Source: Bifidobacterium sp. ESL0769 (lineage in GTDB: Bacteria > Actinomycetota > Actinomycetes > Actinomycetales > Bifidobacteriaceae). From it: 64,000 nucleotides of DNA. Positions 1-64,000 of this stretch are shown here, in pieces; within the stretch, counting starts at the first letter, position 1; each line of letters begins with the position of its first letter. The translations under genes were made by a program, and so were the position numbers. The notes beneath the pieces were generated by a model, which saw nothing but the letters and a program-made list of their open reading frames with translations, was not told where the DNA came from and searched no databases. Location: contig NZ_CP113918.1 of the NCBI RefSeq assembly GCF_029395495.1, positions 682,001 to 746,000 on the forward strand. The letters are read 5' to 3'.

Positions 1-111
1 AGTTTTCAGGATTTCCAAGAGTTACTGCTGGGTGCTGTGAATTGCTATGAGCTTCTCCTCATTGAGATTGAGGTTGCTATTTTTTATTTTTGGTTTTCAT
101 TGTTTGCTGTT

Positions 112-135
112 GAATCTGCTGGGTAAATGCTGGGT
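112..135. repeat. 24-bp direct repeat, left copy (candidate att site)
   Basis: This is a perfect 24-bp match to 3747-3770, in the same orientation. The unit holds the octamer TGCTGGGT twice, separated by AAA; a further TGCTGGGT lies at 26-33. The two copies enclose only the IetAS genes. This arrangement is expected of attL/attR sites or a target-site duplication. No recombinase gene lies between the copies, so the mobilising enzyme, if any, is outside the window or acts in trans. Confidence 0.7.
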
Positions 136-351
136 GATTTTAGATTTGATTAACACCTGTATCTAGATCTTCAAATTGGAATGAATGATTTTTTGCCCGT
201 GTTTTAGTACAATGCAAACTAAGGTGTCTTCTAAGCTGAGCCTTGAATCATCGATATATTCACAAGGCAAAATGACTATTTTAATTTTATTTTTATAAGA
301 TTAGTCATTTTTATGCGTTTCTTTTTCCTTGGTATTGTTAGGATTGTTTTT
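136..351 (+). promoter_or_regulatory. AT-rich leader of the IetAS operon
   Basis: This stretch holds no credible gene. It is strongly AT-rich between about 270 and 320 and must carry the promoter for the two-gene operon that follows. I cannot place -35 and -10 boxes with confidence. The segment 1-111 also shows no gene. Confidence 0.4.
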
Positions 352-1446
352 ATGAAAGACGAAAAGGAAAAATACTTGGATGAAATAGTCCAATTATCGC
401 GCCTTGGACTAGAGCATAAAAATGATGATTTACGGATGTATGTTCGACGGCTGGTGCGGCGGTACCAAGTTAGGGAACCGGATGTGGCTTCCCAGCTGTC
501 ATCTTGTCTGAAGAATGCTTCAGTGGAAGTCCAGGACCGTTCGGTACTTCGCTCATCTTCGAATAATTTGTTGTTTTCTGGTCCCGTGTCCTCGGAGAAA
601 CCGCGTTTGGCACCCCAGGTTGAATCTGAACTAGATGAAATCGTTCGGGAAAGAACACATTATAAGGATTTAGTCTCTGCTGGTCTTTCTCCTGTCGCCT
701 CTGCTATATTTACAGGTCCTCCCGGGGTAGGCAAAACGATGGCGGGGCAGTGGCTGTCTTCACAGTTACATCTGCCTATGTATAAGCTTGATCTCGCTTC
801 GGCAGTTTCAAGTCGTCTTGGTGAGACAGGGAACAATTTGCAATCAGTGTTCCTAAGGGCGTCAAAGGAACCGTCGATATTATTCCTTGATGAAATCGAC
901 TCTATTGCGAAAACAAGGGCCGACGGCAGGGATATTGGTGAGATGAAGCGCCTCGTGACAGTGCTACTTCAGTTGTTGGATATGTGGGATGGTAAGAGCA
1001 TCGTTTTGGCGGCAACAAATAATGCCGAGCTCATAGATTCTGCCGTGTGGCGTCGTTTTGAGTTGAAAATTGACTTTCCTATGCCTTCTTCAGAAGATTT
1101 ATCGGCAGTTCTCAAGAAGGATATGCAAATGAATGGCACTCATCTTGACGATGTTTATTTGCAGCTGCTGGTGAGAGTGTTAAACGGGGAGTCATATAGC
1201 GATGCTCGCACTATCGGGAAATTGATTAGAAAGCGATCAATTCTGGATAAACGGACCTTGCAACAATCCACGCTCGAATATGCCGAAGGAAAGATTAAGG
1301 TTCTTCCGCATAAAGAACGGATTGATATTGCAAAAAGTCTTGCTGGTGAAGTTGAACTGAAACAAAGAGAGATTAGTGAAGTCACTGGTGTGAGCCGTGA
1401 CACGATAAGGAAGTTTTCTAAACAGGTTGAGAGGAGAAACAAATGA
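352..1446 (+). CDS. ietA: AAA+ ATPase, IetA-type anti-phage ATPase
   Basis: This is a 364-residue AAA+ ATPase. Walker A (GPPGVGKT) is at about residues 122-129. Walker B (ILFLDEID) is near residue 180. Sensor 1 (LAATNN) and an Arg-containing WRRFE follow, then a C-terminal helical lid. The extreme C-terminus (EISEVTGVSRDTIRKF) resembles a helix-turn-helix. I place the start at ATG 352 because TAGGA lies about nine bases upstream; ATG 313 would add 13 hydrophobic residues without a clear ribosome-binding site. Its stop overlaps the subtilase start (ATGA), so the two are translationally coupled. An ATPase plus S8 protease pair matches the IetAS anti-phage system described by Gao and colleagues (2020). 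The assignment rests on architecture and order, not on a database search. Likely role: ATP-dependent control or feeding of the partner protease after phage infection. Confidence 0.75.
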   Translation: MKDEKEKYLDEIVQLSRLGLEHKNDDLRMYVRRLVRRYQVREPDVASQLSSCLKNASVEVQDRSVLRSSSNNLLFSGPVSSEKPRLAPQVESELDEIVRERTHYKDLVSAGLSPVASAIFTGPPGVGKTMAGQWLSSQLHLPMYKLDLASAVSSRLGETGNNLQSVFLRASKEPSILFLDEIDSIAKTRADGRDIGEMKRLVTVLLQLLDMWDGKSIVLAATNNAELIDSAVWRRFELKIDFPMPSSEDLSAVLKKDMQMNGTHLDDVYLQLLVRVLNGESYSDARTIGKLIRKRSILDKRTLQQSTLEYAEGKIKVLPHKERIDIAKSLAGEVELKQREISEVTGVSRDTIRKFSKQVERRNK

Positions 1447-3653
1447 CCCGGCGTTATCTTATAGGCAGAGGCGAGAGACTCACGGATACGGTTAAAGTAC
1501 CTCCCGGAGGTCGTCCTAAGAAAGGGCCGTATGACTATGAAGAATCAAGGGAGAGACTGCTTCCCGAACTGGCAGAGACCATTGATTCTTTTGTTCAAGA
1601 CAAGGCCTACGCGCCGAATGATGTGCATGTTGTACAATTCATTTTGCATCCGGCGTATCTTGCGAAGTCCTATCATCCAAGTTCCTTGATTCGATCATTT
1701 GGTTTAGTGATGGCCGGTAGCAAGCCTGTTGAGATTACCACGCAGGATGATTCCGAGACACAAAAGCGGTTGACCTCCTCTCTGTTGCTTGCAGGAGGGA
1801 AAAATGCTTTCAGGAGTTTTCTTTCCGCGCTTCAAGAGACGAAGAACCCTGAAGATGGCGAAGCAATTGATGAAATTAGAAAGATTGAAACCATCAAAAG
1901 TTTCAGTTCGGCAGACAAATTGCATGAAGGCCAGAATAACCAGGATTGGTATGAGCTGGTGTTGCAGACTTTCGAAGGTTCGTTCTGCCAGGATAACTGG
2001 AATTTACTAAGGAAAACAGCGACTTCTTTAAACATCACTTTTGACGAGGATCTTATTTTTACCGCTAGGAATTTGCAGTTCATTCCCGCGCATGGTTCCA
2101 AGAAAGCGATGGAGCAATTATCTCTATATACGACATTGCGTGCAGTCCGTCCAATGCCGAAACTCAGGCTAGAACCTATCGGGAATGGCCCGATTAGAGC
2201 GGTAGATAATGTGCAAGTCGATCTTCCTGATTTTCAGATGGGCAATGGGGACGAACCCTCAGTGGCTGTGTTTGATGGTGGATTACCCGAAGAGTCAGAG
2301 AATCCCATGAGGGATTGGACCGATTATAGCTTGGCCAATCCTGTTGCCAACACGGTTCCGGAGTATGCAAAACATGGATTGGCTGTGTGCTCGGCCTTGG
2401 CATTTGGCGATATCCGTGGACAAATCGAACCTTTGCACACAAAGATATCCGCGGTTCGGGTTTTGGACAGTACGAGCGCCGACGACAATCCTCTTACTCT
2501 GTGTTCGGTGCTCAATAATATCGTCGCCGAACTGCAGGAACGGCATTATGATTATGTCAATCTCAGTCTTGGGCCTGACGTACCCATTGAAGATGATGAT
2601 GTTAGTGCGTGGACGGCAATGCTTGACGATTTGCTTTCATCGGGCGACACATTGATGACCGTAGCTGCAGGCAACAATGGTCATCTGGATAGGGACATAG
2701 GAAACGCACGCGTGGAGATTCCCGGTGATTCGGTTAATGCTCTTTGCGTTGGTTCTTCGACTTCCGAAGATTTTGCGTATGAGCGTGCGTCATATTCAGC
2801 AGTGGGCCCTGGGAGGAGGCCGGGATTGATAAAGCCGGATCTGCTGGCTTTTGGCGGCATTCCAGACAATGAATTCCATGTGCTTTCGTCAGGGACGACA
2901 CCTCGGATAACAACGACTATGGGCACTAGTTTTGCGGCTCCGATGGTTCTGCGTAAGGCAGTTCAAATTTGTGAATTGAGCGGACGCAATCTGACACCGC
3001 TTGCGATTAAAGCATTGCTTATCCATACCGCAGAAAAAGAGGATGGTGCGGAGATTGAAGAAGTTGGATGGGGCAGGGTGATGCCTGATGCCGAGAGTAT
3101 TCTTGCCAGTGAAGGTGAGAACGCTACAGTCGTTTATCAGGGTTCGCTCAGTCCAGGAAAATATTTAAGAGCTCGTATTCCAGTACCCAAAGATTTATAT
3201 GGTGCAAGAGGGAAAGCGGACATCACTGCTACTTTTACGTTTGCCAGTAGGGTGGACCCTCAGTGTCCGGACGTATATACCCAGTCGGGTCTTATAGTGA
3301 CGTTCCGACCTTCTATGGAAGCTCGTGAAGATGGTAAGATACCGAAAAGTATTCCATTCTTTACTTCGCAGAAGTATGAAACAGAAAATGACCAAAGGAA
3401 TCGACGTTATAAATGGGAAACGGTATTACATGATCATAAATCTGTTTTCTATTTGGATTTATACAAACCAGTGTTCGACATTCATTATGTTTCCAGGGAA
3501 GAGGGGGCGCAATCTTCATCGACGGAACCTATACACTATGCTTTGGCGATTACACTTCATGTGCGAAATTCCCGTGATTTGACTGGACAGATTCTGCATC
3601 AGTATCCTGAGCTAGAAGAATTCATTCCTGTCGAAGGGCTGACAGCGGAATGA
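1443..3653 (+). CDS. ietS: S8 subtilisin-like serine protease, IetS-type
   Basis: This is a 736-residue protein with a central subtilase domain. The catalytic triad is visible: Asp278 in VFDGG, His311 in KHGLAV and Ser496 in GTSFAAP. The oxyanion Asn411 sits in AAGNNG. No signal peptide is evident, so the protease should act in the cytoplasm, as expected for a suicide or anti-phage effector. About 270 residues precede the protease domain and about 180 follow (a probable beta-rich tail). Both flanks may mediate ATPase binding and autoinhibition. It starts inside the stop codon of the ATPase gene. Pairing an AAA+ ATPase with a cytosolic subtilase is the hallmark of IetAS. The Ser, His and Asp residues are all present, so the enzyme appears intact. 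Confidence 0.78.
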   Translation: MTRRYLIGRGERLTDTVKVPPGGRPKKGPYDYEESRERLLPELAETIDSFVQDKAYAPNDVHVVQFILHPAYLAKSYHPSSLIRSFGLVMAGSKPVEITTQDDSETQKRLTSSLLLAGGKNAFRSFLSALQETKNPEDGEAIDEIRKIETIKSFSSADKLHEGQNNQDWYELVLQTFEGSFCQDNWNLLRKTATSLNITFDEDLIFTARNLQFIPAHGSKKAMEQLSLYTTLRAVRPMPKLRLEPIGNGPIRAVDNVQVDLPDFQMGNGDEPSVAVFDGGLPEESENPMRDWTDYSLANPVANTVPEYAKHGLAVCSALAFGDIRGQIEPLHTKISAVRVLDSTSADDNPLTLCSVLNNIVAELQERHYDYVNLSLGPDVPIEDDDVSAWTAMLDDLLSSGDTLMTVAAGNNGHLDRDIGNARVEIPGDSVNALCVGSSTSEDFAYERASYSAVGPGRRPGLIKPDLLAFGGIPDNEFHVLSSGTTPRITTTMGTSFAAPMVLRKAVQICELSGRNLTPLAIKALLIHTAEKEDGAEIEEVGWGRVMPDAESILASEGENATVVYQGSLSPGKYLRARIPVPKDLYGARGKADITATFTFASRVDPQCPDVYTQSGLIVTFRPSMEAREDGKIPKSIPFFTSQKYETENDQRNRRYKWETVLHDHKSVFYLDLYKPVFDIHYVSREEGAQSSSTEPIHYALAITLHVRNSRDLTGQILHQYPELEEFIPVEGLTAE

Positions 3654-3746
3654 GGACAAAACAGCATACGAAATTTCTAGGATATCGTCAGAATGTGTGT
3701 CTGTTTTGTTTGTCGTCTTACTTGTGCTCGGAGGTGACTATTTTTC

Positions 3747-3770
3747 GAATCTGCTGGGTAAATGCTGGGT
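3747..3770. repeat. 24-bp direct repeat, right copy (candidate att site)
   Basis: Perfect copy of 112-135, lying 93 bp past the ietS stop codon and about 75 bp beyond the 3' end of tRNA-Phe. Its position between the cassette and a tRNA gene fits an integration junction. Confidence 0.7.
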
Positions 3771-3800
3771 TTCGGCGGAAGCATCTCGTCGCTGAGAAAC

Positions 3801-3839
3801 AAGAAAGCCTCGAAACCGTTGCAATTACTTGGTTTCGAG
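3801..3839 (-). terminator. Terminator of tRNA-Phe
   Basis: CTCGAAACC at 3809-3817 pairs with GGTTTCGAG at 3831-3839. Read on the minus strand, the hairpin is followed by CTTTCTTGTTTC, just past the tRNA-Phe 3' end. Confidence 0.7.
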
Positions 3840-3846
3840 ACCTGAG

Positions 3847-3922
3847 TGGTGGCTCCGAGCGGCATCGATCCGCTGACCTAACGATTTTCAGTCGTTCGCT
3901 CTACCAACTGAGCTACAGAGCC
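3847..3922 (-). tRNA. tRNA-Phe (GAA)
   Basis: Cloverleaf with 7-bp acceptor stem GGCTCTG/CGGAGCC. The anticodon stem AACGA/TCGTT holds loop CTGAAAA, giving anticodon GAA. D- and T-arms are normal, and the CCA end is encoded (3847-3849). It follows tRNA-Asp on the same strand. Confidence 0.95.
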
Positions 3923-3932
3923 ATGAATAAAT

Positions 3933-3955
3933 CAAAAACCCGGCGAACCGGGCTT
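3933..3955 (-). terminator. Terminator between tRNA-Asp and tRNA-Phe
   Basis: On the minus strand this reads AGCCCGG, then the tetraloop TTCG, then CCGGGTTTTTG. It is a compact intrinsic terminator with a UUCG-type loop, so the two tRNAs may be separate transcription units or only partly co-transcribed. Confidence 0.65.
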
Positions 3956-3968
3956 AAGACCATTCGAG

Positions 3969-4042
3969 CGACTCCGGCCAGACTTGAACTGGTGACCTCC
4001 GCCGTGACAGGGCGGCGCTCTAACCAACTGAGCTACGGAGCC
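3969..4042 (-). tRNA. tRNA-Asp (GTC)
   Basis: Acceptor stem GGCTCCG/CGGAGTC with one G-T pair. The anticodon stem CCGCC/GGCGG holds loop CTGTCAC, giving anticodon GTC. The discriminator base is G. CCA is not encoded, unlike in the neighbouring tRNA-Phe. Confidence 0.95.
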
Positions 4043-4216
4043 GTGGCTTGCTTTCATCAAGCAGCCGAGTATTAATATTACTCAGAATCAGGCCAAACGC
4101 AACCCCGAAGCTGTTTCAGCGTGTCGCCTATGATGCCAATGATTTATACGTGATTGCCAAACGTTTGTAATGCAAAATAACCACTGCAATAAACAATCCC
4201 TGATTCACGAGCCGTT

Positions 4217-4864
4217 TCAAGCGGCGTTCGACAAGGCGGTCACGTCCGCGATGTTGCTCTCTTGCGCAAAGTCGTAGAGATAATAAGCGTAGTCCGTGTC
4301 CTCGTTATCGTCATCAGGGTCGTCGCCCTCGTCATCGTAGGGATCGGACTGGCAGTCCGAACCGTGACAATCGGAATCGTCGGTATCCAAATGGTGAACC
4401 GCATAGCCGAATGCCGAAAAGAAGATAATAACGAAGACGATGCTCAGGATTGTTGAAATCGCACCGATGACGAGCCCGGCGATGGCCATGGGCTTACTCT
4501 TCTCGCCGCTGTGGTTGATCTGGACGAGCGCGACCACGGAAAGCACCAGCCCGATAAGCGGCATAAAGAAGGAAAGTATGAAACCGACGATGCACATGGT
4601 GTTCCATTTTTGCTCCGGTGCCGGGGCATAGTAACCCTGCAGCGTCACCGGAGGCACCGCGCCAGGTCCCGTCGGACCGGTAGGCGGCATCGTGGGGACG
4701 GCAGGTGGCACTTGGCCGTATGCCTGATAATCGGGCATCTGCGGGTTCATGCCAGCATCTTGGAACTGGGGCTGCGGGTTTGTCTGCTGGCCGGCGTCAC
4801 CATATTGATAGTTGAACTGATTCGGCTGCGTGGGTGGGTTTGCGTTGAAATCGTCGTTGTTCAT
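4217..4864 (-). CDS. DUF4190 membrane protein
   Basis: A protein of about 215 residues. The first 90 residues are rich in Pro, Gln, Asn and Gly and probably lie disordered in the cytoplasm. Two hydrophobic helices follow (CIVGFILSFFMPLIGLVLSV and IAGLVIGAISTILSIVFVII). They are separated by the short INHSGEKSKPMA loop, which is the DUF4190 layout. The tail is very acidic (about 20 Asp/Glu in 30 residues) and contains two Cys. I take ATG 4864 (MNNDDF) as start, since the upstream in-frame extension has no coding character. Function is unknown; DUF4190 proteins are small membrane proteins common in actinobacteria. It is a single gene, divergent from trmB. Confidence 0.7.
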   Translation of the reverse strand: MNNDDFNANPPTQPNQFNYQYGDAGQQTNPQPQFQDAGMNPQMPDYQAYGQVPPAVPTMPPTGPTGPGAVPPVTLQGYYAPAPEQKWNTMCIVGFILSFFMPLIGLVLSVVALVQINHSGEKSKPMAIAGLVIGAISTILSIVFVIIFFSAFGYAVHHLDTDDSDCHGSDCQSDPYDDEGDDPDDDNEDTDYAYYLYDFAQESNIADVTALSNAA

Positions 4865-5207
4865 AGCCAACAGTCTACGCTCGCGTAGTGAATTTGCGGA
4901 ACAGGTCGCCATTACTCGAGTCGAGCTCAACAACACTTATAGATGTGTTGAATTATATGGAATTATTATTGGTTTCTGTGTCATTGAATTGACCGTCTCG
5001 GCGTGAATGTCAAGGTCTGATATGTGAGTGGAAGGGAAGCCTATAGTTTACGCACTTACGCCGAATTTTGGGAACGTCATTGATGCTTCCGCCATCGAAT
5101 TAGTGTTCTACGTGCTTGTTGATGAGCGATATTTAAGCTAGCTGACCCGGCAACCCACGAGCGCGCATTGAAGTCACGGGGTCCGCCTTCCGTTAAACTA
5201 GTGGTTC
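4865..5207. other. Intergenic region between divergent DUF4190 gene and trmB
   Basis: About 340 bp with no gene. It should hold divergent promoters for the DUF4190 gene and trmB. I see no clear operator or riboswitch. Confidence 0.4.
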
Positions 5208-6005
5208 GTGCAGGAAAACGACAAAAGAATTCATCACGTGCTCTCATACGTCCGGCGAACGGGTCGTCTCGACGACCGCCTCAAGCGGGCCTGGCAGCGA
5301 TATTCGCCCGATTTTCTGCTTGATATCAATGCGGGGGAGGGCCTGCTCGACGTGAGGTCGGGATTTGCGTTCGACCGCGATTTCGTGTGTAACGCCTGGG
5401 GCAACGAACATCCGCTGGTCGTTGAAATCGGTACGGGCCAGGGCGAGAACATCATCGCTGCCGCGCAATCTCACCCCGAAACTAATTTCCTTGCGGTGGA
5501 AGTCTACGACCCGGGCGTCGCCCATACGATGCTGCGCGCCGGCAAGCTCGGATTGACCAATCTTCGTATCGCTCAGATCAATGCGCCAGAGCTCTTCAAG
5601 GTGAGTGAGCCAGGCGTGACCGACGAAATCTGGACGTTTTTCCCCGACCCTTGGCCTAAAATGCGTCATCACAAGCGTCGCATCGTCCAGCCAGCGCTCG
5701 CGACGGATATCCGTAAGGCGCTGAGCGAGGGAAACGTGTGGAGGCTTGCCACCGACATCGAGGATTACGCTCTGCACGTCCACGAAGTGATGGACGGCCG
5801 CCCCGATTTCGCCAATGCCGGCACCCTCACCGTTTCGCTGCCTACCGAGCACGTCGGCAAGGGAACGGCGGACAAGGCCACGTCGCTGCCTCACGCCGAT
5901 TTCAAGGAATCGGAACGCTACGAGGGCCGTGTGCTCACCAATTTCGAGAAGAAGGGTTTGGCGGCTGGCCGGGTGATTCACGATTTCACGTACCGCGCCG
6001 TTTGA
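5208..6005 (+). CDS. trmB: tRNA (guanine-N7-)-methyltransferase TrmB
   Basis: A 265-residue SAM-dependent methyltransferase that forms m7G46 in the variable loop of tRNAs. The SAM-binding motif [10 protein letters not shown] is near residue 73. The family signature [15 protein letters not shown], which contains the catalytic Asp, is around residues 145-158. The C-terminal TNFEKKG motif is also typical. It starts with GTG, and no strong ribosome-binding site is visible just upstream. It lies directly before tRNA-Glu. Monocistronic by position. Confidence 0.9.
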
Positions 6006-6102
6006 GACCGTAGGCGGCAAGAGTATTGCAATTGTGTGACGATTGACAACACGCCGGGACTTGCTGTAATCGCGTTCGTATTTTACACTGAATAGGTTGT
6101 TA

Positions 6103-6174
6103 GCCCCCCTCGTCTAACGGTTAGGACACCAGACTTTCAATCTGACAACAAGAGTTCGACTCTCTTGGGGGGTA
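6103..6174 (+). tRNA. tRNA-Glu (TTC)
   Basis: Acceptor GCCCCCC pairs with GGGGGGT (terminal G-U). The anticodon loop is CTTTCAA, giving TTC. T-arm stem AAGAG/CTCTT encloses TTCGACT. CCA is not encoded. A T-run follows at once (6176-6180). Confidence 0.93.
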
Positions 6175-6587
6175 CTTTTTCAAGAGTTTTCAAGATTTCT
6201 CAATCATTATTTTTCGTCCGTTTCGGTTCTTGCGTCTAATTTCTGCCTGAGGGCTGTTCCTTTTATTCTTTCGGCAGCGTTTCGATACACTTTGGAAGAC
6301 GGTTTCGATCTGTGCTTGTGTGATGGCAGTACTCTTCTTTTCGTCGGTGTTGACCTCGTCGACAATCCATAAGGCAAACATTTTCTCGTGAAACCGCAAG
6401 CGCAGTATATTTTGTGAAATATGTCATATTGGGTAGCCGAATCGTGCATAAATGTATCTGATTCTGCAATTTAAATCGTTTTTTTTATCATAGAAAGATA
6501 TTTTAAAACTGTAAGTAATTAGGCAAGTGCGAATGCAGAATGAATTGGTATTCGCTTTTATATAATTCCCAACGGAGGGGGTTTGTG
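6175..6587. other. AT-rich intergenic region upstream of the respiratory cluster
   Basis: About 410 bp without a supportable gene; short reading frames on the minus strand are Lys/Arg-rich and lack ribosome-binding sites. The last 120 bp are very AT-rich, including a run of T at about 6480, and should carry the promoter of the first NADH dehydrogenase gene. Confidence 0.4.
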
Positions 6588-7760
6588 ATGACTACAATCG
6601 TTATTCTTGGCGCGGGCTACGGCGGTATGCGTGCCGCGAAGCAACTGGCCAAAGCCAATGTCGAAGCCGACATCATCCTGGTCAACAAGAATCCGTACCA
6701 TTACCAGTCCACGGAACTGCACGAAGTGGCTGCGGGCACCAAGGAACCCGACCAGATCACGTTCGACGTGCGCAAGGCTGTGGATCCGAAAGTCAAAGTG
6801 GTCATTGATGAGGTCACCAAGGTCGACCAGGACGCCAAGAAGGTGGAGCTTAAGAATAGTGAACCGCTTTCTTACGATTACCTGGTCAATGCGCTGGGCT
6901 TCGAGTCCGAGACGTTCGGCATCAAAGGCGCTGAGGAGAACGGCTGGCCGCTGATTGATATCGATACCGCCGTGGCCGCGCGCAAGCATCTGGAAGACAC
7001 GTTGAAGAACTACAAGACCAGCCATGACGAAAACGACCTGCACATCGTGGTCTGCGGAGCAGGCTTCACGTCCATTGAGTATTTGGGCGAGCTGGTCTAT
7101 CGCATGCCCGACCTCGCCAAGGAATATGATTTTCCGATTGACAAAGTGAAGATCGACTGCATCGAAGCCACTCCGAAGATTTTGCCGATGTTCGATCCGA
7201 AACTGGCGGATTGGGGTGTGAAGTACCTCGAAGACCATGGCGTCACTTTCCACGCCGGTACGCCGATCACCGAGGTCAAGCCGAACGCCGTGATGAGCAA
7301 CGACACCGCCTTCCCGGCGAATACCATCATCTGGACCACCGGCGTGCGTGGCAGCAGTGTGATCGCCGACTCGGGTTATGACCAGAAGCGCAACCGCGTG
7401 GTGGTTCAGGATGATTTGTCGGTGAAGGGCCACCCTGAGGAGTTCCTCGTCGGCGACGTTTCCGCCGTCCCGAACCCGGACAACGGGCGCCTTTACCCGA
7501 CCACGGCGCAGATTTCCATAGCTGAGGCCGACACCGCCGCGGATAATATCGTCGCGCGCATTCAAGGCAAGGATCCCAAGAAGTTCGTCTTCAAATCCTT
7601 GGGCACGCTCTGCTCGCTTGGACCCAAGACGGGCATCGCCGAAGTCGATATGGGCGGTCATTGGAAGCTCAAGGGCGCGAAGGCATCGGTGGCGAAGAAG
7701 GCCGTAGCCGACCGTTCCGTCACCGAGCTGACGGACGTCTCCGGGATTATGAAGGAATAG
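6588..7760 (+). CDS. ndh: Type II NADH dehydrogenase-like FAD oxidoreductase (copy 1)
   Basis: A 390-residue single-subunit NDH-2-type flavoprotein that would pass electrons from NADH to membrane quinone without pumping protons. The FAD dinucleotide fold (ILGAGYGGMRAAK) is at residues 5-17. The NAD(H) fold (VVCGAGFTSIEYLGE) is near residue 153. The FAD-binding VGDVSAVPN is near residue 288. The start is ATG 6588, preceded by a strong GGAGGGGG; an upstream in-frame ATG at 6540 lacks this site. The C-terminal helix could attach the protein to the membrane. It lies upstream of a close paralogue and cydABDC, which supports a respiratory role. Other pyridine-nucleotide disulphide oxidoreductases share these folds, so the exact electron acceptor is inferred. 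Confidence 0.82.
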   Translation: MTTIVILGAGYGGMRAAKQLAKANVEADIILVNKNPYHYQSTELHEVAAGTKEPDQITFDVRKAVDPKVKVVIDEVTKVDQDAKKVELKNSEPLSYDYLVNALGFESETFGIKGAEENGWPLIDIDTAVAARKHLEDTLKNYKTSHDENDLHIVVCGAGFTSIEYLGELVYRMPDLAKEYDFPIDKVKIDCIEATPKILPMFDPKLADWGVKYLEDHGVTFHAGTPITEVKPNAVMSNDTAFPANTIIWTTGVRGSSVIADSGYDQKRNRVVVQDDLSVKGHPEEFLVGDVSAVPNPDNGRLYPTTAQISIAEADTAADNIVARIQGKDPKKFVFKSLGTLCSLGPKTGIAEVDMGGHWKLKGAKASVAKKAVADRSVTELTDVSGIMKE

Positions 7761-7789
7761 CAGAACCCTGGAATCATTCAAAGTCTTGG

Positions 7790-7826
7790 GGACGTATTTG
7801 GAGGTGCCAATCTTCCAGATACGTCC
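7790..7826 (+). terminator. Hairpin after the first NADH dehydrogenase gene
   Basis: GGACGTATTTGGA (7790-7802) pairs with TCCAGATACGTCC (7814-7826), 13 bp with one G-T pair. No T-run follows, so this may be a weak terminator or an mRNA 3' stabiliser. The rest of 7827-8119 has no gene; it is T-rich around 7975-8030 and probably holds the promoter of the second copy. Confidence 0.5.
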
Positions 7827-8119
7827 TCATTATAAGTTGCTTATGATTATCGATTGATGTTTATTCAACTGTGGTCTCGTAGTCGTTTGATGCTTTGCTG
7901 CGACCCCTCGGCTTTTCGGCTTTAGGCCGGGAAGAACAGTCACTTACGTGAGATATGCCATAAAAGAATCGAAATTTCGGTTTTCCTCGGTTTTTTGCTC
8001 AATTTTAATCGTTTTTTGTTCAGCTTGCCATATATTGTTGGAAGGTGTTGGCAGTGATGGCGCCTGTCTTTTTTTTGAAGCCATCGTTCGTGTTTAAGCT
8101 ATAAGGAAAAGTGATTGGA

Positions 8120-9301
8120 ATGAAGAGAATCGTAGTTCTTGGCGCGGGTTACGCCGGTATGCGTACGGTTAAAAAATTGACCGGTATGAATGTCGACGCC
8201 CAAATCGTACTCATCAACAAGAATCCGTACCATTACCAGACCACCGAGCTGCACGAGGTGGCCGCCGGAACGAAAGAACCGGCAGATATTACCTTTGACA
8301 TCGCCAATACGTTTGCCAAAAAGAAAAACGTTCAAGTACTCATCGACGAGGTCATCCGCGTCGATCAGAACGCCAAGAGCATCGTGCTGAAGAACAATGC
8401 CCCGATTCGATACGATTATCTGGTCAACGCGTTGGGCTTCGAATCCGAGACCTTCGGCATTCCCGGCGCCAGTGAGAACGGCTGGCCGTTGATCGATATC
8501 GATACCGCGATGGCGGCACGTGCCCATCTTGAAAACACGCTCAAGCGTTATAAGAGGAGTCGCGATCCCAACGACCTGCGCATTATCGTGTGCGGCGCCG
8601 GCTTCACCAGCATCGAATACCTGGGCGAAATCGTCTATCGTATGCCCAAGCTCGCCAAGAAGTATGGTTTCCCTCGCAATCAGGTCAAGATCGACTGCAT
8701 TGAGGCCGGACCCAAGATTCTCGGCATGTTCAACCAGAATCTTGCCCAGTGGGCAGTCCGGTATCTCGAAAAGAGGGGAGTAACCTTCCACGTCTCCACT
8801 CCGATCACCGAGGTCAGGCCGAACTCCGTGATGAGCAATGACCAGGAATTCCCGGCCAACACCATCATTTGGACCACCGGCGTGCACGGCAGCCACGTCA
8901 TCGCCGACTCCGGTTACGAACAGAAGCGTAATCGTGTGGTCGTCGCCGACGACCTGCGAGTCGCCGGTCAGCCCGACCAGTTCCTCATTGGAGACGTTTC
9001 CGGCGTGCCGAATCCGGAGAATGGTCGTCTTTATCCGACTACTGCTCAAATTTCCATTGCCCAGGCCGATTGCGTTGCGGAAAACCTTGTCGCACTGATG
9101 AACGGGCAACCCACCAAGAAGTTCGTCTTCAAAGCGCTCGGCACTGTTTGCTCGCTGGGGCCGAAAGCCGGAATTGCATCGATTGACATGTTTGGCCACT
9201 GGAGTCTGAAGGGATGGATTGCCAGCGTCGCCAAAAAGTTCATCGCAGACCGTGCGGTGTTGGAATTGGGCAACATTCGTACTATGCTGGAAAGCGATTA
9301 A
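8120..9301 (+). CDS. ndh: Type II NADH dehydrogenase-like FAD oxidoreductase (copy 2)
   Basis: A 393-residue paralogue of the gene at 6588. Colinear motifs are VVLGAGYAGMRTVK, ALGFESETFGIPGA, IVCGAGFTSIEYLGE and IGDVSGVPNPENGRLYPTTAQ. The two proteins are very similar throughout, consistent with tandem duplication. I chose ATG 8120 (MKRIVVLG aligns with the start of copy 1); AAGGA lies 12 bases upstream. A GTG at 8111 is an alternative that adds three residues. Only 46 bp separate it from cydA, so this copy is likely the one co-transcribed with the cytochrome bd genes. Predicted reaction: NADH + quinone to NAD+ + quinol at the inner face of the membrane. Confidence 0.82.
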   Translation: MKRIVVLGAGYAGMRTVKKLTGMNVDAQIVLINKNPYHYQTTELHEVAAGTKEPADITFDIANTFAKKKNVQVLIDEVIRVDQNAKSIVLKNNAPIRYDYLVNALGFESETFGIPGASENGWPLIDIDTAMAARAHLENTLKRYKRSRDPNDLRIIVCGAGFTSIEYLGEIVYRMPKLAKKYGFPRNQVKIDCIEAGPKILGMFNQNLAQWAVRYLEKRGVTFHVSTPITEVRPNSVMSNDQEFPANTIIWTTGVHGSHVIADSGYEQKRNRVVVADDLRVAGQPDQFLIGDVSGVPNPENGRLYPTTAQISIAQADCVAENLVALMNGQPTKKFVFKALGTVCSLGPKAGIASIDMFGHWSLKGWIASVAKKFIADRAVLELGNIRTMLESD

Positions 9302-9347
9302 TTCTACGCCTTTATAAGTAAGGAATAGTTGGGAAGAAAGGATTAAC

Positions 9348-10814
9348 ATGACTGTTCTAGGGCTATCGCGATTCCAGTTCGCGATGACGACGGTCTTCCA
9401 CTTCTTCTTCGTACCGTTAACCATTGGCTTGGCCTTCACCGTAGCCGTTATGGAAACGTTATACGTAGTGAAGAGGAAATATATTTATAAGCGCATGGCG
9501 ATGTTTTGGGGGAAGATTTTCCTCCTCGGCTTCGCTGTGGGCGTAGTGACCGGCATCATTCAGGAATTCCAGTTTGGTATGAACTGGTCGAACTACTCGC
9601 GTTTTATGGGAGACATCTTCGGAGCGCCGCTGGCTATTGAGGCCCTGCTGGCGTTCTTCATGGAGTCCACCTTCATCGGTGTCTGGATGTTCACTTGGAA
9701 GCGCTTCAAGCCGGGTCTGCACGTCGTCTTCATCTGGCTGACCTGGTTCGGCTCCACGTGCTCCGCCATTTGGATTCTTGCGGCGAATAGCTTCATGCAG
9801 AACCCTGTTGGCTTTGGCATCAACAAGAAGACTGGTCATGCCGAAATGACGAATTTCGCAGCGGTTATCGGCAATCCACAGCTTTGGCGTGAATTCCCGC
9901 ACGTCGCCACCGGCGCATTGATGCTTGGCGGCATGGTCGTTGTGGGCATGAGCGCTTTCGGCTTCATGCACAAGAATGCCGACAGGGCTTTCTTCACCCG
10001 TTCGATTCGCGTCGGCGCCATCATTGCGCTGATCGGCTCCATTCTCGTCATCATCACCGGCGATCTGCAGACCCTCGAGATCATCAAGGATCAGCCGATG
10101 AAGTTCGCTGCTACCGAAGGTATTTATGAGGACCTCAAGAGCCCGGCACCGTGGATGGTCGTCGGTCTCATCAATGAAGGTGCCCACAAGTCCGCCGGTA
10201 TCGAGATTCCTGGCATGCTCTCCCTGCTTGCGTTCCACAAGCTTTATGGCGGAACCATCCAAGGCATGAACACCCTGAACGAGCAGTTCAAGGGTGAAGG
10301 TGGCAAGATCATCAAGAACGGCATCGCTCATCCTGAGATTTCCGATTACTACGTGCCCACCAACGTGCTGTTCTGGAGCTTCCGCTTCATGGCCGCCGTC
10401 GGTTTCGCTGTGCTGATTCTTGCAATCTGCACGCTGTGGTTCACCCGCAAGTCCAAGAACACCCTGGCGGATAGCCGCTGGAAGCTCTGGATTCTGGGTA
10501 TCTGCACCTATCTGCCGTTCATCGGCACCACTGGTGGCTGGCTCATCACTGAGCTCGGTCGTTATCCGTGGATTGTCTATGGCCTGCAGACCATCGCCGA
10601 TGCCGTCTCGCCGACGGCAACCGTGCCAAGCCTGCTGTTCACCAATATTGTGTACTTCCTGCTCTTCTGCCTCATGGGCGGCGTGATGATCTTCTACTCC
10701 CGTCGTGTGCTTTGGCAAGGTCCGGAACCGGAAACGGGAGATACTATGCAAAAGGCTACTGCGGATGCGCATGTTGGCGCCCATGCAGCCAATAGAAAGG
10801 TGGCGTTGGCATGA
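9348..10814 (+). CDS. cydA: Cytochrome bd ubiquinol/menaquinol oxidase subunit I
   Basis: A 488-residue polytopic protein with the CydA pattern. The N-terminal LSRFQFAMTTVFHFFFVPL carries the conserved haem-ligand His region. GMNWSNYSRFMGDIFGAPLA and FFMESTFIGVWMF follow. Later come HVATGALMLGG and the ELGRYPWIVYG (GRxPW) motif near residue 402. It binds the haems and the quinol-oxidising Q-loop; the loop is of the short type. A clear AAAGGA precedes the ATG. It is translationally coupled to cydB (ATGA overlap) and follows an NADH dehydrogenase gene. Reaction: quinol oxidation coupled to O2 reduction to water. Membrane-bound. Confidence 0.95.
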   Translation: MTVLGLSRFQFAMTTVFHFFFVPLTIGLAFTVAVMETLYVVKRKYIYKRMAMFWGKIFLLGFAVGVVTGIIQEFQFGMNWSNYSRFMGDIFGAPLAIEALLAFFMESTFIGVWMFTWKRFKPGLHVVFIWLTWFGSTCSAIWILAANSFMQNPVGFGINKKTGHAEMTNFAAVIGNPQLWREFPHVATGALMLGGMVVVGMSAFGFMHKNADRAFFTRSIRVGAIIALIGSILVIITGDLQTLEIIKDQPMKFAATEGIYEDLKSPAPWMVVGLINEGAHKSAGIEIPGMLSLLAFHKLYGGTIQGMNTLNEQFKGEGGKIIKNGIAHPEISDYYVPTNVLFWSFRFMAAVGFAVLILAICTLWFTRKSKNTLADSRWKLWILGICTYLPFIGTTGGWLITELGRYPWIVYGLQTIADAVSPTATVPSLLFTNIVYFLLFCLMGGVMIFYSRRVLWQGPEPETGDTMQKATADAHVGAHAANRKVALA

Positions 10815-11881
10815 CCACGTTTCTCGCTAAGCCATTGATTGATGGCAACAATTTCTTGCAATTGTTGTGGTTCTTTGTGATTGCATTGGTATTCGCCATC
10901 TTCCTCTTCCTTGACGGCATCGATTTTGGTGTCGGCATGGCAACCCGAGTGCTCGCCCACAACGGCGACGAACGTGCGCTCTACATGCGTGCGGTCGGCC
11001 CCCATTGGGACGGCAACGAGGTCTGGCTCATCACCGGCGGCGGCGCGATGTTCGCGTCCTTCCCGCTGTGGTATGCAAGCCTCTTCTCCGGCTACTACCT
11101 ACTGCTCTTCATCGTGCTTGTCGGCCTCATTCTGCGTGGCGTCTCCTTTGAGTTCGCCGCACACTCGGTCACCGATCGTGAACGCAGCGTCTGGCAGTGG
11201 GCCAACTTCGCCGGCAGTGTCATCGCGCCGTTCGGTCTGGGCATGATGCTCACCAGCGTCATCCAGGGCGTCCCGATGGATGCTCAGGGCAACGTTCACG
11301 CCGGTTTCTTCGACGTGGTCAACCTGCTTTCCATCGTCGGCGGCGTGGCTGTAGTGTTCTTCAGCTTCCTGCACGGCCTGCACTTCCTGAGCCTCAAGCT
11401 CGACGCGAAGACGTCCGAGAGGATGCTCAACACCTCCAAGAAGGTCTACTGGATTGCTTACCCGGCTCTGGTGATCTTCGTCATCCTGGCGTTCATCTTC
11501 ACCGATTTCTATCAGCGTCGCACCAAGTCGACACTGCTGATCACCGTGGTCATTCTGGCTGCGACGATTTGCGGACATATTGCCGCGTACAAGAAGCGTG
11601 GCGGTTTCGCCTTCATTTCTTCGGGCGTCACCCTTGTCGGCATCATCGCCTTCATCTTCAACGGGCTTTTCCCGAACGTGATGATCGCGACCGATCCGTC
11701 CAAGAGCCTCGCTGTGTCTGTGGCTTCGTCTTCGCAGTACACGCTGGAAATCATGACCATCGTGCTTTGCTGCTTGCTGCCGATTGTCTTGATCTACTTC
11801 ATCTGGTCCTATTTCATCATGAGGAAGCGTCTGCTCACGGACAATTCGCCGGCGGCCATCAAGGCGGCTTTGGCGCAATAA
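10811..11881 (+). CDS. cydB: Cytochrome bd oxidase subunit II
   Basis: A 356-residue integral membrane protein with about nine transmembrane segments. The family motif VGPHWDGNEVWLITGGGAMF is near residue 60. FPLWYASLFSGYYLLLF and LRGVSFEFA follow. It forms the heterodimer with CydA. The start overlaps the cydA stop by four bases. A long hairpin terminator lies downstream, before the assembly ABC transporter genes. Confidence 0.95.
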   Translation: MTTFLAKPLIDGNNFLQLLWFFVIALVFAIFLFLDGIDFGVGMATRVLAHNGDERALYMRAVGPHWDGNEVWLITGGGAMFASFPLWYASLFSGYYLLLFIVLVGLILRGVSFEFAAHSVTDRERSVWQWANFAGSVIAPFGLGMMLTSVIQGVPMDAQGNVHAGFFDVVNLLSIVGGVAVVFFSFLHGLHFLSLKLDAKTSERMLNTSKKVYWIAYPALVIFVILAFIFTDFYQRRTKSTLLITVVILAATICGHIAAYKKRGGFAFISSGVTLVGIIAFIFNGLFPNVMIATDPSKSLAVSVASSSQYTLEIMTIVLCCLLPIVLIYFIWSYFIMRKRLLTDNSPAAIKAALAQ

Positions 11882-11924
11882 CGAACGAAAGTTCGTCTTT
11901 GATGATTGAACAATGAAATCAAGG

Positions 11925-11995
11925 CCCGATGCCCTTTCCGTGCACCAGTGAATGTGCAATAATATTCACTGGTGCGGCGGAAAGCATCGGGTTTT
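11925..11995 (+). terminator. Long hairpin terminator after cydB
   Basis: CCCGATGC at 11925 and the following bases pair with the complementary arm ending GCATCGGG at 11991. The loop is small (GTGCAATAAT) and TTTTCTTTG follows. It separates cydAB from cydDC, so the transporter genes are either read through partially or have their own promoter. Confidence 0.75.
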
Positions 11996-12049
11996 CTTTG
12001 TCTAAAAAATTATCCGTTTTAAAGTATCTGTTAATAGTTGGGACTGGCC

Positions 12050-14026
12050 GTGATCGATAAAAGTCTATTCAGGTTCGACGGGGTGCGGCAACGCATGGGG
12101 CTTCTCGCCTTGCTTTCGCTGCTTCAGGCGTTGTGTATCGTCGGGCAGGCCCACGGTTTGGCTCGAGGGCTGGTGGAGATCTGGAAGCTGCACGCCGTCT
12201 CGACGCTTGTAGGCCCGGCCATCGAATTCCTCGCTTTTTACGCGCTGCGTCACTTCTGTGATGTGGCCAAGCAGAGAATCTCGAGCAAATACGGCAAATA
12301 CGTGGCCGGCCAGATTCGCCCGCAACTGCAGGAAAAAATCTTCCGCCTGGGCCCGCAGGCGCTGGCTTCGCGCGGCACCGGTTCGACGGTGACGATGCTG
12401 ATTGACGGACTTGATCAGGTCAAAAGCTATATCGAAATCCTTCTGCCGAAAATGACCGACATGATGATCATTTCGCTGGTCATTCTCGTGGGTGTATGGT
12501 GGCAAGACTGGGTCAGCGGGCTGATTCTTCTGTTGATGTACCCGCTCATCATCTTCTTTATGGTCATTCTCGGTCTCGCCGCCCGTGACCGTTCCAACAA
12601 GCAATACGCCCAGTTCAACATTCTCAATACCAAATTTGTCGACAGCATTCTGGGCCTGCCGACCTTGAAGATGCTCGGTGTTGACAAGGAATACGAAGGC
12701 GAGATCTACAGCGTCAGCGAACGCTTTCGCAAACGCACCATCGACGTACTCAAGGTCGCTATGACCTCCACTTTCGCGTTGGATTGGTTCACGACGCTGG
12801 GTATCGCCATTATGGCGGTATTTTTGGGCTTGCGGCTGGTCAATGGAACTATGCCGCTTTTCCCGGCCATGTTCGCGCTGATCATGGCCCCCGATTACTT
12901 CCTGCCGGTGCGTCAGTTCGGCGATAACTATCACGCCACCCTCGACGGCAAGAACGCCTTGCACGACATCATGAGCTTCATCGACAGCCCTGAGACTCCT
13001 CAGGATACCGAAACCAAGTGGGAGGGCTGGAAGGCCGACAGCGAGCTCAAGCTCGAGGGCATCGACTTCGCCTATCCGGTCGGTAGCAAACCAGCAGGCG
13101 ATGACACGCAATCCGTGGCCAGTCATAGCGTTGCTATGAACGCGGTGGAGCAGCAGCGTGAGAACGAGGACGATAAAAAGTCTGATGATTCCTCAGAATC
13201 CAAAGATGATTCTAAGACGGATTCCAAATCCAGGCGTCACCGCGGACGTGGCAAAAAGGATGCCAAACCGATTGAGGCTGATGCCGATGGCAAAGCCGTC
13301 GCGGCCCAAGCATTGACGCAACCCGACGCCTTACATCATGTTTCGATGGATTTCAAAGGCTATGGCAAAATCGCCGTCATCGGCAAATCTGGTGCCGGCA
13401 AATCGACATTGGTCAACCTGCTCGCCGGATTCAACACCCCGCACGCTGGTTCCATCGAACTCGACGGAAACAGACTCGAGAATTTCAACGTTGCCGCGTG
13501 GCAGCGCCATATCAGCTATATTCCGCAGACGCCGTACATTTTCAGCGGATCAATCGCCGACAACATCCGCTTCTATGTGAGTGACGCCAGCAATGACGAC
13601 GTCAACGCGGCCGCCCATGAAGCCGGACTAGACGAATGGTTAGGGGAACTGACTGACGGACTCGACACTCTGATCGGTGAGGGCAACCGCGGCATCAGTG
13701 GCGGACAGGCGCAGCGCATCGCGCTTGCCCGAGTCCTGCTCGACAAGTCCCGCGAAGTGCTGCTTTTTGACGAGCCAACCGCACACCTCGATATCGAAAC
13801 CGAATACGACCTTAAAAAGACGTTGCTGCCGATCATGGAGAATCATCTGGTCATCCTTGCCACGCACCGTCTGCATTGGCTGGCGAACGTCGACCAAGTG
13901 CTGGTACTCGACGAAGGTCAGGTGGTCGAATCCGGAACGCCCAAGGAACTGATTGGGGCAGGCGGCCCGTTGGACCACCTCATCGGTGAGATGGGAGGAA
14001 ACCAGATTGACCAATATCTCAACTGA
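12050..14026 (+). CDS. cydD: ABC exporter CydD of the cytochrome bd assembly system
   Basis: A half-size ABC exporter of about 658 residues. An N-terminal membrane domain with six helices is followed by an ATPase domain: Walker A GKSGAGKST near residue 444, signature ISGGQAQR, Walker B VLLFDEPTAHLD and the switch His in LATHR. With CydC it exports a thiol (cysteine/glutathione in known systems) and is needed for bd oxidase assembly. I use GTG 12050 because MIDKSLFRFDGVRQRM aligns with the usual CydD N-terminus; a TTG at 12038 is an alternative. Unusual feature: about 80 residues of polar, charged sequence (Asp, Glu, Lys, Ser rich) are inserted between the first strand of the ATPase domain and Walker A (about residues 345-425). 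The end overlaps cydC by 20 bases. Confidence 0.88.
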   Translation: MIDKSLFRFDGVRQRMGLLALLSLLQALCIVGQAHGLARGLVEIWKLHAVSTLVGPAIEFLAFYALRHFCDVAKQRISSKYGKYVAGQIRPQLQEKIFRLGPQALASRGTGSTVTMLIDGLDQVKSYIEILLPKMTDMMIISLVILVGVWWQDWVSGLILLLMYPLIIFFMVILGLAARDRSNKQYAQFNILNTKFVDSILGLPTLKMLGVDKEYEGEIYSVSERFRKRTIDVLKVAMTSTFALDWFTTLGIAIMAVFLGLRLVNGTMPLFPAMFALIMAPDYFLPVRQFGDNYHATLDGKNALHDIMSFIDSPETPQDTETKWEGWKADSELKLEGIDFAYPVGSKPAGDDTQSVASHSVAMNAVEQQRENEDDKKSDDSSESKDDSKTDSKSRRHRGRGKKDAKPIEADADGKAVAAQALTQPDALHHVSMDFKGYGKIAVIGKSGAGKSTLVNLLAGFNTPHAGSIELDGNRLENFNVAAWQRHISYIPQTPYIFSGSIADNIRFYVSDASNDDVNAAAHEAGLDEWLGELTDGLDTLIGEGNRGISGGQAQRIALARVLLDKSREVLLFDEPTAHLDIETEYDLKKTLLPIMENHLVILATHRLHWLANVDQVLVLDEGQVVESGTPKELIGAGGPLDHLIGEMGGNQIDQYLN

Positions 14027-15998
14027 ATCATCAAGCAATCTGAACGTGAACCCATCCAAGGCAACTATGAACCCAGCGAATATCAATAACGGCGGCAACG
14101 CAGCGATTTCGACCGGCGCGAAAACTGCGAACGGTCGTAATGAGAATAGCAAGGCAAACGGCGGCAAGAGTGAAACCGTCGTCGTAACGCCTTCGGTATC
14201 GTCCTCATCGTCAACGCAGAGCAAGACGAAACTGCGCGATTATCTCAAAATCTGGAACAATGACCACTGGTTCTGGCCGTATCTGAAGGAAAACAAGCGT
14301 ACGCTTGCCCTGATTTTCTTCCTTGGGTCCATGACTTTCGTGTGCGCCGCGGCCTTGATGTTTACCGCCGGTTACCTTATCAATCGTTCCGCGCGCATGC
14401 CTTATAACATCCTTATGGTCTACGTGCCCATCGTGCTCACGCGCGCTTTCGGCATCGGCCGGCCCGTCTTTAAATACGTCGAACAGCTTAAAAGCCACGA
14501 TTGGGTGCTCCACGTCATCTCCAAGTTGCGTGTGCAGCTTTACCGCACCCTTTCCAAGGACGCAGCATTTTTGAACGAGCATGAGCGTACGGGCAGTGTG
14601 CTGAGCCTTTTGGCAGACGATCTCGACCACCTCGAGAACTTCTACCTGCGCACCATTTTCCCCACTGTGGTGGCCTATATCCTCTGGATTATCGTCACTA
14701 TCGCCATGGGCATCTTCTCATGGGTCTCCTCGCTCCTGCTCTTCCTGATGCTCGCGCTGGTGCTGATCCTTATCCCGCTGGTCTCGCTGAGCTTCTCTAC
14801 CGGCCATTTCGCGCTCGAAAAGCAGCAGCAGGCGCAGGAATACACCAAGGTCACCGAAAGCTACCTTGGCTTAAGCGACTGGGTCATCACCCACAAAGAC
14901 AAGGACTTCATTGCCATCGGGGCCGACGAATACCGGCGCATCCAGGAGAGCAAGGACCAGCAGAAGACCTTTGAACGTTGGCGCAACTTTGCCATCCAGC
15001 TCGTTTTCGGCGTCATCGCCATCGGTTTGATGGTCGGTGCCGGATTGACGATGACGGGTTCCAAGTCCATCGCCGACTGGTCCGCCTCCATCGTGCTCGC
15101 CGTTTTCCCGCTGGTTGACTGCTTCATCAACGTGGCTCAGGCGGCTGCGGAAGTGCCGCTATACAGTGATTCGCTCGAACACCTGAACGACCTGACCAAC
15201 CGCGTCGAATCTCGCCAGCACGAGCCGGTCAAACAGCAAAAGCTCAATGACCCCATTGAATCCATCGATTTTGACCATGTCACTTTCGCCTACGGCCCGG
15301 GCCAGCCGACACTGCTCGACGATTTCACCTTGCATATCAAGGCGGGAGAGAAGGTCGCTCTGCTTGGCCCCAGCGGCGAAGGCAAGACCACGATCCTTCA
15401 GCTGCTGCTCGGTGATTTGACCCCCCAAGCCGGCTCCATTACCATCAATGGCATCCCCGTAGCAGCCTTGCAGGATGAGCGTGCCCGTATTTTCGGTTAC
15501 CTGAACCAGCAGGCGTTCCTTTTCAACTCCACCATCGCTGAAAATGTGCGTCTGGGCGCTCCCGATGCCACCGACGACGACGTGTGGGCAGCACTTAAGG
15601 CTGTGCAGCTTGACGATGCCGTGCGTGCGCTTCCCGACGGCATCGACACCTCCGTTTCGGAAGCGGGGCAGCGCTTCTCCGGTGGTCAGCGTCAGCGCAT
15701 TGCCTTGGCTCGTATCGTCTTGAAGGACACCCCGGTAATCTTGCTGGATGAGCCGACAATCGGCCTCGACCCGATCACTGAACGTGAGCTGATGTCGATG
15801 ATCTTCTCCGCTGCCGGCGACCGCACGATGCTCTGGGTCACCCACCATCTGCAAGGGCTCGAGCAGTCCGACAAGGTCATCTTCCTCGACAATGGCAAAA
15901 TCGCCATGCAAGGTGCACCAACCGAGCTCTATCGCACTAATGAAAGGTTCCGTGAGCTCTACCGTCTTGACGTCGGCGAGCTGGAAACGGCGCGGTGA
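14007..15998 (+). CDS. cydC: ABC exporter CydC of the cytochrome bd assembly system
   Basis: An ABC exporter half of about 663 residues, partner of CydD. I place the start at TTG 14007 because GGGAGGA lies seven bases upstream, inside the cydD coding end; this gives a 20-base overlap. The first 75 residues are low complexity (Asn, Ser, Gly, Thr) and not part of the usual fold. The membrane domain begins near WFWPYLKENKRTLALIFF. ATPase motifs: Walker A GPSGEGKTT, signature FSGGQRQR, Walker B VILLDEPTIGLD and switch VTHHL. The gene ends before a strong bidirectional terminator. Confidence 0.88.
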   Translation: MTNISTESSSNLNVNPSKATMNPANINNGGNAAISTGAKTANGRNENSKANGGKSETVVVTPSVSSSSSTQSKTKLRDYLKIWNNDHWFWPYLKENKRTLALIFFLGSMTFVCAAALMFTAGYLINRSARMPYNILMVYVPIVLTRAFGIGRPVFKYVEQLKSHDWVLHVISKLRVQLYRTLSKDAAFLNEHERTGSVLSLLADDLDHLENFYLRTIFPTVVAYILWIIVTIAMGIFSWVSSLLLFLMLALVLILIPLVSLSFSTGHFALEKQQQAQEYTKVTESYLGLSDWVITHKDKDFIAIGADEYRRIQESKDQQKTFERWRNFAIQLVFGVIAIGLMVGAGLTMTGSKSIADWSASIVLAVFPLVDCFINVAQAAAEVPLYSDSLEHLNDLTNRVESRQHEPVKQQKLNDPIESIDFDHVTFAYGPGQPTLLDDFTLHIKAGEKVALLGPSGEGKTTILQLLLGDLTPQAGSITINGIPVAALQDERARIFGYLNQQAFLFNSTIAENVRLGAPDATDDDVWAALKAVQLDDAVRALPDGIDTSVSEAGQRFSGGQRQRIALARIVLKDTPVILLDEPTIGLDPITERELMSMIFSAAGDRTMLWVTHHLQGLEQSDKVIFLDNGKIAMQGAPTELYRTNERFRELYRLDVGELETAR

Positions 15999-16055
15999 GT
16001 GGACGTAGAAGGCACAACAAAAAGCTGGTTTCGGCAATATAACTAAACAATACAA

Positions 16056-16099
16056 AATCGGCGGATGGAAGGCTCTACATGAGCATTCATCCGCCGATT
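16056..16099. terminator. Bidirectional terminator between cydC and the polyprenyl synthase gene
   Basis: AATCGGCGGATG (16056-16067) pairs perfectly with CATCCGCCGATT (16088-16099). ATTTTGTTG follows on the plus strand and TTTGTATTGTTT on the minus strand, so it can serve both convergent genes. Confidence 0.85.
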
Positions 16100-16138
16100 A
16101 TTTTGTTGTGCCTTATTCGATGCCGATGTTTCCGAGCT

Positions 16139-17110
16139 TTAGAGCGTAGCGATGTATTTGTCGATGACGTCGACCAGAGCTTTCACGGTGCCGGCGTTGA
16201 CGGGCGGGTACTGTGAGTCGGCGATGACGTCTTTGGCGGCTTCAAGATGCTGCAGCGCCTCGTTTTTGGCGCTGTCGATGAACTGGGGATTGGCCTTGAA
16301 GTAGTCGAGCACCTTGAGCGGATCGTCGAGTTTGACGATGTCGACAAATGAGGGGTCGGCCGCAATCGCAAGAATGACCGGCAAGGTATAGATGCCGTCG
16401 CGAATGTCTTCAAGCTTCGGCTTGCCGGTGTCGTGCGCGACGTTGAAATCCTCCACATCGTCCAGAATCTGGAAAGCGATGCCCAAGTGCTCGCCGAATT
16501 TTGACCCTTGCTCAAGTGTTTTCTCATCCGGGGAGTCAGTAGTCAGCTTGATGCCGGTGATGGCAGCCAGGCGGAAAAGCGCGGCCGTTTTGCCGGTGAT
16601 GGCGCGTTCGTAGTATTCCTTGGTGGTGTCGAGGTTGTGCCGGGTAGATTCCTGCAGCAGGTCGCCGGAGACGATTTCATTGACGGTGTGCGCCTGTTCG
16701 ACGATGAATGCCGTGCTGGGTGCGATGGTCGCGATGATTTCCATATAACGCGAAAGAATGAGATCGCCCAGGTAAATCGCTGCCTTGTTGCCGCGGATGG
16801 TTTGAATGGTCGGCTGATTGCGGCGTATGGAAGCGTTGTCGAGTACATCGTCGTGTACCAAAGTGGCCAGATGCAGCATTTCGATGGCCGCCGCGCCGGT
16901 GATGACCTTGTCGTCGACGTGATGAGACTTGCCGTTTTGGACGACGTAGGAGAAAAGCAATACCAGAGAGGCACGGATCATCTTGCCGTGGTTGTCGAGC
17001 AGATGGCGGTAGTCCTCTCGGTAGGGGGTGACATGATCCTCTTCTGCGTGCATCGTTTGCACCACGCGCTTTAGATCATCGCGCAACAGGAGTTCCTGTT
17101 GATTTGGCAT
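16139..17110 (-). CDS. Long-chain polyprenyl diphosphate synthase
   Basis: A 323-residue trans-isoprenyl diphosphate synthase. Both Asp-rich motifs are intact: the first is HDDVLDNASIRR (DDxxD near residue 88) and the second is LDDVEDF (near residue 217). The fifth residue before the first motif is a small Ala, which in this family favours long-chain products. It adds isopentenyl diphosphate units to an allylic primer, giving a C30-C50 tail such as that of a quinone. It converges on cydC and shares its terminator. Position next to NDH-2 and bd oxidase genes suggests a role in quinone tail synthesis, but a general isoprenoid role is possible. Start ATG 17110. Confidence 0.85.
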   Translation of the reverse strand: MPNQQELLLRDDLKRVVQTMHAEEDHVTPYREDYRHLLDNHGKMIRASLVLLFSYVVQNGKSHHVDDKVITGAAAIEMLHLATLVHDDVLDNASIRRNQPTIQTIRGNKAAIYLGDLILSRYMEIIATIAPSTAFIVEQAHTVNEIVSGDLLQESTRHNLDTTKEYYERAITGKTAALFRLAAITGIKLTTDSPDEKTLEQGSKFGEHLGIAFQILDDVEDFNVAHDTGKPKLEDIRDGIYTLPVILAIAADPSFVDIVKLDDPLKVLDYFKANPQFIDSAKNEALQHLEAAKDVIADSQYPPVNAGTVKALVDVIDKYIATL

Positions 17111-17243
17111 GCGTACCTGACCTCTCGAAAGTCTTGAATAATCAGACGAACGTACCTAATATAGCATGATGGTCGAAATAAATGTGCTGAAACGGCAAAA
17201 GCGTTCCACTCAGCTGTGACGACTGGCTTAGATTCACGCTATG

Positions 17244-17963
17244 TCAATCGTTATTATTGATTCGTGTGATGGAAATCACCCCATCGATGTCGCTCAGGTC
17301 TCCAATCAGCTCCTTGCTATCGCGCCCGCGCACCTCAAGATCTGCGGAAACAACGTGCCCGCGGCTGCCGGGCTCCTCATCCTTATCATCTTTGGATTTT
17401 CTGGTCGAAAAGCCTTCGACGGAGACCCCATGCTGAGCGCAGACTGAAAGGATTGAACGCAGGATGCCGTGGCCGTCGCGATAGCGCAAACGCAGCATGT
17501 CGTCGCTGCCGACGCCGGGGGCGATGAGCTTGGTGAGGAAGGGCAGAAGCATGACGGCCAGGAAATAGAGAGCCGTGCATGCCAGGGCCGGTACGAAGAG
17601 GCCGGCGCCACAGGCCGAACCGATGGCCGCAGTCATCCAGATGGAAGCGGCTGTGGTCAGGCCGCGCACGTGGTTGCGTTGGGTGAAGACGACGCCAGCG
17701 CCGATGAAGCCGATGCCTGAAACGATCTGCGCGGCCACACGTGCCGCATCCACCCTGATATTGGGGGAGGCCGTGAGCATGTCGATGAAGCCGTACTTGC
17801 TGATGATGACGAACAGAGCCGAGCCGACGCCCACGAGGGCATGTGTGCGTGTGCCGGCATCCTTGTGTCTGGCTTGCCGCTCGAAGCCTATGAGGGTGGA
17901 GAGAACCAACGCCTCGAAAAGATAAAGGGCCTGCCATCCCCACGTTGCCAGTTGTGCTTCCAT
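17244..17963 (-). CDS. MgtC/SapB family membrane protein
   Basis: 239 residues. The N-terminal membrane domain with about four to five helices carries the family motifs GFERQARHKDAGTRTHALVGVGSA, GIGFIGAGVVF and VRGLTTAASIWMTAAIG. A soluble C-terminal domain of about 90 residues (ACT-like by length and position) follows, ending in DLSDIDGVISI. A strong GGAGG precedes the ATG. MgtC proteins are linked to magnesium limitation and regulation of the F-type ATPase in pathogens; the role in a commensal is unknown. Monocistronic by spacing. Confidence 0.85.
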   Translation of the reverse strand: MEAQLATWGWQALYLFEALVLSTLIGFERQARHKDAGTRTHALVGVGSALFVIISKYGFIDMLTASPNIRVDAARVAAQIVSGIGFIGAGVVFTQRNHVRGLTTAASIWMTAAIGSACGAGLFVPALACTALYFLAVMLLPFLTKLIAPGVGSDDMLRLRYRDGHGILRSILSVCAQHGVSVEGFSTRKSKDDKDEEPGSRGHVVSADLEVRGRDSKELIGDLSDIDGVISITRINNND

Positions 17964-18251
17964 TCCGTTCCCTCCTCTTGTATTGTTCCATACGGCTGCT
18001 GGCTTATTTTACGGCAGCGGCATCATCGGCTTCGTTCGGACGATTCATCTACCATGGTAATACCGCTGGTTCTTCTTCCGGCGTGTGTCGCAGTTTTGTT
18101 GATTTTGGACCAAATAGGTTATATATTCTAACACGCGGACGCGAATCGTGCGGATTTGGGATTTGCAATCATCGTCGAAATGCAAAGTGATAATAGCGAA
18201 AAATGTCGGTAACCAAAGATGTGGATGTTGTGGCAAACTGACCACAATAAA

Positions 18252-18287
18252 GATGTGGATGCCGCGAATGTTGGGGGCACCCACATC
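18252..18287 (-). terminator. Terminator of the acetoin reductase gene
   Basis: On the minus strand GATGTGGGTGCC (18287-18276) pairs with GGCATCCACATC (18263-18252), 12 bp with one G-T pair, followed by TTTATTG. The rest of 17964-18251 has no gene; GATGTGGATG recurs at about 18219, and TTGTGG/CCACAA forms a small second hairpin. Confidence 0.75.
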
Positions 18288-18317
18288 GTATGTTCAGCTG
18301 AGCGAACCGGCGTTAAC

Positions 18318-19139
<822 letters not shown>

Positions 19140-19168
19140 CTATATTCTGCCTAAATTCACCCATTGGA

Positions 19169-19182
19169 TGTTAACGTTAACA
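19169..19182. promoter_or_regulatory. LacI-family-type operator palindrome
   Basis: TGTTAACGTTAACA is a perfect 14-bp palindrome with a central CG, the typical shape of LacI/GalR-family operators. It lies 81-94 bp upstream of the acetoin reductase start, in the AT-rich promoter region, and touches the end of the glycosyltransferase gene. Confidence 0.6.
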
Positions 19183-19183
19183 A

Positions 19184-20050
19184 TCAACGGGTCTGGATTT
19201 GGCTCTGTTCCTTGCGCCAGATGCGTCGGGCCGGGTCGATGTGCCTAAAACGCAGATAGTTCTGGTAAATCGGATAAAAGGCACGCAATGCAGGGTAAAG
19301 CGCGTAAAGTGTGCGTTCGGTATCGTGCGCCCGGGTGTGGTTCGGGTGGGCGTCGAACGTGTTCTTGAAACGTTCCATATATTTGCGGAACGAGGCGAAC
19401 GGGGTGTCCATGCGGCGCGCAGAGACCCCGGTGATCATATGCTCGCAATACACGGTTTTGAGCCGCTGGTCGAGCAGGTGCAGCGAGATATCGATGTCTT
19501 CGTGCATGATGTCGGGTTTGTCGCGGCACACCTTGTCTTTGATTTTTTCCCAAGCACTGGAACGCACCGCCATGTTCGAGCCGAACAAGAGCACCTTGTC
19601 ATCGTCCGCTCGATAGGTGACCTTGCGCACCTTGTTGTCGCCTTCCAAACCGAGGCGTTTGGCGGGCATATCGTAATAAACCGCTGGGCCGGTGGCACCC
19701 ATGGCGTTCGGGTCGTGTTCAAATATGCGGGTGACGACCTCGACCCAGTCCGGCTTGAGCATGCAGTCCGCGTCGATGCGGCCGAATACATCGCCTTTGG
19801 CGACGGAAAACCCGAAATTACGTGTGGGAATAAGCCCTTGCTCATTATCTTGATGGACTAATCTGACACAAGACGAACCGGAATGACGGTCAATGAATCG
19901 CTTGACGAGCTCGCAGGTCCTGTCGTTCGACTTGTTGTCGACAACGATAACCTCGTAAGGTGCCACCGACTGGCAGACGGCGTTCCTCAGACAGTCGACG
20001 ATGCGGTCCTGCTCGTTATAAGCAGGTATCACGATAGAAACATTGACCAT
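19184..20050 (-). CDS. Family 2 glycosyltransferase
   Basis: About 288 residues. GT-A fold motifs: VSIVIPAYNEQDRI at the N-terminus, VVDNKSNDRT, and the nucleotide-sugar/metal site GRIDADCMLKPDW. MHEDIDISLHL follows (ED motif). There is no clear transmembrane segment, so it should be cytosolic or peripheral. I use ATG 20050 (MVNVSIVIPAY). An upstream ATG at 20083 also reads in frame; AGGA lies too far from 20050 to decide. Divergent from the permease gene. Acceptor and sugar are unknown. Confidence 0.75.
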   Translation of the reverse strand: MVNVSIVIPAYNEQDRIVDCLRNAVCQSVAPYEVIVVDNKSNDRTCELVKRFIDRHSGSSCVRLVHQDNEQGLIPTRNFGFSVAKGDVFGRIDADCMLKPDWVEVVTRIFEHDPNAMGATGPAVYYDMPAKRLGLEGDNKVRKVTYRADDDKVLLFGSNMAVRSSAWEKIKDKVCRDKPDIMHEDIDISLHLLDQRLKTVYCEHMITGVSARRMDTPFASFRKYMERFKNTFDAHPNHTRAHDTERTLYALYPALRAFYPIYQNYLRFRHIDPARRIWRKEQSQIQTR

Positions 20051-20106
20051 GATATACGAGGATATTCCTAGTTGTCTACACATGGGGCGGGGTAGGATTG
20101 GAAATC

Positions 20107-21816
20107 ATGAAGAAACGTGGACAAGAAGATGGCGGCAGCGAGAGCCAAAAGATTGATTTCGCGTCGGTTTTTCCGCAGAAAGGGGATTCCCGCCGTCCGC
20201 CGGATTGGTGGGGCCGAGCCCTGCTTTATACCGCGATAGCTGTTTTCGTCTGCATCTTCCTTTTCAGGTCCTGGAGCAAGGTCTCATTCATCGTCCTTGA
20301 CATCGTCATTTCCGTTTTTGTGGCACTCGCCATGGAGCCGTTGGTCGTGCGTCTGGTGCGTCATGGTTGGAAACGTGGGGCGGCCGCGGCGGTGACGTTG
20401 GTTGGTCTTATCGTCGTTGTCGTGGCGCTGCTGGGGATGTTCGGCAACATGTTCGTGACCCAGATGATTTCAATGATCAAAGGGATTCCCGACCTCTATG
20501 AACAGGCGCGCGGCCTGGTGAGCCAATATACCGATTTCAAGCTCCCGGAAATCTCCAACCTCGGCAGCGAAATCGCCAAAAACGTTCAGACTTCGTGGGT
20601 CACCGATTTCGCCGGACAGGCGCTGAGCACCACCATGGGGCTTTTGAGCGCGTTGATCAATATTTTGACCATCGTCATGGTAACATATTACGTTTCTGCC
20701 GCCGGCCCGAAGATGCGCAGGAGCCTGTGCCAATGGCTTGGCCCGGTCACCCAGCGCCGCTTCCTTCTGGCTTGGACCATTGTGCAGGACCAGATTTCCG
20801 GCTTCCTCTTTTCGCGTACGATTCTTGCCGCTTTTAATGCCTTCTTCACCTCGATATTCCTGATGATTATCAAGGTGCCGAACTGGCTGCCGCTGGCCCT
20901 TTTCTGCGGCATCGTCTCACAGTTCGTGCCCACCATCGGCACGTATATCGGCGGCGCGTTGCCGGTCATCTTCGCCTGGTCTTCGCGCGGCTTCCTGTAC
21001 GGGGTGGCTGTGGTCGTCTTCATCGTCATCTACCAGCAGATCGAAAACCTCATCATTTCGCCGAAGGTTTCGCAGCGCACGATGGATCTGAATCCGGCCA
21101 TTGCCTTCTTGTCGGTGCTCGTTTTGGGAGCCGTGTTCGGTGCGCTCGGCGCATTCCTTGCTTTGCCTATCACCGCCAGCCTGCAGGCCCTCTTCAAGGT
21201 GTATACCAAGCGCTATGAGCTCGTGGAGTCGCCGTTGATGAGCGATCCGGTGCCGGTTAAGAAGTCCAAGGTGGTCGCCGGGGCCGAGGCGTTCAACGAG
21301 CACGTGGTCCAGCCAGTGGCCCAGCGTATGCCGCGTGCCGCGAAAGGTTCGAGCGCCAGGGTTCCAGTTGACGACAACCTGCGCAATATCCGCGACGAGG
21401 TCTATCGTCTTTCTGCCGAATCGAACGGGAAAACCACGAGCCACGACCTCGATGAATCCGAGACCATCGCCATTCCCAAGGGTGTGCTTTCGGATTCCGG
21501 AAAAGCGATACGTAAGAAAACGCTCAAAGGTGCCGGAGACGGTGACAGCGACGAACTCGATACTCAGGAATTGCGGCAGGGCAAGGCCAAGGATGCTGCC
21601 ATCGGTAGTGCTTCAGCTGTTGCGGACAATGGTAATGCCGCGAGTGGCGTCGGTAATGTAAAAGGCGGGAAATCCGGGTCGAAAGCCAAGGGTGCCAGTC
21701 AAGGTAAAGTAGTCAATAACAAAACCGACGAGGCTGACAAAGCCGGGCGCGACAAAGCGGTGAACGACAGCACCGACAACGAAGCTGCGGACAACCCAAG
21801 GAGCAGGTGGCACTGA
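20107..21816 (+). CDS. AI-2E family (PerM-type) permease with long charged tail
   Basis: 569 residues. The first 370 hold the eight-helix AI-2E transporter domain. Typical blocks are VSFIVLDIVISVFVALAMEP, FVPTIGTYIGGALPVI, QQIENLIISPKVSQRTMDLNP and GALGAFLALPIT. The last 190 residues are hydrophilic, Lys/Asp/Gly/Asn rich and probably disordered. Start ATG 20107 with AGGA nine bases upstream; TTG 20098 is an alternative. Family members export small molecules or exchange sodium; the name does not prove autoinducer transport. Only one base separates it from the next glycosyltransferase gene, so they form an operon. Confidence 0.8.
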   Translation: MKKRGQEDGGSESQKIDFASVFPQKGDSRRPPDWWGRALLYTAIAVFVCIFLFRSWSKVSFIVLDIVISVFVALAMEPLVVRLVRHGWKRGAAAAVTLVGLIVVVVALLGMFGNMFVTQMISMIKGIPDLYEQARGLVSQYTDFKLPEISNLGSEIAKNVQTSWVTDFAGQALSTTMGLLSALINILTIVMVTYYVSAAGPKMRRSLCQWLGPVTQRRFLLAWTIVQDQISGFLFSRTILAAFNAFFTSIFLMIIKVPNWLPLALFCGIVSQFVPTIGTYIGGALPVIFAWSSRGFLYGVAVVVFIVIYQQIENLIISPKVSQRTMDLNPAIAFLSVLVLGAVFGALGAFLALPITASLQALFKVYTKRYELVESPLMSDPVPVKKSKVVAGAEAFNEHVVQPVAQRMPRAAKGSSARVPVDDNLRNIRDEVYRLSAESNGKTTSHDLDESETIAIPKGVLSDSGKAIRKKTLKGAGDGDSDELDTQELRQGKAKDAAIGSASAVADNGNAASGVGNVKGGKSGSKAKGASQGKVVNNKTDEADKAGRDKAVNDSTDNEAADNPRSRWH

Positions 21817-21817
21817 G

Positions 21818-23041
21818 ATGGTATTGCTGAATATCCTTGACATCCTGATGTTCATTCTGGGTGCCGTAAGCCTCGGCTACCAGGCAGTCTGCATTGTCGC
21901 GTCGCTCTTCCATCACCGTATTACATTCCCCGCAGCGCCGATGGACAAACGCTATGCCGTGCTGATTTCCGCACGCAACGAGGAAAACGTCGTGCCGAAC
22001 CTCATCGATTCTATCCGAGCGCAGACCTACCCTTCCAAGCTCGTCGACATCTGGCTGGTGGCCGATAATTGCACCGACAACACCGCCGAAGTCGTGCGTT
22101 CCATGGGATGCAACGTCGTTGAACGACACAACATGGAGCAGATCGGCAAAGGCTTTGCGCTGACCTACTTGCTCGACGCGATGATCGACAAGGGCGTGGC
22201 CAATGATTATGATGCTTTCTTCGTTTTCGACGCCGACAATCGGCTCGACAAGCACTACATCGAGGAAATGAACAAGGCCTTCCAATCTGGCTTCAAGATT
22301 CTGACCAGCTACCGCAACTCCACCAACCTTTCCGACAACTGGGTTTCCTCTGGCTCGGCGCTGTGGTTCATCCGCGAATCCCGCTTTCTCAACAACTCGC
22401 GTATGCTCTTCGGTTCCAGCTGCCACGTGGGCGGCACTGGATTCATGTTCTCCCGCGAGGTGATGCAGCGCAATAACGGCTGGAAATTCCACCTGTTGAC
22501 CGAAGACCTCGAGTTTACGATGGACTCCGTTTTGCACGGCGACCGCATCGGCTACTGCGGCACAGCCATCCTTTACGACGAACAGCCCGATTCCTTCGGC
22601 CAGAGCTGGCGGCAGAGGCTGCGTTGGAGCAAAGGTTTCCTTCAGGTTTTCCGTTATTACGGGCCGCAGCTGATCAAGCGTGCGGTGCGTGAGCGTGATT
22701 TCTCGGCCGTCGATTTCACCATGCTCATCTGCCCGTTCACCGTGCTTGGTGTATTACGTGTGGTATTCGGGCTTCTTTTCGCTGCTCTCGGCTTTGTTTC
22801 ATGGTCGAGCCAGGTCACCTCGCTGGCCAGCTGGGTGGTCGGCGGCGGCCTTGGCCTTCTGGGCATGATGTTCCTGGCGGCGCTCACCGTCTTTGCGGAA
22901 CGTGGCCAGATCGGCGCTTCCAACAAGGAGCTTCTGGCTTACGTGCTGAGCTTCCCGATTTATATGGCCAGCTACGTGCCGATTTCCTTCCAAGCCATCT
23001 TCTCGAAGGCCCAATGGAAGCCAATCGAGCACAAGGGCTAG
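21818..23041 (+). CDS. Membrane family 2 glycosyltransferase, processive type
   Basis: 407 residues. An N-terminal helix is followed by a GT-A domain: LISARNEENVVPNLIDS, VADNCTDNTAEV, DxD in VFDADNRLD, TED in LLTEDLEFT and the QxxRW motif in RQRLRWSKG. Three or four helices at the C-terminus follow (LICPFTVLGVLRVVFGLLFA onward). DxD, TED and QxxRW together are the hallmark of processive membrane synthases related to hyaluronan and cellulose synthases and N-acetylglucosaminyltransferases. Likely makes an extracellular polysaccharide or glycolipid at the membrane. Translationally close to the AI-2E-type permease gene; dacB follows 49 bp downstream. Confidence 0.8.
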   Translation: MVLLNILDILMFILGAVSLGYQAVCIVASLFHHRITFPAAPMDKRYAVLISARNEENVVPNLIDSIRAQTYPSKLVDIWLVADNCTDNTAEVVRSMGCNVVERHNMEQIGKGFALTYLLDAMIDKGVANDYDAFFVFDADNRLDKHYIEEMNKAFQSGFKILTSYRNSTNLSDNWVSSGSALWFIRESRFLNNSRMLFGSSCHVGGTGFMFSREVMQRNNGWKFHLLTEDLEFTMDSVLHGDRIGYCGTAILYDEQPDSFGQSWRQRLRWSKGFLQVFRYYGPQLIKRAVRERDFSAVDFTMLICPFTVLGVLRVVFGLLFAALGFVSWSSQVTSLASWVVGGGLGLLGMMFLAALTVFAERGQIGASNKELLAYVLSFPIYMASYVPISFQAIFSKAQWKPIEHKG

Positions 23042-23090
23042 TTCCCGGGTATGTTAGGAGCTCGTTTTTGTTGAATATCGAGGAGTGGTT

Positions 23091-24596
23091 GTGAATACAA
23101 CGGGATCATCGCATTCCGGACATGGAGCGCACGCGCGTAAGACGGTGAACGTCGCGCGCAGCCGGGCATGGCGTATCGTCGTCTCCATCGTGATAACCTT
23201 ATTGCTTGCGGCGGGCTATTTCGTGGCCGATATCAACGGGGTGATGCCAGGGCCCTTAACGATACTTCCCGCAGGGAAAACGGCATCTGTGCTTTCCGGT
23301 TCCGTGCGTAGCGCCAAATCCATCACAGGTTCGGCGGACCTCAACAAGCCGATTGACAAAAACGCAACCGAAGCCGTGATTAACACCTTTGCCGCTACCC
23401 CTGGTCTGGGCAGTGATTTTTCGCTTGCCATCGCCGACGCCGACGGCAAAATCGTCGATTCGCGTGCTGCCGATACCCCGCGTGAGCCGGCTTCGACCAT
23501 GAAGACCCTGACTGCGCTGGCTTCTTCCTCGATGCTCGATATGGGCTCGAGCTTCCATACTGATGCTTTGTTGGACGATGGTGTTGGCGTTGCTGGCGGC
23601 GACGTCTCGGAAAGTCAGACGCAACCAGCGGGCCTGACGCTCAAATCGGATGGGGACATGCTGCTGGGAGCAGGGCAGAGCGATCCCAACCATATCAATG
23701 GCAGAGCGGGACTGGCCACACTGGCCGATGAAACCGCGACGGCGCTTAAAAAACGCAACATCACTCAGGTCCGTCTTAAATATGACGACACGCTTTTCGG
23801 TTCCGTGCGTTCCCCAGCTGCCATTGCCTCCAACAACCCCGGCAACACCAATTTCACCGGTATCTCCTCGATGGCCGTGGACGGGGGACGGCAGTGGGGT
23901 GGTGCGGACCACGACCCTGACCTCTATACGGAATATCCGGAACTCTCCACCACGCCGGCGCATGACGCAGCGGCGACGTTCGGCTCCCTGCTTTCCCAAC
24001 GCGGTATCAGCGTGGACGGCGATATTGCCAGTGACAAACCCGCGAAGAATGCCGAACGCGTTGCAACTGTCACTTCGGCGACGCTTTCCGAGATCATGGC
24101 CTTCACCTTGCGCCATTCCGACAACACCCTGATCGAGGAGTTCGGTCGGCTTTTGGCGTTGAAAACCGGGGCCGCCGACAGTCCGGAAGGTGCTACCCAG
24201 GCTGTCAAGTCCAGACTTGATAAGCTCGGCATCGACACGACAAACCTCCACATGGCTGATTGCTCTGGTCTTTCGGAAGGCTCGACGCTGGAGGTCAAAA
24301 CGCTCGTCGAAGTGCAGAGCCACAACCTCAAAACCGGACCGGGGGCGGCCGCGGCCGAGGGTCTGTCCATTCCCGGCTTGGTGGGTACCGCCAGAAACCG
24401 ACTGGAAGATCCGAGTGCGGCAGGGCTGCTGCGCGTCAAATCCGGTTCGCTTGATCAGGTGACTTCGATGGCCGGCAACGTCTCGCGCAAGAACGGCGGG
24501 GTGCTTGCCTTTGCGGTCGTCGTCAACAATCCTCAGGACTATGGGGCCGCCAAAAGCGCGGTCGATACTTTCATTTCGGCACTTGCCGGGCTGTGA
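23091..24596 (+). CDS. dacB: D-Ala-D-Ala carboxypeptidase/endopeptidase, PBP4 (DacB) family
   Basis: 501 residues, anchored by one N-terminal helix (RIVVSIVITLLLAAGYFVAD). The three penicilloyl-serine transferase motifs are present: STMK with Ser135, SDN at 343-345 and KSG at 450-452. The first two are separated by about 200 residues, the S13/PBP4 layout. It trims peptide stems or cross-links in the cell wall. GTG 23091 is chosen because AGGAG at 23081-23085 would overlap the other GTG at 23085. It lies 9 bp before tilS, the actinobacterial dacB-tilS-hpt-ftsH order. Confidence 0.9.
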   Translation: MNTTGSSHSGHGAHARKTVNVARSRAWRIVVSIVITLLLAAGYFVADINGVMPGPLTILPAGKTASVLSGSVRSAKSITGSADLNKPIDKNATEAVINTFAATPGLGSDFSLAIADADGKIVDSRAADTPREPASTMKTLTALASSSMLDMGSSFHTDALLDDGVGVAGGDVSESQTQPAGLTLKSDGDMLLGAGQSDPNHINGRAGLATLADETATALKKRNITQVRLKYDDTLFGSVRSPAAIASNNPGNTNFTGISSMAVDGGRQWGGADHDPDLYTEYPELSTTPAHDAAATFGSLLSQRGISVDGDIASDKPAKNAERVATVTSATLSEIMAFTLRHSDNTLIEEFGRLLALKTGAADSPEGATQAVKSRLDKLGIDTTNLHMADCSGLSEGSTLEVKTLVEVQSHNLKTGPGAAAAEGLSIPGLVGTARNRLEDPSAAGLLRVKSGSLDQVTSMAGNVSRKNGGVLAFAVVVNNPQDYGAAKSAVDTFISALAGL

Positions 24597-24605
24597 GGGC
24601 GAGTT

Positions 24606-25694
24606 ATGGCATATTCGGCGACGATGAAACAGGCGATTGGCGACGTGCGCAGTGCCCTTGCAGCAGTAGGGATTTCACGGCAAAGTGATCGTTTCGCCGA
24701 GCATGGTGAGCATGCTCCCGAAGCCGGTTCCCCCACGATTCTCGTGGCTTGTTCCGGCGGCAGGGACTCGTTGGCGCTCGCCGCTATGAGCCATACTGTC
24801 GCCGGCATGCTGGGGGTTCATTGCGGGGCGGTCATCGTCGACCACCAGCTTCAGGCCGGTTCCGACAAGGTCGCGCTCGCCGCTGCACAACGTTGCGATG
24901 GCTTGGGTTTGGACCCCGTCATCATACGGACTATTGAAGTTGAAGGCGGCGGAAACGGACGGAGCGGGGAAGACGCGGCACGGCAGGCGCGATACGATGC
25001 CATCGTCGAAACCGCTCGGGATACGGGTGCCGCGGCGGTTTTGCTGGCGCATACCTGCGACGACCAAGCGGAAACCGTTGCGATGGATGTCTTGACCCGC
25101 TCGGCCGGTATCGACGCATTGGCCGGCATGCCTCCGACTTTCGCCCGCGATGGTGTCCGTTTCGTCCGTCCGTTCCTTGATTTGAGCCGAGCTCAAACCA
25201 CCGCAATCTGCCGGGAACTGGATGTGACTTGGTGGGACGATCCGACGAACGGCGACGATGTGCCGGCCGATCAGCCGTTACCGCAGAACTATCCGCTGCG
25301 TTCCCGCGTGCGACACACCCTTATGCCCTTTCTGTCTAATTTTTTTAACGGCGATGTTTCCGCCCACCTAGCGCAAGGGACCACCATCTCTCAAGCAGAC
25401 AAAGACTTTCTTGAGGACGCCACAAATGAAGTGTATTGCAAATCTGTTTCCTGGGATATGCAAGGTGCCGCAGCCGTTATGCGTGTGAAACCACTTGCGC
25501 AAGCCCATCCGGCCATTCGTCGTCGCACCATTGCCCGCGTGCTCGCCGAACTTGGCATACCGCTGAGCAAACGGCATGTCCTCTCCATCGAAGCGTTGGT
25601 GATTGATTGGCATGGCCAGGGCGCGCTCTCGCTTCCCAGCGGATATTCAGTCAATAGGCAGAAACACGTCATTCGCGTGTGTAAAAATGGGTGA
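24606..25694 (+). CDS. tilS: tRNA(Ile)-lysidine synthetase
   Basis: 362 residues, N-type ATP pyrophosphatase. The PP-loop VACSGGRDSLA is at residues 48-58. HTCDDQAET and WWDDPTN follow, as in TilS. It converts C34 of the tRNA-Ile CAU anticodon to lysidine using ATP and lysine, so it is expected to be essential. It is short at the C-terminus compared with E. coli TilS, which is normal for actinobacterial forms. Overlaps the hpt start by eight bases. Confidence 0.9.
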   Translation: MAYSATMKQAIGDVRSALAAVGISRQSDRFAEHGEHAPEAGSPTILVACSGGRDSLALAAMSHTVAGMLGVHCGAVIVDHQLQAGSDKVALAAAQRCDGLGLDPVIIRTIEVEGGGNGRSGEDAARQARYDAIVETARDTGAAAVLLAHTCDDQAETVAMDVLTRSAGIDALAGMPPTFARDGVRFVRPFLDLSRAQTTAICRELDVTWWDDPTNGDDVPADQPLPQNYPLRSRVRHTLMPFLSNFFNGDVSAHLAQGTTISQADKDFLEDATNEVYCKSVSWDMQGAAAVMRVKPLAQAHPAIRRRTIARVLAELGIPLSKRHVLSIEALVIDWHGQGALSLPSGYSVNRQKHVIRVCKNG

Positions 25695-26259
25695 TATGCA
25701 AATTGCGGATGTACAGGACGATATTGACCATGAATTGGTGTCGAAAGCACAAATTGAGCGCAAGATCGAAGAGGTGGCAGCGCAGGTAAGCAAAGATTAC
25801 GCAGGCAAGGATCTCTTACTTGTGGCTGTGCTCAAAGGGGCCATCAACACGCTTGCCGCGTTCTCGCAGGCGTTGAGCATCAATGTGCAGATGGATTTCA
25901 TGAGCCTTTCGAGTTACGGGGACGGCTTTGAAAGCAGCGGCAAGATTACCATTCGTCAGGATCTTTCCTGCGACGTCAAAGGCCGCGACATCCTGATCGT
26001 CGAAGACATCATCGATTCCGGATATACCCTCGACTGGCTTACCCACGAACTGAAAAAGCGAGGTGCTGCGAGCGTCGAGGTGTTTGCGCTGCTGGAGAAA
26101 CCTTCCCGGCGCGAGGTCGAGGTACCGCTGAAATATAAGGGTTACGAAGTGCCTGATGAATTCGTGGTCGGTTTCGGGCTTGACTATAAAGAGCATTTCC
26201 GCAATCTTGATTCCATCGCAGTTCTGAAGCCGTCAGTCTACCAAGGAGAAGCAGCATGA
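25687..26259 (+). CDS. hpt: Hypoxanthine phosphoribosyltransferase
   Basis: About 190 residues. PRPP-binding loop [14 protein letters not shown] is near residues 102-115. [10 protein letters not shown] and [10 protein letters not shown] match the purine PRTase family. Salvages hypoxanthine and guanine with PRPP to IMP and GMP. The start is ATG 25687 inside the tilS end or ATG 25696 (MQIADVQ); neither has a strong ribosome-binding site and coupling to tilS is likely. The stop overlaps the ftsH start (ATGA). Confidence 0.92.
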
Positions 26260-28421
26260 GCTATCCTCAGAATCCCCGTAACCCCATGGGACCGATGGGT
26301 AACCCGAACGGATCGAATAACAATAACAACAATCCTTTTAACCCTTTCAACCAGGGCAACAATCCCAATAACCGCAACAACCGGAATAACGGCAACAACG
26401 GCAACAACCGTCGTAACAACAACAGCAACAAAGGTGACCGGAACCCCAACGACAAGCGGCCGTTCTGGCAGTCGCCCATACTTTGGATCGTCGTTCTGGT
26501 CCTGTTGGTATTCGCCGGCTTCGAGCTGTTCAACTCCAACGGCACACAGACCATTGATACTCAGGATGGCATGACGCTGGTTGAAAGCAACGGAGCCAGC
26601 CGTATCCAGATCATCGACAACAAACAGATGGTCAAGCTCAAGCTTCACAAGAACTTCAAAAAAGTCGACCCGAATACGAAGAACAATCACGATTACGGTC
26701 GTGACGTCCAGTTCTACTACACCCAGGCCGAAGGGCCCGAGGTATTGAGCGCCGTCAAGAAGGCCAAGCCGAAAGACGGCTGGACCGCGGACATGCAGTC
26801 CGATTCCATGGTGGCCTACCTGCTTTCCACGCTGCTGCCGTTCGCCATCCTACTGCTGCTGTGCTGGTGGCTTTTCCGCAGCATGAGCGGCGGCATGAAC
26901 GGCATGCTCGGCATGGGTGGCAAGAAAGACAACGGCAAGCTCTTGGATGGGCAGACCCCGACCACCAAGTTCTCTGACGTGGCCGGTGAGGAAGCAGCCG
27001 TGGCCGAGGTCGAGGAAATCAAGGACTTCTTGAAGGATCCCTCGAAGTACAAGGCGTTGGGTGCCCGTATTCCACGCGGCGTGCTGCTTTACGGCCCTCC
27101 TGGAACCGGTAAGACGCTGCTTGCGCGAGCCGTAGCAGGCGAGGCTGGCGTGCCGTTCTACTCCATGGCAGGTTCCGACTTCGTCGAGATGTTCGTCGGC
27201 CTCGGTGCCTCGCGTGTGCGTGACCTCTTCGATGAGGCCAAGAAGAACGCGCCGGCCATCATCTTCATCGATGAGATCGACGCTGTCGGCCGCAAGCGCG
27301 GCTCCGGCATGAGCGGCGGGCACGACGAGCGTGAGCAGACCCTGAACCAGCTGCTCGTCGAGATGGATGGTTTCGACAACGACACCAACCTCATCATCAT
27401 CGCCGCCACCAACCGTCCGGACGTGCTCGATGAGGCGCTGCTACGTCCCGGTCGTTTCGACCGTCAGGTGGCCGTTGAGGCTCCAGATCTGGAAGGCCGC
27501 GAGGAAATTCTCAAGGTTCACGCCAAAGGCAAGCCTTTCGTACCCAATGTCGATTTGCATACGGTAGCTGTGCGTACGCCCGGCTTTACCGGTGCGGATT
27601 TGGCCAACGTGTTGAACGAGGCTGCGTTGCTTTGCGCCCGTGTTGGAGCCCAGCTCATCGACAATCGCGCCATCGACGAGGCTATCGACCGTGTCCAGTC
27701 CGGACCGAAGCGCCAGTCGCGCGGCATGGCTTTGGACGAGATGCGCAATACCGCTTACCACGAAGGTGGTCACGCGCTGGTCGCCGCCGCCCTGCACCAT
27801 ACCGACCCGGTGACCAAGGTGACGATTCTGCCGCGAGGCCGCGCCTTGGGCTATACCGCTGTTATGCCGACGCAGGACCGCTATTCCCAGTCTCGCAACG
27901 AACTTCTGGATCAGATGGCTTACGCCATGGGCGGGCGCACCGCCGAGGAAGTCGTCTTCCACGATCCGACCACCGGTGCCTCCAACGACATCGAGAAGGC
28001 GACGCAGATCGCCCGCAAGATGGTCATTGAATTCGGCCTGTCTTCCAAGCTGGGAGCCGTCAAATGGGGCGATTCCGAACATGGTGAGGATTCCGCCAAT
28101 AACTTCATCCACGATTACTCCGAGCGTACGCAGGATGTCATCGACGAAGAGGTGCACGGCATGATCGAGACCGCGCACACCGAAGCGTGGCAGATCATCA
28201 CGGACAACCGCGACGTGCTCGACGAGCTCGTCCGCCAGCTGCTCGTCAAGGAAACCTTGAACGAGAAGGAGCTGAAGGTCATCTTCGCCAACCTGAAGAT
28301 GGCTCCGGAACGTAAGCTCTGGCTTTCCGATGTGACGCGTCCGGATTCCGAGATTCCGCCGGTGCCGATTCCCGAATCGCTCAAGCGTTCGGTCGGTATG
28401 AAGCCGGAAGATTCCGAGTGA
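26256..28421 (+). CDS. ftsH: ATP-dependent zinc metalloprotease FtsH
   Basis: 721 residues. Residues 1-70 are Asn/Gly/Pro rich with Asn homopolymer runs. The first membrane helix is [21 protein letters not shown] periplasmic-side domain of about 95 residues follows, then a second helix ([16 protein letters not shown]). The AAA+ domain has Walker A GPPGTGKT near residue 280, Walker [12 protein letters not shown] and the [12 protein letters not shown]...RPGRFDR. The zinc site is HEGGH at 502-506. Degrades misfolded and regulatory membrane and cytosolic proteins. Good AAGGAG before ATG. In most actinobacteria folate genes follow ftsH; here a decayed folK-like gene does. Confidence 0.95.
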
Positions 28422-28424
28422 TTT

Positions 28425-29555
28425 ATGTCGAATTCATTGAACGATGATTCGCAAGAGTTGAGGGGCGTGACAGCTGATGGCACGCCCCTCGGCGTTCAAG
28501 CGTGGCTTTCGCTCTCCTTCGACGAGACATTGAGCGAAGACGTTGCCACCGGAACAGAGATGTGGCAGCAGGTGCTGCAAGCCATCGCTGGCGGCAAAGT
28601 GCGTGCCGACGTCACGGTGAGGCTTGAGAATGCGGATGGCCTTGCGAATAGCGATGATGCAGATATCGACAGCCGCAGCGTAGATGGCGAAGAGCCTGTT
28701 GGCAACGCTATAAATAGTATTATGTTTACCAATGTTCCAATAACCATTGGTACGGGCCAAACTGCTAGCGAAACCGGTGTCGGAAAGTTGGGTGCGGCTC
28801 AAAGTGCTGCTCCTACCAAGGCTTCTTTGGCCGGAGCGACGATAGCCGAACAGCAGCGTCGAGACGAAGCCGATAAAAAGCAAGCTCAGCAGCAAGACAT
28901 TGCCGATGATGTCTATACGGTTCCGCGCCGCGCCATTATCGCCATGCGCAGCAAGACCACTGATGCCGCCAAACGTTTCCGTTCCGCCATTGTTTCGCTA
29001 GACGCGGTGCCCGGTAACCAGGTCGAGGGTATCTCGCCGCTCTACCATGTCATGGGCATCGACAGTTCCGATGCCAGCGCCGCTGTCATCCAGCTCACTA
29101 CGAAACTGAAGCCGCAGGCCATCGTCGCGTTGCTCGATTCGCTTTCGGCCTCCCACGAAGGTGCCGTCACGTTGCGCTTGGTTGATGTCGAAGGTGAAAC
29201 GATGAGCCCGCAAGACACTACCCAACGTGCTGAAGGTGGAATTTCCCAAGCCGCAGTTGGCAATGGCAATGATGATGCCACCGGTCAGTCCGCCAATACT
29301 TTCTCCTTCGATGCCGCCGACAACGTTAATAGCACTGGCAGTGTCTCAGAAAATGCGGCGCAAGATATCGCCTATGCCATCGAGCTGCCGTTGGCAGAAG
29401 CCAAAAAGCAGGCTGAAATCCTCGCGCCATGGCTCGATATGGACCCGGATGCAAGGCTTGATGGCGATCCTGTTTCCTTCCTGCTCGCGATGGCACCCGA
29501 TGCTGCGCGCGTCGGTAAAGTGGACGACCGCTGGATACTGGGGGAGACGCAATGA
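28425..29555 (+). CDS. Degenerate FolK-like protein of unknown function
   Basis: 376 residues. The central part is laid out like HPPK (FolK): RRAIIAMRSKTTDAAKRFRS, then VEGISPLYHVMGID, parallel to FolK 'SPLYET'. LKPQAIVALLDSL is parallel to the FolK 'LLxxLxxIE' helix. The catalytic Asp-rich segment (RTLDLDLL in active enzymes) is replaced by VTLRLVDVEGETM, and the ATP/pterin residues are not apparent. Low-complexity linkers rich in Asp, Ala, Asn and Thr interrupt the chain at about 65-150 and 265-310. Position between ftsH and a DUF3180 gene is where actinobacterial folate genes (folE/P/B/K) sit. I infer a folB/folK relic under relaxed constraint or a repurposed protein. It keeps an open frame over 1.1 kb and overlaps the next gene by four bases. 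Confidence 0.55.
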   Translation: MSNSLNDDSQELRGVTADGTPLGVQAWLSLSFDETLSEDVATGTEMWQQVLQAIAGGKVRADVTVRLENADGLANSDDADIDSRSVDGEEPVGNAINSIMFTNVPITIGTGQTASETGVGKLGAAQSAAPTKASLAGATIAEQQRRDEADKKQAQQQDIADDVYTVPRRAIIAMRSKTTDAAKRFRSAIVSLDAVPGNQVEGISPLYHVMGIDSSDASAAVIQLTTKLKPQAIVALLDSLSASHEGAVTLRLVDVEGETMSPQDTTQRAEGGISQAAVGNGNDDATGQSANTFSFDAADNVNSTGSVSENAAQDIAYAIELPLAEAKKQAEILAPWLDMDPDARLDGDPVSFLLAMAPDAARVGKVDDRWILGETQ

Positions 29556-30103
29556 GCGCACGACGAACCCCTTGGTGGTATTACGTAATAGCGGCGCTGA
29601 TTGGTCTGCTGTTCGGCGCGATACTGGTCAAATCCGATGAAATGAGTGGACTCTCACTGCTTGGTGCGCCGTGGTTCGTCGCGTTCGTCCTGATATTGCT
29701 TGGTGCGGTAGTGCTGATACTGGCCTTGCAAGTGCATCAATACGCGATAACCGACCCGCGCAGACGCAAAAGCTGGATCGACCCGACCAAAGCCGTCTAC
29801 ACGCTGGTATTATGCAAGGCGCTGGGCATCGCCGGGGCAGGGCTCGCCGGTTGGTATCTGGCACAGGCCCTGCTGTGCCTTCCCCATTGGAGCATTCCGT
29901 ATTTTCAGAACGTGATTACCCAATGTGCCGTGACCACTGTCATCTGCATTGCTGATATGGTGGTGGGCATCGTCGGTGAATGGCTCTGCCAACTGCCGCC
30001 GAGCGAAGGCGCCGAGAACCCGAAGATCAAAGCCGCCCAGCGTCGCGAACGTCAGCGTAAGCTCGCTGCCGGAGGCTCTATGAGCAAAAGAAGCGATAGC
30101 TGA
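29552..30103 (+). CDS. DUF3180 membrane protein
   Basis: 183 residues with four hydrophobic helices (WYYVIAALIGLLFGAILV, APWFVAFVLILLGAVVLILAL, LVLCKALGIAGAGLAGWYLAQ and TVICIADMVVGIVGEWL). A basic tail follows (QRRERQRKLAAGG). The motif RRKSWIDPTKAVYTLVLCKA matches the DUF3180 family, which sits next to folK in many actinobacteria. Function unknown. Start overlaps the previous stop (ATGA). Confidence 0.78.
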   Translation: MSARRTPWWYYVIAALIGLLFGAILVKSDEMSGLSLLGAPWFVAFVLILLGAVVLILALQVHQYAITDPRRRKSWIDPTKAVYTLVLCKALGIAGAGLAGWYLAQALLCLPHWSIPYFQNVITQCAVTTVICIADMVVGIVGEWLCQLPPSEGAENPKIKAAQRRERQRKLAAGGSMSKRSDS

Positions 30104-30205
30104 CCGGTGACTCTTCGAATATTTGGCTCGCAACGCATCAAATATCTGACCGATAATGTCTGAATCATCAGACTGGCAATGCCCGAAACGAAAGGACACA
30201 ACGAA

Positions 30206-30463
30206 GTGCTCACACGAACGTTTAAAAAGAACGACGAATCGTACGACCTATTGGTCTCTGAGCCGCAGCAGGCGGACTCCGGGGAATTCTGGACGAAAGT
30301 GACGTTGGAGCGTGACAGCGACATCGTGTGGTCTCATCAGATTGCGGGTATCGACGGCGTCCAATCGACGTTGCTGGCTCTCGGGTTGGCGCGTAAGTTG
30401 CTCGAAAGCGATGGCGGCTTCACATTCCTTGACGATGCAGACCTGATGCTTCCCGATTTTTGA
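30206..30463 (+). CDS. Small conserved protein, DUF6968-like
   Basis: 85 residues, soluble. Features are WTKVTLERDSDIVWSHQIAGIDGVQSTLLAL and a terminal FTFLDDADLMLPDF; this alternation looks like a compact alpha/beta domain resembling DUF6968 (weak recall). Start GTG 30206 is preceded by AAAGGA at nine bases; ATG 30179 upstream lacks such a site. Function unknown. Confidence 0.55.
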   Translation: MLTRTFKKNDESYDLLVSEPQQADSGEFWTKVTLERDSDIVWSHQIAGIDGVQSTLLALGLARKLLESDGGFTFLDDADLMLPDF

Positions 30464-30516
30464 TATTCTGTTTATTATTCAGTAAACGGCACATAACCAT
30501 TCGAGGGAGAACAAAT

Positions 30517-30600
30517 ATGGGGCTATCTATCATAGTTGTCTGCTGTATAGCAGGCTGTTTGTTCGGCTGGTTTTGGGCAAAGCGTCATCAAGACGATTGA
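30517..30600 (+). CDS. 27-residue single-helix membrane peptide
   Basis: ATG 30517 follows a strong GAGGGAG at about nine bases. The peptide is MGLSIIVVCCIAGCLFGWFW plus the charged end AKRHQDD and stops at TGA 30600. It has one hydrophobic helix of about 18 residues with three Cys, and a positive/acidic C-terminus. An intrinsic terminator starts 12 bases later. Ribosome-binding site, helix and terminator together argue for a real small protein. Function unknown. Confidence 0.55.
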   Translation: MGLSIIVVCCIAGCLFGWFWAKRHQDD

Positions 30601-30612
30601 CTGCCTACAAAA

Positions 30613-30641
30613 TTGCCGGTCGTTGAATGAGCGACCGGCAA
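30613..30641 (+). terminator. Terminator after the 27-residue peptide gene
   Basis: TTGCCGGTCG (30613-30622) pairs with CGACCGGCAA (30632-30641), a 10-bp stem with a nine-base loop. It can also act for the opposing tesB gene. Confidence 0.7.
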
Positions 30642-30675
30642 ACAATCAGAAATACGTTCCGATAAACCAGGAATA

Positions 30676-31608
30676 TTACTTCTCGGTTTTCTTGTCATCC
30701 TTCTTTTCGGGCACACGGATGGTGGCTTCCTGCGTCATTGCGGCCAGAAGCCTGCCGTCGGACGAATAGACCTTGGCGATGCCCAAAGCACGGCCGTGGC
30801 CGGCTACCGGAGCATCCTGGACGTAAAGGTGCCACTCGTTCATGTCGATATTGTCATACCACCACATCGAATGATCGATCGAAGCGTAGAAGATGCCCGG
30901 TGTCGAAATGCTCAGGCCCGCGCGGCGCAGGTCCGGCTCCATCATCACCTGATCGCATTCCAGAGCCAGCAACGCACGGTAGACGTTCTGCGAAGCCGTG
31001 ACCGGACTGGCCATGCGCATCCAGACCATCTGCTTGCCGGAATCCTTGTCGGCGCTTTCCTTGTCAGGCTGGAGCATGACGGTCGAGCCGATGTGGCGGA
31101 TGTCGAACGGCGACTGAGAGGAATAGTATTTGGCGAATCCGGATTTGTCGGCGTAGGGCTCCATGAGGTCTTTGGCGCTGGTCAGTGTTTCCGGGTTCGG
31201 CAGGTTCTTGGGCATATCGTCATTGAATTCCACCCCGGATTGACCGGCCTTCTGCAGGCTCACCGTCGCGGTGAAGAGCAGCTGCTTGCCCTGCTTGGCA
31301 TCGACGCGGCGTGTGGAGAAGGAACGGCCGTCACGCAGCGATTCGACCTCGTAGCGGGTCTCTTCGTCGAGCTTGCCCACCTTGATGAACGTGGCGTGAA
31401 TGGAATTGGCGACCTTGTTGTCATCGGCGGTGTTGGCCGCGGCGATAATGGCCTGCGCGGTCATCTGACCGCCGTAGATGCGCTCGGTGGGGTAGTAGAG
31501 GTTCGTGGCGTCATGGAAGATGGTGCGTCCGTCCCGCTCTTCCCCGGCTTTGAGCTTGAGCGCCTCAACCGCTTGCTGCGCTGCGTCGCTTGCCTTGACT
31601 TCCGCCAT
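30676..31608 (-). CDS. tesB: Acyl-CoA thioesterase II (TesB)
   Basis: 310 residues forming a double hot-dog protein. N-terminal repeat: RIYGGQMTAQAIIAA and DGRSFSTRRVDAKQ. C-terminal repeat: TPGIFYASIDHSMWWYDN and GHGRALGIAKVYSSDGRLLAAMTQEA. These are the TesB signatures, with the catalytic Asp in ASIDHS. Hydrolyses medium- and long-chain acyl-CoA in the cytosol. A GAGGAG precedes the ATG. The last residues (KKDDKKTEK) form a charged tail. Confidence 0.9.
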   Translation of the reverse strand: MAEVKASDAAQQAVEALKLKAGEERDGRTIFHDATNLYYPTERIYGGQMTAQAIIAAANTADDNKVANSIHATFIKVGKLDEETRYEVESLRDGRSFSTRRVDAKQGKQLLFTATVSLQKAGQSGVEFNDDMPKNLPNPETLTSAKDLMEPYADKSGFAKYYSSQSPFDIRHIGSTVMLQPDKESADKDSGKQMVWMRMASPVTASQNVYRALLALECDQVMMEPDLRRAGLSISTPGIFYASIDHSMWWYDNIDMNEWHLYVQDAPVAGHGRALGIAKVYSSDGRLLAAMTQEATIRVPEKKDDKKTEK

Positions 31609-31762
31609 GTCACTCCTCGATTCTGTCGAATAACGCTTATGCGAGTCTATCCGCGCCGCCCAACTTTTCGCCCGAATTTCGCCAGTATCTGAACTTGTCT
31701 ATTATTTATTTCTTTCAAGTCGCCAAATTGCATTTATGCATGTTAACTGGTATTCGAATGAC

Positions 31763-31853
31763 GTGGAGGGGTGGGGATATACAATGTTCGGGACGCTCCT
31801 TGGCCGCTCGGCCGTGTCTTACGCCCGAACATCGCATATCCCCACCCTTCCAC
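31763..31853. repeat. Long imperfect hairpin, mirror copy A
   Basis: Arms at 31763-31780 and 31836-31853 are 18 bp and complementary, with one G-T pair. Inside them AATGTTCGGG pairs with CCCGAACATC, and the apex carries GGCC-GCTC-GGCC. The whole unit, about 90 nt, is similar to the reverse complement of 31917-32008: shared blocks are GGATATACAATG, ACGCTCC, GGCCGCTC and CATCGCATATCC. No reading frame is supportable. The surrounding 31609-31762 has no gene. Confidence 0.8.
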
Positions 31854-31916
31854 TCAACAAAGAATGATGAAGAACAGACGTATTAACAATCAACCGCGAT
31901 GAGTTGATTCCGTTGA

Positions 31917-32008
31917 GTTGGGGGTCTGGGATATGCGATGATCGACCGTAAAGACTTGGCCTGAGCGGCCCGGAGCGTGTCGAGCATTGTATATCCCAGA
32001 CCCCCAAC
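31917..32008. repeat. Long imperfect hairpin, mirror copy B
   Basis: Arms at 31917-31934 and 31991-32008 are 18 bp and perfectly complementary. The inner arms GATGATCGA/TCGAGCATT pair imperfectly, and the apex is GGCC-TGAGC-GGCC. In inverted orientation it matches copy A over the inner 70 nt, while the outer arms differ in sequence but keep complementarity. Lies 28 bp past the ettA stop codon, so it could also end the ettA transcript. Confidence 0.8.
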
Positions 32009-32036
32009 GTCAGTTAGCGAAACAGGGTTTGAAAAA

Positions 32037-33713
<1,677 letters not shown>

Positions 33714-34040
33714 GTATTCGTTCCTTCGTTCTGATGTGTGCTATATCTCATTGCGTTTCAAACGTTCCGCAAGGTTTGACTAACCCGCGGATTCAAGCCA
33801 ATTCTGGCATATCGAGTAGACGTTTCGTGTAATCTTTGCGCTTGGTTTAATAGTGGTTTTGTGCGTTTTGTCAAGAAATGTCGTCTGCTCGGGAACAAAT
33901 CTCTGCGGTGATATGTTGGGTCTGGTAATGTGCTCGTTTCAACCTGTATGTTGTGACGCCATACGATTAAGCTGTATTGGACATGACGGACGCAATTGGC
34001 GGATTGAGAAGTACTGGAAGCCCGTGAAGGGAGCGGCACG
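33714..34040. other. Divergent promoter region between ettA and the TIM-barrel gene
   Basis: About 330 bp, with no gene of its own. It should carry promoters in both directions. I see no palindromic operator or riboswitch. Confidence 0.4.
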
Positions 34041-34931
34041 ATGGAACAGGAAATGACCAACCTGCCGGCGAATCTGCCGGAGGCTCTGCCTATTGAAAAC
34101 CCGCTGAGCTCGGCCGATGCCCGGGTGCCTGCGGAGATCGAACAGTCTTCCGGGTTGCTTTTGCAAGGTAGGCGTCTGCGTTCGTTCGCTTATACCACCG
34201 ACGCTGCTGTAATACATAATACCAATGCCGACGCTATTCTCGCCGTCTACCCGTTCACCGGCCAGCCGGTTATCAACCAGGCTGTGCTTTCCGTGGCACA
34301 AGCCCCGGTTTTCGTAGGTGTCGGGGGAGGCACCACCACTGGAACGCGTGTGCTCGAGTTGGCGGTTTTTGCTGAAATGCAAGGTGTTGCGGGCGTCGTT
34401 TTGAACGCTCCCAGCGAAGTCGAGATTGTGCGTGAGGTCGCCATGACCGTACACGTTCCCGTCATGGCCACCGTCGTTCAATGGGACGATATGGTGCAGC
34501 GCAAGATTGAGGCGGGCGCGAAGATCATCAACGTCGCCGCGGGCAGAAACACCGCCGAAGTGGTGGCACACGTCAAGGATCGTTACCCCGAGATTCCGGT
34601 GGTTGCCAGTTCCGGCGGTTCTGCGCAATCGATTCGTGAGACCATCGAGGCAGGTGCCAACGCCCTTTCATGGACGCCGCCGAGTGCCGCCCAGCTGCAG
34701 AAGCAGATGATGGATCGTTACCGTCGCGGCGAAACCGGGCATGTGGATGGAGCCCAAAGCGCACCGAGCTCGCCGATTCCCAACGTCAATCCGAACGGCA
34801 CGACGAAGAGTTTCTATACGTCCACGGCCAGCATGGGGCATCCCTACACGGATGTGCCTCCGGCCAAGCAGCCGAGCCCGCGCCACAAGAAGCAGACCCC
34901 TCCGAACGAGGCCATCGTCGAATCGAACTGA
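34041..34931 (+). CDS. TIM-barrel-like protein of unknown function
   Basis: 296 residues. Residues 45-235 alternate strands and helices: DAILAVYPFTGQPVIN, VFVGVGGGTTTGTRV, GVAGVVLNAPSE, VPVMATVVQWDD, AKIINVAAGRNTAEVV and IPVVASSGGSAQSIRETIEAG. The late Gly-rich SSGGS strand end resembles the phosphate-binding strands of (beta/alpha)8 enzymes. The final 70 residues are Pro, Ser, Asn and Lys rich and probably disordered. GGGAG precedes the ATG. I do not recognise a specific enzyme; similar barrel proteins are annotated only as putative hydrolases. Confidence 0.6.
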   Translation: MEQEMTNLPANLPEALPIENPLSSADARVPAEIEQSSGLLLQGRRLRSFAYTTDAAVIHNTNADAILAVYPFTGQPVINQAVLSVAQAPVFVGVGGGTTTGTRVLELAVFAEMQGVAGVVLNAPSEVEIVREVAMTVHVPVMATVVQWDDMVQRKIEAGAKIINVAAGRNTAEVVAHVKDRYPEIPVVASSGGSAQSIRETIEAGANALSWTPPSAAQLQKQMMDRYRRGETGHVDGAQSAPSSPIPNVNPNGTTKSFYTSTASMGHPYTDVPPAKQPSPRHKKQTPPNEAIVESN

Positions 34932-34939
34932 ATGTAGAT

Positions 34940-35045
34940 TTCGGTATTGGATTCTCGTTTTCGACAGGTACTGAATTTTGGCGATACTGCGGATTTCGGG
35001 GATACTCCGGATTCTGGCAAACCTGTGGTTTCGGTAGGAGTCTAT
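34940..35045. repeat. Degenerate short repeats (GATACT/CCGGATT type)
   Basis: The stretch repeats variants of GATACTGCGGATTTCGG and GATACTCCGGATTCTGG. A similar texture recurs at 63765-63900. It is non-coding and lies between convergent genes. Confidence 0.35.
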
Positions 35046-35048
35046 TGT

Positions 35049-35465
35049 TTAGATAAGTATGCCATTGCAGTGGTCGATTTCGTGTTGGATGATTTGCGCC
35101 GTCCAGCCGCTGAAATTCGCGGTGCGTTCCTTGAACCGCCTGTCCTGATAGTGTACGCGGATCGTTTGGAACCGCGTCGTCTTTCTGGTTGATTCCAGTG
35201 AAAGACAGCCTTCCTCGGTCTGGTAAGGTTCTTCTTTTTCGATGATTTCGGGATTGAACATCGTCATGATGCGGCCGGTCAGCTCATCGTTGAACACGAT
35301 GATCCGTTTGTGCTCGCCGATCATATTGGCGGCCATACCCACGCACTTGTCGGCGTGCGCTTCAAGCGTATCCTTGAGATTTTGCGCACAGTCCAGATCG
35401 TCCAGCGTGGCCGGTGCGCTGGACTGGCTGAGAAAAGTCGGTGAGGTCATGATGGGTTGCTGCAT
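35049..35465 (-). CDS. def: Peptide deformylase
   Basis: About 138 residues. The three deformylase motifs are present: GMAANMIG (motif 1, normally GxGxAAxQ, with Met/Ile in place of Gln), EEGCLSL (motif 2, metal-ligand Cys) and QHEIDH (motif 3, HExxH). It removes the formyl group from nascent proteins. I choose ATG 35465 (MQQPIMTSPTF), preceded by AAAGGA at seven to eight bases. It is shorter than classical deformylases (about 165-215) and has the variant motif 1, so it may be a second, specialised enzyme. Confidence 0.85.
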   Translation of the reverse strand: MQQPIMTSPTFLSQSSAPATLDDLDCAQNLKDTLEAHADKCVGMAANMIGEHKRIIVFNDELTGRIMTMFNPEIIEKEEPYQTEEGCLSLESTRKTTRFQTIRVHYQDRRFKERTANFSGWTAQIIQHEIDHCNGILI

Positions 35466-35721
35466 GATGATGTCCTTTGCGAAGTCCCGTGTTTTGTGTC
35501 CCAACGATAGTATTCGGTATGCCGATTTATTGTATGGAACCGTAACTGCAGGTTAGGTAAGTCCGTCAGGCGCAGGTTATGGGACGGACCTGAATAGGTA
35601 AATCAATAGGTTCACCCAGCGCAGGTTGTGGGGCGCGTCTGATATAGTGAATTGTCCATTGAGAAGCCGGGGGTCTGCATCTATGAGCGACAGGTCGGCT
35701 TCATTTTTTTGAAAGGCTATT
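35466..35721. other. Leader region of the DEAD-box helicase gene
   Basis: No gene. GCGCAGGTTATGGGACGGAC (near 35569) is repeated imperfectly as GCGCAGGTTGTGGGGCGCGT (near 35621). This may form part of a structured 5' leader of the helicase mRNA, as is known for cold-inducible helicases; that role is inference. Confidence 0.3.
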
Positions 35722-37887
35722 GTGCCGAAGCGTCGTACTCATAAAAATAATTCAGATAACTCTGCCGATTTTAGGGGCGGAGACTATGCAGGCTCACAAA
35801 TGAATAATCCTGATTCTTATAACTCAACCAAATCCAAACAGGCCGAAGAAGCGGCCGAAAGCGCTGCTGCGTATGCCAAAACCGGCGACCAGCCCGAACG
35901 CACTTTTGCCGAACTCGGCGTGCCCGGCCCGCTGGTAAGCGTACTGGCTCGTGATGGCAAGACCGTCGCCTTCCCGATTCAGGCCGACACCCTCGGTGAT
36001 TCGCTGGCAGGCCGTGATGTGCTCGGCCGCGGCGAAACCGGAAGTGGCAAAACGTTGGCATTCTCCATTCCTCTGATCGCCCGTCTGGCCGAACAAGGCC
36101 AGGGCGAAGCCGCAATGCGTGACTTCGAGCGTATGAATCGCGGCGATCGCAAGGCGCAGAAGTGCGCAATGCTGCCTCATCCGCACGGAATGATTCTTGC
36201 TCCAACTCGCGAACTGGTGAACCAGATCAACGAGGTCGTGGCGCCGCTCGCCGCTGCCTACGATATGCAGACCGCCACCATTTATGGCGGTGTCAAATAC
36301 AGCCGTCAGATTTCCGAGCTTAAGGCCGGCGCCGAAATCATCGTCGCCTGCCCTGGGCGTCTCGAGGATTTGCTGCGCCAGGGCGCACTTTCCATCGAGG
36401 ACGTTGAAGTTGCGGTGCTTGACGAGGCTGACGAAATGGCCGACATGGGCTTCCTGCCCTCAGTGCAGCGCCTGCTCGAGCAAGTCGATCCTGAAGGCCA
36501 GCGCATGCTGTTCTCGGCGACGCTCGACCACGGCGTCGACAAGGTCGTGAAGCAGTTCCTGCACGATCCGAAGATCCACGAAATCGCGCCTGCCGACGCG
36601 CAGGTCGACACCATGACCCACCACGTTTTTGAGGTTTCGCAAGGCAACAAGTACGAGGTCATTCGTGAGCTCGCCAGCGGCAAAGGCAAGCGCATCCTCT
36701 TCACGCGCACCAAGTACCAGGCCAAGAAGATGGCTGACAAGCTCGTCAAGGAAGGCATTCCAGCCGTCGATTTGCAGGGCAATCTTTCACAGAACCAGCG
36801 CGACCGGCATCTGGCAGCGTTCACTTCCGGGGACGTTAACGTGCTGGTGGCCACCGACGTGGCCGCGCGCGGCATCGACGTCAGCGATGTAGCGATGGTC
36901 GTGCAGACCGAGCCGCCGGAGGATCCGAAATCGTTCCTGCATCGTTCCGGACGTACCGCGCGTGCTGGCGAATCCGGCGACGTGGTGACGCTGGTGCTGC
37001 CGCAACAACGTCGCGATGCTCGCCAGATGCTGCATCGCGCGGGTATCAAGGCCAAGAGTCAGCAGATTGTTCCGGGTGCTCCCGAGCTTGAGGAACTGGT
37101 AGGGGAGCACGCCCCACTGGTCGAAGGATGGACGCTCACTGTGCCGGTCGTCAACCGCAGGGCCGGTCGCACCGGGCGCGGTGGACGCAACGAAGGCCGT
37201 GGCGGACGTGGCGGTTACGGGCGTAAAGACCGCGGCGGACGTCGTGACCATAACAACCGGCATGAGGGTTCTAGGCGTCCGTTTGGCAAGCGCGGCCGTG
37301 AGGATTCCGGCGAGGACTTCAACGAACGTGGTGGTCGCAATGACGGTTTCAATGATTCCCGTTCTCGCGGTGACCGTGGCGATGGCTTCAACGAGTCTCG
37401 TTCGAGCAACAAGCGTCGTGATGGTCATAAGAACCGCAACCCGCGCTACGATGACGGACAAGGCCCGATTGACGGCCGTTCCTCGCGTGGCCGTAGTGAC
37501 AGCCGCCGTTCGCGTGATTTCTATGACGACGATTATCGCAAGGGCAGCGGTAAACGGCATCATTCTGATTATGATGATCGCGGCAACCGCGGCAGCAAAG
37601 GCAAGAACCGCCGTTATGACGGCAAGCGTTCCGGCAGCCGTAATGGCGGCTATTCTGACGGTTACGGTGATTCCTACGGTTCCGGCAAATCGAATCGTCA
37701 CGGTGGCTATGGCAAGTCCGGAGGCCGTGGGCGTGGTGAAGGCTACGAAGGTGGGCGTTCCGGTGGCCGTGGACGTGGCTATAACGAAGGTCGTTCCGGC
37801 AAGCGCAACCAGCGCTCGCGCAAGGCCGACGGCTTCCACCGTTCGCGTGGCAAACGCAACTCCACCCCGTTCCGTCGTTCGCGCTGA
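35722..37887 (+). CDS. DEAD-box RNA helicase with RGG-rich tail
   Basis: 721 residues. Motifs: F-AELGVPGPLV and Q in PIQADT (Q motif); GRGETGSGKT (I); PTRELV (Ia); DEADEMADMGF (II); FSATLD (III); ATDVAARGIDV (V); HRSGRTARAG (VI). The last 250 residues are Arg/Gly/Asp/Asn/Ser rich with many RGG and RSG steps, a typical RNA-binding tail that is unusually long here. Unwinds RNA in ribosome assembly or mRNA decay. GTG start with AAAGG upstream. Followed by a strong terminator. Confidence 0.92.
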   Translation: MPKRRTHKNNSDNSADFRGGDYAGSQMNNPDSYNSTKSKQAEEAAESAAAYAKTGDQPERTFAELGVPGPLVSVLARDGKTVAFPIQADTLGDSLAGRDVLGRGETGSGKTLAFSIPLIARLAEQGQGEAAMRDFERMNRGDRKAQKCAMLPHPHGMILAPTRELVNQINEVVAPLAAAYDMQTATIYGGVKYSRQISELKAGAEIIVACPGRLEDLLRQGALSIEDVEVAVLDEADEMADMGFLPSVQRLLEQVDPEGQRMLFSATLDHGVDKVVKQFLHDPKIHEIAPADAQVDTMTHHVFEVSQGNKYEVIRELASGKGKRILFTRTKYQAKKMADKLVKEGIPAVDLQGNLSQNQRDRHLAAFTSGDVNVLVATDVAARGIDVSDVAMVVQTEPPEDPKSFLHRSGRTARAGESGDVVTLVLPQQRRDARQMLHRAGIKAKSQQIVPGAPELEELVGEHAPLVEGWTLTVPVVNRRAGRTGRGGRNEGRGGRGGYGRKDRGGRRDHNNRHEGSRRPFGKRGREDSGEDFNERGGRNDGFNDSRSRGDRGDGFNESRSSNKRRDGHKNRNPRYDDGQGPIDGRSSRGRSDSRRSRDFYDDDYRKGSGKRHHSDYDDRGNRGSKGKNRRYDGKRSGSRNGGYSDGYGDSYGSGKSNRHGGYGKSGGRGRGEGYEGGRSGGRGRGYNEGRSGKRNQRSRKADGFHRSRGKRNSTPFRRSR

Positions 37888-37943
37888 AATCTGGTGGGCG
37901 ACGGTTTAGCGCTCGTTGTCTGCTAGCCGCAATCTGACTTATC

Positions 37944-37978
37944 AAAGGTGTCATGGATTCTCCGTGGCACCTTTTGTG
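37944..37978 (+). terminator. Terminator of the DEAD-box helicase gene
   Basis: AAAGGTGTCATGG (37944-37956) pairs with CCGTGGCACCTTT (37962-37974) through 13 bp with two G-T pairs and a five-base loop, followed by TTGTGTT. Confidence 0.85.
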
Positions 37979-37989
37979 TTGTACTGCCA

Positions 37990-38286
37990 GAAACGTGCAC
38001 TTTGCGTCGTGTAAAGCGCACTTCTGAGACATTGGTGTCGGAAAAGTGCATCCAAATGCTTCTAAAGTGCACTTTTGCCGTGCTGATATCAGAAAAGTGC
38101 AAGTGATATGTCGTAGAGTGCACTTTTGCATGCCGACGTTAGAAATGTGCGTTTCATTGGGATGCTGCACTTTTTGTACGCCAATGTAAGAAAAGTACAG
38201 GTTATCGCTGGTAACGTGCACTTTTGCGGCACTGGCGCCAGATAAGTGCATGTTTCGTTGATTAAAGTGCACTTTTCTGACATAAG
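37990..38286. repeat. Array of six ~51-bp units with inverted AAAAGTGCA/TGCACTTTT arms
   Basis: Units begin at 37990, 38041, 38092, 38142, 38190 and 38241 (spacings 51, 51, 50, 48, 51). Each opens with a GAAAAGTGCA variant, then a variable 14-17 nt. A second motif close to AAAGTGCACTTTTG follows, itself containing the palindrome AAGTGCACTT, then about 15 semi-conserved bases. The two motifs of a unit are mutually complementary, so each unit can form a hairpin. Because 51 is a multiple of three, open frames on the minus strand show 17-residue Cys-containing repeats, but none has a ribosome-binding site. Located between the helicase terminator and the UvrA-like gene. Confidence 0.85.
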
Positions 38287-38382
38287 TATTGCATTATGTT
38301 CGCATGTGGAATCAGGCGGGTGCGGCGAATAGAGTTGGGCATTGTGAATGATGGCAAGAACGGAATACACACGGTGAATGAG

Positions 38383-41283
38383 ATGAATAACAGTAGTAAC
38401 CCTAAAGAACGTAGCGGGATTGACGTAACCGTCTCTTCGGTTCCGCAGGCCATCGAGGTGCGCGGCGCTCGCGTCCATAATCTGCGAGATATCGATGTCT
38501 CCATTCCGCTGAACGAACTCGTCGGCATCGCCGGGGTCTCCGGTTCCGGCAAGTCGTCGCTGGCGCTTGGTGTGCTCTACGCCGAAGGTTCGCGGCGCTA
38601 TCTCGACGCACTTTCGACCTACACCCGTCGTCGGATGACGCAGGCCGAGAAGCCGCAGGTTGATTCGGTACGGTTCATTCCGCCGGCTTTGGCGTTGCGG
38701 CAGCGTCCGGGCGTTGGAGGCATGCGTTCCACTTTTGGCACTTCAACCGAGACTCTAAATGTTCTGAGGCTGATGTTTTCTCGTCTCGCTTCGCATCGTT
38801 GCCCGAACGGTCATTATCAGAAGCCGACGCTTGATGTTGCCGCTGAGATTCCGATTCATTGCGCTGTTTGCGGGGCTCTCGTGGAACCTCCCAGCGCCGA
38901 ACAGATGGCGTTCAATTCCACCGGAGCCTGCCCGAAATGTCAGGGGACCGGAACCATCCATGAGGTCAACGATGCCGCACTGGTTCCCGACGAAAACCTC
39001 ACTATCGACGAAGGTGCCGTGGTGCCGTGGCGGACGTTCGGGTTTAACGTCCAACCCGATATCGTCCGCGAATTCGGTGTGCGTACTGATGTGCCGTTCA
39101 AGGACCTTACAGACAAAGAGCGTGACATCGTTTTCAATGGGCCGGAGGAGAAGAAGCCCATCACCATCACTTCGGTCAAAGGCGTGCATCACCTCGATTT
39201 TACGTTCCGCAACGCGCGCTTGACCGTGACCAAGGAGCTTGACCGTGCCAACGATGAGAAGCGTTTGGCCAAGGTCTCGAAGTTTCTGGTCGAGCGGACC
39301 TGCCCGGATTGCGGAGGTTCGAGGCTCAACGAGGCTGCGCGGGCTCCAAAAATCAGCAAATACAACTTAGCGGAAGTCACGGCTTGGCCGTTACGTAAGG
39401 TGCTTGAATGGGCTAAAACGGTTCCGGATTCGTTGCCACAGGATATGCGGCAGATGGCCGAAAGTCTCGTCGATACCTTGGAAGACATGGGCCGCAGACT
39501 CATCCAGCTCGGCTTAGGGTACTTGACGCTCGATCGTGCCAGTGCCACGCTTTCGACCGGCGAACGGCAGCGTGCCCAGCTTTCACGTGCGGTGCGCAAC
39601 GAGACCACCGGTGTGCTCTATGTACTTGACGAGCCTTCCACCGGTTTGCATCCAGCGAATATCGAAGGTCTTATCGGCGTGATGCGGGATTTGTTGGCTT
39701 CCGGCAATTCGGTGGTGTTCGTTGACCACGACGTCCATGTCCTTAATGCCGCTGATTACTTCATTGAGATGGGCCCTGGTGCTGGCAGCCGAGGCGGCCG
39801 CATACTCACGGAAGGTGCACCTGCCAAGATATTGCGTAACCCGAAGTCGCGTATCGCAGGCTTCCTTGACGGCTCCCAGCTCGTGGTCGTTCGCAAGCGA
39901 CTTGCGTTGCCACCGGTTTCAGCGGACTTGCGCAGGTTTATGAATCTGCCAAGTCGGAATGATGAAGTCATTGACCATCAGCATAAAGGCAACGGTCAGT
40001 TGAGTCGTGCCGACATGAAAGTGGCCTCTGTCGAATCCGTAGCGACGCCAACAGTTACCGAAGCGGATTGGATCACCATGGCCACCGATATCATCCACAC
40101 TGTGCATCCGCTGCATGTCGCCATTCCTCGCGGGCGGATGACAGCCATCACCGGCGTTTCCGGTTCCGGTAAAACGACGATGATTCTGGAGTCGTTGATT
40201 CCAGCGTTGCAGGCGCAGGAAAACCACACGCCGTTGCCGTCCCATGTCCGTTCGCTTGATGCTGCAGGCATTACTCGCGTGCGTTTGGTCGATTCCACTC
40301 CCATCGGCATCAACGTACGTTCGACGGTCGCCACCTACACTGGCATTATGGACATGCTGCGTAAGGCTTTCGCAACGACTGCATCAGCCAAGAAGCGCAA
40401 ACTCAAGGTGTCTGCATTCTCCTACAACACCGGAACGCTCCGTTGCCCGCAATGCGACGGCACTGGTCAGATCAGCCTCGATATTCAGTTCCTGCCCGAT
40501 GTCACCATCACCTGCCCGACCTGCGAAGGTCGCCGTTATCGTCCCGAAGTCAACGATGTTCGGCTTGCAACGCCTACGCATCCTCAAGGGTTGACGCTTC
40601 CCGAAGTGCTTGATTTGGAAGTGGATGATGCTCTTGACTTCTTTGCACTTGATGACGATTTCGAATCTGCTTCTGGTTCGTCTTCCAACTTGTCTTCACA
40701 CGGTTCCGCTAATCATAAACGAGCAACTTTGTCTGTTTCCGCTTCCAATTCGTCTTCGCGCAAGCTGGGCAATCATCGAGGACTACACGCTTCGCTGGAT
40801 TCTATGAATACCACCGGTTCGTCGGATGACCTAGATTCCGGCGATATGATTACTCCCGCTCTGCTCAAGCGCATTCACAAGGCCCTCGAAACTCTTCACG
40901 ACCTTGGCCTCGGCTATCTCACGTTGGGAGAGGACACCCCGAATCTTTCCGGCGGCGAAGCCCAGCGTCTTAAGCTTTCCAACGAACTCGGTAAGCGACA
41001 GAGCGCCTCGCTGTTCGTTCTCGACGAACCAACTACCGGCCTTCATCCGCTTGACGTACGTACGCTGATTGACGTACTGCAGCGCCTTATCAAAGGCGGA
41101 GCCACTGTGGTCTTCATCGAACATGACCTCGACATGATCGCCAACGCCGATTATGTCATCGACATGGGTCCAGGTGGCGGCGAGGAGGGCGGCACAATTG
41201 TCGCCACCGGCACCCCGGACGAGATCGCCGATAACCCGGCCAGTATCACCGGACGTTATTTAACCAAGCATTTGGCAGGCTGA
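38383..41283 (+). CDS. UvrA-like ABC ATPase (UvrA paralogue)
   Basis: About 966 residues with two ABC ATPase modules in UvrA order. First: RGARVHNLRDIDVSIP, Walker A GVSGSGKSS, zinc-type CPKCQGTG, signature LSTGERQRAQLSRA and Walker B LYVLDEPSTGLHP. Second: Walker A GVSGSGKTT, CPQCDGTGQ plus CPTCEGRRY, signature LSGGEAQRLKL and LFVLDEPTTGLHP. The region after the first Walker A (RQRPGVGGMRSTFGTSTETLNVLRLMF) differs from canonical UvrA, as in class II/UvrA2 or antibiotic-resistance-type paralogues. A Ser/Asn-rich insert of about 60 residues lies before the second signature. The start is uncertain: ATG 38383 is used; GTG 38374, GTG 38344 and ATG 38296 read in frame. Probable role: DNA-damage sensing or drug tolerance. 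Confidence 0.8.
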   Translation: MNNSSNPKERSGIDVTVSSVPQAIEVRGARVHNLRDIDVSIPLNELVGIAGVSGSGKSSLALGVLYAEGSRRYLDALSTYTRRRMTQAEKPQVDSVRFIPPALALRQRPGVGGMRSTFGTSTETLNVLRLMFSRLASHRCPNGHYQKPTLDVAAEIPIHCAVCGALVEPPSAEQMAFNSTGACPKCQGTGTIHEVNDAALVPDENLTIDEGAVVPWRTFGFNVQPDIVREFGVRTDVPFKDLTDKERDIVFNGPEEKKPITITSVKGVHHLDFTFRNARLTVTKELDRANDEKRLAKVSKFLVERTCPDCGGSRLNEAARAPKISKYNLAEVTAWPLRKVLEWAKTVPDSLPQDMRQMAESLVDTLEDMGRRLIQLGLGYLTLDRASATLSTGERQRAQLSRAVRNETTGVLYVLDEPSTGLHPANIEGLIGVMRDLLASGNSVVFVDHDVHVLNAADYFIEMGPGAGSRGGRILTEGAPAKILRNPKSRIAGFLDGSQLVVVRKRLALPPVSADLRRFMNLPSRNDEVIDHQHKGNGQLSRADMKVASVESVATPTVTEADWITMATDIIHTVHPLHVAIPRGRMTAITGVSGSGKTTMILESLIPALQAQENHTPLPSHVRSLDAAGITRVRLVDSTPIGINVRSTVATYTGIMDMLRKAFATTASAKKRKLKVSAFSYNTGTLRCPQCDGTGQISLDIQFLPDVTITCPTCEGRRYRPEVNDVRLATPTHPQGLTLPEVLDLEVDDALDFFALDDDFESASGSSSNLSSHGSANHKRATLSVSASNSSSRKLGNHRGLHASLDSMNTTGSSDDLDSGDMITPALLKRIHKALETLHDLGLGYLTLGEDTPNLSGGEAQRLKLSNELGKRQSASLFVLDEPTTGLHPLDVRTLIDVLQRLIKGGATVVFIEHDLDMIANADYVIDMGPGGGEEGGTIVATGTPDEIADNPASITGRYLTKHLAG

Positions 41284-41353
41284 AACAGTTGTGGTGACTG
41301 CGATGATCGGAAGGCCTAAATCGCTGTAATATTGCGGATTTAGATATGAAAAA

Positions 41354-41387
41354 GCGGTGTGGACAACTATTTTCTTATCCACACCGC
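41354..41387 (-). terminator. Terminator of msrAB
   Basis: On the minus strand GCGGTGTGGA (41387-41378) pairs with TCCACACCGC (41363-41354), followed by TTTTTCAT. No T-run follows on the plus strand. Confidence 0.8.
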
Positions 41388-41454
41388 CATACGCAAGCCG
41401 AGGCCTTGGCCGTTCTCACGTTTAGATTGAGATTTGGTCTAGTTCGATCTCGCC

Positions 41455-42510
41455 TCACTGTGCGTCATCAAGCAGCTTCACGTATTTCCCGTAACCCTGT
41501 GCCTCCATCTGGTCGCGCGGCACGAAGCGCAGCGAGGCCGAGTTCATGCAGTAGCGCAAGCCACCGCGATCTTGTGGCCCGTCATCGAAGACGTGACCCA
41601 AATGAATCTGCGAGTCGGCGGTGCGGATCTCAATACGCGGCCGCCCGGGCAGTTTGGTGTCGCGATGCTCGGTCAAAGCAGATGCGTCGATTGGCTTCGA
41701 GAACGCCGGCCAGCCGCAGCCCGCGTCGAACTTGTCGGTGGAAAGGAACAGCGGTTTGCCGCTCACGACGTCCACGTAAATACCCGGCTCGAAGTTCTGG
41801 TCATATTTGTTGGTGAACGGGCGTTCGGTGGCCGCTTGCTGTGTCACCGCGTACTGCTCGGGGTCGAGGTCCCAGACGCGCTCGATATAGCGCTGCCGCT
41901 TGCCCACGTTGAGAAGTTTGGCCACCGGAATATGGCAGTATCCGCTCGGGTTCTTGTCGAGATAATCCTGATGGTAGGTCTCGGCGGGGTAGAAGTTGTG
42001 CAGCGGCTCCACAATTACCGCAGGTTCGCGCTCCTCGCGCGCCGCAAGTTGATGCAACGCCTTCTCATATATGGCCTTCTGCACCTCGTCGAGGCAGAAC
42101 ATCGCGCTGCGGTACTGTCGCCCGGTATCGTTGCCCTGCCGGTCCACTGAGAACGGGTCGATGACGTCCAAAAACAGCAGTGTCAGCGTCCGCAAGGTCA
42201 CGCGAGACGGGTCATAGCTGATGCGCACGGTTTCCGCCGCGTCGGTGGCTCCCGAGCACACCTCTTCATAGCTTGGATTCTCCTTGAGGGATTGCGCATA
42301 CCCGACCTGCGTGTCGGTCACACCGTCGACGCCTTGGAAATATCGTTCGACGCCCCAGAAACATCCACCGGCAAAGTATGCGGTCTGAATCTCACTGGAA
42401 GTGTGCCCGTCTGCGTTTTGGTTCTCGGTTTGCTTCGCCGCACCATTGCTGTCAGCGTTGGTATTCAAGGCTCTGCTTGCCTTGCCTGAGAAATCATCCA
42501 TGTTCGTCAT
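41455..42510 (-). CDS. msrAB: Bifunctional methionine sulfoxide reductase MsrA/MsrB
   Basis: 351 residues. The MsrA half carries the catalytic [12 protein letters not shown] near residue 50 and GYCHIP. The MsrB half carries [17 protein letters not shown] and the catalytic [11 protein letters not shown]. Fused A-then-B enzymes repair both S and R sulfoxides of methionine. The CxxC zinc pairs of many MsrB proteins are not evident. GGAGGAG precedes the ATG; a second ATG nine bases later is possible. An oxidative-stress role agrees with the aerobic respiratory genes nearby. Confidence 0.93.
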
Positions 42511-42907
42511 GTCTCCTCCATATCCGTTTTCTGTTATATCTGATTATCCGTGTGTTGCTGACAGTGTCTCACAAACTGCGGCAAAAGGATACAGAACGTT
42601 CAGCGAAGGCTGAAAGCTTGCGTTTCTTGATGTCTTGCGACAACTTCCCTGTGTTGGCACCCATGTTGTCTTTCTGTGTCGGTTTTCGATTATTTTCCTA
42701 TGCTGGTTTGTTATGTGGTTTTGCCGCATTCTGTCATCATTGTTTAAACGAAACGGCATTTCACCGGATTTTGGAATGGGGTAAGATAGAAGTTTGCGGT
42801 CTTTGATATCCGATGGTGACATTTGACGATCATATTTGATGATATCGAAGCTTGCGATAGTTTGGCATTGAATCGGCTGCGGTAGGCCGTGAAAAGGGGA
42901 ACGCGAT
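42511..42907. other. Divergent intergenic region msrAB / SNF2 helicase
   Basis: About 400 bp without a supportable gene; it should hold promoters for both genes. No clear repeat or operator was seen. Confidence 0.4.
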
Positions 42908-45900
42908 TTGGATTGGCATGCGTCGGTATACGGGTCGAGAACCGGAAGTTCAGGAGGATTCGGGCTTGGGTCAGGTTCCGACAACGATACGTTCGGCGGG
43001 ATTGCTGATTCTGACGGCGGCGTGACCTTCGGCGCCAACGAGCCTGCCGTTCCTGAAAAGGTTCTGCGGCAGCGCGGCGGCAAGGCCTTCTACCGTGCTT
43101 ATGAAGTCATTTCCAGCGGACGCATGCACAATCTGACCTGCACGCCCGGCGAGGATGGCACGCTGCTGGCCGCTTCGGTGGAACCTGCCGACGAATTTGC
43201 GGACGATTACGCGGTGAGCGCGCGCATCGACGAGAACCACGGCGAGATCATCGATTCGGACTGCACTTGCCCGGCGTTCGGCCGGTTTGGCGCAATCTGC
43301 AAGCATGTCATTGCGCTGATTATGCAATATAATGACACGCCGCAGAAGTTCGAGGAGCTTGGCAACGGTTTGGAGGTTTCCGGTTCGCGAAGTGGCGCAA
43401 GGCTCGGCGCTCGCCAGCGCAAGGTCGTCCGTCGCACGTCGCGGGTCTTGCGTTCCTTTATGCAGCAAGAGGATTCGGCACTCGAGGAACAAGCCAAAAA
43501 TCGTCAGCTTGATCTGCTCAAGGAGGTCAGCAGCCGCGCTTCTGGGGACATCGGCAGCGGAGTGGCGCTGAGCCGCCACATGCCCATCGGTTCGGTCGTG
43601 CTGCGCCCGATGTTGGAAAATTCCGGCCGTGATTGGTACTTGCGCCTGCATATCGCTGTGCCGTCCAAGGGCATTTCCTACGTCGTCAAAGACGTGCGTG
43701 CGTTGGTGGAGGCGGTGCAACGCCGCGAATTCGTCACCTATGGCAAAAAGCTCGCGTTTGTGCATTCCCGCGATTCGTTCGATGAACGTTCACGGTCGAT
43801 TCTGGCGATTCTCGGCCGTGCCATCGAGATTCGCAAAAGCGTTTCCGGCGATTACGAGTTCTACCAGAGCAAGGCGGAAGCCCAGGAAATGCGGCTTTCC
43901 GACGACGAAACGGCGGAATTATTGGACTTGTTCGTCGATGCCGATGTGACGCTGGATTACGTGCCGCTTCACGGCAATTTCGCCTCGGCCATCCCGGTTC
44001 GCGTGGTCGACGGTGATCCTGATTTGGGTCTCGAAGTCGTTCGCGCGGATAACGAGGATGGCGGGGAAGGTGACACTGCGTTATCACAGCGCAAATCTAT
44101 GCGACAAAATAATATAGAAACGTCGCAAAAATCCGGCTATGTCATCCGTCATTCTTTGAATATCCAAAAATTCATTATCGGACGAGGCTCATCGTTTGTG
44201 GTCGTCGGATCGCCTGACTCGAACCACGCGTTCAGTTTGGATACCCCCGAAATCCACCGCTGCTCCAGCGCAATGACGACGAATCGTAACCTGCTTGGGG
44301 TTCTTTGCACCGGAGATGAACGCGGAGATCTGTACCTGAGCAGTGACGATATTGAGGAGTTTTCGCGTACCGTTCTGCCTGCGCTTGACCCGGTTCCTGC
44401 GGATAGTGGCGATGGGATTGGCGAGGCCAGCAGCGCTGATAATTCTGAAGATGCCAACAATGCTGGTGACGTCGGTGACAATAACCAATCCGTTAATAAT
44501 TCCGTATCCGGCGACATTAATTCAGATGCTCTGTCACAAAGCGATACCGGTACGACAGCTTCAGACGGATTATCACAAAATAGAACAGAACATACCTCAG
44601 ATACGAATTCCAAGGTAACCGATGACTTCACGCCGGCTACATCGCGCGGCACGTCTCATCATGGTATCGCCGTCAAACTGCCGCCTGAACTGATTAAGAT
44701 GCGCCGCGTGCCTTGCCATATCGAAATGTATCTTGACCGCGACAGGAACGGCATCACCTGCGATGTGCAGGCGCGTTACGGCGACGAACGCTTCCATGTC
44801 TTCTCCGGTATCGGCCCGAACGAGCCGGTTGCGCGAGACCGTGAAACCGAGCGCTTGGCCGTCGAGGCCGTGCGCCAGTACTTCCCGATGCCGGACGGCC
44901 CGATAGCGCGCATTGCCGAGGACAACGACAAGGCGATTTACAAGCTGCTGAACGAGGGGCTTCCCGTTTTGCGAGGGCTTGGAGAGGTGTTCTCCACGCC
45001 GAGTTTCGACGGGCTCACTTCTTCGCCGCATCCCGTTTTCAAGATCGGTCTCTCGATCAAGTCCGGTTTGGTTGAAATCTCGCCGATCGCCGACGAAATC
45101 GACCCATCTGAAGTGCCAGCGCTGCTCAACAGCTATCGCAAACGCCGCAAGTTCCATCGCCTGCGCAACGGTGCCTTCGTCAATATGGCCGACGTCGACA
45201 CCAGCAAGCTTGACGAAGTCAGCAGCGACTTGGGCTTGAAGCCGGTCGACCTCGATTCCGGCGCCGTTTCCGTGCCCGCTTACGAGGCCTATTACCTTGA
45301 TAACGAGGCGGAGGACGAAGATAAAAGCGACGAATTCCGTAGTTATTTGAACGATTTGCGCGTCATCGACCCGAAGACCTACAAGGTACCGCAGTCGCTC
45401 GCGCATGTGCTGCGTCCGTATCAGGTTGAGGGTTTCCGTTGGCTCAACGCCGTCGCTGACAAAGGCTTCGGTGGCATCCTGGCCGACGAGATGGGCTTGG
45501 GCAAGACCGTGCAGATGCTTTCGTATCTGGTGTCGCGTCGTGACGAACAGCGCCAGATTGGCCCGAACCTCATCGTCTGTCCGGCATCGCTGGTCTACAA
45601 CTGGGCCGCGGAATGCGCCAAGTTCGCCCCCGAACTCAACGTGCAGGTGCTCGCCGGTTCCAAGGCTGCCCGTCGCGCGACGCTCAAGAATACGAAGGCT
45701 TGGTATGAGGGCAGAAAAGTTGACGATATCTCTGTGGTTTCTGATAGTAAGCAGAATAAAAACGACGGCTGGCAAGGCGCCGATAGCCCGCAACCAATCG
45801 ATGACGGCGAAACCGATGCGACCCAATGGACTGCGCCCGACGTTCTGATTACTTCATACGATTTGCTGCGCCGCGATATCGACGATTACGACGGCCTCGA

Positions 45901-47137
45901 ATGTTATTGTATGACACTTGACGAGGCGCAATATATCAAGAACCATGCCACCAAGTCCGCCCACGCCGTGCGAACCGTGACCGCACGACACCGTTTCGCC
46001 CTGACCGGCACGCCGATTGAGAATCGGCTTTCAGAATTGTGGAGCATCTTCGATTTCCTCATGCCTGGCATGCTGGGGGCTTACAAGCACTTCCGTGACC
46101 GCTTCGAAATGCCGATACTTTCCGGCGACGAGAACGCGCAGGCCAAGCTGCAGGCATTCGTCGGACCGTTCATTCTCCGGCGTTTGAAGTCGCAGGTTTT
46201 GAAGGATTTGCCGGATAAGATCGAAAACGTCATCACCGTCCAGCTTGAGGGGGAGCAGCGTCGGCTTTACGCCGCGCTCGAGCAGCAGCTGCGTGCCACG
46301 CTCAACAAGCAGCGCGACATCGAATACAAGACCGGCAAGATTCAGATCTTGGCCCAGCTCACCCGCCTGCGTCAGGCCTGCTGCGACCCGCGACTGCTGT
46401 TCAGCAATGTCGGCAGCAACGTCGTTAAGAAGGACGCGCACGTTTGGGGAGCTCCGAGTCGCGAGATTGAACGAGCCGATGACGAGCCGATTGACGAGCT
46501 CAGCGAGACCGCAGATGCCTCGGTGAACGCGATTGTAGGTAAAGGGGATTCTGCGGGGCTCAACGCTTCGGGCACCTCGAAAGCCGGCACTCCCACCAAG
46601 CCTCGCAAAGTCACGTCGGCCAAACTGGACGCCATCGAGGAACTGGTCTCCAGCTGTCAGGACGCCGGCCGCAAGATGCTAATTTTCTCCCAGTTCACGA
46701 GCTTCCTCGACCTGATCGCCGAGCGTCTGCGCAAGAATGGCGTCGCCTACAACGTCATCACCGGCGCCACCCCCAAGCGCAAGCGCCTCGAGCTGGTCGA
46801 CCAGTTCAACTTTGATGACACTCCTGTCTTCCTGATTTCCCTGAAGGCCGGCAACACGGGCCTGAACCTCACGGGCGCCTGCGTGGTGGTGCACGCCGAC
46901 CCGTGGTGGAACGCCGCCGCGCAGGAGCAGGCCACCGACCGCGCCCACCGCATCGGCCAGACCCAGGACGTCAATGTCTACCAGATCGTCGCCAAGGACA
47001 CCATTGAGGAGCGCATCCTCAAGATGCAGCAGTCCAAGAGTGACCTTGCTCACCGTTTCGTTGACAAGGCCGGCACCGGCACCTCCGCCGGCATCTCGAA
47101 CCTCACGAAGGACGACCTGTTGCAGTTGCTGGGATAA
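42908..47137 (+). CDS. SWIM/SNF2 family helicase
   Basis: 1409 residues. N-terminal SWIM zinc finger in DCTCPAFGRFGAICKHVIAL. The middle part is poorly conserved with an acidic Asn/Asp/Ser-rich stretch at about 490-580. SNF2 ATPase: ILADEMGLGKTVQML near residue 859, CPASLVYNW, DEAQYIKN and LTGTPIENRLSELWSIF. Helicase C-terminal: [25 protein letters not shown] and [22 protein letters not shown] start follows AAAAGGGGA. It is a double-strand DNA translocase probably acting in chromatin or repair. Its last 294 bp are duplicated at 48817-49109. Confidence 0.9.
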   Translation: MDWHASVYGSRTGSSGGFGLGSGSDNDTFGGIADSDGGVTFGANEPAVPEKVLRQRGGKAFYRAYEVISSGRMHNLTCTPGEDGTLLAASVEPADEFADDYAVSARIDENHGEIIDSDCTCPAFGRFGAICKHVIALIMQYNDTPQKFEELGNGLEVSGSRSGARLGARQRKVVRRTSRVLRSFMQQEDSALEEQAKNRQLDLLKEVSSRASGDIGSGVALSRHMPIGSVVLRPMLENSGRDWYLRLHIAVPSKGISYVVKDVRALVEAVQRREFVTYGKKLAFVHSRDSFDERSRSILAILGRAIEIRKSVSGDYEFYQSKAEAQEMRLSDDETAELLDLFVDADVTLDYVPLHGNFASAIPVRVVDGDPDLGLEVVRADNEDGGEGDTALSQRKSMRQNNIETSQKSGYVIRHSLNIQKFIIGRGSSFVVVGSPDSNHAFSLDTPEIHRCSSAMTTNRNLLGVLCTGDERGDLYLSSDDIEEFSRTVLPALDPVPADSGDGIGEASSADNSEDANNAGDVGDNNQSVNNSVSGDINSDALSQSDTGTTASDGLSQNRTEHTSDTNSKVTDDFTPATSRGTSHHGIAVKLPPELIKMRRVPCHIEMYLDRDRNGITCDVQARYGDERFHVFSGIGPNEPVARDRETERLAVEAVRQYFPMPDGPIARIAEDNDKAIYKLLNEGLPVLRGLGEVFSTPSFDGLTSSPHPVFKIGLSIKSGLVEISPIADEIDPSEVPALLNSYRKRRKFHRLRNGAFVNMADVDTSKLDEVSSDLGLKPVDLDSGAVSVPAYEAYYLDNEAEDEDKSDEFRSYLNDLRVIDPKTYKVPQSLAHVLRPYQVEGFRWLNAVADKGFGGILADEMGLGKTVQMLSYLVSRRDEQRQIGPNLIVCPASLVYNWAAECAKFAPELNVQVLAGSKAARRATLKNTKAWYEGRKVDDISVVSDSKQNKNDGWQGADSPQPIDDGETDATQWTAPDVLITSYDLLRRDIDDYDGLECYCMTLDEAQYIKNHATKSAHAVRTVTARHRFALTGTPIENRLSELWSIFDFLMPGMLGAYKHFRDRFEMPILSGDENAQAKLQAFVGPFILRRLKSQVLKDLPDKIENVITVQLEGEQRRLYAALEQQLRATLNKQRDIEYKTGKIQILAQLTRLRQACCDPRLLFSNVGSNVVKKDAHVWGAPSREIERADDEPIDELSETADASVNAIVGKGDSAGLNASGTSKAGTPTKPRKVTSAKLDAIEELVSSCQDAGRKMLIFSQFTSFLDLIAERLRKNGVAYNVITGATPKRKRLELVDQFNFDDTPVFLISLKAGNTGLNLTGACVVVHADPWWNAAAQEQATDRAHRIGQTQDVNVYQIVAKDTIEERILKMQQSKSDLAHRFVDKAGTGTSAGISNLTKDDLLQLLG
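46844..47137 (+). repeat. Direct repeat: functional 3' end of the SNF2 gene
   Basis: This segment encodes the last 97 residues of the helicase and is repeated in the same orientation at 48817-49109. By eye there are about four mismatches in the first 155 nt, and more in the remainder. The repeats bracket the AbiE genes. Confidence 0.85.
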
Positions 47138-47286
47138 AGCTCTACACCCTGAGGTACGCGAGCGAACTGCTGCTAGCGTACCCCGTGTTGTTTCTGCGAT
47201 TCTGCAATTAGCGTAAATAGAAATTAATTAGTATTTCTAAATATCTCTGTGTTGTTTGTTATTCGATATTGTGCCTCTGACTTCAA

Positions 47287-48135
47287 TTAGAGATTGGCTA
47301 AATTCCCTAAGGCAAGTACGCTGTTGATAGTGTCTTCGAAGCTTCTGCTATTTGCGTAGGGATTTGCTTTAACATAAGGCTTCCAGATGTCCTGTTTGAG
47401 GTATTCAGAATTTTGAAGCGTGGAACAGATTTGTCGAAAATTATTTATTTCTGCAAGGGATCCACGATGGTTTGCTGTATTGGTAATTGCTTGTCTGAGA
47501 GTGTGCGGGTCGAGATTTTCGCTGTAACGACGATATAGAATATCGAGATCGTAAAAATCGCGGGCTCGCCCATTTTCTGTGCCGCGGCGCATGATGGTTT
47601 CGAATTTCTCTGCGATGAGGGTTTCGATGGGATAGGCTTTGAGCTGGATCGTCTTGTTTTCGAATAGTGTTCGATACCCATAGTCGACGGGTTCGGGAGT
47701 GATGGCATCTCCGGTTGTCAGGTCTAATTTCAGAGGTGCGTTGATGCGGCCGAATCGTGCGTGCAGATGTGCTCTAAAATCTGCATACACGTCATGCTCT
47801 CGAATGGGTTCCAATCGTTCGAATGAGAATGAGAATCCGTCATCCAAATCAATATTGCAAATCTGTTCGATGACTTGCGTTAGTCGTGTTTCTTCCATCT
47901 TGATTCCGAGGATCGTTGCGTCCAAGTCCATAGTCGTACGACTGGAAATTCCTGAAAGCGAGGAAACGAGAAGACCGCCCTTGATGATGAATTTGTCCGA
48001 GTAGTTGCTATGGGATAGTCGTTCAAGAAAGTGATCAAAGATAACCATTTGCAGCACTTCCTGCGCTGACAGATGGTTTCTCTGTGCCAGGCTTCGTACT
48101 TTGCCGCGTAAGCTGGCATCCTTGTTTTGGTTCAT
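47287..48135 (-). CDS. abiEii: AbiEii-type nucleotidyltransferase toxin
   Basis: 282 residues. Nucleotidyltransferase fold: FIIKGGLLVSSLSG followed by RTTMDLDATILG (GG/S and DxD), the AbiEii/AbiGii signature. ETLIAEKFETIMRRGTENGRARDFYDLDILYRR matches the conserved C-terminal block. AbiEii toxins transfer nucleotides (GTP-dependent; some act on tRNA 3' ends) and cause abortive infection. The start overlaps the antitoxin stop by four bases (ATGA). The gene is AT-rich relative to the helicase, suggesting acquisition. Confidence 0.88.
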   Translation of the reverse strand: MNQNKDASLRGKVRSLAQRNHLSAQEVLQMVIFDHFLERLSHSNYSDKFIIKGGLLVSSLSGISSRTTMDLDATILGIKMEETRLTQVIEQICNIDLDDGFSFSFERLEPIREHDVYADFRAHLHARFGRINAPLKLDLTTGDAITPEPVDYGYRTLFENKTIQLKAYPIETLIAEKFETIMRRGTENGRARDFYDLDILYRRYSENLDPHTLRQAITNTANHRGSLAEINNFRQICSTLQNSEYLKQDIWKPYVKANPYANSRSFEDTINSVLALGNLANL

Positions 48136-48734
48136 AGCAGTACCTCGGTGTATCTGTGCAACTCTTTTTCTACTTTTAATAGTTTTGCATATCGTGACAA
48201 TTTTTTCATGTCGTTTGGGTCGGAGAAGTAGCGTTTCAGGGCATCGCTAAAAAGCTGGATGTCAATGTTGTTTGAGTTCCTCGCCTTGAGAACATCGCAA
48301 ATGCAGCGCTCTTTGTCGTAGGTTGGTACTGTATTCCCCGCTGGTGTTTTTGCTTTGCTCAGACCGACGGGATATTTTTCTTTTCTTACCGTATGGAAAC
48401 GAATATTCGGGAATTCCTTGCATGCGGTGCGTGGCATATATCCTTCGGGAACAGTCAAATCGATGATGTGTGGCGTACGGTCGCTGAGGTCATGCAACCA
48501 GAGTGCAGTGCCATACGAAATGACGCATCGTTTCCAGCGTTTGGTGATAGTCGCTAAATCGTCAATTGAAACTTTGGGTAATGACCAGATTCCTCGCGTT
48601 TCGTTGACAATTTCGCCTTTTCGGTTCAAATAAGTCAGGAATCCCGGCGAAAATCCGGCATTGATTATCTCGGAAGTAGAGAGGGTGCCGCCTCTGTTGT
48701 TTAGCAGTTTCAGTAGTTCGTCGGTTCGTTTCAT
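48132..48734 (-). CDS. abiEi: AbiEi-type antitoxin
   Basis: 200 residues. An N-terminal winged-helix region (MKRTDELLKLLNNRGGTLST, IINAGFSPGFLTYLNRKG, RGIWSLP) is followed by the typical AbiEi C-terminal domain (ISYGTALWLHDLSDRTPHIIDLTVPEGY and YDKERCICDVLKARNS). It represses its own operon and neutralises AbiEii. ATG 48734 is chosen because AAGGA lies just upstream; the longer in-frame extension runs antisense through the helicase remnant and is not coding. Confidence 0.87.
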   Translation of the reverse strand: MKRTDELLKLLNNRGGTLSTSEIINAGFSPGFLTYLNRKGEIVNETRGIWSLPKVSIDDLATITKRWKRCVISYGTALWLHDLSDRTPHIIDLTVPEGYMPRTACKEFPNIRFHTVRKEKYPVGLSKAKTPAGNTVPTYDKERCICDVLKARNSNNIDIQLFSDALKRYFSDPNDMKKLSRYAKLLKVEKELHRYTEVLL

Positions 48735-48743
48735 ATGTTCCTT

Positions 48744-48791
48744 ATTGTAGTATATACAATAACTTTTAAAATAATTTGTATATTCTACAAT
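48744..48791. promoter_or_regulatory. AbiE operator: inverted repeat
   Basis: ATTGTAGTATATACAA (48744-48759) and TTGTATATTCTACAAT (48776-48791) are inverted repeats with one mismatch, 16 bp apart, ending 10 bp before abiEi. Negative autoregulation of AbiE operons through inverted repeats bound by AbiEi is established for other systems. Confidence 0.75.
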
Positions 48792-48816
48792 ACCAGATTT
48801 ATATGAGAACGAAGTT

Positions 48817-49109
48817 AAGGCCGGTAACACGGGCCTGAACCTCACGGGCGCCTGCGTGGTGGTGCACGCCGACCCGTGGTGGAATGCCGCCGCGCAGGAG
48901 CAAGCCACCGACCGCGCCCACCGCATCGGCCAGACCCAGGACGTCAACGTCTACCAGATCGTCGCCAAGGACAGATCAAGGAGCGTATCCTCAAAATGCA
49001 GCAGTCCAAGAGCGACCTGGCCCACCGTTTCGTCGACAAGGCCGGCACCGGCACCTCCGCCGGCATCTCAAAACTGACGAAGGACGATTTACTGCAGTTG
49101 CTGGGGTGA
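48817..49109 (+). pseudogene. Displaced, frameshifted 3' end of the SNF2 helicase gene
   Basis: Second copy of the helicase end. It lacks a start, and near 48975 (GACAGATCAAGG versus GACACCATTGAGG) a one-base deletion breaks the frame. The end reads [12 protein letters not shown] and a TGA stop. It is a remnant left when the AbiE cassette was inserted or exchanged. Confidence 0.85.
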
Positions 49110-49126
49110 GAAGGAAAGGTATTGAT

Positions 49127-49768
49127 TTACTGCGCGTTCAAGAAAGGAATCGTGCGTGTGTACTTTTGTAACCGTTGATCCGAGGTCGCAAGCAAATACA
49201 GGCCAGGCCTGATACCGCAATCTTGTGGCACGCAACTGTAGATACGTACCCAGGTGTTATCGAACACATCGGTGAATTTCAATGCGATCAACGCATGGTT
49301 ATCGCTTTTTGAATCGAAGAAGGCGGGACTTGGCAATTCCTCCTGACTGCTTTTCCGGACAGGATAATTCCATGAAGAATACCTTAAGTTTCCTGTAGTT
49401 GGTTTTGGAGAAATAAGCCATGTGCCGGGAAGTAGGGTCCGCCAAGGTTTTTGTGTTTTCGGAGCGACGTGTAAATCCTCACAATCGAGTTGTGTGTCGT
49501 GTGCCGTATCGAGTTCAGGCCATTGCACATGAACCTGTATGTCTCGTATAACGCCTTCGCTGCCGTTCACGATGCAGATTTTCCAACCTTCTTTGCTTCG
49601 AGTAATCCAGGAATCCACGAGAAATGCGTTGTGGCGTAGCGAATAATATCTGTCCTCGATTCGAGCCTCATTGTTCCGTTTTGAATCTTTGTACATTTGG
49701 AACGCGGGAATCGCCACTGCGACGAATACGGCTAATATCGTGCCTATCGCTTGAATCCAGTCAGCCAT
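49127..49768 (-). CDS. Membrane-anchored protein with beta-rich domain, unknown function
   Basis: 213 residues. One N-terminal helix (AIGTILAVFVAVAIPAFQMY) is followed by a basic linker (KDSKRNNEARIEDRYY). The soluble part has alternating strands, including GWKICIVNGSEGVIRDIQVHVQWPELD, an Ig-like pattern. Similar order (helix, charged linker, strand-rich domain with a DI-V motif) is seen in the divergent protein at 50300. No known family is recognised. AT-rich composition and location between AbiE and a restriction system suggest an accessory defence role. Confidence 0.6.
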   Translation of the reverse strand: MADWIQAIGTILAVFVAVAIPAFQMYKDSKRNNEARIEDRYYSLRHNAFLVDSWITRSKEGWKICIVNGSEGVIRDIQVHVQWPELDTAHDTQLDCEDLHVAPKTQKPWRTLLPGTWLISPKPTTGNLRYSSWNYPVRKSSQEELPSPAFFDSKSDNHALIALKFTDVFDNTWVRIYSCVPQDCGIRPGLYLLATSDQRLQKYTRTIPFLNAQ

Positions 49769-50299
49769 GTCATCAATCTTTCGCTAGAGTTTATATTACA
49801 AAAACAAAGTATGACAATTTGTGGACATTTTTTATTCTGTTTTGATAATTCCTGCCAACGATAATAGTTTCAATCCGAAAGGGTTAATGATTATCGTATC
49901 GATTGAACTGCTGATTCAGGTGTTTTTGCACCAAGCTGTTGTGAAGACTGTCGGTTTTTGCAGCGGGTTCAGCGTCTATAAGAGACTTCAGTAACTTCAA
50001 ACCCTGATTTTCATCATCATTTAGTCATTTCACTCAAGCCATCACTTACGAACGTGAATGTAACATTCAGCTAGTCGACAGCAGTGTTTTAGCTCAGATG
50101 TATTGGGTAGGTCTGAGGCAACGTCCTCTTGCAACAGGCCGTAGCCCCAAGCATTCTCGAGCTGACAGGAGATGATCTCCTGTCCCAGATTTTCAAAGAC
50201 ACGCAGTATAAGTTTGCGAAATATGCTGTTTCTTGAAATACATATGCTTTTGGATAATACTTATGTAGGAAAGTTTAAAAAATGGTCGAAGGAGAATCA
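49769..50299. other. 530-bp divergent intergenic region with hairpin
   Basis: No supportable gene. GACAGGAGA (50164-50172) and TCTCCTGTC (50176-50184) form a perfect 9-bp hairpin with loop TGA, followed by CCAGATTTT. The segment 50090-50190 is more GC-rich than its surroundings and could be a small RNA or a relic; I cannot assign it. Confidence 0.4.
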
Positions 50300-51019
50300 G
50301 TGAAAAAGTCTTCTGTAATCTTGGGGATGCTTATAGCTTTTGCGGTTGTATTCCCTTTGCTTCCACTTTCTTGGGATGGAATGAATTTTCATTGGAGTGG
50401 TTGGTCGGAATGGTGGGCTTTTGGAACGTTCCTTGTGGCCATATTTGCTCTCATCGTTGCGTTCAAAGAATATAAGACTCATGTTGAGGAACAAAACTCT
50501 CGTATTAAAGAAAAAATTCAAGAAGAGAAGAGGCATGATAGGGAAGTTTGGGATACTTTAAGAGCCTATGTCGAAGTTTCCTACGTCTTTGATAAGCGTG
50601 GAGCAGTAATGGTGAGTGTGGCTAATGTCGGGAATACCTCAGCCACAGATATCAATGTTTCATTTGATCCAGAGATTAAAGCTCCTCCTCCAGAGGAGCC
50701 CAATGACAAAATAGCAGAGTACTTTTCTCGATTTCGTAGTCGCGCAATAAGTTCTATTGCGCCTCATTCGAGATTTTTATTTATTCTAGATGTTAATAAC
50801 GAAGTGCAACAGCACATAGATAGCGGCATATTAGTTCGTAAAACAGTTGCTACAGTGAAATATAAAGATACGAGGGGTCAAACATACGCGGATAAATTTG
50901 TTTTGGATTTTGATGATTGGCTCGGGGCTATAGAGGAAAAGACCAGCGGAGACCTTATTCATGATGAATTAAGAAAAATCGGTAATGACATCTCTGACTT
51001 GGCTAAATTAAAGCGTTGA
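50300..51019 (+). CDS. Two-helix membrane protein with coiled coil and beta-rich domain, unknown function
   Basis: About 239 residues. Helices SVILGMLIAFAVVFPLLPLSW and WWAFGTFLVAIFALIVAF are followed by a predicted coiled coil (KEYKTHVEEQNSRIKEKIQEEKRHDREVW). A strand-rich domain then follows (VMVSVANVGNTSATDINVSFDPEI...SRFLFILDVNN). GTG 50300 is chosen because GAAGGAG lies five bases upstream; ATG 50282 overlaps that site. Comparable with the protein at 49127-49768. AT-rich, and in the same orientation as the three genes that follow. Confidence 0.6.
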   Translation: MKKSSVILGMLIAFAVVFPLLPLSWDGMNFHWSGWSEWWAFGTFLVAIFALIVAFKEYKTHVEEQNSRIKEKIQEEKRHDREVWDTLRAYVEVSYVFDKRGAVMVSVANVGNTSATDINVSFDPEIKAPPPEEPNDKIAEYFSRFRSRAISSIAPHSRFLFILDVNNEVQQHIDSGILVRKTVATVKYKDTRGQTYADKFVLDFDDWLGAIEEKTSGDLIHDELRKIGNDISDLAKLKR

Positions 51020-51129
51020 CCATTTAGTTAAAAACTAGGGGTAAACCAAGAAGTTGTAAAAGAAAGAATAAATCTATTTTTTAATTTAGTCGGCATTAAG
51101 TTTTTTAAAAATTTGGGAGTCCGAGTGTA

Positions 51130-51777
51130 ATGAACATCAACTGGGAATCTACTTTATCTGTTGTTACCGCGCTAACAGCTGTATTGGCATTAGGGTTATC
51201 ATTATTTCAAATATGGCTCAGCAACAAACAACAGCTTTTTACGAAACGGGTTGATTTGTGGCTAAAGCTTGACACTTTACTTAAACTTTACGGCTCCAAC
51301 CGGAAATCTATTCGACATGAATATGAGGAAGGAAAGGCTGGAACTGTTCTATTCGCCAACGATCTTGATTTCATATTTTTAACTAACTCAGCAGATTTTA
51401 ATGCCATGGCTGGTGCAATTCATAAGCCACTTGACAATGAAGAACAGTCTTATTTTTTGACTGAACTAGAAGAAATCCGGAAAACTGCAGTTGAGTGCGA
51501 GTTCTTATTCAAAGGAGAATTAGCTAAGTCCTTTAGCGCTTTTGTCAATAGTTATGTAGATGTCCTTTTTGCAATGTATCAGTATCAGATTGTCATTAAC
51601 CGTATGGAAGAGGATGCACAAGAAAAGGAATATAATCTAGAACGAGCGCTTGAAGAAAACAATGAACCCCAGGTAAGAAAAGGCTTAGTGCAAAAGCTGA
51701 GAGAACTTGACAACTGTTATGAGTTAATTCTGAAGAGAAGATATGTTCAAAAAGTGAGGAAAAAAATTAGGCTTTGA
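51130..51777 (+). CDS. Membrane-anchored helical protein, unknown function
   Basis: 215 residues. An N-terminal helix (VVTALTAVLALGLSLFQIWL) is followed by an all-helical, charged cytosolic domain. The C-terminal part (RMEEDAQEKEYNLERALEENNEP...RYVQKVRKKIRL) looks coiled coil. GGGAG lies about 11 bases before ATG. No known family recognised. It sits between another membrane protein and a restriction-modification pair, all on the plus strand. Confidence 0.6.
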   Translation: MNINWESTLSVVTALTAVLALGLSLFQIWLSNKQQLFTKRVDLWLKLDTLLKLYGSNRKSIRHEYEEGKAGTVLFANDLDFIFLTNSADFNAMAGAIHKPLDNEEQSYFLTELEEIRKTAVECEFLFKGELAKSFSAFVNSYVDVLFAMYQYQIVINRMEEDAQEKEYNLERALEENNEPQVRKGLVQKLRELDNCYELILKRRYVQKVRKKIRL

Positions 51778-51883
51778 AAAATATTTATTTTTAAAGTGTA
51801 TATAAATCTGTGTTTACTTATTTTTCTTTACTCTACAATGGTACTAATTAATGTTCTTATTTGGAATTGGATGGTGATTTTGC

Positions 51884-52990
51884 ATGGCAAGTAACTTGAC
51901 ATTGAATCGAGCAAATAAGGCGAAAAAAGATGAATTTTATACTCAGCTTTCGGATATTGAGAATGAGCTAAAGCATTATCGAAAACATTTTGCTGGCAAA
52001 ACTGTGTTATGTAACTGTGATGATCCATTTGAATCAAATTTCTTCCAGTATTTTTGTTTAAACTTTAATAGGTTAAAACTTAGAAAATTAATAGCTACTT
52101 GTTATTCAGGTTCTCCGATTAGTGGTAGTCAACTTACACTGTTTGGGGATGAAACTGAGGAGGAAAAGCATACTCCATACAAAGCAGTCGTAACTTCGAT
52201 TCATGATGCCGATGGTGATGGAGCTACAAGCATGGTCGATGTGGCAGAATTATTTAGACAAGGTGAGAACACCATAGAGCGTCTTCAGGGTAATGGAGAT
52301 TTTCGTTCGAAAGAATGCATGAGTTTGTTGGATGAGGCAGATATTGTTGTGACGAATCCACCATTTAGCATGTTTGAAGAATATATATCGACATTACTTA
52401 AAAAAAATAAAAAGTTTGTCATTATTGGGAATCAAAATGCTTTAAAGTACAAAGCCGTGTTTCCATATCTTCAAAATAACGAGCTTTGGCTGGGTTATGG
52501 TTTTCCTGGTAATGTAGCTTTTTTTGAATCTCCTTATAAAGACATTGCTGTTTCTTCCACTCATCGTGAAGGAATGATTCGTGTTTCTGGCATTATGTGG
52601 TATACGAATTTAGATATCAAAAAACGGCATGAAGAATTAGTTCTTGTGAAACGTTATAATCCAAAAGATTATCCTAAGTATGTGAATTATGATGCTATCG
52701 AGGTAGGGAAGACGTCGGATATTCCTTGTGATTATTCAGGGAATATGGGTGTTCCCATTACTTTCATGACGAAGTATGATCCAGAACAGTTCGAAATTGT
52801 CGGGATGAATTGGACAGTACTCGCGGATGCTGTCCTTTCAGATGATATTCGAAACCATCATAATGTTGCTCGTCGATTGAACTTTTATCTGCCAAAGCCG
52901 GATGGACGTGGTAATGATTATTCACGAATGTATGATCGTATTGTGATTCGTAATCGTCATCCAGAACCACAACGTTATCAGGAGGTGTAG
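51884..52990 (+). CDS. EcoRI-type adenine-specific DNA methyltransferase
   Basis: 368 residues. Start ASNLTLNRANKAKKDEFYTQLSDIE, then FAGKTVLCNCDDPFESNFFQYF and the catalytic motif IVVTNPPFSMF (NPPF) near residue 160. IIGNQNALKYK and VSGIMWYTNLD follow. This is the EcoRI methylase family layout (Pfam-type Eco57I-unlike, single-polypeptide N6-adenine methyltransferase). It would protect host DNA. Two bases separate it from the DUF262-HNH gene, so both form a restriction-modification pair. Confidence 0.85.
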   Translation: MASNLTLNRANKAKKDEFYTQLSDIENELKHYRKHFAGKTVLCNCDDPFESNFFQYFCLNFNRLKLRKLIATCYSGSPISGSQLTLFGDETEEEKHTPYKAVVTSIHDADGDGATSMVDVAELFRQGENTIERLQGNGDFRSKECMSLLDEADIVVTNPPFSMFEEYISTLLKKNKKFVIIGNQNALKYKAVFPYLQNNELWLGYGFPGNVAFFESPYKDIAVSSTHREGMIRVSGIMWYTNLDIKKRHEELVLVKRYNPKDYPKYVNYDAIEVGKTSDIPCDYSGNMGVPITFMTKYDPEQFEIVGMNWTVLADAVLSDDIRNHHNVARRLNFYLPKPDGRGNDYSRMYDRIVIRNRHPEPQRYQEV

Positions 52991-52992
52991 CT

Positions 52993-54123
52993 ATGACAAT
53001 GGATATAAAAGAATGTCGTATTAAAGTAAGTGCCGTTTACGAGAACTATGAAAATGATGAAGAAGAAGGCGTCACAGGTTATAATGATCGTCTTGATATC
53101 CGTCCAAAGTATCAACGCGAATTTGTTTATAAGCCCGATAAGCGAGATGCAGTGATTGATACAGTGCTTCAGGGGTTGCCACTCAATGTCATGTATTGGG
53201 CAAAAACGGGTGAGGATACGTATGAAGTACTAGATGGACAGCAACGAACTATCTCACTTATGGAATATGTGGATGGGAATTATTCTGTTGAATATGATGG
53301 CAATTCTATGAATTTTGATAATTTACCACAGGATATTCAGCAGCGTATTCTTGATTATGAGCTATTTGTCTATATTTGTGATGGCACGGACTCAGAAAAA
53401 CTTAAATGGTTTAAAACTATCAATATTGCAGGGGAACGGTTAACCGATCAAGAATTGCGTAATGCCGTATATGCAGGAACATGGACTGCCTCAGCGAAGA
53501 AGTACTTTAGTAAAAGTAATTGTGCAGCGTCACGATATGGTTCCAATGTTGGTTGCGAAGGCTACGTCAGGGGCGATAGTATTCGACAAGAGATACTAGA
53601 GACCGCGATCTCGTGGATTGCTGATCGTGACCATACCACAATTGACGGCTATATGTCTCAGCATCAAAACGACCAAACCGCACAAGAGCTATGGAGCTAT
53701 TTCCGAACTGTGATTGATTGGGCTGAAGGTCTATTCACACAATATCGGAAAGAAATGAAGGGATTACCTTGGGGTATTTGGTATAACCAATTGAATAAAA
53801 AAACGGCTGATTTGGATCCTAAAGATTTGGAATCTAAAGTTTCAAAGCTTATGTGCGATGAAGATGTACAGAAAAAATCAGGTGTGTACGAGTATCTGTT
53901 GTTTGGGAATGAAAATGCCCTCAACGTCCGAGCGTTTTCTGAAAGGGATAAGCGTCAGGCATACGAACGGCAAAAGGGTGTCTGCCCATTATGCGGAAAA
54001 CAATATCCTATAGAAAAGATGCAGGCAGACCACATCAAGCCATGGAGTGAGGGTGGCCAGACTATACCCGAAAATTGCCAGATGCTATGTACTCAGGACA
54101 ACATCAAAAAAAGCAATCGCTAG
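52993..54123 (+). CDS. DUF262-HNH nuclease (GmrSD/BrxU-like)
   Basis: 376 residues. The N-terminal DUF262 domain has RPKYQREFVYKPDKRDAVIDTVLQG and the ParB/Srx-like nucleotide motif YEVLDGQQRTISL (DGQQR). The C-terminus is an HNH nuclease: CPLCGKQYPIEKMQADHIKPWSEGGQTIPENCQMLC, with two CxxC-type Cys pairs and the DH catalytic His. GGAGGTG precedes ATG. DUF262-HNH proteins are NTP-using nucleases in phage defence (GmrSD, BrxU, SspE). Here, paired with a methyltransferase, it is probably the restriction partner cutting unmethylated DNA. Confidence 0.82.
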   Translation: MTMDIKECRIKVSAVYENYENDEEEGVTGYNDRLDIRPKYQREFVYKPDKRDAVIDTVLQGLPLNVMYWAKTGEDTYEVLDGQQRTISLMEYVDGNYSVEYDGNSMNFDNLPQDIQQRILDYELFVYICDGTDSEKLKWFKTINIAGERLTDQELRNAVYAGTWTASAKKYFSKSNCAASRYGSNVGCEGYVRGDSIRQEILETAISWIADRDHTTIDGYMSQHQNDQTAQELWSYFRTVIDWAEGLFTQYRKEMKGLPWGIWYNQLNKKTADLDPKDLESKVSKLMCDEDVQKKSGVYEYLLFGNENALNVRAFSERDKRQAYERQKGVCPLCGKQYPIEKMQADHIKPWSEGGQTIPENCQMLCTQDNIKKSNR

Positions 54124-54195
54124 TAAAAGCGATGGGGTACAGATGATAAGTCAAGAAACTATATTCTAATCTTTATTGTCTGCACTCTATCGTAC

Positions 54196-56010
54196 TTAGT
54201 TATTTTTCTCCGATAAGGCTGTTTGATAATGAGAGCTTTGCGATTGAGGTCGTCTTAGTGGTGAAGCGATATTAACATCTAAAGGTATCGGGATGTCAGT
54301 TCCCAGAATCAGGGCTTCTCCAGGTTGTAAATCCGGCAGAAAACGTAAAGATGCATTACTTGCAGCGCCACTCGCATTTTCAATGGCTTTTCTGTCTCCG
54401 TCATTAATGAGCCTGTGAACAATCATGGTACCCATCTGGCTTAGTGTCGCACCTGAAAGATCTCTTGGGCGTTGGGTAGCGAGGCACAAATTAAGCCCAT
54501 ATTTACGTCCCTCTCGAGCTATGTTTTCGATACCTTGCAGAGGTAATGCAACCTCTTGAGAGTCCATATTTTTACCGATAAAATTGTGAGCTTCATCGAT
54601 AAACAGCAATAATGGTTTGTCTGCATTTATCAATTTTCTTTCTTTGGCTCTTTTCATCAATGAGTTAGCAATTGCGTTAACTATAACAGGTCTTGCCTCG
54701 CCAGAAGCATCCATGGCTGAGATGTCGATTACGAATAAATTATTTGTATTAGTATCAGAAAGAAATTTATCGACGATACTGTCAAAATTGCAATTGGTTT
54801 TATCACTTATGTTAAGGGCAAATCTATTGCTACGGATTATTTCGTCGACTCGCATTAGTAACGATTGGCATTGATTTAGTGCATTTTTACTTCGTTTCCA
54901 AGCCGTTCCTTCTTTGGATTCAACGCATTCGGCTTTGATTTGTAATTGCAATGCGTTAAGGTCGAAATCCGCAAATGTGTTTGCGAGATATTTGGACACT
55001 GCAGGATCTTCTGTTAGTTCAGCAAAGTCAGCAGGTTCTTTCCCGTCTTTATCAATTGTTTTTGCATTGTCTAGAATTGAGGGATCTATGATTTTATCCA
55101 AGTTTTTTGGAGGTTTTTCCATTGTCTGTAAGCATTTTAAAATTCGCAGTGATTGTATAGCGTCTCTTAAGACGGGTGCTTGGATTGCAGCTGAAGGGGT
55201 GAACAGGGAAAGATAATCATAACTTGAAAAATTAGTTGCAGAAAAAAGAACTTCATTTGCCGAAATACTTTCAGAATCCTCATCAGGTGTGTGATACCAC
55301 TCGACAGTGTTTTTGAGGTCTTCTGAAACTGAGCATGTTTTATATTCGCCAGTGGAATCGACTAATATCGTTTTGGAACCAGAATATCTTTGTAATTCCT
55401 CTAAAAGGTGTTCTAATGTCCAACTTTTCCCGCTGCCGGTCATTCCTAAGATTGCACAATGACGAGAAAAGATTTCTTCGGGACGCAGTTGCATTTCCGT
55501 CTGTGTTCCCTTGATAGTCCCTAAGGTTAGTGTTACAAGTGCTTGGTTGCTATTGGGGTTTGTGTCATTTATGCCTTTTATGCGTGTTGGTATTTCTCCG
55601 ATAAACTTAATAGGTAATGAATAGACAGAATCTCCAATTCTCGGTGAAGATGACATCCCTGCTGTTATTTCTAAAGAGTCTTGTGCAATGGAGCCTAAGA
55701 TTTGCATCGTTGCCTGCGCTGAGACCGTGTCGATTCTATAGGGGTCATGCCTTAGTTTGGCAACATCGTCACGAAGGGCAGATACTTCATTAATTCTGCC
55801 TAAAAGTGCTACTTCTTGAGATTGAACAACAATATACTCGCCGACTTCCCCTAAACCATGGCGAGTGCCGTCATAGTGGACACCGGTATGAATTTGTTGA
55901 TTGGTGACTGTACAAACAACTTCATCCTGTTTTATATCAGAGACATTTCCAATGAACAATTGTTTTAAGAAAAGACCACTTTGTGTCTTATTGCTTTTTT
56001 CTTCAGTCAT
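54196..56010 (-). CDS. herA: HerA-type ATPase of a SIR2-HerA defence system
   Basis: 604 residues. An N-terminal HAS-type barrel (IGNVSDIKQDEVVCTV...GEYIVVQSQEVALLGRI) is followed by a RecA-like ATPase with Walker A LGMTGSGKSWTLEHLL and Walker B LLLFIDEAHNFIG. ATQRPRDLSGATLSQMGT and FVNRLINDGD-like blocks are those of HerA/DUF87 helicases. It forms hexamers in the known systems. The start overlaps the SIR2 gene end by eight bases. Convergent with the DUF262-HNH gene. Confidence 0.88.
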   Translation of the reverse strand: MTEEKSNKTQSGLFLKQLFIGNVSDIKQDEVVCTVTNQQIHTGVHYDGTRHGLGEVGEYIVVQSQEVALLGRINEVSALRDDVAKLRHDPYRIDTVSAQATMQILGSIAQDSLEITAGMSSSPRIGDSVYSLPIKFIGEIPTRIKGINDTNPNSNQALVTLTLGTIKGTQTEMQLRPEEIFSRHCAILGMTGSGKSWTLEHLLEELQRYSGSKTILVDSTGEYKTCSVSEDLKNTVEWYHTPDEDSESISANEVLFSATNFSSYDYLSLFTPSAAIQAPVLRDAIQSLRILKCLQTMEKPPKNLDKIIDPSILDNAKTIDKDGKEPADFAELTEDPAVSKYLANTFADFDLNALQLQIKAECVESKEGTAWKRSKNALNQCQSLLMRVDEIIRSNRFALNISDKTNCNFDSIVDKFLSDTNTNNLFVIDISAMDASGEARPVIVNAIANSLMKRAKERKLINADKPLLLFIDEAHNFIGKNMDSQEVALPLQGIENIAREGRKYGLNLCLATQRPRDLSGATLSQMGTMIVHRLINDGDRKAIENASGAASNASLRFLPDLQPGEALILGTDIPIPLDVNIASPLRRPQSQSSHYQTALSEKNN

Positions 56011-57925
56011 GTATGCTCGCTTCGCGAATAAGTTCTCGAAGAGCCTTGATGGCTCTATCGTCAGTTGATAAAGTTCTTATATCTGGTATTTCCTTAGCAA
56101 ATGGTTCAAATTTAGTGCTAATCATTGCGATATCTGCACCGTTACTCATTTCTTTAAATGCCTCTGACCAATACTTATCATCTTTGTCGGTGCTGGTTTC
56201 CTTATCTTCCAGATGAGGTACTACGAAGATTACACGCAGCGAACTGTTGGATTTAATTGCACTTAATAATGGCTCAGACAGATGATCATCATGTAGTCCA
56301 AAACCTATAACTAACACACATGTTTCAGGTTCTCGTAATGCTTCTAAGTATTGCGACATCATTTCAAGATGAGGTTGTATATAGCTTTGATGGTACTTTT
56401 GCTTAGCTGGAAAAATCATGCAAGCATCGTCTCCGCTGACGTGCTCGTCGATAGTGATTGCATTTTTAACCCTTTTCCAGTCTACTGATCCGTGAATTTT
56501 GTATAACTTAATTACTCCTTCTTGCAGAACAGAATTATGCTCCGATTCAGAGGTCTTGCGTACTATATCGTATCCGAAGAAACTCGGATCATAAATTCTT
56601 GGGTTGGTAAAAGAAAAACCGTCAATAAGAACTTGTCCTTTTTGCCCAGCTGCAGTTTCAAAGCACCGGTCGTAATTGGTAGTAAATAATTTAGGGCGAG
56701 GAGCATTTGTACGACGACGAGACAACTTTTGTAAGAAAACACTATGAGCGTTTAAGCTGCAAGTTTTATTAAGCAGTTCCGGACTTGAGTTAAAGATTAA
56801 TTCGAGTAAATTATTTTTCCATTTTTCGACAGATTCATAGTCCTCAGACTTTCTTTCTTTCGAACGCTTAAGATAAGTTTCGGCTTTATTCAAAAGTAAT
56901 TCTACAGGGTATTGTTTCGAATCGCCTTGTTTTTTGTATTCTTTCCCGTCTAAAGCTTTGACGAAAATACTGATTGTGTCTGCATTACCGTTAGTTATTT
57001 GGGGTTTGCATTTATTCCATAGTTCAAGATTCATTCCCCAGATTAAGATACTGCGATTGATAATTTTTTCTCTGATTCTGTCTAAAGCAATTTGCTTGTC
57101 GCTATTATCCTTACTGCTTCTTTTTAACGAACTATAATTTTCTACAAAATTATTAATGGGATTATCCTCATCGCATTTCGTAAGTAAATCATTTTCGGCG
57201 TATGTGTTTAAATATGATGAACATTCTTCGTACAATCCCTCTGCCGGATTTAAGAATAATCTACAACAATCGAGTATTGTATTTTTCATCTTAGAAAGGC
57301 ATTGCTTTAATGCTTCATTTTCTTTGTAAAGTCTTTCTTTTGTCGTTTCTTTAGGACTAGAGTTCTTTTCGTCTCTTGTTTCGGGCTTTATTGCTAATGA
57401 ACTTTCAGCTGCACCTGGGGTTTTTGTCGCTATTTCCGCAGCAGATTCTTCTTTATGGTAGGAGTCGACAAGAAGCTCAATAATACTTAGAAAATTCTCA
57501 ATGTTATCCTCCTTTGTGACGTCATAATTTAATCTTCTTTGCAAGATATCTTTTATGTCGTCGGTAATGAACGGTTGACATTTAATCCATAAATCCCACA
57601 TGCTTGGGCCATTCATAGGGTCTAAAGAAGTGCCCGATCCGGCTAAAACTATGAGATTAGACATCTGCAATGAAGACAAGAGATAGCTATCGAGTGTGCT
57701 TCTAACTTCGTTATTTTCAGTCCACTTTGTCTTATCTTTTTTGAATTGTGCATTTGCAGCTTCTTCCTCGTTTGGGGAGCTGTATGTATTTGCGTTTGAA
57801 GGTTCTTCGGGCTTTTTAAGAGAGGTATCTAAGGTTAACCAAGGACCTTTGTGAATTTTAAATCCTATCAAATTTTTACTCTCGGCAGGCTTTGATGGTT
57901 CTGCATCTTTGCTGGCTTTACTCAA
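56003..57925 (-). CDS. SIR2-domain NADase of a SIR2-HerA defence system
   Basis: The reading frame extends to 58108; about 640 residues from the TTG at 57925 chosen here. The SIR2 fold is shown by NLIVLAGSGTSLD, FTTNYDRCFE (Asn), YKIHGSVDW (catalytic His) and VLVIGFGLHDDHL. A helical insert of about 350 residues lies between the first and second parts. Such SIR2 proteins hydrolyse NAD+ when the HerA partner senses infection (SIR2-HerA, also called Nezha). The start is unclear: ATG 58108 lies inside the adh start codon region; TTG 57925 has GAGG five bases upstream; TTG 57871 is also possible. AT-rich (about 37 per cent GC by eye). Confidence 0.85.
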   Translation of the reverse strand: MSKASKDAEPSKPAESKNLIGFKIHKGPWLTLDTSLKKPEEPSNANTYSSPNEEEAANAQFKKDKTKWTENNEVRSTLDSYLLSSLQMSNLIVLAGSGTSLDPMNGPSMWDLWIKCQPFITDDIKDILQRRLNYDVTKEDNIENFLSIIELLVDSYHKEESAAEIATKTPGAAESSLAIKPETRDEKNSSPKETTKERLYKENEALKQCLSKMKNTILDCCRLFLNPAEGLYEECSSYLNTYAENDLLTKCDEDNPINNFVENYSSLKRSSKDNSDKQIALDRIREKIINRSILIWGMNLELWNKCKPQITNGNADTISIFVKALDGKEYKKQGDSKQYPVELLLNKAETYLKRSKERKSEDYESVEKWKNNLLELIFNSSPELLNKTCSLNAHSVFLQKLSRRRTNAPRPKLFTTNYDRCFETAAGQKGQVLIDGFSFTNPRIYDPSFFGYDIVRKTSESEHNSVLQEGVIKLYKIHGSVDWKRVKNAITIDEHVSGDDACMIFPAKQKYHQSYIQPHLEMMSQYLEALREPETCVLVIGFGLHDDHLSEPLLSAIKSNSSLRVIFVVPHLEDKETSTDKDDKYWSEAFKEMSNGADIAMISTKFEPFAKEIPDIRTLSTDDRAIKALRELIREASIHD

Positions 57926-58098
57926 GATTGCCTCATTTCGTTTCGATTTAAGATAATTCCATTTTCGTATTATGTATGGATAACTGTTTTTAAGTATGAA
58001 TGCATGATGCTGGCTTAAATTAGATTCATTATCGTGAGAATCTTTAGAATTATTGCTGTTGATTAGAATATAGGCTGTTAAGCCAAAGGAGCACAACC

Positions 58099-59049
58099 AT
58101 GAAAGCATGGAGATTTTACGGGACTAACAAGCCGCTGAAGTTGGAGGAGGTGCCGGAGCCGCATGCTAAGGCGGGCGAGGTCGTCGTCGACATGAAAGCG
58201 GTCGGACTTTGTCACACGGACGTCGGGTTCCTGACTGATCCGGGCTGGATGACGGGGCACACCGTGCCGTTTACGCTCGGCCATGAGGACGCCGGCGTCG
58301 TCAGCGAGGTCGGGGAAGGTGTCGAAGGCTTCAAGGTTGGTGACAGGGTCGCGATTTGCCCGACCACCTCGGCTGGCACGCCAGGCGGCAGCTTCGATGG
58401 CGGCTATGGTGAGAAGGTCGAGATCGGGGCGCAGGCGCTGGTGCCGATTCCCGATTCGGTCGATTTCGTCAGGGGAGCGGCGGCGACCGACGCGGGCATG
58501 ACCTCCTACCACGCCGTCGCCACGCGCGCGGCCGTGAAGAAAGGTGAGAACGTCTGCATCATCGGTGTCGGCGGGCTGGGGCAGATTGGCGCTCGCGTCG
58601 CGTATCTGCTCGGCGCCAACCTCTACGTCGCCGAGGTCAAGGAGTCCGCATGGCCGATGGCCAAGGATCTGGGCGCCATCGACGTGAAGAAGTCCGTCGC
58701 CGATTTCGCTGCCGACGGCATCAAGTTCGACAAGGTCATCGATTTCGCGGGCTTTGGCACCACCACGGCCCAGGCCATCGAGGCGTGCAACAAACACGGT
58801 GTCGTGGTGCTCGTGGGCATGGGTCGGCTCGAAAGCACCATCAACACCAAGGCGCTCATCATGAGCCAGGTCGACCTGCGCGGCTCAAACGGCGGTATCA
58901 AGGAAGACATCGCCGGCGTCTACGAGCTCATGGCGTCCGGCAAGCTCGACCCGGTCACCACCAAAATCCCGTTCAGCGAGATTCCCGAAGGCCTCAAGAA
59001 GCTGCAGGCCGGCGACGTCCGCGGTCGTCTCGTTGCTGTGTATGAGTGA
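58099..59049 (+). CDS. adh: Zinc-dependent alcohol dehydrogenase (MDR family)
   Basis: 316 residues. Catalytic zinc ligands appear in GLCHTDVGF (Cys) and LGHEDAGVV (His/Glu). The Rossmann nucleotide fold is CIIGVGGLGQIGARVA. The loop where four Cys usually bind structural zinc is reduced to ICPTTSAGTPGG, with one Cys. Oxidises an alcohol or reduces an aldehyde with NAD(P)H; substrate unknown. AAGGAG precedes ATG. GC content returns to core values, marking the right edge of the defence island. Confidence 0.88.
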   Translation: MKAWRFYGTNKPLKLEEVPEPHAKAGEVVVDMKAVGLCHTDVGFLTDPGWMTGHTVPFTLGHEDAGVVSEVGEGVEGFKVGDRVAICPTTSAGTPGGSFDGGYGEKVEIGAQALVPIPDSVDFVRGAAATDAGMTSYHAVATRAAVKKGENVCIIGVGGLGQIGARVAYLLGANLYVAEVKESAWPMAKDLGAIDVKKSVADFAADGIKFDKVIDFAGFGTTTAQAIEACNKHGVVVLVGMGRLESTINTKALIMSQVDLRGSNGGIKEDIAGVYELMASGKLDPVTTKIPFSEIPEGLKKLQAGDVRGRLVAVYE

Positions 59050-59077
59050 ACCGCATTGCGTCTAGTGGCACTTTATT

Positions 59078-59113
59078 AAAGGTGTAGTTGGGTTGCAGCT
59101 CAACTACACCTTT
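59078..59113 (+). terminator. Terminator of adh
   Basis: AAAGGTGTAGTTG (59078-59090) pairs perfectly with CAACTACACCTTT (59101-59113), followed by ATATTTA. The remaining 59114-59365 has no supportable gene; a 63-codon minus-strand frame at 59197-59388 diverges from the oxidoreductase but lacks evidence. Confidence 0.85.
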
Positions 59114-59368
59114 ATATTTAGAAGATTCTTATATGGCGAGTGCATTTACATGCCTTGGCCGACGTAAATGTGGAAGGACCCTTGATTTGAGCACTGTTAG
59201 TAGGCTTGAGGGTCACTGTTGCTATTTAATATCTCAGTTGGATTGAATGTTGTCCATTCACGGTGTGTGTCGTTTATAGGTGTTAGTGGGTTTGCTTCGA
59301 TTCGGAGTGATTTTCTGATACTGGAAGTCCATGAACGGATTGATTCATTATAGCTTCGGCATTTTGGG

Positions 59369-59452
59369 ACAAATGAAGTATCAAACATGGCAAAATCTCC
59401 CGAATTTTATGTCAGCTGCTTCATTTGTCACACTATACGCTACAAATGAAGC
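59369..59452 (+). promoter_or_regulatory. Three-site operator upstream of the flavodoxin-fold oxidoreductase
   Basis: GCTTCATTTGT (59418-59428) and ACAAATGAAGC (59442-59452) are perfect inverted repeats 13 bp apart. A third half-site, ACAAATGAAGTAT, lies at 59369-59381. ACTATAC between the inverted arms resembles a -10 box, so a bound repressor would block the promoter. Confidence 0.7.
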
Positions 59453-59493
59453 ATGAACGTTCAAAAATCGCGTTTCGTCCGTACAATGGTGAC

Positions 59494-60093
59494 ATGACCA
59501 AATTCCTAGCATTTACGGCGAATCCGGATCCGGAATCGCTGACGCAATATATCGGCAAGGCGTTCCTCGAGGGCGGCGCGAGCAAGGGCGCGGACATCGA
59601 GTTCGTCGACCTGCATGCCATCGGCTTCGACCCGACCTACCGCATGGCCGACCGCAAACAGTACCTCAACGAAGGGCCGATGCCCGACGACGTGGCCGCG
59701 CTACAGCAGAAGATTCTCGGTGCCGACATCATTGCGCTGGTCTGCCCGATCTATTGGTGCTCGATGCCCGCGATGATGAAGGGTTTCACCGAGCGTGTGC
59801 TCTGCCGTCACTTCGGCTACAACCCGGGCCACAGCAAGTCCGTAATCGCCGACAAGAAGTTCCGCTTCATCATGCTCACTGGCAGCTCGGAGCAGTGGTA
59901 CCACGAGTCCGGCATCCACGACGCCATCTATAACCAGGTCATCTACTACATGTTCCACCATTACTGTGGGGTCGACGACGCCGAGCTGGTTTACGTCGAT
60001 AACCTCGAGATGGCGGACCCTTCGCCGGAAGCCCATGCGGCCGCGGCCAAGCATATCGAACGCATCAAGGAGCTTGGCGCGTCGATGGCGTGA
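59494..60093 (+). CDS. Flavodoxin-fold NAD(P)H-dependent oxidoreductase
   Basis: About 199 residues. MTKFLAFTANPDPESLTQYIGKAF is the FMN-phosphate loop of the NQO/flavodoxin_2 type. ALVCPIYWCSMPAMMKGFTERVL and IMLTGSSEQWYHESG follow. Predicted two-electron quinone or azo reduction, possibly detoxification. ATG 59494 is chosen to match the family start; its ribosome-binding site (GGTGA) is weak. Controlled by the operator just upstream. Confidence 0.82.
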   Translation: MTKFLAFTANPDPESLTQYIGKAFLEGGASKGADIEFVDLHAIGFDPTYRMADRKQYLNEGPMPDDVAALQQKILGADIIALVCPIYWCSMPAMMKGFTERVLCRHFGYNPGHSKSVIADKKFRFIMLTGSSEQWYHESGIHDAIYNQVIYYMFHHYCGVDDAELVYVDNLEMADPSPEAHAAAAKHIERIKELGASMA

Positions 60094-60208
60094 GTTCGGT
60101 ACGTGCTAAGAAGACTGATGGACGTTTGGAATCGCTTGTATCAAGAATCTTGCGTGCTACTCGGTTGACAGTACCTGTTCGGTTTATCTAAATTAATCCG
60201 TTAAAGAT

Positions 60209-60250
60209 TGAGGCTTTAGAAAACTATGATAGAAGTTTTCTGAAACCTCA
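60209..60250. terminator. Terminator between oxidoreductase and capA-like genes
   Basis: TGAGGCTTTAGAAAAC (60209-60224) pairs with GTTTTCTGAAACCTCA (60235-60250) over 16 bp with two G-T pairs. It lies between convergent genes. Confidence 0.8.
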
Positions 60251-60323
60251 ATTTGTATGTCACAGAATCATAATTAGCAATTAGCGATAGTCACGGTTCC
60301 TAGCGGCGCGGAGTTCCATCAGT

Positions 60324-61685
60324 TTATTTGTGTTCGTCGGTCAGCCGCCACTCGCGCACGACATTGCTGTCGGCACCCAGCGAATAGATGACGTCGTGGA
60401 TGCGTTGCTCCTGTTTCGCGTCGGTCCCCGGGTCCCAACACACGCCGTTTGGATAGTCGCCCGCAATCGGACACCATCGGTACTGCCCTTGCTGCATATT
60501 GGCGGTAGGGACCCAGTCGATTCGATTGACTCGCCAAGTTCCAGGTTTGCCGCGTTTGCCGGCGAACTGGATGCGAGCACTGACGCCCTGGTTGTTGACC
60601 TCGTTGCCGGGAATATAGGAAGTGACGGTCACCGCGTTGCCGAGCCCGTAGACGATCCATGTATTGTGATATTTCTCAATCGGTTGTGCGCAGTGGCATC
60701 CGGCCCCATAGATAACGTCGAACGCCCCGGTATCCGCGAGTTCGTGCGCTTCCGAAACCTGCCACGAATCAGCTTTCGTCAGATATTCCTGCACTGAATG
60801 CATGGCTATCGCCACCACGTCCGCGCCCTGCTGCCGTGCCGCTTTCGCCTTGGTGACGGCTTTCTGGATGTCGGCTTCGTGATTAGGGTCGCCCGCCTCG
60901 CGCAGCCTGTCGACCTGCCAATCCTGGTCGGCGGTCATGCCGTTGAGCGAAACCGTCCCGGTGATCAGCCCGAGCTTGCCGCCGCCGGTGGGGGAGTTGA
61001 TGACCAGCGGTTTCTTCGAATCCTCTTCAGTTTTGTATGATCCGGTCTGGGCGATGCCGTCGGCCGCGAGCGTGTCCCAGAGCCTCGCGATACCGGCGCT
61101 GCCTTGGTCCCAGGAGTGGTTCGTCCCATGCGTGCACGCGTTGTAGCCGACATGCGCCGCGGCGTCCGCCACCTCCGGGGGAATGTTGAAGATCGGGTAT
61201 GCGGAATATGGCCCGCCGCGCGGTGCGATGGGCGTCTCGAACTCGCACACCGAAATATCGGAAGCCTGAATATACGGTTTCATATTCGCGAACAGCGGGT
61301 CGAAATTGAAGGCCGTGCCGTCGGTTGCGCTCGGATTGTTCTGGAAATTCTTCCAAAGACCCTCGTGGAAGAGCAGGTCGCCGTTGACGAACAGGGCGAT
61401 GCAGTCGTCGTCCGGGCAGTCGGGGGAGTTGCCGTGATGTGTTGTGACCGGTTTCGGCGTGCTCTTCTTATTAATGGCGGCGTTCGAGGCCGTGACATCG
61501 CTGGCAGTCGTGGAGGCGTTGTGGCTTCGCATACCGAAGAACAATGCCGCGCCCACAATAACGAGTAAAGCCAGCACGATAATGCCCGCTCCCCAAAGTC
61601 GGGGCAGCGGCGATGCCCTATGAGTCGAGATATTGCCCATGGAATTGTTCGTGTGTCGCGGGCCGTGTTTGGGATTGGACTTCAT
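60324..61685 (-). CDS. CapA family protein (metallophosphatase-like, membrane-anchored)
   Basis: 453 residues. One membrane helix (LWGAGIIVLALLVIVGAALFFGMR) after a short cytoplasmic start, then a Ser/Thr linker and a CapA domain outside the cell. Domain motifs: FVNGDLLFHEGLW, ISVCEFETPIAP, ACTHGTNHSWDQG, VVAIAMHSVQEY, YGAGCHCAQPIEKY and VYGLGNAV. CapA proteins take part in poly-gamma-glutamate and capsule synthesis. The gene is translationally coupled to an upstream ATP-grasp-like gene, which could supply a ligase activity. Confidence 0.85.
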   Translation of the reverse strand: MKSNPKHGPRHTNNSMGNISTHRASPLPRLWGAGIIVLALLVIVGAALFFGMRSHNASTTASDVTASNAAINKKSTPKPVTTHHGNSPDCPDDDCIALFVNGDLLFHEGLWKNFQNNPSATDGTAFNFDPLFANMKPYIQASDISVCEFETPIAPRGGPYSAYPIFNIPPEVADAAAHVGYNACTHGTNHSWDQGSAGIARLWDTLAADGIAQTGSYKTEEDSKKPLVINSPTGGGKLGLITGTVSLNGMTADQDWQVDRLREAGDPNHEADIQKAVTKAKAARQQGADVVAIAMHSVQEYLTKADSWQVSEAHELADTGAFDVIYGAGCHCAQPIEKYHNTWIVYGLGNAVTVTSYIPGNEVNNQGVSARIQFAGKRGKPGTWRVNRIDWVPTANMQQGQYRWCPIAGDYPNGVCWDPGTDAKQEQRIHDVIYSLGADSNVVREWRLTDEHK

Positions 61686-62989
61686 CGTGCATTCTCTTTC
61701 GTCTGTTCGTCTTCGTCGTTGCCGGTTTCTCTGTTTCCAAGGATACTCTTTACGACAGTTTGACCGAATCGGTCATACCGGTGCTCGGCATGGCTGACCA
61801 TCCACGGGTCAGGAACGTAGATAGCGCTCTCTGGAACGCTTTGACCGTTTCGCTTTTTGAAAGTGCCGTCGTCATTTTGGATTATCCGACAATCCGATAT
61901 CGCTTGCAAAAAAGCGTTGGTTTCGTCCGCGGTTTGGAATGGATAGGGCGTGGTACACCAAACAGGACCGGCTTCGATAATCACAGGCTGAGCAATTGCC
62001 GAAAAGGATGGAGGCATTTTGTTTTCTTCGATATCCCGGAATCCTACGATGATACTGGCATTATCGAGATGGCTTGACTGCGCAGCCTGGGTTGCCGCCG
62101 ATTCAGCAATGGCGCGGTAGGAATCATGGAATCGTGCCCCGTCGAACACGGTGAGAATATCATGGCTGTCTTCATCACCCGAGCGGTGAACGCAATATCC
62201 GCTGGAAGCCACGGCTTTCCCGCCGTTGACGATAACGCACCATTCTTCGCGAATGCCGTCAACATGGGTGCTAATGGCAATCAGCGAATCTTCGGGAGCT
62301 TTACTCAGGTCGCGCTGCAATTCATCAAGATTTCTTCGCGCCGCTCTGAATTCAGGAACCCGTCCGCGGCTCAGTTGCGACCAAGGACGTCCACCCAGTC
62401 CTTCCGGCAGCTTGGCCCATCTACGAATTTCGGAGACGGAGGCGATGATGACGTTTCGTTGCGTTAATTTTCGGGGTAAACGGGCCAGCCAATCCGCGGT
62501 CGGCGCTTCAAAAACTAGCAGAGATAGGTTATGTCTAATTCTCCAGTGATTATTGGCAATCAGCAAATCGGCCGTAATCCATATGGTAGTAGTATTTTCA
62601 ATCTCACGAGTCGGTTCGAAACCGTAGTCATAAGTGGCTGTCCAATTATCAAGAGGATTTTCGAATTGTGATTGTGTCGTCAATACCGTTCGTTGCTCTA
62701 TCGATACGGTTCTGCCGTCTAACGAACCCGGCTTGCTTTCCTTATTATTCTGCGGTTTTACCTGTATAGCATCGTGAGAAAGAGGTACCTTCTTCTTTGC
62801 GGAACTATCATCCGCAGAGGCGATACTCGACTGTGACATATTTGTCATGTGAGCTTTGTCGAAATACTCCTTGAAAGCTTCCTGAACCCAGGAAAGCGGG
62901 CTGATAATGGTCAGATTGGCGCTCAATTTCCCTCCGTTATCGATAGGTTCCGATAAATAGTTCAAGTTTACCGACAGGCTTTGAAACAC
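61682..62989 (-). CDS. ATP-grasp-like protein (DUF4343-like)
   Basis: 435 residues, no membrane segment. Residues 1-110 are variable; the middle has TTIWITADLLIANNHWRIRHNLSLLVFEAP. The C-terminal half has EWCVIVNGGKAVASSGYCV and QPVIIEAGPVWCTTPYPF, the pattern of ATP-grasp DUF4343-like proteins (an Arg/Trp-type EYRCF strand followed by VVEANPxW). The stop overlaps the capA start by four bases. Start uncertain: ATG 62989 is used; ATG 62845 (MTNMSQS) is possible. Inferred: an ATP-dependent carboxylate-amine ligase acting with CapA. Confidence 0.5.
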   Translation of the reverse strand: MFQSLSVNLNYLSEPIDNGGKLSANLTIISPLSWVQEAFKEYFDKAHMTNMSQSSIASADDSSAKKKVPLSHDAIQVKPQNNKESKPGSLDGRTVSIEQRTVLTTQSQFENPLDNWTATYDYGFEPTREIENTTTIWITADLLIANNHWRIRHNLSLLVFEAPTADWLARLPRKLTQRNVIIASVSEIRRWAKLPEGLGGRPWSQLSRGRVPEFRAARRNLDELQRDLSKAPEDSLIAISTHVDGIREEWCVIVNGGKAVASSGYCVHRSGDEDSHDILTVFDGARFHDSYRAIAESAATQAAQSSHLDNASIIVGFRDIEENKMPPSFSAIAQPVIIEAGPVWCTTPYPFQTADETNAFLQAISDCRIIQNDDGTFKKRNGQSVPESAIYVPDPWMVSHAEHRYDRFGQTVVKSILGNRETGNDEDEQTKENAR

Positions 62990-63204
62990 GCGGAAATGTT
63001 GCGAATACTGGGTTCAGGCAAGTATTTTCCCGATAATAGAACGGACAATAATTAGACAGATTCGAACCGGCGGATTTATTCCCGCTTGCCTCGCAGCTAA
63101 ATATGACACAACTGTTGGTCTTGTTTAGTATTGCCCCTACAAGCTTGCTTGTGAATGAAGTAAATGAATAGGCAAAAATTACACAACTTTAAGGAGTCAC
63201 TATC

Positions 63205-63741
63205 ATGACCAAGATTGCCGTTTTCGTCGGATCGCTGCGCAAGGATTCTTTCAACTTGAGCCTCGCCAAGAACGTTGAGCGCCTTTCGCCCGAAGGTGTC
63301 GAATTCGACTACATCGATATGGACCTGCCGCTTTACAACCAGGACCTCGACGGCGACATGCCGGCCAAGGTCGTCGAGATGAAGAAGACCGTTGAGGCCG
63401 CCGACGGCGTGCTGTTCGTCACCCCGGAATACAACCGCAGCTTCTCCGGCGTCATCAAGAACGCCATTGATTGGGCCTCCCGTCCGTGGGGCCAGAGCTC
63501 CTTCACTGGCAAGCCCGCCGCCATCATCGGTGCCTCCATGGGTGCCCTTGGCGCCACCCAGGCCCAGCACGACCTGCGCAACGTTGCCCTCTTCTTTGAC
63601 ATGAAGCTCATGGGCCAGCCCGAGGTCTACTTCAACGCCGCAACCGGTCTCGACGAGGACGGCAAGGCCGTCGAGAGCTCCGAAGACTTCCTGCGTGGCT
63701 TCGCTGAGGCGTTCGCCAAGCACGTTGAGGCCAACAAGTAA
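63205..63741 (+). CDS. NADPH-dependent FMN reductase
   Basis: 178 residues. FMN-binding VGSLRKDSFNLSLAKN at the start, then VTPEYNRSFSGVIKNAIDWASRP, the family signature, and IIGASMGALGATQAQHDLR. Reduces FMN, quinones or chromate using NAD(P)H. AAGGAG lies nine bases before the ATG. Upstream 62990-63204 is AT-rich and holds the promoter. Confidence 0.9.
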   Translation: MTKIAVFVGSLRKDSFNLSLAKNVERLSPEGVEFDYIDMDLPLYNQDLDGDMPAKVVEMKKTVEAADGVLFVTPEYNRSFSGVIKNAIDWASRPWGQSSFTGKPAAIIGASMGALGATQAQHDLRNVALFFDMKLMGQPEVYFNAATGLDEDGKAVESSEDFLRGFAEAFAKHVEANK

Positions 63742-64000
63742 GTAGTGCTGTCAAAGCGTCGTTTCGTTGCGATACCGGGATTCCGGCGATGCTGGTGATA
63801 TCCGGAAATACTGAGATGCCAACGGTACTGTGAGCGCTGATAATGCAGTATCGTTGGGGCAGTACGGCAATATCGGATACCGCCAATCCTGCCAATTCCG
63901 GCGTTTCAAGTATCGCGACGAAACCTATGGACGCAACGGCCAAGCCGAGGCCGTAACGCCTCAACGATGCAATCGTAAATATTCGATATTCATAATACAA
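63742..64000. other. Non-coding end region with degenerate GATACCGG-type repeats
   Basis: No supportable gene. GATACCGGGATTCCGG, GATATCCGGAAATACTG and GATACCGCCAATCC recur between 63769 and 63900, resembling 34940-35045. A frame running off the right edge on the minus strand has no family features. Confidence 0.35.

What the first reader, a model, noticed from the sequence alone, without database searches (positions are those of the whole stretch)
37990..38286. Six-unit 51-bp array of hairpin-forming repeats between two core genes
Units of 48-51 bp carry complementary motifs AAAAGTGCA and TGCACTTTT with variable inner sequences and semi-conserved linkers. Spacing is regular, but the inner bases differ from unit to unit. 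It is not CRISPR-like in layout. It could be an operator array, a structured RNA, a replication or segregation site, or a genus-specific repeat family. It begins 12 bp past a strong terminator and ends about 100 bp before the UvrA-like gene.
Basis: seen in the sequence. Interest (0 to 1): 0.75.

Follow-up and report, generated by a model that had tools for sequence, protein, structure and literature searches.

The report
Dispersed 51-bp palindrome arrays, bee bifidobacteria
Between two ordinary genes lies one of about twenty arrays of a strictly spaced, palindromic 51-bp DNA unit that sit at inherited positions, mostly in the origin half of the chromosome, in one group of Bifidobacterium, and that look like docking sites for an unknown chromosome-organising protein.

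Summary
The array is real: six units at 37991-38276, unit starts 51, 51, 50, 48 and 51 bp apart. It is one of 21 arrays (81-84 units) in this genome, of a family I found only in one Bifidobacterium subclade (9 clear carriers among 112 genus genomes, 2 marginal; in 394 class genomes only the window's own). Adjacent detected units are exactly 51 bp apart in 181 of 189 intervals although their centres diverge. Arrays recur at orthologous intergenic sites in other species (20 of 21 share at least one flanking gene), rarely lie between divergent genes (1 of 21), and lie mostly in the origin half (19 of 21). The dyads show no overall compensatory covariation, so these look like double-stranded DNA sites, not RNA hairpins. 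AA/TT/TA steps recur every 10.2 bp: a unit is five helical turns. The genome has one ParB with canonical parS elsewhere and no RAYT transposase. Best reading: cooperative sites for an unidentified dimeric or oligomeric protein acting on the origin-proximal chromosome, working like sopC, Noc or SlmA sites but not shown to be any of them. Main rival: an old BIME-like palindrome family, perhaps gyrase sites. The binder is unknown; one candidate was tested and rejected.

The parts
37944..37974 (+). intrinsic terminator after the upstream helicase gene (not part of the array)
   Evidence: 14-bp stem followed by a T-rich tail; fold z = -5.1
37991..38025 (.). unit 1: half-sites AAACGTGCA / CGCACTTCT, 17 bp between them
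38026..38041 (.). linker between units 1 and 2 (16 bp), with GACA and TGTC as palindromic arms
38042..38076 (.). unit 2: exact half-sites AAAAGTGCA / TGCACTTTT
38093..38127 (.). unit 3: exact half-sites AAAAGTGCA / TGCACTTTT
38143..38174 (.). unit 4: half-sites AAATGTGCG / TGCACTTTT, only 14 inner bases
38191..38225 (.). unit 5: half-sites AAAAGTACA / TGCACTTTT
38242..38276 (.). unit 6: half-sites ATAAGTGCA / TGCACTTTT
35722..37887 (+). upstream neighbour: DEAD-box helicase; its orthologue flanks the orthologous array in three other species
   Evidence: Pfam DEAD and Helicase_C; synteny
38296..41283 (+). downstream neighbour: UvrA-like ABC ATPase (longest ORF; an in-frame ATG at 38383 is another possible start)
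   Evidence: Pfam ABC_tran and UvrA DNA-binding; ORF; synteny

Best explanation
The array is one member of a chromosome-wide set of double-stranded DNA binding arrays. Each 51-bp unit offers two TGCA-centred dyads (about AAARTGCAYTTT) 21 bp apart, and 30 bp separate them from the next unit's, that is about two and three helical turns; between units lies a palindromic GACGnTAnYGTC linker. AA/TT/TA steps recur every 10.2 bp, so a unit is five turns with those steps on one face. A dimeric, oligomerising protein not yet identified would bind neighbouring units cooperatively and form a nucleoprotein patch. Because the patches are inherited at fixed sites, lie mostly behind genes rather than in divergent promoter regions, and are concentrated in the origin half, the likeliest job is organising, segregating or marking the origin-proximal chromosome, in the way that sopC/SopB, Noc or SlmA sites work. 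Shown here: the arrays, their spacing, lack of overall covariation, positional conservation, clade restriction and origin bias. Inferred: the protein, cooperative binding and the chromosome role.
For: Spacing: 181 of 189 adjacent intervals are exactly 51 bp in loci of 8 genomes, while adjacent units share on average 55% of inner bases and 82% of half-site bases; 198 of 207 in all fetched non-G000 loci; inner length 17 in 218 of 226, linker 16 in 160 of 172. Dyads kept without overall pair covariation: 991 of 1377 paired cells against 999 expected (35-bp dyad) and 405 of 648 against 411 (linker) in 81 units; 71.4% against 72.8% in 84 units from three genomes. Orthologous positions: for 20 of 21 arrays a fetched array of another species lies beside an orthologue of at least one flanking gene, for 15 of 21 beside both; all 5 fetched G086 and all 6 fetched G089 arrays map to G000 arrays. 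Half-sites more conserved than the rest in 58 of 81 unit pairs, although pairs were chosen on the rest. Origin bias: within +-25% of oriC in 19/21 (G000), 11/15, 13/16, 13/13, 5/5, 9/9, 6/6, 13/18; none of the 67 sites lies in 860-2168 kb. AA/TT/TA power at 10.2 bp is 47% of the total, antiphase to G+C steps; a peak that strong at any period in 0.1% of symmetric permutations. Flank genes unrelated in function; 6 convergent, 14 tandem, 1 divergent.
Against: No binding protein is known; the only candidate examined, the 346-aa protein at the array hotspot, has no match in carriers G086 and G089. G000 has one ParB only. The origin bias could follow from where conserved genes lie: I had no control for core-gene density, arrays shared by descent are not independent between genomes, and with nearby arrays merged the p-values of single genomes are 6.5e-5 to 0.024. 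G090 has one array 989 kb from the origin. The other genomes' arrays came from truncated listings. The 10.2-bp signal is clear for AA/TT/TA steps but not for plain A+T content (22%, as strong at any period in 38% of permutations) or G+C steps (15%, 87%). Predicted intrinsic curvature is only mildly raised: 30 of 35 arrays more curved than shuffles, mean z -1.1 (parameters recalled). The innermost pair of the dyad alone does exceed its shuffles (z 3.3). Relatives G082, G091 and G092, nested among carriers in the DnaA tree, have few matches, so a full set is not indispensable.
Confidence: 0.45

Rival explanations
1. An old, non-coding palindromic repeat family that works like BIME-2: tandem palindromes behind genes that bind a general topology enzyme such as DNA gyrase (or HU), relieving torsion near the busy origin half. 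No dedicated protein is needed.
For: Intergenic, mostly behind genes, 1 of 21 between divergent genes; tandem growth by 51- and 102-bp steps in some arrays (12 units in the G084 counterpart); 10.2-bp phased AA/TT/TA steps as expected for wrapped DNA; BIME-2 units are reported to bind gyrase strongly (PMC2817692, passages read).
Against: No Y1/RAYT transposase in 11 of 11 array-bearing genomes tested; arrays stay at orthologous sites and are not scattered anew; strong conservation of specific half-sites rather than even decay; gyrase is universal but the family is subclade-specific in what I searched.
Confidence: 0.3
2. Structured RNA: hairpins in the 3' or intercistronic transcript that stabilise mRNA or are processed.
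For: The array RNA folds better than shuffles (z -6.1); some arrays lie between genes of one direction that may share an operon, e.g. between an ABC permease and an ABC ATPase gene; the innermost dyad pair exceeds its shuffles (z 3.3).
Against: No overall covariation; no Rfam match; 6 of 21 arrays lie between convergent genes; the window array follows a terminator.
Confidence: 0.07
3. Operators of a transcription regulator controlling the neighbouring genes.
For: Palindromic sites in intergenic space; two arrays sit between a response-regulator and a histidine-kinase gene.
Against: Neighbours range from glutamate dehydrogenase to UvrA-like, adenylosuccinate synthetase and a chloride channel; 1 of 21 lies between divergent genes; no sigma-70-like promoter match in 37800-38500 (other promoter types are not covered).
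Confidence: 0.1
4. A decayed or ongoing selfish tandem repeat with no present function.
For: Unit number varies from 1 to 17 between arrays, also orthologous ones; recent tandem duplicates in G084; several low-copy relatives.
Against: Rigid spacing and half-site conservation across species whose flanking proteins are 54-100% identical.
Confidence: 0.08

Closest known systems
F-plasmid sopC (parS-F) centromere with SopB
   Same: Tandem units of about 40-50 bp with inverted repeats as an array bound by a dimeric protein (twelve 43-bp repeats holding ten 16-bp inverted repeats; PMC6238139, passages read)
   Different: One array on a plasmid against about 20 dispersed chromosomal arrays here; different sequence; no second ParB in G000
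Noc binding sites (B. subtilis) and SlmA binding sites (E. coli)
   Same: Dozens of dispersed palindromes under-represented near the terminus (PMC4726725, passages read; PMC4117426, abstract read)
   Different: Described there as short palindromes (14 bp for Noc), not as 51-bp arrays; no Noc-like ParB paralogue in G000; a SlmA-like TetR protein was not searched for
REP / BIME-2 elements with RAYT transposases
   Same: Extragenic palindromes, often in regularly spaced clusters (PMC2817692, passages read)
   Different: No Y1 transposase; no overall pair covariation; fixed 51-bp period; arrays at inherited sites
CGTC-tagged REPs
   Same: CGTC/GACG appears in the linkers; those REPs too lack a dedicated transposase (PMC3733652, passages read)
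   Different: There the tag is unpaired at one end of a stem with a 4-5 bp loop, reported from five other phyla; here a palindromic linker inside a tandem array
Bifidobacterium animalis GGGACAG-N15-TGTCCC motif
   Same: Dispersed intergenic palindrome in another Bifidobacterium, mostly nearer gene 3' ends, unexplained (PMC5217627, section 13 read)
   Different: Different sequence; 21 copies; not described as tandem arrays

Membership tests
Canonical parS | 16-bp TGTTTCACGTGAAACA (recalled consensus) | tested here: not met
   Canonical parS sites lie apart at 2430.7-2433.9 kb; none of the listed sites falls in an array
sopC/ParB-type centromere array | tandem units each holding an inverted repeat | tested here: met
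sopC/ParB-type centromere array | a cognate ParB/SopB (PF02195) besides the chromosomal ParB | tested here: not met
   G000 has two PF02195 matches, and the one ParB beside the parS cluster holds PF02195 in two stretches; G083 and G082 do have a further PF02195 protein
Noc/SlmA nucleoid-occlusion sites | sites depleted near the terminus | tested here: met
   no core-gene control
Noc/SlmA nucleoid-occlusion sites | bound by a ParB-like Noc | tested here: not met
   no ParB paralogue in G000
Noc/SlmA nucleoid-occlusion sites | bound by a TetR-like SlmA, and block of FtsZ | not testable with these tools
   needs binding and cell biology; TetR genes were not searched
REP/BIME with RAYT | REP-associated tyrosine transposase in the genome | tested here: not met
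   0 of 11 array-bearing genomes; the control rang in 5 of 14 known genomes and the search in G061
REP/BIME with RAYT | extragenic, repeated palindromes | tested here: met
   two arrays overlap a low-confidence ORF of the crude gene caller
Structured RNA family | compensatory base changes in the stems | tested here: not met
   one innermost pair at z 3.3
CRISPR array | near-identical repeats with unique spacers | tested here: not met
   units diverge and half-sites are 9 bp
DNA gyrase strong sites | gyrase cleavage at the array | not testable with these tools
   needs Topo-seq

The most novel reading that the evidence does not exclude
A lineage-specific chromosome-marking system in bee-gut bifidobacteria: about twenty sopC-like arrays in the origin half, read by a protein unrelated to ParB/Noc, so that a phylum described as lacking the canonical Z-ring regulators has evolved its own nucleoid-occlusion or segregation landmarks.
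Probability: 0.28. Interest if true: 0.85.

Novelty: new variant of a known kind. Interest (0 to 1): 0.62.

Why it matters
[quoted passage not shown] coli (PMC7118173, start of abstract seen in the listing). The strict five-turn period also makes the array a natural model for cooperative or wrapped protein-DNA assembly. I saw no description of it in the listings of the paper searches; subscription journals are mostly not held.

Tried and rejected
RNA hairpins: rejected on covariation and Rfam. REP/RAYT: no Y1 transposase in 11 of 11 array-bearing genomes. Noc-like ParB paralogue: none in G000. Cognate candidate at the array hotspot (346-aa protein, no Pfam match; I recall it as AbiEi/DUF559-like): its orthologue (63% identity or more) occurs in the 6 high-copy carriers but not in G082, G086, G089, G091 or G092, with no match at all in G086 and G089, so it cannot be the general binder. 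Restriction-site idea: GTGCAC is not depleted in the rest of the window (8 seen, 8.9 expected). Plasmid or phage origin: one G085 array stretch has no similar DNA in the plasmid and phage collections; 4 viral-contig hits are single sites, all 4 viewed with 60 bp on each side. Distant hits of the genome-contig scan: 30 of 34 stretches are outside Bifidobacterium; I viewed 8 of these 30 with 60 bp on each side, all single hairpins, not 51-bp arrays; 22 were not viewed. Replichore orientation of units: seen but confounded with GC skew, so not claimed. 'Spacing relaxes where a unit decays' (3 of 21 double intervals equal 102): dropped, because an indel inside a unit itself hides the unit from the scan. 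My notebook gives the TGCA centres as 26 and 25 bp apart; that is wrong: those are half-site starts, and the TGCA centres are 21 and 30 bp apart.

Full report
Observation. The window holds six palindromic units at 37991-38276, between a DEAD-box helicase gene followed by a strong terminator and a UvrA-like gene. Unit starts are 51, 51, 50, 48 and 51 bp apart. Exact motif pairs occur twice in the window and never in 100 shuffles.

Genome-wide set. The window is bases 682001-746000 of a single 2,495,776-bp contig. With up to 3 mismatches the 35-bp dyad has 67 sites in the genome and 0 for the backwards control. From the stretches I fetched I took 81 units (84 at the lower threshold) in 21 arrays. 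The consensus is AAAAGTGCA-N17-TGCAYKTTT with a 16-bp linker around GACGnTAnYGTC. Read another way, TGCA-centred palindromes (about AAARTGCAYTTT) follow each other 21 and 30 bp apart in turn; 187 of 390 units have exact TGCA at both places, and the window shows the 21-30-21 rhythm in units 2-3 and part of it in units 5-6.

Spacing. In loci of 8 genomes, 181 of 189 adjacent intervals are exactly 51 bp; neighbouring units share on average 55% of their 17 inner bases and 82% of their half-site bases. Inner length is 17 in 218 of 226 and linker length 16 in 160 of 172. In 390 units from 9 genomes, 47% of the periodic power of AA/TT/TA steps lies at 10.2 bp, in antiphase (-174 degrees) to G+C steps; a peak that strong at any period occurs in 0.1% of dyad-preserving permutations. 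Plain A+T content (22% at 10.2 bp; 38% of permutations) and G+C steps (15%; 87%) taken alone are not significant. A unit is thus five helical turns, with its AA/TT/TA steps on one face. Predicted static curvature is only mildly raised: 30 of 35 arrays tested, mean z -1.1, with recalled wedge parameters.

DNA, not RNA. In 81 units the paired cells of both dyads do not exceed shuffles of one side: 991 against 999 (of 1377) and 405 against 411 (of 648); of the 25 single pairs the innermost one of the long dyad is above its shuffles at z 3.3. A three-genome alignment of 84 units gives 71.4% against 72.8%, with fewer double changes than the shuffles. Both halves are kept, but largely independently, as for protein contacts on double-stranded DNA. 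Rfam has no match in 37500-38700. The array RNA does fold well on paper (z -6.1), which any palindromic array would.

Who has it. In 112 genomes of the genus the pattern is abundant in G000, G083, G084, G085, G087 and G090 (35-67 sites) and moderate in G082, G086 and G089 (8-12); the others have 0-5, the backwards control 0-2. A sequence-only covariance model gives 163, 116 and 179 matches in G000, G083 and G084 (both strands counted), and in 12 relatives 92 (G085), 85 (G087), 99 (G090), 25 (G089), 21 (G086), 22 (G082), 6 (G091), 2 (G092) and none in G088, G093, G008 and G025. The other genus members were tested with the pattern only. In 394 genomes of the class only G000 matches, with stricter filters. 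An exact-pattern scan of the genome collection gave 34 stretches, 4 of them in Bifidobacterium (sp. ESL0682 twice, ESL0784, B-bin1). A DnaA tree of 29 rows puts the 11 array-bearing genomes on one side of a branch, with modest support (74/56; 78% of 200 bootstrap trees). The species of the window itself is not named by any search.

Inherited positions. For 20 of 21 G000 arrays a fetched array of another species lies beside an orthologue (50% identity or more) of at least one flanking gene, for 15 of 21 beside both. The window array has counterparts in G083 (7 units), G084 (12) and G090 (3), with flanking proteins 83-90% identical. All 5 fetched arrays of G086 and all 6 of G089 correspond to G000 arrays. 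In 81 unit pairs matched on inner and linker bases, half-sites are 84% identical against 77% for the rest, and higher in 58 of 81 (the pairs are not independent). So the arrays are old residents under constraint, with unit number changing by tandem steps.

Where. dnaA sits at the contig end or start in G000, G083, G084, G085, G086 and G090 and at about 1891 kb in G087 and 153 kb in G089. In G000, 19 of 21 arrays are within a quarter genome of the origin (0 of 200,000 random sets as biased; with 17 merged loci p = 6.5e-5). Other genomes: 11/15, 13/16, 13/13, 5/5, 9/9, 6/6, 13/18. For G089 I used an origin about 42 kb off the dnaA found later; by my arithmetic all 6 stay inside. These genomes share ancestry, the lists of the other seven came from truncated listings, and I had no core-gene control, so the bias is solid as a description but not yet as a sign of function. 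G000 arrays lie between convergent (6), tandem (14) or divergent (1) genes by a crude gene caller. Flank proteins have no common function: 39 were scanned against Pfam.

Mechanism. Rigid phasing, independent dyads, fixed sites and the lack of a regulon point to cooperative binding of a dimeric or oligomeric protein; the origin half points to chromosome organisation or division coupling. Known systems that work this way are parS-F/SopB (twelve 43-bp repeats; PMC6238139, passages read) and the Noc and SlmA sites, depleted near the terminus, where arrays put into the terminus delay division (PMC4726725, passages read). It is not shown to belong to any: G000 has a single ParB, next to a ParA-type gene and the canonical parS cluster, and the binder is unknown. 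The 346-aa protein at the three-array hotspot was tested and dropped. The main rival is a BIME-2-like gyrase target (PMC2817692, passages read); the RAYT half of that family is absent.

Papers. Seen: PMC5217627 (passages and section 13), PMC6238139, PMC4726725, PMC3733652, PMC12306157 and PMC2817692 (passages), PMC4117426 (abstract and outline). PMC7118173 was seen only in a search listing.

Noticed in passing
G000:C1:113366-116440 (L026:2367-5441): Hotspot with three arrays in 3 kb around a Ser/Thr kinase, a histidine-phosphatase-family protein, a 346-aa protein without Pfam match and a GH3 enzyme; arrays lie beside the 346-aa orthologue in G083, G084, G085, G087 and G090 too.
   Followed up: partly
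L034:2060-2491: A 143-aa protein with no Pfam match is 95-100% identical in the five other species where its gene lies beside a fetched array.
   Followed up: partly
G000:C1:2430655-2433898: Cluster of nine canonical parS sites (eight exact, one with a mismatch) at parB and parA, about 60-63 kb before dnaA; the parB-dnaA distance is under 10 kb in G083 and G084.
   Followed up: no
G015, G016, G044, G048, G055, G074 (L042, L043, L058, L059 among them): Other Bifidobacterium genomes carry a 35-bp palindrome AAAAGTTCAATT...AATTGAACTTTT (some with a changed end base), like one dyad with GTTCAA in place of GTGCA.
   Followed up: no
L099:1306 and 2367, L114:1715: Coprococcus catus contig with three similar hairpins AAAAGTGCAGATTAT...ATAATCTGCACTTTT; single elements, not 51-bp arrays.
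   Followed up: partly
G083:C1:119194-120219: The 346-aa gene's copy in G083 is reported with one TAG inside the match.
   Followed up: no
window, whole: CCTAGG is absent from the window outside the array (0 copies), the lowest observed-to-expected ratio of all 64 six-base palindromes.
   Followed up: no
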